48,459 nt of DNA from Chitinophagaceae bacterium (GCA_025933935.1 JAICYZ010000003.1:1-48459); one strand, 5' to 3'. Shown: positions 1-48,459, counted from the stretch's first letter. Made by a program: numbers and translations. Notes: generated from the letters alone by a model not told the origin.

Positions 1-1
1 A

Positions 2-1171
2 GCGGCACGTACAAAAATGAATGAACGACTGATTAAAAACTCGATCACAAAAAATTTATCATTGCCTCTCACAGATTCGACCGAAGAAAACTGGCAGGAT
101 GCTTTTGATGCGATGGAAGTAATGAATTACCATTCGGCGTTTGTTGAAAGTAAGGTTCATAACGCATTCGACAGCATCGGAGTCAGAAGCATTTCTTTTC
201 AAAGAGCTTTGATGGAGCTTGCTTATGCGAATTACCCGGGCAAATTTATAATGCAGACAAATGTTTTATTAGAAGAAACAACCGATCCAAAGATATTTGC
301 GATATGCGCTGAATATTTAATGCAACACAAAAAATCCGATATCGAAAAAAAGATACTTTCAAAAAAATTACTCGAAAAATTTACTGATACAGCGTACAAA
401 AATCCGGTACTTTTTATGTTGAGTACAAGGCTGGCACCGACAGAAGTAAATACGCAATCGGTTCATGAGGTCTTAAAAGAAGTTTTGAATAAAAATTTTC
501 TTCCGCATCAAATCGTGATGTATAGTTTTCAGAGAAAAAACCGCGATTATCCGGGAATGGTTTTGATCAGAAATGCAGATGGAAATTTTGTAAAAGATTC
601 ATCCGGAAATCTTTTTCATATTCCTCAATTGGCACGCAGTATCAGCAATCTTCCCGGGTATTTGCGAAACGGAAATACCCCGCAGGGGATTTTTAAAATG
701 TACGGTTTTGGCGTTTCGATGAGCAACTTTATTGGCCCGACAGCCAATGTACAAATGGGAATGCCGGTAGAATTAAGCATTCAAAAGTTTTTTGATGATT
801 CTACCATTATAGATTCCACCTGGACGATTGATTGGTATCAAAAATTAATTCCAAAAAAGCTTCAGAATTATTTGCCTCTGTACGGTTCTTACTATTCAGG
901 TGTGGCCGGAAGAAGTGAAATAATTGCTCATGGCACAACGATTGATCCTAATTATTATTCCGGAAAACCATATTATCCATTAACCCCAACACAAGGGTGT
1001 CTTTGCACAAAAGAAATATGGGATGGCAAAAGATTGGAAAGTGACCAGCAAAAATTGGTAAATGGATTACTGAAAGCCGGCGGTGCAAATGGATATTGTG
1101 TGGTGTTGGAAATTGATGATAAACAGGCAACCGTGACTATTAAAGACATATTGCCTTATTTGACGAATTGA
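2..1171 (+). CDS. L,D-transpeptidase-like (YkuD-fold) protein, probably 5'-truncated by window edge
   Basis: ORF 17..1171 is in frame and open back to base 2. C-terminal HGT...TPTQGCLC resembles the HGT-x(n)-(S/T)xGC catalytic signature. Confidence 0.5.
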   Translation, partial: AARTKMNERLIKNSITKNLSLPLTDSTEENWQDAFDAMEVMNYHSAFVESKVHNAFDSIGVRSISFQRALMELAYANYPGKFIMQTNVLLEETTDPKIFAICAEYLMQHKKSDIEKKILSKKLLEKFTDTAYKNPVLFMLSTRLAPTEVNTQSVHEVLKEVLNKNFLPHQIVMYSFQRKNRDYPGMVLIRNADGNFVKDSSGNLFHIPQLARSISNLPGYLRNGNTPQGIFKMYGFGVSMSNFIGPTANVQMGMPVELSIQKFFDDSTIIDSTWTIDWYQKLIPKKLQNYLPLYGSYYSGVAGRSEIIAHGTTIDPNYYSGKPYYPLTPTQGCLCTKEIWDGKRLESDQQKLVNGLLKAGGANGYCVVLEIDDKQATVTIKDILPYLTN

Positions 1172-1183
1172 GAATTAAGAATT

Positions 1184-1200
1184 CAGTGAACGAAGAAATA
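1184..1200 (+). repeat. Dispersed motif copy CAGTGAACGAAGAAATA
   Basis: 2 mismatches; preceded by GAATTGAGAATTAAGAATT. Confidence 0.5.
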
Positions 1201-1210
1201 AATTAAATAA

Positions 1211-2488
1211 TTGACTACAATTCCTTTAGCAGAAAGGCTTCGGCCAACAACTTTAAATGAACTGATAGGACAGGAGCACCTTACCGGTAAAGGAAGTATT
1301 TTGCGAAACGCCATCGAAAATAAAACGATTCCTTCAATGATTTTGTGGGGGCCGCCCGGCGTAGGAAAAACCACGATTGCAAATATTATTGCGCATACTT
1401 TACAAGTTCCCTTTTATACTTTGAGCGCTATTTCTTCCGGTGTAAAAGAAGTAAGGGAGGTGATTGAAAAAGCAAAACATGAGCAAAACGCGATTTTATT
1501 TATTGACGAAATTCACCGGTTCAATAAAGGCCAGCAGGACGCTTTGCTTGGTGCGGTGGAAAAAGGAATTATTACTTTGATTGGTGCTACAACAGAAAAT
1601 CCTTCGTTTGAAGTGAACAGCGCTTTGCTGAGCCGATGCCAGGTTTATATTTTAAAACCTTTGGATAAAGAAGGGTTGATAAAGCTGATCAATCATGCAA
1701 TAAAAGAAGATGATTTTCTTTCTAATAGGAACATTCAAATTGAAGAAACGGAAGCGCTGATTAATTTGTCAGGAGGGGATGCAAGACGATTATTAAATCT
1801 GCTTGAGCTGACCGTCAACCAACTTTCTTTAAATAAAAAATCCGATGATAATATTGTAATTACAGACGATGTGGTCATTCATGCGGCACAACAAAAAGTA
1901 GCGCTTTATGATAAAAAAGGCGAGCAACATTATGATATCATTTCGGCTTTTATCAAATCAATTCGTGGCAGCGATCCAAATGCTGCTGTTTATTGGATGG
2001 CGCGGATGATTGAAGGCGGTGAGGATGTAAAGTTTATTGCGAGGAGAATGGTAATCCTGGCGAGTGAAGACATTGGCAATGCCAATCCAACCGCGTTGGT
2101 TTTAGCGACTAATACTTTCCAGGCCGTAAATATGATTGGCTATCCGGAATCTAGGATTATTTTATCGCAATGCGCCACGTACCTGGCTTCTTCGCCCAAA
2201 AGTAACGCGAGCCTCGAAGCGATTGGAAAAGCACAGGCGCTCGTAAAACAATATGGTGATTTGCCGGTTCCTTTGGCAATCAGAAACGCCCCTACAAAAT
2301 TGATGAAGAATTTAGATTATGGGAAAAATTATCAGTACGCGCATAGTTTCGAAAACAACTTTGTCGACATGGAGTTTCTTCCCGACGAAATAAAAAATAC
2401 ACTTTTATATAATCCGGCCAAAAATGCAAGAGAAGAGGAATTGCGAAAATTTTTGAAACTAAGATGGAAGGAGAAGTATGGATATTGA
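1211..2488 (+). CDS. rarA: Replication-associated recombination protein A (RarA/MgsA AAA+ ATPase), TTG start
   Basis: [20 protein letters not shown], Walker [30 protein letters not shown]. Confidence 0.95.
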
Positions 2489-2490
2489 GA

Positions 2491-2590
2491 TGGGTTAGAA
2501 TAGTTTATTTAGAAGTTCACTGATTCAAAATGGTTTGAAAGGGTTTAGAGTAGTTTAGAAGAATTTAGAATGCTTTAGAGTGGTTTTGCT
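2491..2590. repeat. Degenerate tandem repeat with 10-bp period (about GGTTTAGAAT)
   Basis: Successive decamers from 2531: tggtttgaaa gggtttagag tagtttagaa gaatttagaa tgctttagag tggttttgct; weaker copies from 2491. Confidence 0.65.
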
Positions 2591-2636
2591 GCAACACTTT
2601 TTTGGGAAAAAATGGCTGTTCAATTCATTTTACAAT

Positions 2637-2644
2637 TATATTTG
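2637..2644 (+). promoter_or_regulatory. Bacteroidota -7 element TATATTTG
   Basis: Exact TAnnTTTG match 16 nt upstream of ATG 2661; no clear -33 at canonical spacing. Confidence 0.4.
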
Positions 2645-2660
2645 CGTAAAATTTTTTCAG

Positions 2661-2813
2661 ATGGATAATACTCAGCCTGTCGGTAAATATTGGATTGCTT
2701 TTGTAATTTCTGTGATTGTACAAATTGTTTTTTTAATCTGGTTTCGTCAATATTTCTGGCTGATACTTCCGTGGTGGCTTACATTCTTCTGTAAGGGAAT
2801 GCGGCTTATTTAG
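2661..2813 (+). CDS. Small (50 aa) membrane protein; track start at 2580 probably too far upstream
   Basis: MDNTQPVGKYWIAFVISVIVQIVFLIWFRQYFWLILPWWLTFFCKGMRLI, hydrophobic, preceded by a -7-like element. Confidence 0.4.
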   Translation: MDNTQPVGKYWIAFVISVIVQIVFLIWFRQYFWLILPWWLTFFCKGMRLI

Positions 2814-2847
2814 CTTAATGCTAAAACCGAAAAGCAGGAATTCCGCT

Positions 2848-2864
2848 TATTTATTCTTTTGCTG
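2848..2864 (-). repeat. Dispersed motif copy CAGCAAAAGAATAAATA
   Basis: 3 mismatches; followed by AGCGGAATTC on the minus strand. Confidence 0.45.
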
Positions 2865-2983
2865 CATTTTTTTTCGAAACCATCTTCATTTCAATTTCAG
2901 TGGAGCCATTTTCCATTGGTATGCGGTGTTTTTTTTTAAAAAGATTTTCAAAAAAAGAATTTAACCCGTTTGTCCTTTTACTG

Positions 2984-4114
2984 CTACTGCTTCAATACTT
3001 CCGCCAGTTTATTGTGAAGGTCACTTCCCCTCAATTCTGTAGCGATGATTTTTCCCTGCGGATCGATTAGAACGTTGTAAGGAATTGCTTCTACATGATA
3101 TAAAGTGGCAGCCGCACTGTTCCAGAATTTCAGATCGCTTATTTGTTTCCAGGCCAGCCCGTCATCTTTGATCGCTTTGAGCCACGCTTTTTTATCCTGG
3201 TCGAGCGATACTCCTAGAACGGTAAAATTTTTATCCTTGAACTGATTGTAATTAGCTACAACGTTCGGATTTTCCTGTCTGCATGGGCCGCACCAGCTTG
3301 CCCAAAAATCAACTAAAACATATTTGCCGCGCAGCGAACTTAATGAAAAAGGTTTTCCATCTACGTCAGGTAGAGTAATGTCCGGCGCCATTTGTCCAAC
3401 TGCAATATCGCCGGAAGATTTATTTCCCTGGGCAGCAACAAATTGGTCAATCTCTTTCTGCATATCGGCAACAGAAGAGTTTTTTGGAAATTTTTTAGTG
3501 AGGTTGGCGATCAGATTTTTTACAGTATCTATTTGTACATCCTGTGTATAGCTTAATGCAAATAAGGCTGTAATCGGATTTGCCGCTGTATCAATATAAT
3601 GCACTAAAAAGTTATTGTACCATTCATTGCTGATGTTGAACGCATTGTCTGCCACGAGCGCCATCGAATCATTATTTTGCTGCTGATAATTTTTTCTTGT
3701 CTGATCTTCATTAATGAGATTGGTATGAATGGAATCGAGCTTTATAATGAAAGCGGTAAGCGAGGCATTTGCAGGTGTATTAAATTTTGTTGTGTTTAAT
3801 ACAGAATCATTTGCATTTGCCGCAAAATCAATGTCATCTTTATCATTGATGAAAATATAGCCAGCATTTTTTTCAAATTTTAACCGGTATAAACCTTCTT
3901 CCGCTGCATGTGCTTTCACCTCAAATTTTCCATTTTTTACGTCGGCTGTATCCAGGATCTGTGGCGGATTTTGATTAAAAAATAATTGTTCCAGATACAC
4001 TTTTTGATCAGGAGCGTTTTTTAAATCGCCTTTTACTGTAAACAAACCGTTGTTGTGTTTTGATGTACAGGAAAAGATGAAAAGCACAATTATAAAAATG
4101 AATATTTTTTTCAT
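2984..4114 (-). CDS. TlpA-like thioredoxin-family lipoprotein with DUF4369-like N-terminus
   Basis: Lipobox FSC; FWASWCGPCRQENPNV thioredoxin motif. Confidence 0.85.
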   Translation of the reverse strand: MKKIFIFIIVLFIFSCTSKHNNGLFTVKGDLKNAPDQKVYLEQLFFNQNPPQILDTADVKNGKFEVKAHAAEEGLYRLKFEKNAGYIFINDKDDIDFAANANDSVLNTTKFNTPANASLTAFIIKLDSIHTNLINEDQTRKNYQQQNNDSMALVADNAFNISNEWYNNFLVHYIDTAANPITALFALSYTQDVQIDTVKNLIANLTKKFPKNSSVADMQKEIDQFVAAQGNKSSGDIAVGQMAPDITLPDVDGKPFSLSSLRGKYVLVDFWASWCGPCRQENPNVVANYNQFKDKNFTVLGVSLDQDKKAWLKAIKDDGLAWKQISDLKFWNSAAATLYHVEAIPYNVLIDPQGKIIATELRGSDLHNKLAEVLKQ

Positions 4115-4134
4115 GGTATTTTTGAATTATTAAA

Positions 4135-5583
4135 TTATTGATTCAGTTTTTCTGATAATATTTTCATTACCGCCTGCATATCTGCTTTGCCCTTGCTTTT
4201 CTTTTTTACTTCGCCGGCAAATAACCCGGTTAAATTCTTTTTTCCTTTTTTATATTCCGAAACTTTCTCGGGCATCGCAGCCAACACTTCATCTATCCAC
4301 GAATGTAATGCATCGTCGTTTTTTTCCTGCAAAAGGTTAAGTTCTTTTGCAAGTTGCAATGCATCCTTATCAGAAGATTGAATTAATAAAGGAAATATTT
4401 TTGATGCTGCTATTCCAAAACTTACTTTTCCTTCTTCAACAATTTGTATCAATTCTGCAAGTTTTTTTGGGCTTACAGGCAATTTTTCAATGTCACTATT
4501 ATTTTCGTTCAGATAAGATTTTACAGGGCCGATCATCCAGTTTGCCGCTGCTTTTGAATGGTTCGTTAATTGAGCAATATGTTCAAAAAATGAAGCAGTT
4601 TCCTTGTCATTTGCAATGATTTTTGCCGCTTCTGACGAAATGGAATATTGGTTCATCAATCTTTTTTCCAATGCAATTGGAAGCTCAGGCAAAGAAGATT
4701 TGATAGCATTAATTTGTTCTTCTGTTACAACAAAAGGCGCCAGGTCAGGCTCTGGAAAATAACGATAATCGTTTGCTTCTTCTTTCGATCTCAATGAAAA
4801 TGTCATTCCGTTAGATGCATCAAAACTTCGTGTTTGTTGCATGATTGTTTCGCCTTTTTCCAGTAAACCAACTAATCTGTTTATTTCATAATCAATCGCT
4901 TTTTTTATATTGCGAATCGAGTTTAGATTTTTCACTTCTACTTTCGTTCCCAGCTTTTTTTCTCCTTTTAATCTTACGGAAATATTTGCATCGCAACGCA
5001 TGCTTCCTTCTTCCATATTGCCATCACCAATATTTAAATGACGAACCATTTTGCGGATCTCTGTTACATAAGCAAACGCTTCTTCAGACGAATGTATGTC
5101 AGGCTCAGACACGATTTCAAGCAAAGGAACGCCGGCGCGGTTTAAGTCAATACAAGTGAAATTTTCATCTGCATCATGAATACTTTTCCCGGCATCTTCT
5201 TCCAAATGAATTCTGTTTAAAAGGATATTTCTTTCCTGGCCGTTGATACGAATAGGAATCTTCCCGTTTTTACAAATTGGCGTCGTATGTTGGGTTACCT
5301 GGTAGCCTTTTGGAAGATCAGGATAAAAATAATTTTTCCTGGCAAAATAATTATTGCGGATAATGTCACAATTAAAAGCCAACCCAAGTTTCATCGCAAG
5401 TTCCACAGCCTTTTCATTCATCACGGGTAAGGTTCCGGGGTGAGCGAGCGAAATGGCGCTGACATTGGTATTTGGAGGATTTCCAAATTGTGTACTATCG
5501 CTGCAAAATAATTTACTTTGAGTAAGTAATTGCGTGTGAACTTCAAGGCCAATGACCGCTTCATATTTTTCCAGATCCGGCAT
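4135..5583 (-). CDS. gatB: Asp-tRNA(Asn)/Glu-tRNA(Gln) amidotransferase subunit B
   Basis: YEAVIGLEVHTQLLTQSKLFC, GSMRCDANISVR, DYRYFPEPDL. Confidence 0.97.
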   Translation of the reverse strand: MPDLEKYEAVIGLEVHTQLLTQSKLFCSDSTQFGNPPNTNVSAISLAHPGTLPVMNEKAVELAMKLGLAFNCDIIRNNYFARKNYFYPDLPKGYQVTQHTTPICKNGKIPIRINGQERNILLNRIHLEEDAGKSIHDADENFTCIDLNRAGVPLLEIVSEPDIHSSEEAFAYVTEIRKMVRHLNIGDGNMEEGSMRCDANISVRLKGEKKLGTKVEVKNLNSIRNIKKAIDYEINRLVGLLEKGETIMQQTRSFDASNGMTFSLRSKEEANDYRYFPEPDLAPFVVTEEQINAIKSSLPELPIALEKRLMNQYSISSEAAKIIANDKETASFFEHIAQLTNHSKAAANWMIGPVKSYLNENNSDIEKLPVSPKKLAELIQIVEEGKVSFGIAASKIFPLLIQSSDKDALQLAKELNLLQEKNDDALHSWIDEVLAAMPEKVSEYKKGKKNLTGLFAGEVKKKSKGKADMQAVMKILSEKLNQ

Positions 5584-5646
5584 GGCAGCGAAGATATGAA
5601 AAGGTGTTTCTTTTTTAATGGAATGAAAACTTAAAATGTTTCTTTG

Positions 5647-5976
5647 TTACCTCTTTCCCTCGTAATAATTGCATTGTTGTAGTGAACCCAATCTGATCCG
5701 TATTGGAAGCCTAGTAGCTTTTTCAATTTTTAATTCTTCTTTGCAAAAAAAACCATAATTGCAGGTGGAGAAATCAGCAGGAATTGTCGAAAAATTAATT
5801 GATTTATTTAAATGATCTGGAGGAGCAAAAGAAATAGAATCGGATGTACCTGCTTTATTTTTTTGAATAAAATTCGCATATGAGGAAGCAAATGTGACAC
5901 GAGTTTGTGCACAAACAGAAGCCGTAAAAATAAAAAAAAGCGTCAATAAGCCACAAACTTTGTTCCAAAAAAACAT
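5647..5976 (-). CDS. Small secreted hypothetical protein
   Basis: Plausible signal peptide MFFWNKVCGLLTLFFIFTASVCAQ. Confidence 0.5.
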   Translation of the reverse strand: MFFWNKVCGLLTLFFIFTASVCAQTRVTFASSYANFIQKNKAGTSDSISFAPPDHLNKSINFSTIPADFSTCNYGFFCKEELKIEKATRLPIRIRLGSLQQCNYYEGKR

Positions 5977-5989
5977 ATCGTTACTTTTG
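5959..5989 (+). promoter_or_regulatory. Bacteroidota-type promoter upstream of rpoN (TTTG-N19-TACTTTTG)
   Basis: TTTG 5959-5962, 19-nt spacer, TACTTTTG 5982-5989; rpoN ATG at 6027. Confidence 0.65.
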
Positions 5990-6026
5990 CGTGTAAATTT
6001 ACAAACTAAAAAAAGAAAAAAGATAC

Positions 6027-7508
6027 ATGTCCTTAAGCCAGCGTTTACAACAAAAGCTATTACAGAAATTATCGCCGCAGCAAATTCAATTAATGAAATT
6101 GCTGCAGGTTCCGACGGCGCATCTTGAAGAAAGAATTAAAGAAGAACTCGAAGAGAATCCGGCGCTGGAAGCGGGTGAAGACGGCTATAATGAAACGACT
6201 GAGGAAACTCCTGATGACTTTGAGACAGTGGATGATTTTGAAAGTGACGGAAGTGAAAATGAATACGATAATATTGACATCAGCGAATATGTAAATGATG
6301 GCGATGATGAACCCGGAGATTACAAATACCGCGATGATAATTATGGCGATCCTGAAGAAACGAAAGTGATGCCGCACAAAGTGGAAACTTCATTTTATGA
6401 TACTTTGAAATCGCAATTGCTGATGCTTCATTTGGATGAAGAGCAACGAAGAATTGCAGAGCAGATTATTGGTAGCATTGATGACGACGGTTATCTGCGC
6501 CGCGATGTTACTTCCATTTGTGATGATCTTGCTTTTCGTCAGAATATCAATACTTCTGAAAAAGAAATTGAAAAATTAATTGGATTAATCCAGCAATTTG
6601 ATCCGGCAGGAGTGGGTGCCAGGGATCTGCAGGAATGTCTTTTGTTGCAATTAAAAAGAAAAGAAAAAGAAGGATTGCCAGTGGGAATCGCCATTGAAAT
6701 TATTGAAAAATATTTTGATGAATTTACCAAGAAGCATTATGAAAAAATTCAGAAAAGCCTGAACCTGGATGATGATGAAATTAAAGAAGTGATCAACCAG
6801 ATCATTAAACTAAATCCAAAGCCGGGAGGAGAAGTAGGAGAAACGAATAAACTTCAGAGCTATGTAATTCCTGATTTTTTTGTATTGAATAATAACGGAA
6901 AATTAGAAGTAACTCTTAATTCTAAAAACGCACCCGATCTCCGCATCAGCGAGGGTTACAGGGACATGCTCAAAGATTATGACCGCGGCACAAAGAAGGA
7001 TAAAAGACAAAAGGAAGCGGTACTTTTTATCAAGCAAAAAATAGATTCTGCGAAATGGTTTATTGATGCAATCAAACAAAGGCAGCATACTTTATTGAGT
7101 ACAATGCAAACGATCGTTGATTATCAAAAGCAGTTTTTCTTAACGGGAGAAGATATTGATTTGCGCCCGATGATCTTAAAAGATATTGCAGAAAGAACGA
7201 TGCTCGATATTTCCACAGTAAGCCGTGTGGCAAACAGCAAATTTGTACAAACAGAATTCGGAACTTATCGTTTAAAATTCTTTTTTAGTGAAAGCCTGGT
7301 AACAGACAGTGGTGAAGAAGTGAGCACACGCGAAGTGAAAAAAATTCTAAGTGATTTGATTGAAGAAGAGAGCAAGCAAAAACCATTGAGTGATGAAAAA
7401 CTCACCGAATTATTGCAGGAAAAAGGATATAATATTGCACGGCGCACGGTAGCAAAATATCGGGAGCAATTGAACATTCCGGTCGCACGCTTACGAAAAG
7501 AGCTTTAA
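6027..7508 (+). CDS. rpoN: RNA polymerase sigma-54 factor
   Basis: N-terminal SLSQRLQQKLLQKLSPQQIQLMKLLQ; RpoN box ARRTVAKYREQLNIP. Confidence 0.97.
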   Translation: MSLSQRLQQKLLQKLSPQQIQLMKLLQVPTAHLEERIKEELEENPALEAGEDGYNETTEETPDDFETVDDFESDGSENEYDNIDISEYVNDGDDEPGDYKYRDDNYGDPEETKVMPHKVETSFYDTLKSQLLMLHLDEEQRRIAEQIIGSIDDDGYLRRDVTSICDDLAFRQNINTSEKEIEKLIGLIQQFDPAGVGARDLQECLLLQLKRKEKEGLPVGIAIEIIEKYFDEFTKKHYEKIQKSLNLDDDEIKEVINQIIKLNPKPGGEVGETNKLQSYVIPDFFVLNNNGKLEVTLNSKNAPDLRISEGYRDMLKDYDRGTKKDKRQKEAVLFIKQKIDSAKWFIDAIKQRQHTLLSTMQTIVDYQKQFFLTGEDIDLRPMILKDIAERTMLDISTVSRVANSKFVQTEFGTYRLKFFFSESLVTDSGEEVSTREVKKILSDLIEEESKQKPLSDEKLTELLQEKGYNIARRTVAKYREQLNIPVARLRKEL

Positions 7509-7510
7509 TT

Positions 7511-8218
7511 ATGAAACATGATTTTACTGTTGGACGAAGTGCAATTGAACCAGCTGATTCTTTTGAGAAGGAAGTCCGTTTTCCTGCCGTTTTAAAACTG
7601 CTTGCTCACTTCTTTTCTTTTATTTTTCATCCGCTTTTTATCCCGGTAATTGCCACCTGGTTTCTCGCGTTTATACAACCTGGATATTTTACAGGGATTA
7701 CACCGCAGGAAAAAATATTGATCGTAATTCGCGTTGCAGTTAATACTGTTTTTTTTCCTGCTTTAACCGTATTATTATTAAAAGCGCTGGGGTTTATTAA
7801 AAGTATTTTTTTAAAAACGCAGCGTGAAAGAATTGTTCCTTACATCGCTACAAACGTTTTTTATTTCTGGATGTACATGGTTTTTCACAACCAACCAGAA
7901 GTTCCTCTGATCCTTACCAGCTTTATTTTCGGCGTTTTTCTCGCTTCTTCAGCCGGATTACTTGCGAATATTTATTTTAAGATAAGCATGCATGCATTAG
8001 GCGTCGGTTCCTTATGCGGATTGATGCTGATCATTGTTTTTTCCGGATTTTCCTACCCGGTTTTTTTAACGGTAATGCTGGTTTTAATTATTACGGGTTT
8101 GGTGTGCAGTTCGCGAATGATCGTGAGTGATCATTCTCCTCTTGAAATTTATTCCGGGATCATTATCGGTATTTTATGTCAACTGATATCGTACGCATTT
8201 ATTGGTATAATGTCTTGA
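7511..8218 (+). CDS. PAP2-like multi-pass membrane protein
   Basis: Multiple TM segments; SMHALGVG and SRMIVSDHS resemble PAP2 motifs 2 and 3. Confidence 0.55.
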   Translation: MKHDFTVGRSAIEPADSFEKEVRFPAVLKLLAHFFSFIFHPLFIPVIATWFLAFIQPGYFTGITPQEKILIVIRVAVNTVFFPALTVLLLKALGFIKSIFLKTQRERIVPYIATNVFYFWMYMVFHNQPEVPLILTSFIFGVFLASSAGLLANIYFKISMHALGVGSLCGLMLIIVFSGFSYPVFLTVMLVLIITGLVCSSRMIVSDHSPLEIYSGIIIGILCQLISYAFIGIMS

Positions 8219-8293
8219 CAAAAATTTTCCGTAACCGAAGAAATAATACGTATTTGCTTTCTGATATTCTTCAAAAAATAACAAAGCTGTATT

Positions 8294-8310
8294 CAACAAA
8301 AGAACAAATA
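8294..8310 (+). repeat. Dispersed motif copy CAACAAAAGAACAAATA
   Basis: 3 mismatches to CAGTAAACGAACAAATA; followed at the same offset by GATTC. Confidence 0.45.
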
Positions 8311-8337
8311 GTTGCGATTCTTTTTTATTAAAACAGG

Positions 8338-9051
8338 CTATTCTACTGTCAATGAGAAGGTCACCATTCTTGAATTAATCTTGTCAATAACATTTGAATA
8401 TTTTAGATTTGGATCCCGCGCATGAAGGTTGGTTAATCCATCGCTTAGTTTTATTTCCGGCGATAAAACAAAATAAGGAAAGTAAATATGAAAGCCCAAA
8501 CCCAGTTCCACACTTACGTCTCCCCGGTTTAGTTTTATCAGATCTTCTGCCTGGTTTGCTCCTTTATTACTGGCGAGATCATAGTCGAATTTCGCTCCTG
8601 CAATCGTGTACACTTTAAAATTGTTAATGCGGTCGCTGCTGAAAGCAATATGCACAGGGAAACTTAAAGTAATGGATTGAACTTTTTTGGTAACAGTAGA
8701 ATCAGGTTCATATTTCTGACTATAAATCATTGCTTTTTCAGAAAATGTAAGGTCAAGCGGATGAGTTCTCAGATCGAAATGATTGCTGATACGAACATTC
8801 ACCAGCCACGCTAAATTAATCCCCGGATTGTTTACACTTTCTACATCCATAATTGAATCATATTGCAAAAAACGCGGGTCGTGTGTAAAATTAAAATGCG
8901 ACTTGTTGTAACCAATATTTATCCCAAAATGATACGGTTTATCATCATGGCTTTCCTGGTTCAGTTCACGCAATTGTGCCATCAGTTTTGTGGAACAAAA
9001 AAAGAAGGCAATCAGGATCAAAGCTATTTTTCGGCGCAATAAATGGTGCAT
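8338..9051 (-). CDS. porT: PorT-family outer-membrane beta-barrel protein (type IX secretion)
   Basis: Signal peptide, barrel-like sequence, YHFGINIGYN; directly downstream of ubiE as is common in Bacteroidota. Confidence 0.75.
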   Translation of the reverse strand: MHHLLRRKIALILIAFFFCSTKLMAQLRELNQESHDDKPYHFGINIGYNKSHFNFTHDPRFLQYDSIMDVESVNNPGINLAWLVNVRISNHFDLRTHPLDLTFSEKAMIYSQKYEPDSTVTKKVQSITLSFPVHIAFSSDRINNFKVYTIAGAKFDYDLASNKGANQAEDLIKLNRGDVSVELGLGFHIYFPYFVLSPEIKLSDGLTNLHARDPNLKYSNVIDKINSRMVTFSLTVE

Positions 9052-9776
9052 ATTCCTAAAGTCAATGTTTTGTAAAAACTGCTTCGATATCCTGATTGGT
9101 TTAGAATGTGAATGAATGATTCTTTCTCCGGAAATTGGAGAACGGAATCGTTTAAATATTGATATGCTGCATTATTTTTTGCAATAATCTTTCCAATTTT
9201 CGGTGTTATAAACTTCATGTAAAAATGATAGAGTTGTTTTATAACAGGCAAAGATGGTTTGGTGCATTCTAAAACAATTAATTTGCCTCCAGGTTTTAAA
9301 ACCCTTTTTATTTCTGACAATCCTTGTTCAAGATTTTCAAAATTTCTTACTCCGAATGCGACCGTAACAGCTTCAAATGAATTATCAGGAAATAAAATTG
9401 CCTCGCTATCGCCGCGTAATAGCTCAATTGAATTTTCTAAACCGGATTTCGCAATTTTTTTTCTTCCAATATCGAGCATGCCTTCGCTGATATCAATGCC
9501 GGTAATTTTTTCAGGCTTTAAAATTTCATAACTGGTTATTGCAAAATCACCGGTTCCGGTAGCTACATCTAAAATATTTTTTGGATGCAATGAAATCAAT
9601 TCACGGATGGCTTTTTTTCTCCAGCCAACATCAATTCCGGCACTTAAAAAACGGTTTAAAAAATCATAACGGAAAGCGATTTTATCAAACATGCTTTCTA
9701 CCTGCTTCTTCTTGCTTTCTGTAGAATTTTTAAAAGGAACAACGGTATCGTGCGGGTAGATATTCATTGGGTTCAA
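9024..9776 (-). CDS. ubiE: Demethylmenaquinone methyltransferase
   Basis: FDKIAFRYDFLNRFLSAGIDVGWRKKAI, LDVATGTGDFAI, AFGVRNFENLEQGL. Confidence 0.95.
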   Translation of the reverse strand: MNPMNIYPHDTVVPFKNSTESKKKQVESMFDKIAFRYDFLNRFLSAGIDVGWRKKAIRELISLHPKNILDVATGTGDFAITSYEILKPEKITGIDISEGMLDIGRKKIAKSGLENSIELLRGDSEAILFPDNSFEAVTVAFGVRNFENLEQGLSEIKRVLKPGGKLIVLECTKPSLPVIKQLYHFYMKFITPKIGKIIAKNNAAYQYLNDSVLQFPEKESFIHILNQSGYRSSFYKTLTLGICTIYCAEK

Positions 9777-9958
9777 AGATACTTTTTTGTTTTTAGTTAG
9801 TAGTTGCTGCGTCGACGTTTTTACTTTTTAGGACAACTTTAGCAATATAAGTTGAAAAGGGTTTGAAAACGCATTCGTTTATCAAGCATTTCATATGAGG
9901 TTATCACCGTTCCGTATATCATATACTAGCGAATCAGCACATTAACTTAAATTGCGGC

Positions 9959-10591
9959 ATGCACATTAAAAAAGCGCAATATCTTATCAGCAGTCCTTCT
10001 TATGAAAAATGTCCCCAACCGGACAAGCCCGAATATGCATTTATCGGACGCAGCAATGTAGGAAAATCTTCTCTGATAAACATGTTGGCAGATAATGATA
10101 AACTGGCTAAAACATCAAATCAGCCAGGCAAAACACAAATGATCAATCATTTTGAAATAACAAGTGTGGCGAAGGCGGGAGATTTCAATGAATCAAAATG
10201 GTACCTGGTAGATTTGCCCGGTTATGGCTTTGCAAAAATTTCTTTGAGCAGCCGGAGAAGATGGGAACAGATGATTGAAAATTATTTAAGAAAAAGAGAA
10301 AACCTGGCAATGGTTTTTGTGTTAATAGATGCAAGGCATCCTCCTCAAAAATTAGATTTGGATTTCATTAGTAACATGGATCTGTGGCAAATTCCTTTTA
10401 CATTGATCTTTACAAAAGCAGATAAAGAAAAACAAGCGGTAGTAAGTAAAAACGTAAAATTATTTTTAGAAACGCTGCGTAAAAATCAGCAGTTTTTACC
10501 GCAACATTTCGTTTCCAGTTCTTTAAAAAAATCTGGGAAAAATAAAATCTTGGATTTGATCCAGGAGAAGAATGATGAGTTACATAGTTAG
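9959..10591 (+). CDS. engB: Ribosome biogenesis GTPase YihA/YsxC (EngB)
   Basis: FIGRSNVGKSSLINML, VDLPGYGFAK, FTKADK. Confidence 0.95.
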   Translation: MHIKKAQYLISSPSYEKCPQPDKPEYAFIGRSNVGKSSLINMLADNDKLAKTSNQPGKTQMINHFEITSVAKAGDFNESKWYLVDLPGYGFAKISLSSRRRWEQMIENYLRKRENLAMVFVLIDARHPPQKLDLDFISNMDLWQIPFTLIFTKADKEKQAVVSKNVKLFLETLRKNQQFLPQHFVSSSLKKSGKNKILDLIQEKNDELHS

Positions 10592-10678
10592 GTCGTTTCC
10601 TTTTTGCTGCTCAAGACAGAGCAATGTTTGCATCGGTTAAAATCTTTATGCAATACACGTTTAATCCGTGATGATTTG

Positions 10679-10695
10679 CAGTAAACAAACAAATA
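10679..10695 (+). repeat. Dispersed motif copy CAGTAAACAAACAAATA
   Basis: 1 mismatch to consensus; convergent intergenic gap engB/pheS. Confidence 0.6.
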
Positions 10696-10724
10696 ACTTT
10701 TCTTTCGTTTCCTTAAATTTTCAT

Positions 10725-11753
10725 TTAAACCGCACTTTCAAATTGTTTTAAAAATCTTACATCATTTTCACTAAAAATTCGCAAATCCTTGATTTGATAT
10801 TTCAACATGGTAATGCGTTCAATTCCCATTCCAAACGCAAAGCCTGAATACTTTTTTGAATCAATTCCACAATTTTCCAACACATTCGGATGCACCATTC
10901 CGCAGCCTAAAATTTCTACCCAACCAGTGTGTTTACAAACGTTGCAACCAACGCCGCCACAAATAAGACAGGAAATGTCCATTTCTGCACTTGGCTCTGT
11001 AAAAGGAAAATAAGAAGGGCGGAAACGCACTTTAATTTCTTTACCAAACATCTCCTGTACAAAGAAATAAAGTGTTTGTTTAAGATCTGCAAATGAAACA
11101 TTATCGGCAATGTATAAACCCTCTACCTGGTTAAAAAAGCAATGCGCTCTTGCACTGATCGTTTCATTCCGGTAAACACGTCCCGGACAAATAATTCTGA
11201 TCGGAAGTTTACCCTTTTCCATTTCACGAACCTGCACGCTGCTGGTGTGTGTGCGCAGCATCCATGCGGGATTTTGAGAAACATAAAAAGTATCCTGCAT
11301 ATCACGGGCAGGATGGTTTTCAGGCAAATTCAATGCACTGAAATTATGCCAGTCGTCTTCAATTTCAGGACCTTCGGCAACAGCGAAGCCCAGCCGTTGG
11401 AAAATAGAAACGATTTTATTTCTTACAATACTAATCGGATGACGGCTTCCAATTGGTAATGCATCGGCGGGCAATGAAAGATCGATGCTTTCGGTTGCCT
11501 GTGCTGTGTGGTCCGTCGTGGTCTTCAGCTCTTCCCATTTATTTTCTGCAAACAATTTGAATTCGTTCAGCACTTTTCCCATTTCTCTTTTATTTTCAGG
11601 CGCCACGTTTTTCATTTCTCCCATCAGTGATTTTACAGAACCATGAGAGCCAAGGAATTTGATGCGAAAAACCTCAGCGGGATTTTTATCATCGCTGTAA
11701 AAATTATTGATTTCTTCTTTTAAATTATTGATTTGCGAAAGCAGATTTTCCAT
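10725..11753 (-). CDS. pheS: Phenylalanyl-tRNA synthetase alpha subunit
   Basis: HPISIVRNKIVSIFQRLGF, LLRTHTSSVQVR, GFAFGMGIERITMLKY. Confidence 0.97.
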   Translation of the reverse strand: MENLLSQINNLKEEINNFYSDDKNPAEVFRIKFLGSHGSVKSLMGEMKNVAPENKREMGKVLNEFKLFAENKWEELKTTTDHTAQATESIDLSLPADALPIGSRHPISIVRNKIVSIFQRLGFAVAEGPEIEDDWHNFSALNLPENHPARDMQDTFYVSQNPAWMLRTHTSSVQVREMEKGKLPIRIICPGRVYRNETISARAHCFFNQVEGLYIADNVSFADLKQTLYFFVQEMFGKEIKVRFRPSYFPFTEPSAEMDISCLICGGVGCNVCKHTGWVEILGCGMVHPNVLENCGIDSKKYSGFAFGMGIERITMLKYQIKDLRIFSENDVRFLKQFESAV

Positions 11754-11868
11754 ACTTGCAAAAATACGTGAAAGCGGAGAAGAATTTTTTTGATCAAAGC
11801 TAAAATAATAGAAACGTTATTTTATTTCTGCATTTTATTGTTAGGTTTGCCCGACAAAAAAATAAAAA

Positions 11869-12999
11869 TTGATTTACGATTTACACCAATATCTATCTCC
11901 GCTAAATGCAGCTGAAATCAGCGGTGATACGGCTTATAACGACAGCCAGCTGGGAAGTGTTATTAAATTAAATGAAGAGGACATTCCTGATTTATCGGAT
12001 GTCGATATTGTAATCGTTGGTGTAAATGAATTCAGGGGAAATGGTTTTATCTCAACTGACAATTCTGCCGACGCAATTCGTAAAAAATTTTATGAATTGC
12101 ATTACTGGCATAAAGAAATTTCCATTGCTGACATTGGAAATATTAAAAGCGGGGCGTCATTATATGATAGTTATTCTGCACTAACGATTGTATTGAAGGA
12201 ATTGTTTCAATTACATAAAACGGTTGTCATCATTGGTGGTTCACACGACAATACTTTAGCGCAATATTTTGCTTATAAAGATTTAAACAAAATTATTGAC
12301 GCAACGATTGTAGATGCTACAATTGACTTGCGAAGCGAATCGACTTTGAGAAGTGAAAACTTTTTGATGGAAATGCTTACAGGCGAACCGAACATGGTAA
12401 GACATTACAATCACATTGCATTCCAAAGTTATTTCGTCCATCCCCGAATGCTTGAAACCATGGACAAGCTGCGGTTTGATTGTTTTAGAGTTGGAACTGT
12501 AAAAGAAGATTTGGATGAGATGGAGCCGGTGATTCGCAATTGCGATTTATTTAGTTTTGATATTGCCGCAATAAAGAACAGTGATGCTCCGGCCGTCACA
12601 GCCAGCCCGAATGGGCTTACCGGCGAAGAAGCTTGCACGCTTGCTCGTTTTGCAGGAATGAGCGCTTCGCTTTCTTCTTTTGGCGTTTATGGATATGACG
12701 CTTCTAAAGACCATCAGCGTCTCACGGCATTACAAATTGCACAAATGCTTTGGTATTTTATTGATGGAAGAAACCGAATCAGAAAGGAATCTTTATTGCA
12801 TGAAGCTCAGGATTTCAACCAGTTTCACACAGCTTTTGCAGAAGTAGATACCGTTTTTTTGCAAAGCAAAAAAACAGGAAGATGGTGGATGCAATTGCCT
12901 GATAAAAAAATGATTGCGTGCAGTTATAAAGACTATTTATTTGCAAGCAACAATGAAATCCCTGAAAGATGGCTGAGGGCACAAGAAAGAGATGTGTAA
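11869..12999 (+). CDS. Arginase/formimidoylglutamase-fold protein with non-canonical metal-site motifs, TTG start
   Basis: VIIGGSHDNT, IVDATIDLRS, SFDIAAIKNSDAPAV align with arginase motifs GGDHS, DAHxD, SxDxDxxDP. Confidence 0.75.
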   Translation: MIYDLHQYLSPLNAAEISGDTAYNDSQLGSVIKLNEEDIPDLSDVDIVIVGVNEFRGNGFISTDNSADAIRKKFYELHYWHKEISIADIGNIKSGASLYDSYSALTIVLKELFQLHKTVVIIGGSHDNTLAQYFAYKDLNKIIDATIVDATIDLRSESTLRSENFLMEMLTGEPNMVRHYNHIAFQSYFVHPRMLETMDKLRFDCFRVGTVKEDLDEMEPVIRNCDLFSFDIAAIKNSDAPAVTASPNGLTGEEACTLARFAGMSASLSSFGVYGYDASKDHQRLTALQIAQMLWYFIDGRNRIRKESLLHEAQDFNQFHTAFAEVDTVFLQSKKTGRWWMQLPDKKMIACSYKDYLFASNNEIPERWLRAQERDV

Positions 13000-13010
13000 A
13001 TTATTTTCGA

Positions 13011-13027
13011 CAGTAAGCAAAGAAATA
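13011..13027 (+). repeat. Dispersed motif copy CAGTAAGCAAAGAAATA
   Basis: 3 mismatches to consensus; convergent gap. Confidence 0.45.
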
Positions 13028-13058
13028 AATTGAATTTATATTTTCAACATAAATTTTT

Positions 13059-14273
13059 TTACCTCCTGCTTGCAATCAATAAATTCAAATCTGTAAATTT
13101 CAAATCGAACCGTTGGCTCAAATGAAAATTAGTGAGCGCGCCTTTGAACAAATAGATGCCACTGCGGATATTTATTTTATACCACACCAGGTTCTCAAAG
13201 CCACCATCATCAGCCATTTCAAGCATCAACGGCATTAACACGTTACTGATCGCCTGTGAAGCAGTTCTTGCAAATCCACTCGGAATATTGGGAACGCAGT
13301 AATGAATGACATCATATTTTTTAAAAACCGGTGATGCATGTGAAGTGATCCTGGAAGTTTCAAAACAACCGCCGTGATCAATGCTCACATCTACAATGAC
13401 ACTTCCGGGCCGCATTCTGCTTACCATTTCTTCCGTTACAACAAGTGGAGTTCTGCCACCAGAAGCTGCAAGAGCGCCAACTGCTACATCACACGTTTTT
13501 AATTGCTTGGATAAAATTCCCGGTTCTATAACGGAGGTGTATAAACGTAAACCAATATTATTTTGCAATCGCTTTAAACGATAAATACTGTTGTCAAAGA
13601 TTTTAATACTTGCTCCCATTGCAAGCGCCGTTCTTGCTGCTTGTTCGCCCACAATTCCTGCCCCGATGATGATCACTTTTGTTGGCGGAATACCTGAAAT
13701 TCCACCGACCAAAACACCTTTGCCATGATTCGCATTGCTCAAATACTGTCCTGCTATCAGCATTACCGCGCTTCCTGCAATTTCACTCATGCTGCGTACG
13801 ATGGGATTGTGGCCACTATCATCTTTTAGGTTTTCAAAACTAAGCGCCGTAATCTTTTTCTCCATCATTTTCTCCAGAATTTCACGCTTCATCGCGGTAA
13901 CATGGATCGGTGAAATGATGAACTGATTTGGTTTTAATAAGTCAATTTCAGTTTCACAAACGGGCGCACTTTTTACAATTACATCACATTCAAAAACGTC
14001 TTTTTTTTGATGGGCAATTTTTGCACCGGCATCACTATAGTCTTTGTCGGAATAGCTTGCTCCTTCACCGGCTTTGCATTCCATGATTACACGATGGTTG
14101 TTGGCAACTAAAACACTTACCGCGTCTGGAGTAAGAGCCACACGGTTTTCCTGAAAAGAAGTTTCTCTCGGAATGCCGATTAATAATTCTGCGCCTTTGG
14201 GTTTGATGTCAAGAGTTTCTTCTAACGTTTCATAAGAGAAGGATGGGGAAACAAAAGGTTTTGAAGATGCCAT
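13059..14273 (-). CDS. ald: Alanine dehydrogenase
   Basis: IGIPRETSFQENRVALTPDAV, VIIIGAGIVGEQAARTALAMGA, VDVSIDHGGCFETS. Confidence 0.93.
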   Translation of the reverse strand: MASSKPFVSPSFSYETLEETLDIKPKGAELLIGIPRETSFQENRVALTPDAVSVLVANNHRVIMECKAGEGASYSDKDYSDAGAKIAHQKKDVFECDVIVKSAPVCETEIDLLKPNQFIISPIHVTAMKREILEKMMEKKITALSFENLKDDSGHNPIVRSMSEIAGSAVMLIAGQYLSNANHGKGVLVGGISGIPPTKVIIIGAGIVGEQAARTALAMGASIKIFDNSIYRLKRLQNNIGLRLYTSVIEPGILSKQLKTCDVAVGALAASGGRTPLVVTEEMVSRMRPGSVIVDVSIDHGGCFETSRITSHASPVFKKYDVIHYCVPNIPSGFARTASQAISNVLMPLMLEMADDGGFENLVWYKINIRSGIYLFKGALTNFHLSQRFDLKFTDLNLLIASRR

Positions 14274-14312
14274 GTAGAAAATTTACAATGAATAGAATAT
14301 AAATATAAAATT

Positions 14313-14732
14313 TTATGCCGGAAGTTGTATCACCAATTTTCTTTCGGTGTCGGAAATAATTTCGAAATTAGAAAAAACGGTCTCATTCGGAAAAATTTCC
14401 GAAGCCCTTTCAGGCCATTCGACGAAACAAATTTCATTGCTGTTTAGACAATCTTCTATGCCTGCTTCTATCGCTTCGTGACTGCTTTTTATCCGGTAAA
14501 GGTCAATGTGATAAATTATGTTCCCGTCGATAGTTTTATATTCCTGGATAATCGAATAAGTAGGACTGGTAACGGTTTCAGCAACGCGTAATTCTTTGCA
14601 GAGTGCACTGATAAATGTAGTTTTTCCAGCTCCTAATTCTCCTGAAAAAGCAAAGACTTTATAATCGTTCAATGATTTTAAAAATTCAGAGGCGGCCTTT
14701 CCCATTGAATTGAGGTCAAAAAATATCTCCAT
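14313..14732 (-). CDS. tsaE: tRNA threonylcarbamoyladenosine biosynthesis ATPase TsaE
   Basis: SGELGAGKTTFISALC, TSPTYSIIQEY, HIDLYRI, FVEWPERA. Confidence 0.95.
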   Translation of the reverse strand: MEIFFDLNSMGKAASEFLKSLNDYKVFAFSGELGAGKTTFISALCKELRVAETVTSPTYSIIQEYKTIDGNIIYHIDLYRIKSSHEAIEAGIEDCLNSNEICFVEWPERASEIFPNETVFSNFEIISDTERKLVIQLPA

Positions 14733-14826
14733 AATTACCCGTGTGGTTTATGGTAAAATTAATTGAGGAATATAGAATAACAAAAAGTACACATTTGACG
14801 CCACTCATACAAAATAATTCTCTTTC

Positions 14827-15870
14827 TTATTTAGGATGCATTCCTACTAATTTTTTTAATGCCAGAAATTTTTTCTCTACAAGATTCCAACTTAATATCG
14901 CCATTGGAAAAACGATGACTATAGTGTAGAAAAACAAAGCAAAAGGATTTTGTTTGACAATACCTGTTGCAATAAGCATCTGTTGTACAGGAAAAGAAAA
15001 TATATAAATGCCATAAGTGAAGTCCCCATATTTTCCGGCATTGTTTGTAATTCCTTTCATTTGAGCAGCGCTATTAACGAGGACGGGAATTGAAAAAAAG
15101 TAAAGGAAATTTGATGCCGGAAACAAAACGCTTATTATAAAGGCCAGCAAACTGAATGAAATAAAGAAAAAGAGTGAATTGGAAAAATTGATTTTTAAAA
15201 AATAAAGTGCGGCTGAATTTAAAAAAAGCAGTGCATAAAAAAATGGCAAACCTGTAAAATACCTGACCATTTCACCATCGAAAAAGAACCGGTTGCACAG
15301 GTAAAAAACATTGATAACAACAATGAATAAAACGATGTAACTCCTGTGTTTTTTTCTCAATAAAAAAATGATGCACATCAAAATATAAAGCCGTTCTTCT
15401 AAAATTAATGTCCATAAAGAACCATTCACTCCGTTCTCTGCGATGTTATGAACAAATACGCCGGGCAGTGTAAACTGCAATCCAAAAACCGGCATGATAT
15501 TTCTAAAATAACTCCAGGTATTTGGGTTTAAAAAATAATCTTTTACAGAAAGTTTTGTAAAAAACACGCAAATAAAAACGGTCAAAATACAGTTAACAAT
15601 AAGTAATGGCTGGATGCGCAAAAGTCTCTTCCATAAATAATTTACAACGCCCGGCGACCTTGCTGCACTTTTGGCAATTAAAAAACCACTGATACAGAAA
15701 AATATACTTAATCCGATAAATGAAAAATTCAACCTGCCTTTTGTAAGTTGCATCAACGTCTCACTACCTGCTTTATGTAACAAAGAAAATGAATGGTAAA
15801 AAATAATCGAAAATGCAGCAAAAAGGCGTAGAAAATCATAATTGTTTTGAAACCTTTCGTGATGATGCAT
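14827..15870 (-). CDS. Acyltransferase 3 family membrane protein
   Basis: NNYDFLRLFAAFSIIFYHS, multi-TM, ILSWNLVEKKFL C-terminus. Confidence 0.88.
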   Translation of the reverse strand: MHHHERFQNNYDFLRLFAAFSIIFYHSFSLLHKAGSETLMQLTKGRLNFSFIGLSIFFCISGFLIAKSAARSPGVVNYLWKRLLRIQPLLIVNCILTVFICVFFTKLSVKDYFLNPNTWSYFRNIMPVFGLQFTLPGVFVHNIAENGVNGSLWTLILEERLYILMCIIFLLRKKHRSYIVLFIVVINVFYLCNRFFFDGEMVRYFTGLPFFYALLFLNSAALYFLKINFSNSLFFFISFSLLAFIISVLFPASNFLYFFSIPVLVNSAAQMKGITNNAGKYGDFTYGIYIFSFPVQQMLIATGIVKQNPFALFFYTIVIVFPMAILSWNLVEKKFLALKKLVGMHPK

Positions 15871-15971
15871 CGATATTTATTCAAGCTGGAAATTTAAAGA
15901 AGTTTACAACAAAGTGTTATGAAAATTTTTAAAAATAAAAAAACTTATTTCCATTTCTTCTGCCCATTTCG

Positions 15972-15988
15972 CAGTAAAAGAACAAATA
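15972..15988 (+). repeat. Dispersed motif copy CAGTAAAAGAACAAATA
   Basis: 1 mismatch to consensus; intergenic. Confidence 0.6.
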
Positions 15989-16057
15989 ATCGGCATTTTC
16001 AATCGATTCATTTGTATAAACGATTAACGATCTATTTCCATGTAAGCGGTTTAAAAA

Positions 16058-17626
16058 CTATGCTTCCGATGACTTACTCGTCATTCTTATAACCGGGATG
16101 ATCATTTCCTCCAGGCTTACTCCACCATGCTGAAAGGTATTGCGATAATAATTTGCAAAATGATTGTAGTTATTCGGATAGCATAAATATCCATCCTGCT
16201 TGGCAAAAATGAATGAAGAATTTACATTAGGTACCGGCAATCCTGCCTGCCGCGGATCTCGAAATGCAAGCACTTCCTTTGGTTCATAATTCAGATTACG
16301 GCCGTGTTTATAACGTAGATTAGCTGTCGTTTGTTTATCCCCCACAACTTTCTGAGGTGTATTAACGCGCACACTTCCGTGGTCTGTTGCAATGATCAGA
16401 TTTATTTTTTTATCAGCAATTTTCTTCAATGCATGATGCAATGGCGAATGCTCAAACCAGGAGGCAGTAAGGCTTCTATAACTTACTTCGTCTGCAGCAA
16501 GTTCTTTCAATACTTCCATTTCTGTTCTTGCATGGCTGAGCATATCTACAAAGTTGTAAACGATCACATTGATGTCATTGTTTAAAAAATTATGAATATT
16601 GTCAACCAGTTTTTGTGCGTCCTGGTGATTGGTAATTTTGGTATAAGAATATTTCAAATCTTCTTTTCGAAGTTTTTTTAATTGAGCTTTCAGAAATTGT
16701 TCTTCAAACAAATTTTTACCGCCTTCTTCATCATCATTTTTCCATTCGACCGGAAATTGTTTTTCTATCTCTATTGGAAGCATGCCCGCAAAAATGGCAT
16801 TGCGACTGTATTGCGTTGCAGTCGGCAATAACGAATAAAAAGTTTCTTCTTCCTGGATTCTAAAATTTTCGGTAAACAAAGGCTGAATTGCTTTCCATTG
16901 ATCGAACCTCAGATTATCTATTAAAACGAAAAAAGTAGGAGTGCCTTTTTCTACATGCGGGAATACTTTAAATTTCATGAGAGAATTGCTCATGATTGGT
17001 GAATCAGCGGCGGGATTGGTCACCCATTTGGAATAGTTTTTTGAAATAAATTTAAAGAATTCCAAATTCGCTTCAGCTTTTTGTGATTGGAAAATTTCGC
17101 GCATTTCAGGACTGTCGCTTTTTTTCATTTCCAGTTCCCAATACACTAATTTTTTATAAATATCCATCCACCCGTTGTAATCCGGGTTATCATTCAGTGC
17201 CATGAATAAATCGCGAAATTGTTGCTGGTAAGCGGTGGTTGTTTTTTCTGCTACCAGCCTTTTGTTATCTATGATCTTTTTCAGAGAAAGCCATACCTGG
17301 TTTGGATTTACAGGTTTTATCAGGTAATCGGTTATTTGTGAACCGATGGCTTCATCCATGAGGTTTTCAGTTTCATTTTTAGTAATTAAAACAATCGGAA
17401 TTTGTGAATTAATTTCTTTGATTTTTTGTAGTGTTTCCAGGCCGGTTATTCCCGGCATGCTTTCATCCAGGAGCACCACATCTACAATATTATCTTTTAC
17501 ATAATCAATAGCGTCATGGCCATTGCTCAGCGATGTAACTTCATACCCTTTATGCTCCAAAAACATGATCTGGGATTTTAAACTTTCCATTTCGTCATCT
17601 ACCCATAAAATTTTTGCTGTATTCAT
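16058..17626 (-). CDS. porX: PorX-type response regulator with PglZ/alkaline-phosphatase-like domain
   Basis: Receiver domain ILWVDDEMESLKSQ / VVLLDESMPGITGLE fused to PglZ domain FFVLIDNLRFDQW ... IATDHGSVRVNTP. Confidence 0.92.
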   Translation of the reverse strand: MNTAKILWVDDEMESLKSQIMFLEHKGYEVTSLSNGHDAIDYVKDNIVDVVLLDESMPGITGLETLQKIKEINSQIPIVLITKNETENLMDEAIGSQITDYLIKPVNPNQVWLSLKKIIDNKRLVAEKTTTAYQQQFRDLFMALNDNPDYNGWMDIYKKLVYWELEMKKSDSPEMREIFQSQKAEANLEFFKFISKNYSKWVTNPAADSPIMSNSLMKFKVFPHVEKGTPTFFVLIDNLRFDQWKAIQPLFTENFRIQEEETFYSLLPTATQYSRNAIFAGMLPIEIEKQFPVEWKNDDEEGGKNLFEEQFLKAQLKKLRKEDLKYSYTKITNHQDAQKLVDNIHNFLNNDINVIVYNFVDMLSHARTEMEVLKELAADEVSYRSLTASWFEHSPLHHALKKIADKKINLIIATDHGSVRVNTPQKVVGDKQTTANLRYKHGRNLNYEPKEVLAFRDPRQAGLPVPNVNSSFIFAKQDGYLCYPNNYNHFANYYRNTFQHGGVSLEEMIIPVIRMTSKSSEA

Positions 17627-17721
17627 CTATCGTTTTTATTAATCTTAATTTTTTTACCGTTGAAGCTGAATGCGTCTCACTTGTAGTTGTTACAAATGTA
17701 AATTATTCCCTCCCCAAAAAT

Positions 17722-17729
17722 TATCTTTG
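17722..17729 (+). promoter_or_regulatory. -7 element TATCTTTG upstream of HD-domain gene
   Basis: TAnnTTTG match 35 nt before ATG 17764. Confidence 0.45.
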
Positions 17730-17763
17730 CACCGGTTCGAAATCTTTTTAACAAATCGAAAGA

Positions 17764-18975
17764 ATGCCATTTAGAAAAATAATTAATGATCCGGTTTATG
17801 GTTTTATTACAATAGACGACGAGCTGATTTATCAGATTATTTCCCATCCTTTTTATCAACGACTGCGACGAATTCATCAGATGGCAATGGCGCAATTGGT
17901 TTATCCGGGCGCCGTTCACACCCGGCTTCATCATTCCCTTGGCGCTTATCATTTGATGTGTAACGCGCTTCATGAATTAAAGAGTAAAAGCGTTATTATT
18001 TCCGCAGCAGAAGAACAGGCGGCAAAAATTGCTGTTCTTTTACATGATATTGGCCACGGGCCTTTTTCACATGCGCTGGAAAATGTCTTAATAAGAAATG
18101 TAAGCCATGAAAAAATTTCATTGTTGCTCATGAAAAAAATGAATGAAGAATTTGATGGGAAAATGCAAATGGCCATTGATATTTTTACAAACAATTATGC
18201 AAAAAGATTTTTTCATCAATTGGTGAGTGGCCAATTGGATGTGGACAGGATGGACTATCTCATTCGTGACAGTTTTTTTACCGGCGTTACAGAAGGTGTA
18301 ATTGGCTATGACCGGATTATCAAAATGCTTACTGTGCATAACGGTGAATTAATGGTAGAAGAAAAAGGAATTCATTCTATCGAAAAATTCCTTGTTTCGC
18401 GTCGGTTTATGTACTGGCAGGTTTACCTGCATAAAACGGTTTTATGTGCAGAAAAAATGCTCGTAAAAATTATAGAAAGAGCGCGCGAAATCAAAGCTGA
18501 ATCTTCGTCACCCGTTTTCAACATTTTTTTAAACGAGGAATATGAAAGTGAAAAAATTGAAAATCATTTAGACGATTTCTGTGCTTTGGACGATTATGAT
18601 ATTTTATTTTCTATAAAATCGTGGATTCATCATCCTGATAAAATATTGTCTGTTCTTTGCAAGGGCGTTATCAACCGGCATTTATTAAAAGTAAAATATT
18701 CAGCGAATGAGATTCCACACCAATTTTTGGAAGAGAAAACAAATATAGCGATGCAATATCTTGCGATCAATAAAGAACAAGCCGGATTTCTTGTTTTTAC
18801 CGGCGAAAGCGAAATAAAGACCTACAATAATAAAACGGAGCACATCAATATTCTATTTAAAGATGGAGCAGTAAAGGATATTTCTGGCGTGGATAATGCG
18901 CTTATAAATCAAAGTTTATTTGGCACGGTAAAAAAATTTTACATTTGTTTTATCAATTTGGAAATCACATTATAG
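17764..18975 (+). CDS. HD-domain phosphohydrolase
   Basis: NDPVYGFITIDDELIYQIISHPFYQRLRRI, LLHDIGHGPFSH, VDRMDYLIRDSFFTG. Confidence 0.92.
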   Translation: MPFRKIINDPVYGFITIDDELIYQIISHPFYQRLRRIHQMAMAQLVYPGAVHTRLHHSLGAYHLMCNALHELKSKSVIISAAEEQAAKIAVLLHDIGHGPFSHALENVLIRNVSHEKISLLLMKKMNEEFDGKMQMAIDIFTNNYAKRFFHQLVSGQLDVDRMDYLIRDSFFTGVTEGVIGYDRIIKMLTVHNGELMVEEKGIHSIEKFLVSRRFMYWQVYLHKTVLCAEKMLVKIIERAREIKAESSSPVFNIFLNEEYESEKIENHLDDFCALDDYDILFSIKSWIHHPDKILSVLCKGVINRHLLKVKYSANEIPHQFLEEKTNIAMQYLAINKEQAGFLVFTGESEIKTYNNKTEHINILFKDGAVKDISGVDNALINQSLFGTVKKFYICFINLEITL

Positions 18976-19013
18976 TTTAATTTTAATTTTTTTAAAAAAT
19001 ATCGAAAAGGCAA

Positions 19014-20066
19014 ATGCAGTTTACAGCAAAACAAATCGCTGAATTAATAAATGGCCAAATAGAAGGCGACCCGGAGGTGGCAGTTTCTTCTTTTGGCAAG
19101 CTTGAGGAAGCGACGACAGGGCAGCTTGCCTTTCTGGCAAATCCAAAATATGAAGAGTTTTTATACACGACCGGAGCTTCCATCATCATTATTAATACCT
19201 CTTTAGAAATAGAAAAAAAAATAGATGCAACTCTTATCCGTGTTCCGGATGCTTATTCTTCCTTTGCGGTTATTTTAACCGCTTATTCTGAAATGGCGCG
19301 CGCAAATCTTACCGGAATACAGGAACCATCGTTCGTTGCTTCATCGGCTGAACTTGGAGAAAATGTATTTGTTGGTGCTTTTGCTTATTTGGGAAATTAC
19401 GTAAAAATTGGCAATAACGTTAAACTTTATCCTCAGGTTTATTTGGGCGATAACGTAACGATTGGGGAGAACAGCATTTTGTACCCGGGCGTAAAAATTC
19501 ATCATGATTGCGTTATCGGCAAAAATGTATGTATTCATGCCGGATGTGTCATTGGCGGAGATGGATTTGGATACGCTCCACAGGCGGATGGAAGCTTCAA
19601 AAAAATACCGCAAATTGGAAATGTTGTAGTGGAAGACAATGTCGAAATAGGCGCTAATACGACTATTGACCGTTCAACACTTGGTTCTACTATTATAAAA
19701 AGTGGTGCAAAGCTGGATAATTTGATTCAGATTGCTCATAATGTGGAAATAGGAATGAATACGGTAATTGCCGCACAATCGGGAGTGAGCGGGAGCACCA
19801 AAATTGGAAATAATGTAATGATTGGTGGCCAGGCAGGAATTGTAGGTCACATTATTATTGCTGATGGAACGAAGATCAATGCACAAAGCGGTGTAGCTAA
19901 ATCTATAAAAATTCCAAATACGGCGGTAACCGGTTCGCCTGCTTATGATTATGGTCACGCGCTTCGCAGCCAGATCCTGAGCAGAAATTTACCGGAATTA
20001 GAAAAAAGAATTAAACAACTGGAACAAATAATTGAACAATTTAAAAAAGAAAAGGTAGTAGAATGA
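19014..20066 (+). CDS. lpxD: UDP-3-O-(3-hydroxyacyl)glucosamine N-acyltransferase
   Basis: Hexapeptide repeats; [15 protein letters not shown]. Confidence 0.95.
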
Positions 20067-20156
20067 GAAATAACTGCTTTTCCTAATCTTTAAAAAAAAT
20101 TATTTTCCCATAGTGGCTGCATAATTTAAAGAATTACTTTTCATACTTTCGTGCCC

Positions 20157-21575
20157 ATGGAGCAACCTTTTAATTCTAAAGAAACAAACTTTCAACATAC
20201 TTTAAAAGAAGCTGTTACAATTTCAGGCGCCGGAATCCATACGGGCCAATCGGTTACCATTCAGATAAAACCGGCTGAAACCAATACGGGTATTAACTTC
20301 CAGCGCGTTGACCTTCCGGGAAGGCCAATAGTAAAGGCGGATGTTGACAACGTAATCGAAACCAACCGGAGCACTACTATTGAAGCAAACGGTGCGAGGG
20401 TGGGGACGATAGAACACTTAATGGCAGCGCTAACAGGAATGCAGGTCGACAATGCTTTAATTGAGATAAACGGAGATGAAGTTCCGATCCTCGATGGAAG
20501 TTCAGAGGTTTTTATTGAACATCTTTCCAATGCAGGCGTTCAGAAACAAAATGCCGAAAAAATTTATTACACCATTCAGCATAATATTTCTTTTGTAGAT
20601 GAAGCCAAGAAAGTAGAAATGGTTGCTTTACCATACAATGGTTATCGCATCAATGCATTAATTGATTTTAATTCCCCGATTCTGGGAACACAACATGCTG
20701 ATATGAGTAATATCAGTAATTTTAAGAATGACATTGCTCCAAGCCGCACTTTTTGTTTTTTTCATGAGCTGGAACAGTTGATTGCAAATGATTTGATAAA
20801 AGGTGGGGATATTAATAATGCAATTGTAGTAGTGGATAAACCGGTAGATGACGAACAGGTAAAAAGGATTTCAAAGGTTTTTCATAAAGATGATGTGAAA
20901 GTGAGTGAAGCTGGTATTTTAAATAATCTTACGCTTCGTTTTCCGAATGAACCTGCGCGCCATAAACTATTGGATGTGGTAGGAGATCTGGCTTTGGTGG
21001 GTTATCCTTTTAAAGCGCATATCATCGCAAACAGGCCAGGGCATTCTTCCAACATAAAGTTTGCAAAAAAAATAAAAGAACACATAAAAAAATATAAACA
21101 TCGCCAGGAAATTCCGAAATATGATCCAAATATTCCTCCGATATTAGACATACAGGATATTGAGAGAACCTTGCCCCATCGCTATCCTTTTTTATTGGTA
21201 GATAAAATAATTGAACTGACTGAAAGCCGTGTAGTCGCCATCAAAAATGTAACGTACAATGAACCATTTTTCCAGGGACATTTTCCCGGCAATTCGGTAA
21301 TGCCGGGTGTTTTATTAGCTGAAGCGCTTGCTCAAACAGGCGGATTTATTGCCATTCCACAAAATTCAACGGAAAAATACGATACGTATTTTCTCAAAAT
21401 AGATAATTGTAAATTCAAACAAAAAGTAGTTCCGGGTGATACGCTCATTTTAAAAATGGAACTATTACATCCAATCAGGCGCGGCATCTGCGAAATGAAA
21501 GGAACCGTTTATGTAGGAGATAAAGTAGTGACAGAAGCGGTTTTAGTTGCCCAAATTGTAAAACGTCCTAACTAA
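20157..21575 (+). CDS. lpxC/fabZ: Bifunctional UDP-3-O-acyl-GlcNAc deacetylase / 3-hydroxyacyl-ACP dehydratase
   Basis: LpxC GAGIHTGQ, EHLMAALTGM; FabZ LPHRYPFLLVDKI, FFQGHFPGNSVMPGVLLAEALAQ. ATG at 20157 preferred over GTG 20151. Confidence 0.95.
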   Translation: MEQPFNSKETNFQHTLKEAVTISGAGIHTGQSVTIQIKPAETNTGINFQRVDLPGRPIVKADVDNVIETNRSTTIEANGARVGTIEHLMAALTGMQVDNALIEINGDEVPILDGSSEVFIEHLSNAGVQKQNAEKIYYTIQHNISFVDEAKKVEMVALPYNGYRINALIDFNSPILGTQHADMSNISNFKNDIAPSRTFCFFHELEQLIANDLIKGGDINNAIVVVDKPVDDEQVKRISKVFHKDDVKVSEAGILNNLTLRFPNEPARHKLLDVVGDLALVGYPFKAHIIANRPGHSSNIKFAKKIKEHIKKYKHRQEIPKYDPNIPPILDIQDIERTLPHRYPFLLVDKIIELTESRVVAIKNVTYNEPFFQGHFPGNSVMPGVLLAEALAQTGGFIAIPQNSTEKYDTYFLKIDNCKFKQKVVPGDTLILKMELLHPIRRGICEMKGTVYVGDKVVTEAVLVAQIVKRPN

Positions 21576-21579
21576 TAAT

Positions 21580-22377
21580 ATGATAAGCCCCCTAGCACAT
21601 ATCCATCCCAACGCGCGATTAGGAAAGGATGTTATTGTTGACCCTTTTGCCGTCGTGGAAGACGATGTACAGATTGGTGATGGCACGCACATTATGTCAG
21701 GAGCCGTCATTATGAAAAAAGTCATTATTGGCAAATTCTGTAAAATTTTTCCCGGAGCTGTAATCGGCGCCATTCCCCAGGATTTGAAATTTAACGGAGA
21801 AGATACCATCGTCCAAATTGGGGATAATACGACTATAAGAGAATGCGTAACCGTGAACCGCGGAACAAAAGATAAGTGGAAAACGGTGGTAGGAAGTAAT
21901 TGTTTGTTGATGGCTTATTCTCATATTGCACACGATTGTATCCTCGGCGACTACGTAATTATTGCCAATTCTGTGCAGCTTGCTGGTCATGTCGAAATCG
22001 GAGATCATGCGATTATTGGTGGGATGGCAGCGGCGATCCAGTTTTCAAAAATAGGCGCTCATACTTATATTGCAGGTGGTACAGAAATCATAAAAGATGT
22101 GCCTCCTTTTATTAAGGCAGGGCGCTCTCCATTGTCTTACGCAGGTGTGAATTCAGTTGGCTTGCAACGCCGCGGATTCACCTCTGAAAAAATAAACGGC
22201 ATTTCAGAAATCTACCGGAACATTTATTTGCGCGGATTAAATATAACCCAGGCAACACAAATTATCGAAAAGGAATTACCGGAATCTGAAGAGAAAACTG
22301 AAATTCTGCAATTTATAAAAGACAGTAAGCGCGGCATTTTGAAAGTATCTGCAAAAGAAAATCTGGAGGAGAATTAG
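21580..22377 (+). CDS. lpxA: UDP-N-acetylglucosamine acyltransferase
   Basis: SPLAHIHPNARLGKDVIVDPFAVVEDDVQIGDGTHIMSGAVI. Confidence 0.95.
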   Translation: MISPLAHIHPNARLGKDVIVDPFAVVEDDVQIGDGTHIMSGAVIMKKVIIGKFCKIFPGAVIGAIPQDLKFNGEDTIVQIGDNTTIRECVTVNRGTKDKWKTVVGSNCLLMAYSHIAHDCILGDYVIIANSVQLAGHVEIGDHAIIGGMAAAIQFSKIGAHTYIAGGTEIIKDVPPFIKAGRSPLSYAGVNSVGLQRRGFTSEKINGISEIYRNIYLRGLNITQATQIIEKELPESEEKTEILQFIKDSKRGILKVSAKENLEEN

Positions 22378-22397
22378 ATTAATTAGCAACTTATCAA

Positions 22398-23015
22398 ATG
22401 AAGATTCATCTGACCAAACTTGGCAAACGCTTTAACAGGGATTGGATCTTCAGGAACCTCGATTTTCAATTTGAGAATGAAAAACATTATGCGATAACAG
22501 GTCCGAACGGCTCAGGAAAATCAACTTTATTACAGCTCATTTCCGGTTCGGCAGTTTATAATGAAGGAAAGATTCATTACCTGGAAAATGAGCAGCCCTT
22601 TTCTGCCGACAAAATTTTTCAGAAATTGTCTTTCGCTGCACCTTATCTTGATACGATTGAGGAAATGACGTTAACTGAATTTTTTTCTTTCCATGATAAA
22701 ATGAAAGGCTGGCTTCCAGGCCTTGATACAAGAGAAATTACCTATTTATCTTCACTTGAAAATGCTGCCCACAAACAGATTCGTTATTTCAGTAGCGGTA
22801 TGAAACAAAGGGTAAAACTTGCGCAGGCAATTTTTAGTAACGTGCCAATTGTTTTATTAGATGAACCGCTTACGAACCTCGATGCAGAAGGAGTTTCGCT
22901 TTATCATCGTTTGATAGAACAATTTTGTCAAAGCCGATTGCTCATTATCAGCAGTAATGACCCCAATGAATATTCTTTCTGCCATACAATCATTGACATT
23001 AAAGCATATAAATAA
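22398..23015 (+). CDS. ABC transporter ATP-binding protein without adjacent permease
   Basis: GPNGSGKSTLLQLISG, FSSGMKQRVKLAQAI, VLLDEPLTNLD. Confidence 0.9.
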   Translation: MKIHLTKLGKRFNRDWIFRNLDFQFENEKHYAITGPNGSGKSTLLQLISGSAVYNEGKIHYLENEQPFSADKIFQKLSFAAPYLDTIEEMTLTEFFSFHDKMKGWLPGLDTREITYLSSLENAAHKQIRYFSSGMKQRVKLAQAIFSNVPIVLLDEPLTNLDAEGVSLYHRLIEQFCQSRLLIISSNDPNEYSFCHTIIDIKAYK

Positions 23016-23088
23016 AGCCGGTCACTCCTCAATTATATCAATTTTATTTTTTTGAATGATGCAACGTTTTACAAAATAACGTTGTCAG

Positions 23089-23511
23089 ATGAAAAATAAT
23101 TTCTTGATGAAGCAAGTACTTTTTGTTTTTACATCTCTCTTTATCTTTTCCAGTTGCTCAAAGAAAACAGCGGAGACTGATACAGTTCCGTTATCATTAA
23201 ATGCTAAATGGATAGTAACACAAACATTGATGGATCCGGGTAACGGAAGCGGAAAATGGATGCCTGTTACAACTCCAAATCATTATTATTTGCAATTAAA
23301 TTCTGATTCTACTGCCCAAAGCAACTATTTTAAAAGTTTTACCGAAAACGTAGACTTGAAAGAGTACCGAATGGCGAACGATTCAAATATTATTTTTATT
23401 TTTAAGGATTGCAGTACCAGAACCTATTATTGCCAGTTTGATAATAAATCACTTACGATTACGGGAGGATGTTATGAAGCCTGCGGTTCCAGATTTACAA
23501 GAAGCAGGTAG
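23089..23511 (+). CDS. Hypothetical lipoprotein
   Basis: Lipobox IFSSCSKK. Confidence 0.65.
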   Translation: MKNNFLMKQVLFVFTSLFIFSSCSKKTAETDTVPLSLNAKWIVTQTLMDPGNGSGKWMPVTTPNHYYLQLNSDSTAQSNYFKSFTENVDLKEYRMANDSNIIFIFKDCSTRTYYCQFDNKSLTITGGCYEACGSRFTRSR

Positions 23512-23521
23512 TTTATCTTAC

Positions 23522-23542
23522 GATCTTTGAAAGATCTTTTTT
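23522..23542 (+). terminator. Rho-independent terminator GATCTT-TGA-AAGATC-TTTTTT
   Basis: Perfect 6-bp stem plus T tract, 11 nt after lipoprotein stop. Confidence 0.6.
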
Positions 23543-23569
23543 AAGGATAAATGTTTGCAGTTTTGAATG

Positions 23570-23586
23570 CAGTAAACGAACAAATA
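23570..23586 (+). repeat. Dispersed motif copy CAGTAAACGAACAAATA
   Basis: Used as reference copy; convergent gap. Confidence 0.6.
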
Positions 23587-23644
23587 TGTCAATTTCAGAT
23601 TCTTTTTCAATAGAATATTAATGGTAGCATTACCGTTTTTTCGA

Positions 23645-24079
23645 CTAAAATCTTAATTTCTTTTCCATTACGACATGTGGAATGGAAATTTCCGTAAATT
23701 CTTTTCCTGTTACCGTATAACCTAACTTTTCATAGAAGCCGATTGCAGTTTTGCGTGCATGCATAATAATTTTTCTATAACCGGCGTCGTGCGCTACATT
23801 TTCTGCAAAATTCATCAGGCTCGCGCCGATTCCTTTTCCCTGAAGATTATTCTGAACAGCCATTTGGCGTAGCCTTACGCAATGCTTATCGACTTTAGTG
23901 AGCAGACAGCAACCAAGCATTTTATCATCCTCAAATGCGCCGATAAGAATGTCGTTTTTTTCTTTTTCCAGCTCTTCATCTGAAAAATCCAAATGGAGAG
24001 GCTTGCGCAAAATTTCAAACCGCAGTTTTATCATTTGCTCATATTCCTTACTGCCGTGGTCTATTTGTTTTAGGGGCAT
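23645..24079 (-). CDS. GNAT-family N-acetyltransferase
   Basis: RQMAVQNNLQGKGIGASLMNFAE, AIGFYEKLGYTVTGKEF. Confidence 0.92.
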   Translation of the reverse strand: MPLKQIDHGSKEYEQMIKLRFEILRKPLHLDFSDEELEKEKNDILIGAFEDDKMLGCCLLTKVDKHCVRLRQMAVQNNLQGKGIGASLMNFAENVAHDAGYRKIIMHARKTAIGFYEKLGYTVTGKEFTEISIPHVVMEKKLRF

Positions 24080-24343
24080 AAAACGATTTTCAATAGTTAT
24101 TTTCCTTTAGAATAAAAATACACGTTTTCCCCGATTTAAATTCATGATAGAAAATAAAAATTGAAAGCTTTCATGAACACAAGGTGATCAAAAGGAAGAA
24201 AAAAAATAAATTTTCTGCAGAATTAAAATAAGATTACAAAATAAATCATGCAGTAAACAACCGCATTCTATTAGTAAATATGGAATCTTTCAATATCGAA
24301 TTTTTTCCCAAATAGTTATTATTTTTTTTTATCGCAAAAAGTA

Positions 24344-24351
24344 TATTTTTG
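24344..24351 (+). promoter_or_regulatory. -7 element TATTTTTG upstream of acpP
   Basis: TAnnTTTG match 28 nt before acpP ATG. Confidence 0.45.
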
Positions 24352-24378
24352 TGGCCATATTAACTAAACTTTACAATC

Positions 24379-24615
24379 ATGCAAGACGTTGCAACAAGAG
24401 TAAAAAAAATCATTGTTGACAAGTTAGGAGTTGACGAAGCAGAGGTAACACCGGAAGCTTCATTCACTAACGATTTAGGTGCTGACAGTTTGGACACCGT
24501 AGAATTAATCATGGAATTTGAAAAAGAATTTAATATTTCAATTCCTGACGAACAAGCGGAAACCATCACCACCGTAGGACAAGCAGTAGCATACCTTGAG
24601 GAACATGCTAAGTAA
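24379..24615 (+). CDS. acpP: Acyl carrier protein
   Basis: [20 protein letters not shown]. Confidence 0.97.
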
Positions 24616-24645
24616 TCATCTTAATTTAACTTTGCAGGCAAGCTT

Positions 24646-25899
24646 ATGGAATTAAAAAGAGTAGTAGTAACCGGATTGGGTGCCATAACGCCATTGGGTA
24701 AAAACGTTCCTGAATATTGGGAAGGTCTTATCAATGGTGTTTCCGGTGCTGATTATATCCAACAATTTGATTGCACGAAATTTAAAACCAGGTTTGCCTG
24801 TGAGGTTAAAGATTTTGAACCGACAAATTACCTGGAAAGAAAAGAAGCACGAAAACTGGACCGCTTCACTCAATTTGCTTTGGTAGCAAGTGATGAAGCT
24901 GTGAAAGATGCTGGCATTACTAAAGATAACGTAAATCCGGATCGTGTTGGAGTGATTTTCGCCAGCGGCATTGGCGGCATCACCACCTTTCAGGATGACG
25001 TAATGGAATTCGCGCGGGGCGATGGTACTCCACGTTTTAATCCTTTCTTCATTCCGAAAATGATTTTGGATATAGCAGCAGGACAAATTTCCATGCGCTA
25101 CGGATTCCGCGGACCAAATTTTGCCGTGGTTAGCGCCTGCGCCAGCAGTACCAACGCAATCATTGAGGCATATGACAACATTCGTTTGGGCAGAGCGGAT
25201 ATTATTTTAACCGGCGGTAGTGAAGCCGTTATTTCTGAATCCGGTGTCGGAGGATTTAATGCGATGAAAGCGCTAAGCGAACGCAATGATGATCCCAAAA
25301 CTGCCTCACGTCCTTTTGATAAAGACAGGGATGGATTCGTAATGGGCGAAGCCGCAGGAATATTGGTTTTGGAAGAACTGGAACACGCAAAAGCACGAGG
25401 TGCTAAAATATATTGTGAAATAGCCGGTGGCGGCGCATCTGCCGACGCGTATCATATTACTGCTCCACACCCTGATGGATTGGGTGCAAAAAATGTAATG
25501 CATGCAGCGCTCGATGATGCCGGAATGCAACCAGAAGATATCGATTATATTAATGTTCATGGCACTTCCACCCCTTTGGGGGATATTGCAGAAACAAAAG
25601 CAATTTTGAGTGTTTTTGGAGAAAGTGCACATCATCTGAACATCAGTTCTACAAAATCAATGACCGGCCATTGCCTCGGAGCGGCCGGAGTAATTGAAGC
25701 GCTGGCGTGTATACTGGCAGTTACCCAGGATATCGTGCCGCCCACCATTAATCATTTTACCGATGATCCTGCTTTTGATCCGAAATTGAATTTCACCTTT
25801 AATAAAGCTGAGAAAAGAGAAGTGAGAGCTGCCTTGAGTAATACTTTTGGTTTTGGTGGCCACAATGCATCTATTATTATCAAGAAGTACAAACCGTAA
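24646..25899 (+). CDS. fabF: 3-oxoacyl-ACP synthase II
   Basis: RVVVTGLGAITPLG, VVSACASSTNAI, NVHGTSTPLGD, NTFGFGGHNA. Confidence 0.97.
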   Translation: MELKRVVVTGLGAITPLGKNVPEYWEGLINGVSGADYIQQFDCTKFKTRFACEVKDFEPTNYLERKEARKLDRFTQFALVASDEAVKDAGITKDNVNPDRVGVIFASGIGGITTFQDDVMEFARGDGTPRFNPFFIPKMILDIAAGQISMRYGFRGPNFAVVSACASSTNAIIEAYDNIRLGRADIILTGGSEAVISESGVGGFNAMKALSERNDDPKTASRPFDKDRDGFVMGEAAGILVLEELEHAKARGAKIYCEIAGGGASADAYHITAPHPDGLGAKNVMHAALDDAGMQPEDIDYINVHGTSTPLGDIAETKAILSVFGESAHHLNISSTKSMTGHCLGAAGVIEALACILAVTQDIVPPTINHFTDDPAFDPKLNFTFNKAEKREVRAALSNTFGFGGHNASIIIKKYKP

Positions 25900-25916
25900 A
25901 CCAACAACATACTTTT

Positions 25917-26246
25917 ATGGATAATCCTTCAACGATTTCGACAGCCGAAATTCACAACTTCCTGGTTCGCCGTCTTGGTGAAAAAGAAGCGGATGAAATA
26001 ATGGAATACATTGAAAGTGAAATTGATAAAAATATTGCTGCTAAAGGAGACGAAACAAAACTGGAAATTGAGCGTTGGCGCAATGAACTGAAAGATAATT
26101 TCGCAACAAAGGCAGATCAGGCAAACTTTGAAAAGAGATTGATTAAAAGAGTTTCTGCTGTAGAAGGAACCATTATTATATGGATGTTTGTGTTTTGGTT
26201 TACCCTTATAATTGCGATGTATATTATTTTTAAATTCATACAGTAG
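25917..26246 (+). CDS. Hypothetical protein: helical/coiled-coil with C-terminal TM helix
   Basis: Charged helical region followed by TIIIWMFVFWFTLIIAMYIIFKFIQ; tightly downstream of fabF. Confidence 0.7.
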   Translation: MDNPSTISTAEIHNFLVRRLGEKEADEIMEYIESEIDKNIAAKGDETKLEIERWRNELKDNFATKADQANFEKRLIKRVSAVEGTIIIWMFVFWFTLIIAMYIIFKFIQ

Positions 26247-26458
26247 AGGATAAGGCGTCTTGTTTAATGCTAATGGCTAAAAAAGAATATGAGATTTAAA
26301 AATCGGTTAAACAGCATGTAAACCTTTATATTTTCTGCCGTTAGTTTCCGCCTTCCGCCTTGCGCCCTTTGCTTTCTTTTTGATAATTCTGATCATTTGG
26401 CGTGATTAAAATGTTATAAATAATTCATTTACTTGCAATTTTATTATCTTCGTTTCTT

Positions 26459-26480
26459 CCCGGTTTTTATCTAAACCGGG
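26459..26480 (+). promoter_or_regulatory. Leader hairpin upstream of rny (cccggttt-ttatct-aaaccggg)
   Basis: Perfect 8-bp inverted repeat, 6-nt loop, not followed by a T tract. Confidence 0.6.
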
Positions 26481-26502
26481 TATTAAAGGAGGTTTATAGA
26501 TT

Positions 26503-26595
26503 ATGAACGAATTAAAATCATTAAAAAACGATGGAACAACTTATCCCAATAATAGTGGGTGCCGTAGCATTAATTGCGGGCATCTTACTGGGTAA
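26503..26595 (+). CDS. Putative 30-codon upstream ORF overlapping rny out of frame
   Basis: AAAGGAGGT at 26485-26493 then ATG 26503; [30 protein letters not shown]. Confidence 0.35.
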
Positions 26596-28093
26596 AATAC
26601 TATTTGCAAAAAACACAAAACAACTCTTAGAAACTGCAGAACAACAAGCTCAACAAATCATTTCCGATGCACAGTCAAAAGCAGAAACGCTTAAAAAAGA
26701 AAAACAACTGGAAGCAAAAGAACATTTTGTTCAATTAAAAGCAGAGCATGAGAAAGCAGTCCTTCAAAGAAATCAAAAATTAAATGACGCCGAAAACCGA
26801 ATCAAACAAAAGGAACAGGCAATCAATCAAAAGGACCAGAACGTAGAGCGAATCATCAAGGAAAATGAGGTGATCAAGCAAAACCTGAACCGGCAGATTG
26901 AAGTCGTGAACATCAAGCGCACTGAACTGGAAAAACACCAGGAAGAGCACATTAAAAGACTGGAAAAAGTTTCCGGCCTCTCTGTAGAAGAAGCCAAGGC
27001 GCAACTGATTGAAACTTTAAAAAATGAAGCAAATTCACAAGCGCTGAGCATTCAGCAGGAAATAGTGGATGATGCTAAATTGCGTGCAAATAAAGAAGCG
27101 CGAAAAATTATCATTCAAACCATTCAACGTACTGCAGCAGAAACAGCGATTGAAAATGCCATCACGGTTTTCAACCTCGAATCAGATGAAATCAAAGGGT
27201 CCATCATTGGTCGTGAAGGCAGGAATATTCGTGCTATAGAAGCTGCAACCGGCGTCGATCTGATTGTAGATGATACCCCGGAAGCAATCATTCTTTCCTG
27301 TTTTGACCCGTTGCGCCGGGAAATTGCCCGGCTATCTTTACAGAGATTGGTAGCGGACGGCCGTATTCATCCTGCCCGTATTGAAGAAGTGGTTGAAAAA
27401 ACGCGCAAACAAATTGAAGACCAGATCATGGAAATCGGTGAGCGTACAGTAATAGAACTCGGCATTCACGGACTTCATAAAGAATTGGTAAGAATCGTAG
27501 GGAAAATGCGTTTCCGCTCTTCTTACGGTCAAAATTTATTGATGCACAGTCGCGAAGTGGCAAATCTTTGTGGAATTATGGCAGCAGAATTGGGCATGAA
27601 TCCAAAACTGGCAAAACGTGCAGGATTGCTCCACGATATTGGAAAAGTGCCGGACGAAGAAACTGAATTAAGCCATGCGCTTCTTGGAATGAAGCTAGCA
27701 GAAAAATATGGTGAAAATCCAGCGGTTTGTAATGCGATCGGGGCGCATCATGATGAAGTGGAAATGCAGTATGTCATTTCTCCTGTCGTGCAGGCTTGCG
27801 ACTCAATGAGCGGTGCAAGGCCGGGAGCCCGCCGCGAAATTATGCAACAGTATCTGCAACGGATCAAAGACCTGGAAAATTTGGCGCTTGCCTACCAGGG
27901 TGTAGAAAAGGCATATGCCATCCAAGCCGGCCGCGAACTTCGTGTGATTGTTGAATCAGAAAAAGTAACGGATACTGAAAGCGATAAATTAAGTTTTGAA
28001 ATTGCACAGAAAATTCAGGCAGAAATGGTTTACCCGGGACAAATAAAAGTGACGGTAATCAGGGAGAAGAGAGCCGTAAATGTGGCGCGGTAA
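26531..28093 (+). CDS. rny: Ribonuclease Y
   Basis: N-terminal TM, long coiled coil, KH region [43 protein letters not shown]. Confidence 0.97.
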
Positions 28094-28212
28094 AACAATC
28101 GCTACATGATTTAAATCGTTAAAATGTTGAATTGATTTTGGAACAATCCGACAATGCGGCAACAAAAACAAATAAAACACTTGAACAATTAATATTTTTA
28201 TCAAAATTGCCT

Positions 28213-28220
28213 TACCTTTG
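28213..28220 (+). promoter_or_regulatory. -7 element TACCTTTG upstream of rplS
   Basis: TAnnTTTG match 21 nt before ATG 28241. Confidence 0.5.
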
Positions 28221-28240
28221 CACTCCTAAAATAAAAAGCC

Positions 28241-28591
28241 ATGAATGCAGTTGCATTTGTTCACGAACAATTGACATCAAAAAAAGAATTACCGAAGTTT
28301 AAAGCCGGTGATAACGTTACTGTAAATTATAAGATTCAGGAAGGTAACAAAGAAAGAATCCAAAGTTTCAAAGGTGATGTGATCAAACGCCAGGGTGAAG
28401 GTGGAACTGCTACTTTTACTGTTCGTAAAATAAGTGATGGGGTTGGTGTTGAACGTCTATTCCCACTTTTTTCTCCGAACATTGACAGCATCAAATTGCA
28501 CAAAGTAGGTAAAGTTCGCCGTGCGAAATTGTATTTTCTACGCGATAGAAGCGGCAAGAGCGCAAGGATTAAAGAAAAGAGAATCAAATAA
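28241..28591 (+). CDS. rplS: 50S ribosomal protein L19
   Basis: [51 protein letters not shown]. Confidence 0.97.
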
Positions 28592-28614
28592 GATTTGAAA
28601 AAATAATTATAAAT

Positions 28615-28647
28615 AAACCGGAAAGCTTTTGTTTTCCGGTTTTTTTT
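28615..28647 (+). terminator. Rho-independent terminator downstream of rplS
   Basis: aaaccggaaa / tttccggttt 10-bp stem followed by T run. Confidence 0.85.
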
Positions 28648-28696
28648 CATATTTTGGCCAAGCAACAGTAAGATCCTGCTTTTGCATTTTATTCTT

Positions 28697-28816
28697 ATGA
28701 AAAAAATCATTCCCATCATTATTTTATTATCTGTTTTATTTTTTTCGTGTGCGCGCGGAATTACCCCATATCAGGCAGCGAATGGAAAAGCAAAATGCGG
28801 ACGATATTTAAGATGA
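28697..28816 (+). CDS. 39-aa small lipoprotein absent from the ORF track
   Basis: MKKIIPIIILLSVLFFSCARGITPYQAANGKAKCGRYLR*, clear lipoprotein signal peptide. Confidence 0.65.
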   Translation: MKKIIPIIILLSVLFFSCARGITPYQAANGKAKCGRYLR

Positions 28817-28961
28817 GTCCTTTCATCTTTTGCTACGCTTTCTTCGCCAGCTAAATGATTTTAATCGGATGATTTACAGGCTAAATTGTTGTGTCGTTCA
28901 AAATGCTTTGAATTCACAGTAAAAAATTAATATCGTATCTTTACCAGCTAATATAAAGACA

Positions 28962-29225
28962 ATGATATTTTTATTATTCAACCCCCAACTTTTATTCGCT
29001 ATGCCCGGCGGCACTGAGTGGCTCTTAATACTTCTGGTGGTTTTATTATTTTTTGGAGGTAAAAAAATTCCGGATCTGATGCGCGGTATTGGAAAAGGTG
29101 TAAGGGAATTTAATGATGCTAAAGAACACATGAAAAATGATATAGATGCCGGAATGAAAGAAAAAGATAAATCCAAGGCACCTGAACAACGCGAAACCGT
29201 AAAAGAAACGCAACTTCCTAAATAA
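28962..29225 (+). CDS. tatA: Twin-arginine translocase subunit TatA/TatE
   Basis: [35 protein letters not shown]. Confidence 0.92.
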
Positions 29226-29309
29226 GTACTTAATAATTTTTTCTTAAAAGGTTTAGGTGTTACATCCGTCTTGATGAACATTTAAACCTTTCTTTTTAAA
29301 TTAATTCCT

Positions 29310-30755
29310 TTGTTTTCTTTTCAAAATATATCCTTTTATCAGCAACAACTCTCTGAAGGAAAAACTTCCTGCCTGGAAGCAGTGCAATTTTATTTAGATA
29401 AAATAAAAGAAAATGAGCGACTGAATGCTTTCGTCGAAGTTTATACTGAAGAAAGCCTTTCACGAGCGAAATTTTTAGATGAAAAAAGGAAGTCCGGAAA
29501 GAGCATCGGCAAATTGCATGGAGTTGTAATAGCATTAAAAGACGTCATTTGCTACAAAGATCATAAGATAACTGCAGCATCAAAAATGCTTGAAAATTTT
29601 GTTTCCATTTATAGTTCGACTGCGGTAGAAAAATTATTAGAAGAAGATGCGATCGTCATTGGCAACTGCAATTGCGACGAATTTGCGATGGGAAGTACCA
29701 ATGAGAATTCCGTCTATGGAAGTGTAAAAAATGCGCTGGAGGAAACGAAAGTTTCCGGCGGTTCTTCAGGCGGTTCTGCAGTGGCAGTGCAGGCAGCCTT
29801 GTGCATGGTAAGCCTGGGAAGCGATACTGGTGGTTCGGTACGGCAGCCGGCAGATTTTTGTGGAATTGTAGGAATGAAACCTTCTTATGGGACGATTTCG
29901 AGGCATGGGTTGATCGCTTATGCTTCTTCATTCGATCAGATTGGAATATTTGCAATTAATGTGGAAGATGTTTCAAAAGTTCTGCAAGTAATCAAAGGAA
30001 AAGACGAGTATGATAGCACAGTAAACCAGGAAATAAGTGAAAATCTTATTTCGAACCATCAACAAAAAGGATCTTCCGGCTATCGGATTGCTCTGTTCAA
30101 AAACGCGATGGAACATCGAAGTCTGGATGTTGAGATTAAAAAAGGCATTTATAAATTGGCAGACAATTTAAAGAAGGATGGAAATGTTGTGGAGGAAATA
30201 AATTTTGATTTGATTGATTATATTGTTCCCGCTTATTATGTTCTTACCACAGCGGAAGCATCATCCAATCTCTCGCGTTATGATGGTATAAGATATGGTT
30301 ATCGTTATGAAGATAATGGCGAAGATTTGACTACTTTTTATAAAAAAAACCGGGGAAAAGGATTTGGAAAAGAAGTGAAAAAGAGAATCATGTTAGGAAC
30401 TTTTGTGTTGAGCGAAGGGTATTATGATGCTTATTTTACCAAAGCACAACAGGTAAGAAATTTATTGTCTTTGCAAACGAAAGAGATTTTTAACAATTTC
30501 GATGCAGTTCTTTTGCCAACAGTACCGACAACCGCGTTTGAAGTGGGAAGTATGAAAAAGGACCCGATCGCTGCATATCTCGCTGATATTTATACCGTTT
30601 TTGCAAATCTTACCGGAATTCCCGGAATTTCTTTGCCGCTTTTTCAACATTCCAATGGAATGCCTTTCGGTGTGCAGGTGCTTTCAAACAAGCATAATGA
30701 AGTAACTTTACTGCAATTTTCTGAGTTGCTTTTAAAGAATTACAAACGCTATTAG
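29310..30755 (+). CDS. gatA: Glu-tRNA(Gln) amidotransferase subunit A, TTG start
   Basis: Amidase signature KVSGGSSGGSAVAVQAALC, SLGSDTGGSVRQPADFCGIVGMKPSYG. Confidence 0.95.
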   Translation: MFSFQNISFYQQQLSEGKTSCLEAVQFYLDKIKENERLNAFVEVYTEESLSRAKFLDEKRKSGKSIGKLHGVVIALKDVICYKDHKITAASKMLENFVSIYSSTAVEKLLEEDAIVIGNCNCDEFAMGSTNENSVYGSVKNALEETKVSGGSSGGSAVAVQAALCMVSLGSDTGGSVRQPADFCGIVGMKPSYGTISRHGLIAYASSFDQIGIFAINVEDVSKVLQVIKGKDEYDSTVNQEISENLISNHQQKGSSGYRIALFKNAMEHRSLDVEIKKGIYKLADNLKKDGNVVEEINFDLIDYIVPAYYVLTTAEASSNLSRYDGIRYGYRYEDNGEDLTTFYKKNRGKGFGKEVKKRIMLGTFVLSEGYYDAYFTKAQQVRNLLSLQTKEIFNNFDAVLLPTVPTTAFEVGSMKKDPIAAYLADIYTVFANLTGIPGISLPLFQHSNGMPFGVQVLSNKHNEVTLLQFSELLLKNYKRY

Positions 30756-30758
30756 CGA

Positions 30759-31904
30759 ATGAAAAAACCGTCACTTTTATTTTTAATTTTAATGCTGCTG
30801 TCACCGGTATTTGTAATGGCCAATAACGACCTTAATCTTCAATCGGCTGTTGACACTGCGATCGGAAAAGGGGAAATAGATACGTCGAGCAAGATTGAAA
30901 ATAAGGTCATCGATGATGTTATTGTCGCTGCTAAACCCGCTAAAAAAAAGACCGAATATCTCAGCGAGGTTACCAAATTTGGGTTCAAAGATCTGTTCAA
31001 AAATTATTCTTATAATTCTTCGATGCCTTATGCTTCCCAGGTAAATCCGTATGCAGAAAATTACATGCAGGATTATTTGAAAGCACATCAAAATTATTTG
31101 TTGAATCTGCGGAAAACCGGGAAGCCTTATTTTAATTTTATTGATGGAATTTTGGTTCAATATGGTTTGCCAAAAGAATTGAAATATCTTGCTGTGATAG
31201 AAAGTGATTTAAAATCGAATGCACTTTCGGTGGCTGGCGCCCGCGGTCCCTGGCAGTTTATGGATTACACCGCAAAGCAATATGGGCTTAAAGTAAATTC
31301 CAACGAAGATGACCGCATCGATTATTTCAAAAGCACAAATGCAGCCGCAAAATATTTATTGTATTTATATAAAGACCTTAAAGACTGGCTTTTAGTGATT
31401 GCTGCGTACAACGGCGGTCCCGGAAGAGTTTATACCGCTATTAAAAAAAGTGGCAGCCGTAATTTCTGGGAGTTGCAATATTATTTACCGGAAGAATCCC
31501 GTAACCATGTAAAGAAATTTATTGCCACACATTACATTATGGAAACCGGCAATAAAGATGGAAATCCCGCTGATTCGAGATTTAATTATTCAAGTCTTTC
31601 TGATAATGATAGCGGTCTTATCGCTGCTCATCTTACTGCTGAAGAGAAAAAGGACGTTGATTCTACCCAGGTTTCAGGCCGGTATATTGCAGAGATAATT
31701 GCAAAAAATTTGAATATGGACTTGGCAGATTTTAATCGTTACAATCCAAATTTCAACAACATCCTTTCTACCGGCGCAACTTATAATCTGCAACTTCCTG
31801 CAGATAAAATGAAAGATTTTTTTGATAAAAAATTTGATATTCTAAACCAAAGTGTAGCGCAGCTTTTGGATAATGTAAATATGAAATATAAAGGGAAGAA
31901 GTAG
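30759..31904 (+). CDS. Lytic transglycosylase (SLT/MltD-like)
   Basis: AVIESDLKSNALSVAGARGPWQFM, VIAAYNGGPGRV. Confidence 0.92.
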   Translation: MKKPSLLFLILMLLSPVFVMANNDLNLQSAVDTAIGKGEIDTSSKIENKVIDDVIVAAKPAKKKTEYLSEVTKFGFKDLFKNYSYNSSMPYASQVNPYAENYMQDYLKAHQNYLLNLRKTGKPYFNFIDGILVQYGLPKELKYLAVIESDLKSNALSVAGARGPWQFMDYTAKQYGLKVNSNEDDRIDYFKSTNAAAKYLLYLYKDLKDWLLVIAAYNGGPGRVYTAIKKSGSRNFWELQYYLPEESRNHVKKFIATHYIMETGNKDGNPADSRFNYSSLSDNDSGLIAAHLTAEEKKDVDSTQVSGRYIAEIIAKNLNMDLADFNRYNPNFNNILSTGATYNLQLPADKMKDFFDKKFDILNQSVAQLLDNVNMKYKGKK

Positions 31905-32130
31905 GTGGCTTTCTAAGGGGATACAAACTTGTTTCACCCTTTAAACAGAACAAGTTTTATTCATGCAAATTCCCCCCAAAAAACATTCAGTAAAGCAACA
32001 AAAACTATCAAATTCTATTTTCCTTTCTAATCATTCTTTTTATTTATTTACAGTATAAAATGTTTTTTAGAAATATCCGCTTATTTTTAAAAATTGCTTT
32101 TATTTTACACAAAACAAATTCTTCTATTTT

Positions 32131-33114
32131 ATGAAACCTAAAATTGCTTTTGTTACCGGTGGTTATTCCGGCGAAGCCGTAATATCTTATCAATCTGCAA
32201 AAACAATTGAGAAAAATATTGATCCTCAGAAATTTGATTCTTATAAAATTGATATTACGACACAAGGCTGGTTTTATCAAGATGAAGAAGAAAAAATTGA
32301 AGTAGATAAAAATGATTTTTCGATAACAATCGATGGAAAAAAAATTCTTTTCGATGCTGTTTTAATTGGTATTCACGGTACCCCTGGCGAAGATGGAAAA
32401 CTGCAGGGATATTTTGATATTTTAAACCTTCCGTACACTTCATGCGATTGTGCTACTTCGGCGCTTACTTTTAATAAAAGATATACGGTTGCCGTTGCTT
32501 CTTTTGCCGGGATAAAAGTTGCCAAATCTATTCTGTTATTTAAAAGTAATTTTAAAAGCGAAAATGAAATCGTTGACAATTTAAAATTTCCTGTATTTGT
32601 GAAACCCAACAATGGCGGCTCCAGTATAGGCATGAGCAAAGTCAATTCTCCTTCAGAGGAATTAGGCGCAGCGATTGAAAAAGCATTTAAAGAAGACGAA
32701 CAGGTTTTAGTAGAAGAATTTATCAAAGGCCGCGAATTTACAATCGGCGTATTCAAGTCAAAAGGAAAAATTATTCCATTACCGATAACAGAAGTAATTT
32801 CGAAAAAAGATTTTTTTGATTACGAAGCAAAATACCAGGGAGCAAGTGAAGAAATTACTCCTGCAAAAGTGGATGAAAGCATTGCTCAGCAAATAAAATC
32901 TGAGGCGGTAAAAATTTATCAAATTTTTAATTGCCGTGGCATCGTCAGGATTGATTTTATCTACAATGAAGAAGCAGGCGAACCTTTTATGCTGGAAATA
33001 AACACCGTACCCGGGCAAACGGCGGCAAGCCTGGTGCCGCAGCAAGTGACCGCGATGGGGTGGACTTTGATGGATTTCTATACAGCGTTGATCCAGGAAT
33101 GTTTGCCTGCATAA
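32131..33114 (+). CDS. ddl: D-alanine--D-alanine ligase
   Basis: GIHGTPGEDGKLQGYFDILNLPYTSC, FVKPNNGGSSIGMSK, EINTVPGQTAASLVPQQ. Confidence 0.96.
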   Translation: MKPKIAFVTGGYSGEAVISYQSAKTIEKNIDPQKFDSYKIDITTQGWFYQDEEEKIEVDKNDFSITIDGKKILFDAVLIGIHGTPGEDGKLQGYFDILNLPYTSCDCATSALTFNKRYTVAVASFAGIKVAKSILLFKSNFKSENEIVDNLKFPVFVKPNNGGSSIGMSKVNSPSEELGAAIEKAFKEDEQVLVEEFIKGREFTIGVFKSKGKIIPLPITEVISKKDFFDYEAKYQGASEEITPAKVDESIAQQIKSEAVKIYQIFNCRGIVRIDFIYNEEAGEPFMLEINTVPGQTAASLVPQQVTAMGWTLMDFYTALIQECLPA

Positions 33115-33158
33115 TTTTATTAAATTGCAGCACTTATTTTTTCACTTATCATTTTCAC

Positions 33159-33974
33159 GTGTTTAAATTTATCGCAAGACAAAGTTTTTTTGTAAACCTG
33201 CTGGCAGCCATCGTTTTGGTTTTCCTGGTGGGTTTTTTATTTTTTGAATCCCTGGGTTGGCTCACACATCATGGCGAGTATTTGAAAGTGCCTGCGGTGA
33301 CAGGGAAAAATGTGGATGATGCAGTGAATCTTTTGGAGAAGGAAGGCTTTGATGTAGTTATTACCGATTCATTATATAACGACAGCCTGCCGCTGAATAC
33401 GGTAAAAAAGCAATTGCCGGACGCAGACGCGACAGTAAAAGTAAACCGCACCGTTTTTTTGAATGTAAACCCTACCACGCTTCCAATGATAGAAATGCCT
33501 CACCTGGAGGGATTAAGTTATCGTTTTGCACTGGATAAATTATCCAAAAATCATTTGAAATTAGGCGACACAACCATGCGGGCTGATTTCATGAAAGGTT
33601 CTGTTTTAGAACAACATTACCAGGGTAAGAAAATCACAGCCGGCTCAAAAATTAGATGGGGTTCGGAAGTTGATTTGGTGATTGGCGCTGGCCTGGAAGC
33701 GCAAAAAATTCCGGTGCCCGACCTGACGGGAATGACCGTTGCTGATGCTAAGGAGGTGCTAAAAGATAAAGGCATTATTTTGGCTGCTATCTTAACTTCA
33801 GGAAATGTAACAGACACTGCCAATGCATTTATTTTTAAACAAAATCCGGATGTATATGCTTATGGAACCACTCCGGCATATATTCAACCGGGGCAGACAA
33901 TGGATATCTGGATACAGGTAGAAAGACCGGTGATGGATAGTATAAAAACTGATTCCTTACAATTAATGAAATAA
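33159..33974 (+). CDS. Membrane-anchored PASTA-domain protein, probable GTG start at 33159
   Basis: N-terminal TM then PASTA-like repeats VPAVTGKNVDDAVNLLEKEGF, MPHLEGLSYRFALDKLSKNHL, VPDLTGMTVADAKEVLKDKG. Confidence 0.85.
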   Translation: MFKFIARQSFFVNLLAAIVLVFLVGFLFFESLGWLTHHGEYLKVPAVTGKNVDDAVNLLEKEGFDVVITDSLYNDSLPLNTVKKQLPDADATVKVNRTVFLNVNPTTLPMIEMPHLEGLSYRFALDKLSKNHLKLGDTTMRADFMKGSVLEQHYQGKKITAGSKIRWGSEVDLVIGAGLEAQKIPVPDLTGMTVADAKEVLKDKGIILAAILTSGNVTDTANAFIFKQNPDVYAYGTTPAYIQPGQTMDIWIQVERPVMDSIKTDSLQLMK

Positions 33975-33980
33975 ACATTT

Positions 33981-34286
33981 ATGACAAATATTTCTGTTGA
34001 TGAAGTAAAAGAAAGAATGGACGCCGGTGAGAAATTGCATTTGGTAGATGTGCGGCAACCAGAAGAAACTGCAGAATATAACATTGGCGGTATCGCATTT
34101 CCTTTAGGAAAAATTCAAACGATGCAAACTGAAGAACTTGATAACTTGCGCGATGAGGAAGTGATTTTTTATTGCCGCAGTGGCAACAGAAGTGGTCAGG
34201 CTGCTCTCATTTTAGAACAACTTGGATTTAGCAATGTAAAAAATTTAACCGGTGGAATGCTGAAATGGAGAGAGAAGTTTGGTTAA
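33981..34286 (+). CDS. Rhodanese-like domain protein
   Basis: LHLVDVRQPEETAEYNIGG, FYCRSGNRSGQAALIL. Confidence 0.92.
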   Translation: MTNISVDEVKERMDAGEKLHLVDVRQPEETAEYNIGGIAFPLGKIQTMQTEELDNLRDEEVIFYCRSGNRSGQAALILEQLGFSNVKNLTGGMLKWREKFG

Positions 34287-34319
34287 TTTGAAAATTTGGA
34301 AATGCGGTGAAAATGGAAT

Positions 34320-34336
34320 CAGTAAACAAACAAATA
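34320..34336 (+). repeat. Dispersed motif copy CAGTAAACAAACAAATA
   Basis: Identical to 10679 copy; followed by TGACAGATTC. Confidence 0.6.
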
Positions 34337-34412
34337 TGACAGATTCCTTTTTTGGTAAATGAGCAGAACTTTGTCTCGATCTTATTTTTTTAATTTTTAA
34401 AAACTATTAAAA

Positions 34413-34880
34413 ATGAAAAAAGACCATCCGGGAGTTTATATACCGCCGCCAATTATTTACCTCGTTATATTTTTTATCGCATATTTTCTTGAAAAAATAA
34501 TTCCAATCAATAATGCTTTTTTTAATCATGATGGAGTGAAAACTGCAGGGATTATTTTTTTTATTGCCGGCGCTTATTTGAGCATGCAAGGCGCGTGGAA
34601 ATTCATACAAACAGGAAATACTTTGATTACTGTAAAACCTGCATCATCACTACAACAAACCGGCGTTTATAAATTTTCCCGAAACCCAATGTATTTTGGG
34701 CTCATCTTTTTGTATTTGGGATTCACTTGTTTTTTTGGAAACTGGTGGCATATCATTTTGTTGCCTGTTTTAATCCTGATTATCCAGGAATATGTTATTA
34801 AAAAAGAAGAAAAATACCTGGAAAGAAAATTCAATCAAACTTATCTTGATTATAAAAATAAAGTCAGAAGATGGATTTAA
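34413..34880 (+). CDS. Isoprenylcysteine carboxyl methyltransferase/PEMT-like membrane methyltransferase
   Basis: YKFSRNPMYFGLIFLYLG, EEKYLERKFNQTYLDYKNKVRRWI. Confidence 0.88.
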   Translation: MKKDHPGVYIPPPIIYLVIFFIAYFLEKIIPINNAFFNHDGVKTAGIIFFIAGAYLSMQGAWKFIQTGNTLITVKPASSLQQTGVYKFSRNPMYFGLIFLYLGFTCFFGNWWHIILLPVLILIIQEYVIKKEEKYLERKFNQTYLDYKNKVRRWI

Positions 34881-34898
34881 GCGCATCTTCTGACTTTA
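34859..34898. terminator. Bidirectional terminator-like hairpin overlapping 3' end of the ICMT-like CDS
   Basis: Perfect 15-bp inverted repeat TAAAGTCAGAAGATG / CATCTTCTGACTTTA with 10-nt loop containing the TAA stop. Confidence 0.75.
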
Positions 34899-34922
34899 CT
34901 TATTTGTCTGCAAGCAACTCTA

Positions 34923-37346
34923 TTAAAACTTGTATTGGGCAGTGGCAACCAATTGTCGTGGGGAAATTGGATTGATGCTATAATTTTCGTGAACATAATA
35001 ATTATAAGTGTTTGTCAGATTGCTCATTTTTACCAGTAAAGAAATATTCTTAAAAGAATAACCTGCAGAAAGATCAATGGTAGTAAATCCCCTTACCGCA
35101 ATCAATCTTGAATAATTCTGTAGCTGTCCTTTCGTATTATTCCATCCAGCAAATCTATCTCCTGTATAAAACACAGAAGCCCCGATTTTCAACCCCTTCA
35201 GTTTTTGATCAAAAGAATAAAATGCAGTTGCGTTGGCAGTATGTGCCGGTGTTCCTACCAACCTTTCTCCTTCTACGTAGCTGCCTTTCGTATCAGGAGT
35301 TTTTGTGTACCGCATATTGTTGTAACTGTATCCCGCTATCAGGTTCAGCGCTTTCACAGGATGGCCTGAAATATCCAGTTCAATTCCGTCACTGGTAGTT
35401 TGCCCTGTCAGTTCCTGCAGGGAACTGTTGTTGTTGGGAGTAACGCCATCTGCCGCGAAAGGAGCAGTTTGAGCAAGATTATTATTGATGATGCGGTAAG
35501 TAGTGATATTGACAGAAAGTTGACCATTGATAAAATCATTTTTTATTCCCAATTCATATTGATCGATGATAGAAGGAGCAAGCGCGTTTCCAAAAACATC
35601 GGTCCCTTTGTTAACAGAAAATGAATTGGAATAACTGCCAAACAGCGCAGTATTCCGGAACATCTTATAAACAATTCCGAAGCGAGGAGAAAATGCTTTA
35701 TCAATTTTTGGATCGCCTTTTACGGTCGTGTCTTTTTTTAGATCAGTTGTTTGCACTGCTTCTGCTTTTTGAATTGACCACCTTACTCCTGCAAGCAACT
35801 TTATTTTATTGGAAATGCTGATCAGATCCTGAATATAAACACCTGCGCGGTTCACGGGGGTTTCGGTTTTTGAGATCTTTGAAGTAGCAGGAATATCCGT
35901 TCTGGCAATGAATTTGGAATGATCGAGAATATTGATGGTATCATATATTTTAGGATTGTCAAAAGCGAAATTAGTGCTGATATCCCGGTCCGCATCTATT
36001 CCTCCTAAAAGCGTGTGGCCAAGAATACCTGTTTTAAATTTCCCGGTCATGTTCATTTGTCCTGAAAGATATTGATCTTCCGACCGGATCCTGTTCAACG
36101 GCCTTGCCCAATCACCATTTGCAGCAGCCTGTATCCGTTCTGTTGAATAATAATCCCTGTTGTAAACATTGTAAGAAGCACTTGCATCGAGCGACCATGA
36201 ATCAGTGATCTTGTGTTTTAATTGAGCAGTAGTACTGCTTTGCTCAATCTTGTTATACTGCCAGTTCACTCCCTGAAAAGTATTTCGTGGAAGATGCGGA
36301 ATAATGGTATTGTCCAAAGAACCTGTACCAAAATCAGGCGTAAAATTGCTTTTTAAATAATCAGCCTGGATTAATAAGCTTGTTCTTTTATTGATGTTAT
36401 AAAGCAAAGAAGGATTGACATAGTATCTTTTGGAATGAACTTCATCCCTGTAACTGTTCTCGTCTTCCAAAGTGCCATTCACCCGGTAAGCAATTTTTTC
36501 AGATAAAGGACCATAAATATCAAACGCTGGTTTAACCAATCCAAAACTTCCCGCTCTTAAAGACGCATTTCCGCCAAAATCGAACTTTGGTTTTTTTGTC
36601 ACCATGTTAATAATCCCGCCCGGTGCGACACTTCCATATAAAATAGCAGCGCTGCCTTTCAGAATTTCTACCCGTTCCAACGAGCTCATTTCCGGCATTA
36701 CTGAAGCACTTACACGCGCACCATCTTTATAAATATTATCGTCTGACATCCTGTAGCCACGTGCAGCAAAAGTTTCCTGCACGCCACCACGGGTAGAAGA
36801 GAGGTAAACACCGTTGACATTTTTAATAACATCACTCAAGCGCTGGGATTGTTGATTGCTAATCGCATTCTGAGTGATGATAGAAATGCTTTGCGGTAGA
36901 TCCATTGACGCAATCGGAAGTTTTCCGATAGAAACCGGCTGCAGATTTTGGCTCCTTTTTCCATCTATGATTACTTCATCCAATTGCTTTGAGTTGCTGA
37001 TAATTGTAAATAAAATTTCTGCAGTGCGTTCATCTGATACATCAATTATTTTTTCTACCGGTTCAAATCCTGTGTAGGAAGCGATTACCGTATAAGTTCC
37101 CGGTTTAATGTTTTTTAAAATAAAATTTCCGCTTTCATCTGAGATTGTAGAAAGAGAAGTATTTTTTACAGAAATCGTAACCCAGCCAACTGGTTTCCCA
37201 TCAGACGAAATTACTTTTCCAATTATTTTTCCGTTATACTCATCATTTGCGAAGCAAACCGAAAAGTCAAGAAGAAAGAATGTTATAAATAAAAGAACTT
37301 TTGAGATTGTTTTAAAAGAAGAAAGAGGCATATTCAAAATTTTCAT
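34923..37346 (-). CDS. TonB-dependent siderophore-type receptor with N-terminal carboxypeptidase-regulatory-like domain
   Basis: GKVISSDGKPVGWVTISVKNTSLSTISDESGNF; plug region SLERVEILKGSAAILYGSVAPGGIINMVTKKP. Confidence 0.93.
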   Translation of the reverse strand: MKILNMPLSSFKTISKVLLFITFFLLDFSVCFANDEYNGKIIGKVISSDGKPVGWVTISVKNTSLSTISDESGNFILKNIKPGTYTVIASYTGFEPVEKIIDVSDERTAEILFTIISNSKQLDEVIIDGKRSQNLQPVSIGKLPIASMDLPQSISIITQNAISNQQSQRLSDVIKNVNGVYLSSTRGGVQETFAARGYRMSDDNIYKDGARVSASVMPEMSSLERVEILKGSAAILYGSVAPGGIINMVTKKPKFDFGGNASLRAGSFGLVKPAFDIYGPLSEKIAYRVNGTLEDENSYRDEVHSKRYYVNPSLLYNINKRTSLLIQADYLKSNFTPDFGTGSLDNTIIPHLPRNTFQGVNWQYNKIEQSSTTAQLKHKITDSWSLDASASYNVYNRDYYSTERIQAAANGDWARPLNRIRSEDQYLSGQMNMTGKFKTGILGHTLLGGIDADRDISTNFAFDNPKIYDTINILDHSKFIARTDIPATSKISKTETPVNRAGVYIQDLISISNKIKLLAGVRWSIQKAEAVQTTDLKKDTTVKGDPKIDKAFSPRFGIVYKMFRNTALFGSYSNSFSVNKGTDVFGNALAPSIIDQYELGIKNDFINGQLSVNITTYRIINNNLAQTAPFAADGVTPNNNSSLQELTGQTTSDGIELDISGHPVKALNLIAGYSYNNMRYTKTPDTKGSYVEGERLVGTPAHTANATAFYSFDQKLKGLKIGASVFYTGDRFAGWNNTKGQLQNYSRLIAVRGFTTIDLSAGYSFKNISLLVKMSNLTNTYNYYVHENYSINPISPRQLVATAQYKF

Positions 37347-37497
37347 TGTTATAAAATAGTAACATCAGTATCGACTGGATGTTTTTTAAGAGGCAGCGAA
37401 ACTATTTTCAAAATGAAAAATCACTTTACGAAATGAGGAACTGCGTTTTCGCAATTGGGAATTGTTGGATAAAGAAAAGAAGTGCAATTGAAAATAA

Positions 37498-37536
37498 AAT
37501 AAAAAAAAATGGAACAGCCTTTCGCTATTCCATTTG
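37498..37536 (-). terminator. Rho-independent terminator of the M3 peptidase gene (minus strand)
   Basis: AAATGGAA...TTCCATTT stem; minus strand reads into a T-rich tract. Confidence 0.7.
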
Positions 37537-37562
37537 TAAATTTTTATAAAAATCCGGTTTTA

Positions 37563-39278
37563 CTAATCCAACTTCTCCATCTCCTCATTCACAAATTCCA
37601 TCAATGTTTTAATGTTTTCAGGAGAGAAATCAAATTTTAATCCGGCGGCTTTATACAGTTCGGGCAATGTTTTCGTACCGCCAAGACTTAATGCATTTAC
37701 ATAATTATCCAAAGCCTTTTCAGGGTCTTTTTTGTATTGCATCCAAAGGCCGATAGCGCCAAGTTGTGCAATGCCATATTCGATGTAATAAAACGGTACT
37801 TCATACAAATGCAATTGTTTCTGCCATCCGTTTTCAACATATTTTTCAAGGTGGGAGTAGTCAATTACATTATCCGAAAATTCATGAAATATTTCTACCC
37901 ATTTCTGTGACCTTTCTTCCAAAGAATGATTTGGATTTTCATAAATCCAGTGTTGAAATTTATCAATTACCGCAATCCATGGGAAGATGGTAATTACCCT
38001 TTCTAACTGATGCTCTTTGGCTCTTTTTAAATCTTCTTTATTTTGAAAGAAAACATCCCAATGATCCATTGAAAAAAGCTCCATCGCCATACTCGCCACT
38101 TCCGCGATTTCCATGGGATAATCTTTAAAGGAGCTTAATTCAAGCGAATGAGTTAAAAAAGATTGAATTGCATGGCCGCCTTCATGAACCATCGTAGTTA
38201 CATCGTGCATGGAACGGGCGGCATTCATGAAAATAAACGGCGCACCAGTTTCAGCAAGAGGCATGTTATAGCCGCCGGGAGCTTTTCCTTGCCTGCTTTC
38301 TACATCAAGGCGATTCATCGCATTCATCTGCCGAAGGCAATCTCCAAAAAACGGACGAAGTTTTGTAAAAACTTCAATTGATTTATTCAATAACTCAGCT
38401 CCTGTTTCAAACGGTGTTAACGGTTCTGTTCCTTCCGGCTCTGCTTCTACATCCCACGGGCGCAACACATCCAGCTTTAATTTTTCTTTTTTCTTTTGAT
38501 AAATTTTATTCACCAAAGGCACTACATGAAGCTTTACGGATTCATGAAAACGAAAAGTATCTTCTTTCGTATAATCAAAACGGCCAAGTTCTTTGAATTT
38601 ATAATCCCGGTAGTTTTCAAAACCTGCATTCAGTGCTTCCTGGTTTCTTCGGGTAATTAATTCTGTAAAAAGTTTATTCAATTCATCTTTATCCTGCAAT
38701 CTCCGCTCATTTACTTTTCGGTAAACTTCTTCACGCAATTTGCGGTCGTGACTTTCAAAAAATTTCGCAGCCTGTTGCAAAGTGTATGTTTTGCCTTCAA
38801 CTTCTATCGTCATCTTTCCCGTAATAACACCGTATTGTTGTTGCAGCATCGCAAGTTCTGCATGAATGGGAATATTTTCTTCGCGAAAAAGTTCAATACT
38901 TTTTCTGATAGAGCGCAAATAGGTAAAAAACTTTTCCTGGTCTAATTCTTTGGTAAAAGGAGATTCGACGAGTTTTTTATTTAACGCAAAAGCATAAGGT
39001 TGAATCTTTGGCTGGATTTCCATACAAAAGAAATTGAACGATTCTTCCAGCTTTTTATCGGTCGTATCACAGGTCATTTTTATCTGTCGCCAACAGGAAT
39101 CTTCGCTGATCACTGCTTCCAGTTCACTCATATCTTTCAGCCATTTCTCCATCGCTTCTTTTGAATCAATTTTTCTTTCCAAGAGATTTTTAAAATAAGG
39201 CTCAATCGTTTCCCAATCAGAAACGGTTAAATCTTCCGGAAGAAAATGCCTCGGTATTTTTTGTATGTCAGTGGTCAT
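37563..39278 (-). CDS. M3 family oligoendopeptidase
   Basis: HEGGHAIQSFLTHSLE zinc-binding motif. Confidence 0.93.
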   Translation of the reverse strand: MTTDIQKIPRHFLPEDLTVSDWETIEPYFKNLLERKIDSKEAMEKWLKDMSELEAVISEDSCWRQIKMTCDTTDKKLEESFNFFCMEIQPKIQPYAFALNKKLVESPFTKELDQEKFFTYLRSIRKSIELFREENIPIHAELAMLQQQYGVITGKMTIEVEGKTYTLQQAAKFFESHDRKLREEVYRKVNERRLQDKDELNKLFTELITRRNQEALNAGFENYRDYKFKELGRFDYTKEDTFRFHESVKLHVVPLVNKIYQKKKEKLKLDVLRPWDVEAEPEGTEPLTPFETGAELLNKSIEVFTKLRPFFGDCLRQMNAMNRLDVESRQGKAPGGYNMPLAETGAPFIFMNAARSMHDVTTMVHEGGHAIQSFLTHSLELSSFKDYPMEIAEVASMAMELFSMDHWDVFFQNKEDLKRAKEHQLERVITIFPWIAVIDKFQHWIYENPNHSLEERSQKWVEIFHEFSDNVIDYSHLEKYVENGWQKQLHLYEVPFYYIEYGIAQLGAIGLWMQYKKDPEKALDNYVNALSLGGTKTLPELYKAAGLKFDFSPENIKTLMEFVNEEMEKLD

Positions 39279-39341
39279 TGTGGACGGTTTTAAATTTCAG
39301 GAATTGGAAATTCAGATTTCAGAATCAGGAATCGGAGCTTG

Positions 39342-39358
39342 CAGTAAATAAAGAAATA
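39342..39358 (+). repeat. Dispersed motif copy CAGTAAATAAAGAAATA
   Basis: 3 mismatches to consensus; preceded by GAATTGGAAATTC... block. Confidence 0.45.
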
Positions 39359-39445
39359 ATTGAATTTTCTATTTCTTATTAATCGATTTATCCATAATTC
39401 TTAACTGATAAATTCCAGTATGCAACAATAAAATAATACAACAAT

Positions 39446-39961
39446 TTACTTAACTCCCCTGCTTTCAATCTTTCTTGGATTTGCTTGCTGTGGTTTTGCA
39501 TTTTTTACATTCGCATTATCTACCTGTACTGGCTTAGAATTTTTCAAATCAGCTGCTGCCTCTTTTTCCTCTTCAGTTCTCACTTTTATTTCAATATTGT
39601 TTTTCTCAATGATGTGCAACCATTTTACCATTTTTTTCATATCACTGCTATATACTCTTTCAAAGTCCAGATCAGGATATACTTTTTCAAAATACGCCTT
39701 CAAAATTTTCGCATCTGCATTTGCATCAGGAAGTTTTTCTTCACTTTTCTTCATCGCTTCAAATACTTCTGCCAGTGTGGTGTTATCTTTTATTGTATAC
39801 ACTTCTATGCTTTCAAGGTGCGAAAAATTGTGCTGCCGTGTACTCACAAATTTGGTGCTGTTATCTTCTAAAGAGCGAACCACAGCGCCGTCAGATTTTG
39901 ACGACAATAATTCAAACAAACCCGGTAACCCGGTAACTGAAACTAACTTATTATACTCCAT
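39446..39961 (-). CDS. DUF5606-like conserved Bacteroidota protein
   Basis: EYNKLVSVTGLPGLFELLSSKSDGAVVRSLED. Confidence 0.75.
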   Translation of the reverse strand: MEYNKLVSVTGLPGLFELLSSKSDGAVVRSLEDNSTKFVSTRQHNFSHLESIEVYTIKDNTTLAEVFEAMKKSEEKLPDANADAKILKAYFEKVYPDLDFERVYSSDMKKMVKWLHIIEKNNIEIKVRTEEEKEAAADLKNSKPVQVDNANVKNAKPQQANPRKIESRGVK

Positions 39962-40044
39962 AACGATCTTTTTGTTTTTGGGACTGCAAGATAATTGAAA
40001 TGGTTTTTGTTTGCGTTAACAAAAGATAAAAGTCATTTTTCATG

Positions 40045-40085
40045 GAATTCATGAATATTGAATATTAAGCATTGAATATTTATTC
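40045..40085. repeat. Short AT-rich repeat (gaatatt units)
   Basis: gaattcatgaatattgaatattaagcattgaatatttattc. Confidence 0.45.
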
Positions 40086-40112
40086 TTCACTTTTGTAAAC
40101 AGAGATCTGCGA

Positions 40113-40129
40113 TATTTCTTTATTTGCTG
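40113..40129 (-). repeat. Dispersed motif copy CAGCAAATAAAGAAATA
   Basis: Close to the 39342 copy; preceded on the minus strand by GGAATTGAGAATTGAGG. Confidence 0.4.
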
Positions 40130-40220
40130 ACGGGCTTTCTTTTAATCCTCAATTCTCAATTCCATCGATGGCGAAGGTTTTTACCAATAACATCGTCAAA
40201 TGTTTTAATTAATCAGTTTT

Positions 40221-43082
40221 ATGTATAAAATTCTTACCCTTCTTTTGGCAATTATCTCTTTGAATGCAACTGCACAGTCCGTTTCCGGAACGGTTGAAGA
40301 TGCAGCAACAGGAACACCGTTATCCAATGCGACTATTAAATTGTCTCCTGCAGATTCAACTGCCAATCCGTTGCTGACGGTGAGCGATTCAAAAGGAAAC
40401 TTTACATTTAAAAATGTGGCGGCCGCAAGTTATACTTTGTCTGTTACCTCGGTTGGTTATTCTAACTTTTCTAAAAAAATAGCCGTAATTAGCCAGGATA
40501 TCAATGTTGGGAATGTGAATATGTCCAAAAGCGCTGAAACTCTTGCTACTGTTGTGATTAAAGATAATTCAGCGGTAAAAGTTATTAACGATACGGTACA
40601 ATTTGCAGCCAGCCAGTATAAAGTAAACCCAGATGCGACGGCAGAAGATCTGATTAAAAAAATGCCTGGAATTACCGTAGATAAAACTGGTACTGTCACA
40701 GCACAGGGCGAAACTGTTCAAAAAGTAACAGTTGACGGCCGCGATTTTTTTGGCACCGATGCTACGGCTACGCTTCGCAATCTTCCTTCAGAAGTGATTG
40801 ATAAAATTCAGGTTTTTGATAAACTCAGCGACCAGGCACAACTTACCGGTTTTGACGATGGAAATACGACGAAAGCGATCAACATTGTAACAAAAAAAGA
40901 TATGCGAACAGGGCAGTTCGGGCGCATCTATGGCGGATATGGAACCGACGATCGTTACAGTGCGGGGGGGAATGTAAGTTTTTTCAATAACGCCCGAAGA
41001 ATTTCCTTAGTTGGATTATTCAATAATGTGAATCAGCAGAATTTTTCTTCGCAGGATTTACTTGGCGTTTCCGGAGCTGGTCGCCGTGGTGGTGGAGGGC
41101 AAAGAGGTGGCGGAGGTGGCAACTTTACAGTCGGTCAACAAAGTGGTATTGCAAAAACCGATGCCTTTGGAATCAATTACAGTGACGCGTGGGGAAAGAA
41201 AATTGATGTAACAGCCAGCTATTTTTTCAATAACAGCAATACTTCTAACAATCAAACCATTCAACAGCAAAATATTTTGAGGAAAGACAGCAGTTCTTAT
41301 TATGATGAAAATACACTTTCAGACGCGCATAACAATAATAACCGGGTTAATTTCAGGTTGAATTATAAAATAGATTCTGCCAATACACTTTTAATCGCTT
41401 CGAATCTGAATTTTCAAACAAACAATTCTACCAATTTTGTAAACGGAAACTTTTATTTAGATCCCGAGCGCCTCGATACTTCCAGCAAAACAGCAAATGA
41501 CCTGACCAGTGATAATCATGGCTACAGCATCAGTAATGAAGTTTTGTACCGGCATGCTTTTCCAAAAAGAGGCCGCAGTATTTCCCTCGGAATAAACACC
41601 AATTTTAATAATAAAAACGGCCAGAATTTTTTAAACGCTGTAAACGATTATTATAAACCTTTATCTACCGATACAACCAAACAAGTATCGAATCAAAAAA
41701 GCAACGTAAATCAGTATAGTTTTAATTTGGTTTACACAGAACCTATCGGACAAAAAACACAATTACAAGCGAATTACAATCCGGCTTTCCAGACAAGCCA
41801 GGCTGATCAGCGCACTTATTATTTTGACAACGTTGATTCAAAATATTCTTTGTTAGATACCAGTCTGAGCAATGTTTTTAATAACACTTATAATACACAA
41901 AATGCAGGAATTACGATTCGCAACGGTGATAGAAATAACATGTTGTCTGCCGGTGTTTCATACCAGTATAGTGAATTAAAAAGTGACCAGGTATTTCCCC
42001 AGGCAGGACATATTGATAATACTTACAGCAATTTTCTTGCGAATGCTTTTGCAAGATTTAAATTTTCTTCAAAAAGTAATTTAAGGGTTATCTATCGTGG
42101 ATCGGTATCGCCTCCATCTGTAAATCAATTGCAGAATGTTATTAATAACTCAAATCCACTTTTTTTATCCACCGGAAATCCTGATCTGCAACAACAATAT
42201 TCCAACAGGCTGATTTTGCGATATAATTATACAGACGCACCAAAAAGCAAAACCTTTTTTGCCAATGTTTTCCTTCAATCAACAAATGATTATGTGGCAA
42301 ATGCAACCTATACTGCTTCTAAAGATTCGGTGTTGTCAAATACCATCACGCTTCATAGAGGTTCTCAAATTTCAAAGCCTGTAAATTTAAATGGATATAT
42401 CAGTGCCAGGTCTTTCTTTACTTTCGGAATGCCATTGACATTTATGAAATCAAATTTGAACTGGAATGGTGGAATTAGTTATTCAAAACTTCCGGGTCTG
42501 TTGAATAATATTAAAAACGTTTCCAACAATTTCAATTACAATGTAGGTGCCGTTTTATCAAGCAATATCAGCGAATATGTTGATTTTAATTTGTCTTATT
42601 CTGCCAATATCAATACCGTGAAAAATACCATTCAACCTTCATTGAATAATAATTATTTCACTTCTTCGGCGGGAGTAAGTTTCAATTTGCTCACCAAAAA
42701 AGGATTGTTTTTTAACAATGATTTATCCAATGAAACTTATAAAGGATTATCAGCCGGATTGAATACGAACTTTTGGTTATGGAATATTGCAATCGGACAA
42801 AAATTTCTTAAGAACCAAAATGGCGAATTGAAACTTTCGGTTTTTGATTTATTAAAACAAAATAAAAGCATCACGCGTAATGTGACAGACTCTTACATAC
42901 AGGATGTGCAGAACCAGGTATTGCAACAATATTTTATGCTGACATTTACATACAAATTGAGGAACTTCGGAAAAGGAAAACCTCAAACCAATCAGGATGG
43001 TGAGAGAAATTTTCGCAGGTTTGGTGGCCCTGGCGGAATGCCATTTGGAGGAAATCGTGGCCCCGGCGGACCTTCACTTTAG
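40221..43082 (+). CDS. TonB-dependent receptor-like outer-membrane beta-barrel protein with carboxypeptidase-regulatory-like domain
   Basis: SVSGTVEDAATGTPLSNATIKL, plug-like VTVDGRDFFGTDATATLRNLPSEVIDKIQVFDK, Gly-rich insert and tail. Confidence 0.9.
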   Translation: MYKILTLLLAIISLNATAQSVSGTVEDAATGTPLSNATIKLSPADSTANPLLTVSDSKGNFTFKNVAAASYTLSVTSVGYSNFSKKIAVISQDINVGNVNMSKSAETLATVVIKDNSAVKVINDTVQFAASQYKVNPDATAEDLIKKMPGITVDKTGTVTAQGETVQKVTVDGRDFFGTDATATLRNLPSEVIDKIQVFDKLSDQAQLTGFDDGNTTKAINIVTKKDMRTGQFGRIYGGYGTDDRYSAGGNVSFFNNARRISLVGLFNNVNQQNFSSQDLLGVSGAGRRGGGGQRGGGGGNFTVGQQSGIAKTDAFGINYSDAWGKKIDVTASYFFNNSNTSNNQTIQQQNILRKDSSSYYDENTLSDAHNNNNRVNFRLNYKIDSANTLLIASNLNFQTNNSTNFVNGNFYLDPERLDTSSKTANDLTSDNHGYSISNEVLYRHAFPKRGRSISLGINTNFNNKNGQNFLNAVNDYYKPLSTDTTKQVSNQKSNVNQYSFNLVYTEPIGQKTQLQANYNPAFQTSQADQRTYYFDNVDSKYSLLDTSLSNVFNNTYNTQNAGITIRNGDRNNMLSAGVSYQYSELKSDQVFPQAGHIDNTYSNFLANAFARFKFSSKSNLRVIYRGSVSPPSVNQLQNVINNSNPLFLSTGNPDLQQQYSNRLILRYNYTDAPKSKTFFANVFLQSTNDYVANATYTASKDSVLSNTITLHRGSQISKPVNLNGYISARSFFTFGMPLTFMKSNLNWNGGISYSKLPGLLNNIKNVSNNFNYNVGAVLSSNISEYVDFNLSYSANINTVKNTIQPSLNNNYFTSSAGVSFNLLTKKGLFFNNDLSNETYKGLSAGLNTNFWLWNIAIGQKFLKNQNGELKLSVFDLLKQNKSITRNVTDSYIQDVQNQVLQQYFMLTFTYKLRNFGKGKPQTNQDGERNFRRFGGPGGMPFGGNRGPGGPSL

Positions 43083-43099
43083 TATATAAATATGTTGCT

Positions 43100-43672
43100 T
43101 TGAATGAAAGGGAATTGATTGCCCTGCTGAAAAAAAAAGACAGGGAAGCTTTTAAGATAGTGGTAGAAACCTGGCAAGGTATGGTTTACAATACTGCGTT
43201 GGGTCTATTACAAAGTATGGAAGATGCTGAAGATACAGCTCAGGAAGTGTTTATGCAGGTGTATGAATCAATTTCATCTTTTAAGGAAGAATCAAAGTTT
43301 TCTACATGGCTTTACAGGATCACGGTTTCAAAAGCGCTGGATCACCTGAGAAAGAAAAAAAGAAAAAAAAGATTTGCGTTTATCCAAAGTTTGTATGGGA
43401 AAAATGATGGGCAAATGATTGAACCGCCGGATTTTTTTCATCCCGGGATTAAGATGGAAAATAAGGAAAACGCAGCAATTCTTTTCAAAGCTGTGGATCA
43501 ATTGCCTGTAAATCAAAAGACCGCTTTTATTCTTAACAAAACTGAAAATCTAACTTATCGCGAAATTGCTGAAATAATGGAATCTAGTGAATCTGCTGTG
43601 GATGCCTTGCTGCAGAGAGCGAAAAAAAATTTGCAAAAAATTTTAAAAGAATATTATCAAAAGTTGGATTAA
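43100..43672 (+). CDS. ECF RNA polymerase sigma factor, TTG start
   Basis: AEDTAQEVFMQVYESISSF, FSTWLYRITVSKALDHLRKKKRK, LTYREIAEIMESSESAVDALLQRAKKNLQK. Confidence 0.95.
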   Translation: MNERELIALLKKKDREAFKIVVETWQGMVYNTALGLLQSMEDAEDTAQEVFMQVYESISSFKEESKFSTWLYRITVSKALDHLRKKKRKKRFAFIQSLYGKNDGQMIEPPDFFHPGIKMENKENAAILFKAVDQLPVNQKTAFILNKTENLTYREIAEIMESSESAVDALLQRAKKNLQKILKEYYQKLD

Positions 43673-43804
43673 TAATAAGAAAAATGATGAAGGTTTTTTG
43701 ATAAAACGACGTCTAAAAAAGGTAATTAACAAAGAAAGAAAAGGTTTCGGGAAAGTAAAATTTAAAATGCAATAGATTATTTTTTAAAAAAAAAATTTTA
43801 AGTC

Positions 43805-44146
43805 ATGGAAAAAAAATTCAATGATAAAATTGATAAAACAATGAGCAGCTTTGATGACATTGAAAAAGCATCGCCAAGACCTTTTTTCTTCACACGCCTG
43901 GAGGCGAGGATGGAAAATCAAAAAAGTATCTGGGAAGTAATTTCTTCTTTTGTGACGAAACCAATGGTTGCATTTGCATGCATATGCCTGGTGGTTATCA
44001 TTAATGCGGCGGTAATTTTTTCTTCATCCGCTTCATCCGCTTCAACAACAAATTCTTTTTCTCAACAAAATAATGAACTCGCCACAGCCGATGAATATAA
44101 CCTGGTGAGTTCTAATTTTTATGAATATGTAAATACAAAACCATAA
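43805..44146 (+). CDS. Short single-TM protein, candidate anti-sigma factor
   Basis: About 60-aa N-terminal region, single TM VAFACICLVVIINAAVIF, immediately after the ECF sigma gene. Confidence 0.65.
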   Translation: MEKKFNDKIDKTMSSFDDIEKASPRPFFFTRLEARMENQKSIWEVISSFVTKPMVAFACICLVVIINAAVIFSSSASSASTTNSFSQQNNELATADEYNLVSSNFYEYVNTKP

Positions 44147-44643
44147 TGAACGCAACTGCAAAAACTAAATCTCTTGTCACGATTATCATTTTCCTTCTGA
44201 TAACCAATATTGCGATGCTGGTATTTTTTATTTTGCTGGGCAAACCTGCTGAAAGAAAACCGAGAAACCACGAAACAAATGGCATGTACACTTCTCTTCA
44301 AAATGAAGTTGGTTTTTCGAAAGACCAATTGGATAAATACCAGCTTTTGAGAAAGGAACAAATGGAAAAAGTAAAGCCTTTATTTAATGATGTAAGAAAT
44401 GCAAAGAAAGACTTTTATGGGTTGATTTATTCTTCAAACATGCCGGATTCATTGATAAAAGCTGACGCTGATTCCATTGCACAAAAACAAAGAACATTAG
44501 ACATGCAAATGTTCAGTTATTTTAAAAATATCCGAAATATTTGCACGCCCGAACAAACGCGGAAGTTCGATTCCGTGATAAAAAAAGTAGTTGTAAGAAT
44601 GGTCGGCCGCCCTGGGAAAGATAACCGGGAAAACAAGAAATAA
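44146..44643 (+). CDS. Membrane-anchored Spy/CpxP/CnrX-like periplasmic sensor-type protein
   Basis: N-terminal TM anchor; Spy/LTXXQ-like helices, NICTPEQTRKFDSVI; TAATG overlap with upstream gene. Confidence 0.7.
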   Translation: MNATAKTKSLVTIIIFLLITNIAMLVFFILLGKPAERKPRNHETNGMYTSLQNEVGFSKDQLDKYQLLRKEQMEKVKPLFNDVRNAKKDFYGLIYSSNMPDSLIKADADSIAQKQRTLDMQMFSYFKNIRNICTPEQTRKFDSVIKKVVVRMVGRPGKDNRENKK

Positions 44644-44692
44644 TTTTAAATCTTTCATTTAATACTTTAAAAAAAACAAAAATTAAAAATTC

Positions 44693-45070
44693 ATGAAAAG
44701 AAAAATCACGATGTTGTTTGCGTTAATTTTAATCGCAACAACCGGCATTTATGCCCAGGGAATGCAACGCCGCACGGTACCTGAAAGAGTAAAAGCAACA
44801 ATGGACAAAATTACTACGCCATTAAACCTTGATGCTTCGCAGGCAAGCCGCACCGATAGTGTTTTTACCGATTATTACACCGCACAAATGAAAATGTTCC
44901 AGGATGCACAGGCTTCCGGTAACCGACCTGACAGAGCCGCTTTTCAAAAGTTGATGCAGGACCGGGATGCGAAATTGCAAACCATTTTTACTGCAGATCA
45001 GTACACTAAATTTAAGAATGAAGTGGAACAAACCCTTAGGCCACAACGCCAGTCTCAGGGAAATCAATAA
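44693..45070 (+). CDS. Secreted Spy/CpxP-like protein
   Basis: Signal peptide ending YAQG; helical LNLDASQASRTDSVF ... IFTADQYTKFKNEVEQ. Confidence 0.65.
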   Translation: MKRKITMLFALILIATTGIYAQGMQRRTVPERVKATMDKITTPLNLDASQASRTDSVFTDYYTAQMKMFQDAQASGNRPDRAAFQKLMQDRDAKLQTIFTADQYTKFKNEVEQTLRPQRQSQGNQ

Positions 45071-45083
45071 GGAAATTGTTGTT

Positions 45084-45118
45084 CAAAAAAGGTTGCTGCA
45101 AGGCAGCCTTTTTTTTTA
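45084..45118 (+). terminator. Rho-independent terminator after Spy-like gene
   Basis: GCTGC-AAG-GCAGC stem followed by T9 run. Confidence 0.75.
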
Positions 45119-45122
45119 ATGA

Positions 45123-45725
45123 CTAAAAGCTTATGCGGTTGTGCTTCTCTTTCGCGTGAAAATCGTGCAGTAGTTTTTCAAAATTTTCAGGATGTATCGC
45201 TTTTGTCGCATTGGGAATAATGGTTGATTCAAAACCAAGTTCCATCCCGTCAAGAGCGGTAAAATACACACAATAATCGGCTGCCAATCCACAAACCGAG
45301 ATTTCCGTTACACCTCTTCCTTTCAGATAGTCGCCCATACCCGTAGCTTTCTTTTTGCCATTATCGAAAAAACCGCTGTAGCTGTCTATATTTTTATCCA
45401 TTCCTTTTCTAAAGATCGCTTCAATTTTTTTTGTATGCAAAAGTGAAGAAAATTGAGCGCCATAACTTTCCTGCACACAATGGTCTGGCCATAAAACCTG
45501 TGGAAGTCCCTCCAAATTTATTTCATCAAACACTTTTTTTCCGGCGTGTGCAGAAGCAAAACTTTTATGATCTGCAGGATGCCAATCTTGTGTAGCCACC
45601 ACGAGATCAAAATCATTTTGCAAAGCATTGATCGCCGGAATGATCGTATCACCTTCATTTACAGCAAGTGCACCACCTGGTAAAAAATCATTTTGAACAT
45701 CCACTACAATCAATGCATTCATCAT
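45123..45725 (-). CDS. pncA: Nicotinamidase
   Basis: ALIVVDVQNDFLPGGALAV, ATQDWHPADH, WPDHCVQ, GLAADYCVYFTALD. Confidence 0.95.
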   Translation of the reverse strand: MMNALIVVDVQNDFLPGGALAVNEGDTIIPAINALQNDFDLVVATQDWHPADHKSFASAHAGKKVFDEINLEGLPQVLWPDHCVQESYGAQFSSLLHTKKIEAIFRKGMDKNIDSYSGFFDNGKKKATGMGDYLKGRGVTEISVCGLAADYCVYFTALDGMELGFESTIIPNATKAIHPENFEKLLHDFHAKEKHNRISF

Positions 45726-45811
45726 CTTATTTTTTGGTTTTTACAAAAATGAAGTTTGCAATTTTTAGAAAGGCATTCTTTATTTTAAAAAATAAAAACG
45801 CCAATCAATGA

Positions 45812-45828
45812 TATTTGTTCGTTTATTG
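45812..45828 (-). repeat. Dispersed motif copy CAATAAACGAACAAATA
   Basis: 1 mismatch to consensus; intergenic. Confidence 0.55.
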
Positions 45829-45890
45829 AAACCAATTATATCAATGAAAATAGTTTTTCATTTTTATCAAACATGAACTAAAACTTTTTG

Positions 45891-46661
45891 TTACTCTGCT
45901 GTCCAATCTTTTCCATAATGATCGTACAAATTCTTTTCATAAACATTGTCATTCATTTGTGATTCATCATACGCGGGGCTATTTTGTACCGCATCGGTGG
46001 AAATATTTACAATCACAACTGAATTATCCCATTTTACTCCGGTAATCCATTTAGTGGATAATAACACTTTATCCCTGTCAAGCCAGGTTCCGGTATCTAC
46101 CACGAGAAAGCTAATTTTCCAGTTTTTGTCGTCTACAATAAAATCATCCACTTTTCCAATTTGCCCATCAGTTGTGTGAATGGCATAACCTTTCACTTCA
46201 TCGGCGCTTCTTAAATGGGGATCACTGTGTTCGTCAGTCATATTATTGGCTGGACTTTGGGCGGCCACATTTTCACTTTCATAAAGTTCGCTTGGCATCA
46301 TCCCAAAGATTCCTGCACCATGTTCATCGGGGTCGCCTCCCCAATATCCTTCCCAGGGATAGTAGGATGCCAGTTGTTCTTCCTGCTGTCGTGAAACAGG
46401 CTTATCCGTATCAATATCAGGGCTGTTTTCAATTTGCTTTTTTGTAAGATTAACAGGGAATTCTTTATTTTCCCAGTCTGGCTGTTGCAGTACTGAAGGA
46501 GAAATGAGTACTTTTCGTCCTGAAAGCCATCCGCCCGTTCTTACGATTAAATAACGAACGGTCCAACTTTGATCATCGAAATAAAAATCTTCAACTTTAC
46601 CAATTTCGCCATCGGTTTCCTTTAGCGTAAATCCTTCCAAATCTTTAAGGCTGCGTTTCAT
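45891..46661 (-). CDS. Protein with two PRC-barrel domains
   Basis: Two repeats: DGEIGKVEDFYFDDQSWTVRYLIVRTGGWLSGRKVLIS and DGQIGKVDDFIVDDKNWKISFLVVDTGTWLDRDKVLLS. Confidence 0.9.
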   Translation of the reverse strand: MKRSLKDLEGFTLKETDGEIGKVEDFYFDDQSWTVRYLIVRTGGWLSGRKVLISPSVLQQPDWENKEFPVNLTKKQIENSPDIDTDKPVSRQQEEQLASYYPWEGYWGGDPDEHGAGIFGMMPSELYESENVAAQSPANNMTDEHSDPHLRSADEVKGYAIHTTDGQIGKVDDFIVDDKNWKISFLVVDTGTWLDRDKVLLSTKWITGVKWDNSVVIVNISTDAVQNSPAYDESQMNDNVYEKNLYDHYGKDWTAE

Positions 46662-46737
46662 AAAATAAAATGTTTAAAATTTACAGAAATAAATGAAGAG
46701 AGGTGCAATCATTATTCCAAAAAAAACGAACCATTTT

Positions 46738-47763
46738 TTATTGTTCGTTTATATAAAGTTCCTGAATAAGAATTATTAAAATGGCAATAAGCGGCGTTGC
46801 GAGTAAAACTCCCCAAAAACCCGCCAATAAACCAAAAGCAACCTGCCCGATAATAACCAACGCCGGCGAAATATTGATCATTTTTTTTTGAAGCAACGGC
46901 TGCGAAACTGCTGTTTGAATGATTTGGATAAAAGTGTACATGCAGGCAATGATTATTGCAGTGGTGGTACCTTGCAACAAACCAATTAAGACACCCGGAA
47001 CCAATGCAATCAATGGGCCGAAGTTGGGAATAACATTGAGCAAACCCGCTATGATAGATAGCGGAAGCACCATTGGAATGCCAATAATCACCAGCCCTAT
47101 TGCCGTTAATACACCAATAAAAAGCATTCCGAACAGTTGCGCTTTCAACCACTTTTTCAAAATATCTCCAATCTTATGGATAATATCAGCCCCTTTTTCT
47201 TTTGCCTTTACAGGAAGTAATTTAACCATTCCATCCGTATAAACCTTTGGCGAAACGATAAAAAAAATGGCGATGAGTGCTACAATATACAGATCGCTGA
47301 GGATACCAAAACTCGACGAAAAAAAGCGTTTTACAATGGACAACGTTTTTGTAGAATCTCCCGAGGCATTGAATTGCTGAAGTAACTGGCTGCCAAGGGC
47401 GGTGCTGCCGATCTGTTCTTTTACCTGTTCTATTGTGGAAGGAAGAGTTTGAGCAAGTTCTGAAGTTTGTGCCTGAATTCTTGCTCCAATAAACCAAACT
47501 GTTCCGGCCAAAAGCAGCAAGTTTATAATAACAGAAAGTATAATTGCCGTTCTTGAAGAGCAATGGAATTTTCTTTCAAAAATTCCTGCTACGCCATAAA
47601 AATAAAGTGCAATTAATGCCCCGGCCAGGATTAATAAAAGCACGCTAAACAAAATCTGAAACAGGAAAAGAAATACCACCATTAATGAAGTGATGCTTAC
47701 AGCAATCCATACTTTTTTGCGGAAAGAAAATTGTTTATTCTGATTCGTATTTGATTCTGTCAT
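46738..47763 (-). CDS. AI-2E family transporter
   Basis: PNFGPLIALVPGVLIGLLQG, multi-TM; GVLLATPLIAILIILIQELYI. Confidence 0.9.
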   Translation of the reverse strand: MTESNTNQNKQFSFRKKVWIAVSITSLMVVFLFLFQILFSVLLLILAGALIALYFYGVAGIFERKFHCSSRTAIILSVIINLLLLAGTVWFIGARIQAQTSELAQTLPSTIEQVKEQIGSTALGSQLLQQFNASGDSTKTLSIVKRFFSSSFGILSDLYIVALIAIFFIVSPKVYTDGMVKLLPVKAKEKGADIIHKIGDILKKWLKAQLFGMLFIGVLTAIGLVIIGIPMVLPLSIIAGLLNVIPNFGPLIALVPGVLIGLLQGTTTAIIIACMYTFIQIIQTAVSQPLLQKKMINISPALVIIGQVAFGLLAGFWGVLLATPLIAILIILIQELYINEQ

Positions 47764-47831
47764 TTGTATAATGTTGCTATTTCTAATGTTTCCGCATAAC
47801 GTTTCAAATCCTATGGAAGCGATGATTTTAT

Positions 47832-48459
47832 TTAAGATAAAATCTTTTGCTTATTTAAATAAAGTTCCTCAACAAGCACAATTAGTATAATGAGAACAGG
47901 CGTTGCGAGCAATATTCCCCAAAAACCAACCAATAATCCTAATGCGATCTGGCTTGTAATACTTAATGCCGGTGCAATATTGATCATTTTGGTTTGTATA
48001 AGAGGCTGTTGAATTGCATTTTGAAGAAACTGAATAAATGTGTAAACACAAATAATGATTAATGCAGTTCCCATTCCATGAGTAAGCCCAATGAGTACTG
48101 CCGGAATTAAAGCAAGCAGCATTCCAAAGTTTGGAATAAAATTAAAAATAGCGGCGATCAGCGCCAAAGTCAGTACCATTGGAATTCCAATAATTGTCAA
48201 TCCAATTGCTGTTGCAATGCCTATAAATAGCATTCCGATCAGTTGTAATTTCAACCAGCCTTTTAGAATTGTTGTTATTCTCGAAATGATCAATGTACCT
48301 TTTTCTTTTGCTTTATTGGGAAGTAATTTCACCATTCCTTTTATATAAACGGAAGGAGCAGAAATAAAAAAGATGGCCAGCAGGAGAATGATATATAAAT
48401 CACTTAAAACACCAAAACTTGAAGAAAAAAAGCGGTTTAGTATGTCTAAAGTTTTTGTC
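47832..48459 (-). CDS. AI-2E family transporter paralog, 5' end beyond window
   Basis: Minus frame stays open from the track Met at 48335 to the window end (TKTLDILNRFFSSSFGVLSDLYIILLLAIFFISAPSVYIKG-MVKLL), paralogous to 46738..47763. Confidence 0.88.
   Translation of the reverse strand, partial: TKTLDILNRFFSSSFGVLSDLYIILLLAIFFISAPSVYIKGMVKLLPNKAKEKGTLIISRITTILKGWLKLQLIGMLFIGIATAIGLTIIGIPMVLTLALIAAIFNFIPNFGMLLALIPAVLIGLTHGMGTALIIICVYTFIQFLQNAIQQPLIQTKMINIAPALSITSQIALGLLVGFWGILLATPVLIILIVLVEELYLNKQKILS

What the first reader, a model, noticed from the sequence alone, without database searches (positions are those of the whole stretch)
40221..45070. Receptor-ECF sigma-TM protein-CnrX/Spy-like-Spy-like envelope module
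Five same-strand genes, several closely spaced: OM receptor-like barrel, ECF sigma factor (17 bp later), a 113-aa single-TM protein, a 165-aa TM-anchored Spy/CpxP-like protein (TAATG overlap), and a secreted 125-aa Spy-like protein, ending at a terminator. ECF sigma + short TM anti-sigma + membrane-anchored Spy-fold sensor mirrors the CnrH/CnrY/CnrX metal-sensing architecture, here joined to an outer-membrane barrel instead of an efflux pump. The anti-sigma and sensor roles are inferred.
Basis: partly seen in the sequence, partly recalled or inferred. Interest (0 to 1): 0.6.

Follow-up and report, generated by a model that had tools for sequence, protein, structure and literature searches.

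The report
Envelope-stress sigma switch with Spy-fold sensor
This is a bacterial alarm switch in which a Spy-shaped membrane sensor and a small membrane protein appear to hold a gene-activating sigma factor in check; it is conserved across a whole bacterial phylum and, in this lineage, seems to switch on a toxin-exporting pump, although the signal it senses is unknown.

Summary
The five genes are as described and their order is conserved in most same-genus genomes. The core (ECF sigma, small single-TM protein, TM-anchored Spy-fold protein) is far wider: 77 of 80 sigma-selected loci in Bacteroidota, Chlorobiota and Ignavibacteria carry the anchored Spy protein. The anti-sigma role gained strong indirect support: in Bacteroidales loci the same slot holds a zf-HC2 zinc-finger protein. 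The sensor's predicted fold is closest to CnrX, but none of the five CnrX metal ligands is present in the window protein, and the sigma is nearer AlgU/SigW/RpoE than CnrH. So it probably works like CnrYXH but is not a CnrYXH member.

New here: a promoter, AAGGTTTT-N12-CGTC, lies before the barrel-sigma unit and before the anti-sigma-Spy unit. In the genome only four such sites are promoter-placed. Anti-sigma and sensor each carry a near-invariant Asn in their membrane helix, predicting contact. The signal is unresolved: envelope or amphiphile stress is favoured; copper is the main rival, because flavobacterial relatives carry SCO1, YHYH, MbnP and MauG genes next door.

The parts
40174..40197 (+). 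predicted ECF promoter of the barrel-sigma unit, AAGGTTTT-N12-CGTC
   Evidence: exact match; same dyad in 13 of 34 barrel upstream regions against at most 5 in shuffles; one of four promoter-placed sites in the genome
40221..43082 (+). outer-membrane beta-barrel protein (PF14905) with CarboxypepD_reg domain; probable regulon member or cargo, not core
   Evidence: Pfam; neighbour in the genus and other Chitinophagaceae-type loci, 18 of 80 sigma-selected loci
43100..43672 (+). ECF sigma factor, AlgU/SigW/RpoE-like
   Evidence: Pfam/NCBIfam; PDB profile search
43690..43713 (+). predicted ECF promoter of the anti-sigma-Spy unit, AAGGTTTT-N12-CGTC(TAA)
   Evidence: conserved in the same place in genus and phylum-wide loci; CGTC in the last 45 nt of 26 of 52 gaps against 1.7 expected
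43805..44146 (+). single-TM anti-sigma factor, about 53-residue cytosolic tail, near-invariant Asn67 in the TM helix, periplasmic E97-Y98 and Y106
   Evidence: orthologous slot has zf-HC2 in Bacteroidales; conservation
44146..44643 (+). TM-anchored Spy/CnrX-fold sensor subunit, near-invariant Asn21 in the TM helix, Cys133 and Gln137 (CTPEQ motif)
   Evidence: AF2 mean pLDDT 89.7; Foldseek top hit CnrX; PDB profile search; conservation
44693..45070 (+). secreted four-helix protein with two LTXXQ-like motifs, remote Spy relative
   Evidence: hhalign 93 percent against the sensor family, E 3e-7; AF2 pLDDT 85.4 but no PDB fold match
45095..45107 (.). intrinsic terminator hairpin, found on both strands

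Best explanation
A three-component transmembrane ECF switch. The 113-aa protein is an anti-sigma factor (CnrY-like in size and layout) whose cytosolic tail holds the sigma factor. The 165-aa Spy/CnrX-fold protein sits beside it in the inner membrane (TM helices predicted to touch through Asn67 and Asn21) and reads the periplasm, probably through the anti-sigma's short conserved periplasmic tail. When the sensor is occupied or altered by a signal, the anti-sigma lets go. Free sigma then fires from AAGGTTTT-N12-CGTC promoters: its own barrel-sigma operon (positive feedback), the anti-sigma-sensor-secreted-Spy operon (negative feedback plus a periplasmic protein), a multidrug-type RND pump operon and a second barrel. 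The output resembles the Bae/Cpx response (Spy plus RND pump), so the likeliest signal here is envelope damage or amphiphilic toxicants. Shown by computation: co-conservation, fold, anti-sigma domain in orthologues, promoters and their few targets. Inferred: binding, release mechanism, direction of regulation, signal.
For: Triad conserved phylum-wide. zf-HC2 above cut-off in 8 of 10 Bacteroidales-type TM-slot proteins, one more just below. Sensor fold: CnrX, CpxP, Spy, VirG-like, ZraP and NccX fill the top 39 Foldseek hits; profile E 4e-9 Spy, 1.6e-6 NccX, 2e-6 CnrX. Conserved promoter before the anti-sigma gene and the barrel. Genome scan: the sites with 0-1 mismatches that are intergenic and within 100 nt of a gene start are only the two window sites, the RND operon and a barrel paralogue; nearly all other sites lie inside genes. 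RND site kept in the 7 closest genomes, 11-12 of 12 positions, about 32-62 nt before the called start, none of 200 shuffles as good in any of them. The RND permease is of the multidrug type, not CzcA type. In six genomes of other genera the only sites that look like promoters are anti-sigma promoters. Asn67 110/124, Asn21 106/107, background 0.3-0.5 percent.
Against: No complex was modelled and no coevolution test done. The window anti-sigma itself matches no anti-sigma family. The motif has not been tied to this sigma by experiment; the genome has about 20 other sigma-region-2 matches. The RND link is seen in the window's clade only; more distant genus members lack the motif before their best adaptor match. 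The signal is not known.
Confidence: 0.72

Rival explanations
1. The module is a metal switch, probably for copper: the sensor binds a metal ion (His72, His125 and/or Cys133) as CnrX binds nickel or cobalt, and the regulon handles the metal.
For: Flavobacterial and related loci carry YHYH, SCO1/SenC, MORN, EF-hand, MbnP and MauG genes directly downstream. His72 and His125 (the latter aligned to CnrX H119) are common in the family, and the sensor has a lone conserved Cys133.
Against: In the window protein positions 72 and 125 are Gln and Tyr, all five CnrX ligand positions are non-ligands, and only 3 of 18 genus members keep both His. The predicted pump target is of the multidrug, not the heavy-metal, RND type. 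Position 133 is two helix turns from 125, so a shared site is not obvious.
Confidence: 0.22
2. Cell-surface signalling of the FecA/FecR/FecI kind: the barrel is a TonB-linked receptor that signals to the anti-sigma; the Spy protein is only cargo.
For: Barrel gene 17 bp upstream of sigma, with a long N-terminal part before the barrel domain.
Against: No STN or FecR domain found; barrel absent from most loci (present in 18 of 80) and placed after the triad in L053, whereas the anchored Spy protein is nearly always present.
Confidence: 0.05
3. Independent genes that happen to be neighbours.
For: A second promoter splits the cluster.
Against: Phylum-wide co-conservation of three genes and a shared promoter motif.
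Confidence: 0.01

Closest known systems
CnrYXH (and NccYXH) of Cupriavidus
   Same: ECF sigma, short single-TM anti-sigma, TM-anchored CnrX/Spy-fold sensor; predicted RND pump target
   Different: sigma lineage nearer AlgU/SigW/RpoE; CnrX metal ligands absent in the window; pump of multidrug type and unlinked; extra barrel and secreted Spy-like protein; sigma gene comes first
Bae and Cpx envelope responses (Spy, CpxP, MdtABC)
   Same: Spy-fold periplasmic protein and multidrug RND pump as output
   Different: ECF sigma and anti-sigma instead of histidine kinase and response regulator; a Spy fold is tethered beside the regulator
RpoE/SigW-type sigma factors with zf-HC2 anti-sigma factors
   Same: sigma lineage; zinc-finger anti-sigma in Bacteroidales orthologues
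   Different: window anti-sigma has no zinc finger; partner is a Spy-fold protein
FecIRA-type cell-surface signalling
   Same: outer-membrane barrel next to an ECF sigma and anti-sigma
   Different: no STN or FecR domain; barrel optional

Membership tests
CnrYXH-type metal signalling system | ECF sigma + short TM protein in the anti-sigma slot + TM-anchored sensor of CnrX fold | tested here: met
CnrYXH-type metal signalling system | CnrX ligands H42, H46, E63, H119, M123 in the sensor | tested here: not met
   aligned positions Y48, Q52, R69, Y125, I129
CnrYXH-type metal signalling system | sigma closest to CnrH | tested here: not met
   AlgU (Pseudomonas sigma-H) 1e-33, SigW 2.5e-32, RpoE 5e-30, CnrH 6e-12
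CnrYXH-type metal signalling system | response to Ni/Co | not testable with these tools
   needs expression data
Spy/CpxP/CnrX fold superfamily (165-aa protein) | fold and sequence profile | tested here: met
Spy/CpxP family (125-aa protein) | fold match to a solved Spy-family structure | tested here: not met
   no Foldseek match; hhalign 93 percent to the sensor family
anti-sigma factor (113-aa protein) | recognised anti-sigma domain in the window protein | tested here: not met
   no Pfam/NCBIfam/PDB hit
anti-sigma factor (113-aa protein) | recognised anti-sigma domain in orthologues at the same locus position | tested here: met
   PF13490 zf-HC2 in 8 of 10 above cut-off
anti-sigma factor (113-aa protein) | binds the sigma factor | not testable with these tools
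FecIRA cell-surface signalling | STN domain in the receptor and FecR domain in the anti-sigma | tested here: not met

The most novel reading that the evidence does not exclude
A phylum-wide, undescribed family of envelope-stress switches in which a membrane-tethered Spy-fold protein is itself the sensor of an ECF sigma/anti-sigma pair, coupled through matching Asn residues in the membrane, and has been rewired between lineages: copper-type outputs in flavobacteria, barrel plus multidrug RND pump in Chitinophagaceae.
Probability: 0.4. Interest if true: 0.75.

Novelty: new variant of a known kind. Interest (0 to 1): 0.55.

Why it matters
A coevolution survey (PMC7406223) found class I anti-sigma domains next to only 6 percent of Bacteroidetes ECF sigmas and suggested that other anti-sigma classes may be dominant. 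This module offers one such class, with a predicted promoter, a short testable regulon and a sensor fold with solved relatives, and it may be a Bacteroidota counterpart of the Bae/Cpx response linking envelope stress to RND efflux.

Tried and rejected
PDB profile search with the anti-sigma family: no meaningful hit. Foldseek of the 125-aa protein: no Spy match. Barrel profile against PDB: only weak scaffoldin hits to the N-terminal domain. Rfam over 39000-46000: nothing. Promoter dyads other than AGGTT-14-CGTC before the barrel were not followed; some look like conserved coding sequence of the divergent neighbour. Barrel paralogue L208: no orthologue seen in the genus; the closest matches there are mostly the module barrel. 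Generalising the RND link to other genera: not supported by exact motif search. Sigma/anti-sigma coevolution: 124 pairs assembled but not analysed, judged too few and too related. The main ECF classification paper was not held; literature searches found no description of this module in the open library, which does not cover most subscription journals.

Full report
Observation. The five + strand genes are present as described. The 17-bp barrel-sigma gap, the TAATG overlap and the final terminator are real. The host is a Chitinophagaceae-like bacterium: named relatives of the locus include Niastella, Chitinophaga and Ferruginibacter, and a same-genus contig is recorded only as 'Bacteroidetes bacterium'.

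Conservation. Searching relatives with the 165-aa protein gave matches in 30 of 61 genomes; a sigma gene lay beside the match in all 30 loci and the small TM protein was recognised in most. In the genus the order barrel-sigma-TM-Spy1 is nearly constant and the fifth gene usually follows; in L053 the barrel stands after the triad instead. Selecting by sigma alone, 77 of 80 named loci had the anchored Spy protein directly downstream and 72 the small TM protein as well, reaching Chlorobiaceae and Ignavibacteriales records. In a class-wide sample 30 of 30 top loci had sigma + Spy1 and 27 had all three. The barrel and the 125-aa protein are Chitinophagaceae-type additions (18 of 80 loci each). Several Bacteroidales-type loci have a second Spy/LTXXQ protein of their own, so an additional Spy-like partner recurs.

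The anti-sigma slot. The window protein matches no family. In Bacteroidales-type loci the protein in the same position carries an N-terminal zf-HC2 domain, above cut-off in 8 of 10 tested and just below in one more, followed by a segment that aligns with the window protein, including the PFF-x-TR-like motif and the TM helix. This is the best evidence that the slot is an anti-sigma factor; it is indirect for the window protein.

The sensor. The family profile matches Spy (4e-9), NccX (1.6e-6), CnrX (2e-6), CpxP and ZraP. The AlphaFold2 model (mean pLDDT 89.7) has CnrX, CpxP, Spy, VirG-like, ZraP and NccX as its top 39 PDB matches, CnrX first, TM-score up to 0.78 by target length for CnrX; Foldseek E-values are modest (about 0.02), as may be expected for a short helical fold. 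Using the NccX alignment, and the CnrX ligand numbering from my own knowledge, the five ligand positions correspond to Y48, Q52, R69, Y125 and I129 in the window protein, so a CnrX-type site is absent. Across the family position 125 (the H119 equivalent) is His in 72 of 107 and position 72 is His in 64; in the genus only 3 of 18 have both, while all 18 keep the single periplasmic Cys133.

Membrane pairing. The most conserved residue inside the anti-sigma TM helix is Asn67 (110 of 124), and the sensor TM helix has Asn21 (106 of 107), against 0.3-0.5 percent Asn elsewhere in those helices, at median offsets 14 and 12 of the 19-residue hydrophobic segment. I infer a helix-helix contact. The anti-sigma periplasmic tail keeps E97-Y98 and Y106, a possible ligand for the Spy cradle.

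Promoters and regulon. A dyad count upstream of the barrel gene gave AGGTT-14-CGTC in 13 of 34 loci, at most 5 in shuffles. The same element lies in the sigma-TM gap of the window and of most genus members, and variants of it phylum-wide; CGTC occurs in the last 45 nt of 26 of 52 gaps against 1.7 expected. In the window's genome the extended form CGAAGGTTTT-N12-CGTC occurs exactly three times, each just upstream of a gene, and one mismatch adds the anti-sigma site and one coding site. The targets are the barrel-sigma unit, the anti-sigma-Spy unit, a barrel paralogue (C221) and an adaptor-RND-TolC operon (C262). The pump is closest to multidrug RND permeases (NF033617, TIGR00915), far above CusA/CzcA, although below the curated cut-offs. 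Upstream of the adaptor gene the motif is kept in the seven closest genomes with 11-12 of 12 positions; more distant ones lack it or keep only a CGTC-like -10. In six genomes of other genera the only exact sites that look like promoters are anti-sigma promoters. The genome is about 88 percent complete, so targets may be missing.

The signal. In the window clade the output (Spy-like protein, barrels, multidrug pump) points to envelope or amphiphile stress. In flavobacterial and related loci the genes next door are YHYH, SCO1/SenC, MORN, EF-hand, MbnP and MauG, which points to copper. Both may be true of different lineages. The lone Cys133 could also make the sensor thiol-responsive. None of this is tested.

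Verdict. Architecture confirmed and broadened; mechanism like CnrYXH; membership in CnrYXH rejected on metal ligands and sigma lineage; the predicted promoter and regulon are new. A new variant of a known kind.

Noticed in passing
L208:1173-4010 (-), genome C221:3672-6509: Second PF14905 barrel (946 aa, about 35 percent identical to the module barrel) with an exact copy of the promoter 32 nt upstream; no clear orthologue in the genus.
   Followed up: partly
L103, L105, L108, L109, L116, L120, L121 downstream of the triad: Recurrent YHYH-MORN-SCO1 gene string, often with an EF-hand protein, after the sigma triad in flavobacterial and related genomes.
   Followed up: partly
L063, L092, L101, L107 downstream of the triad: MbnP and di-haem MauG-type genes (copper-related in methanobactin systems) after the triad.
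   Followed up: partly
G007 (same genus): Genome 98 percent complete with PF14905 barrels but no match to the anchored Spy protein.
   Followed up: no
window 34923-37346 (-): TonB-dependent receptor with plug and CarboxypepD_reg on the opposite strand upstream of the module.
   Followed up: no
window 45123-45725 (-): Isochorismatase-family gene convergent with the module across the shared terminator; neighbour conserved in the closest genome only.
   Followed up: no
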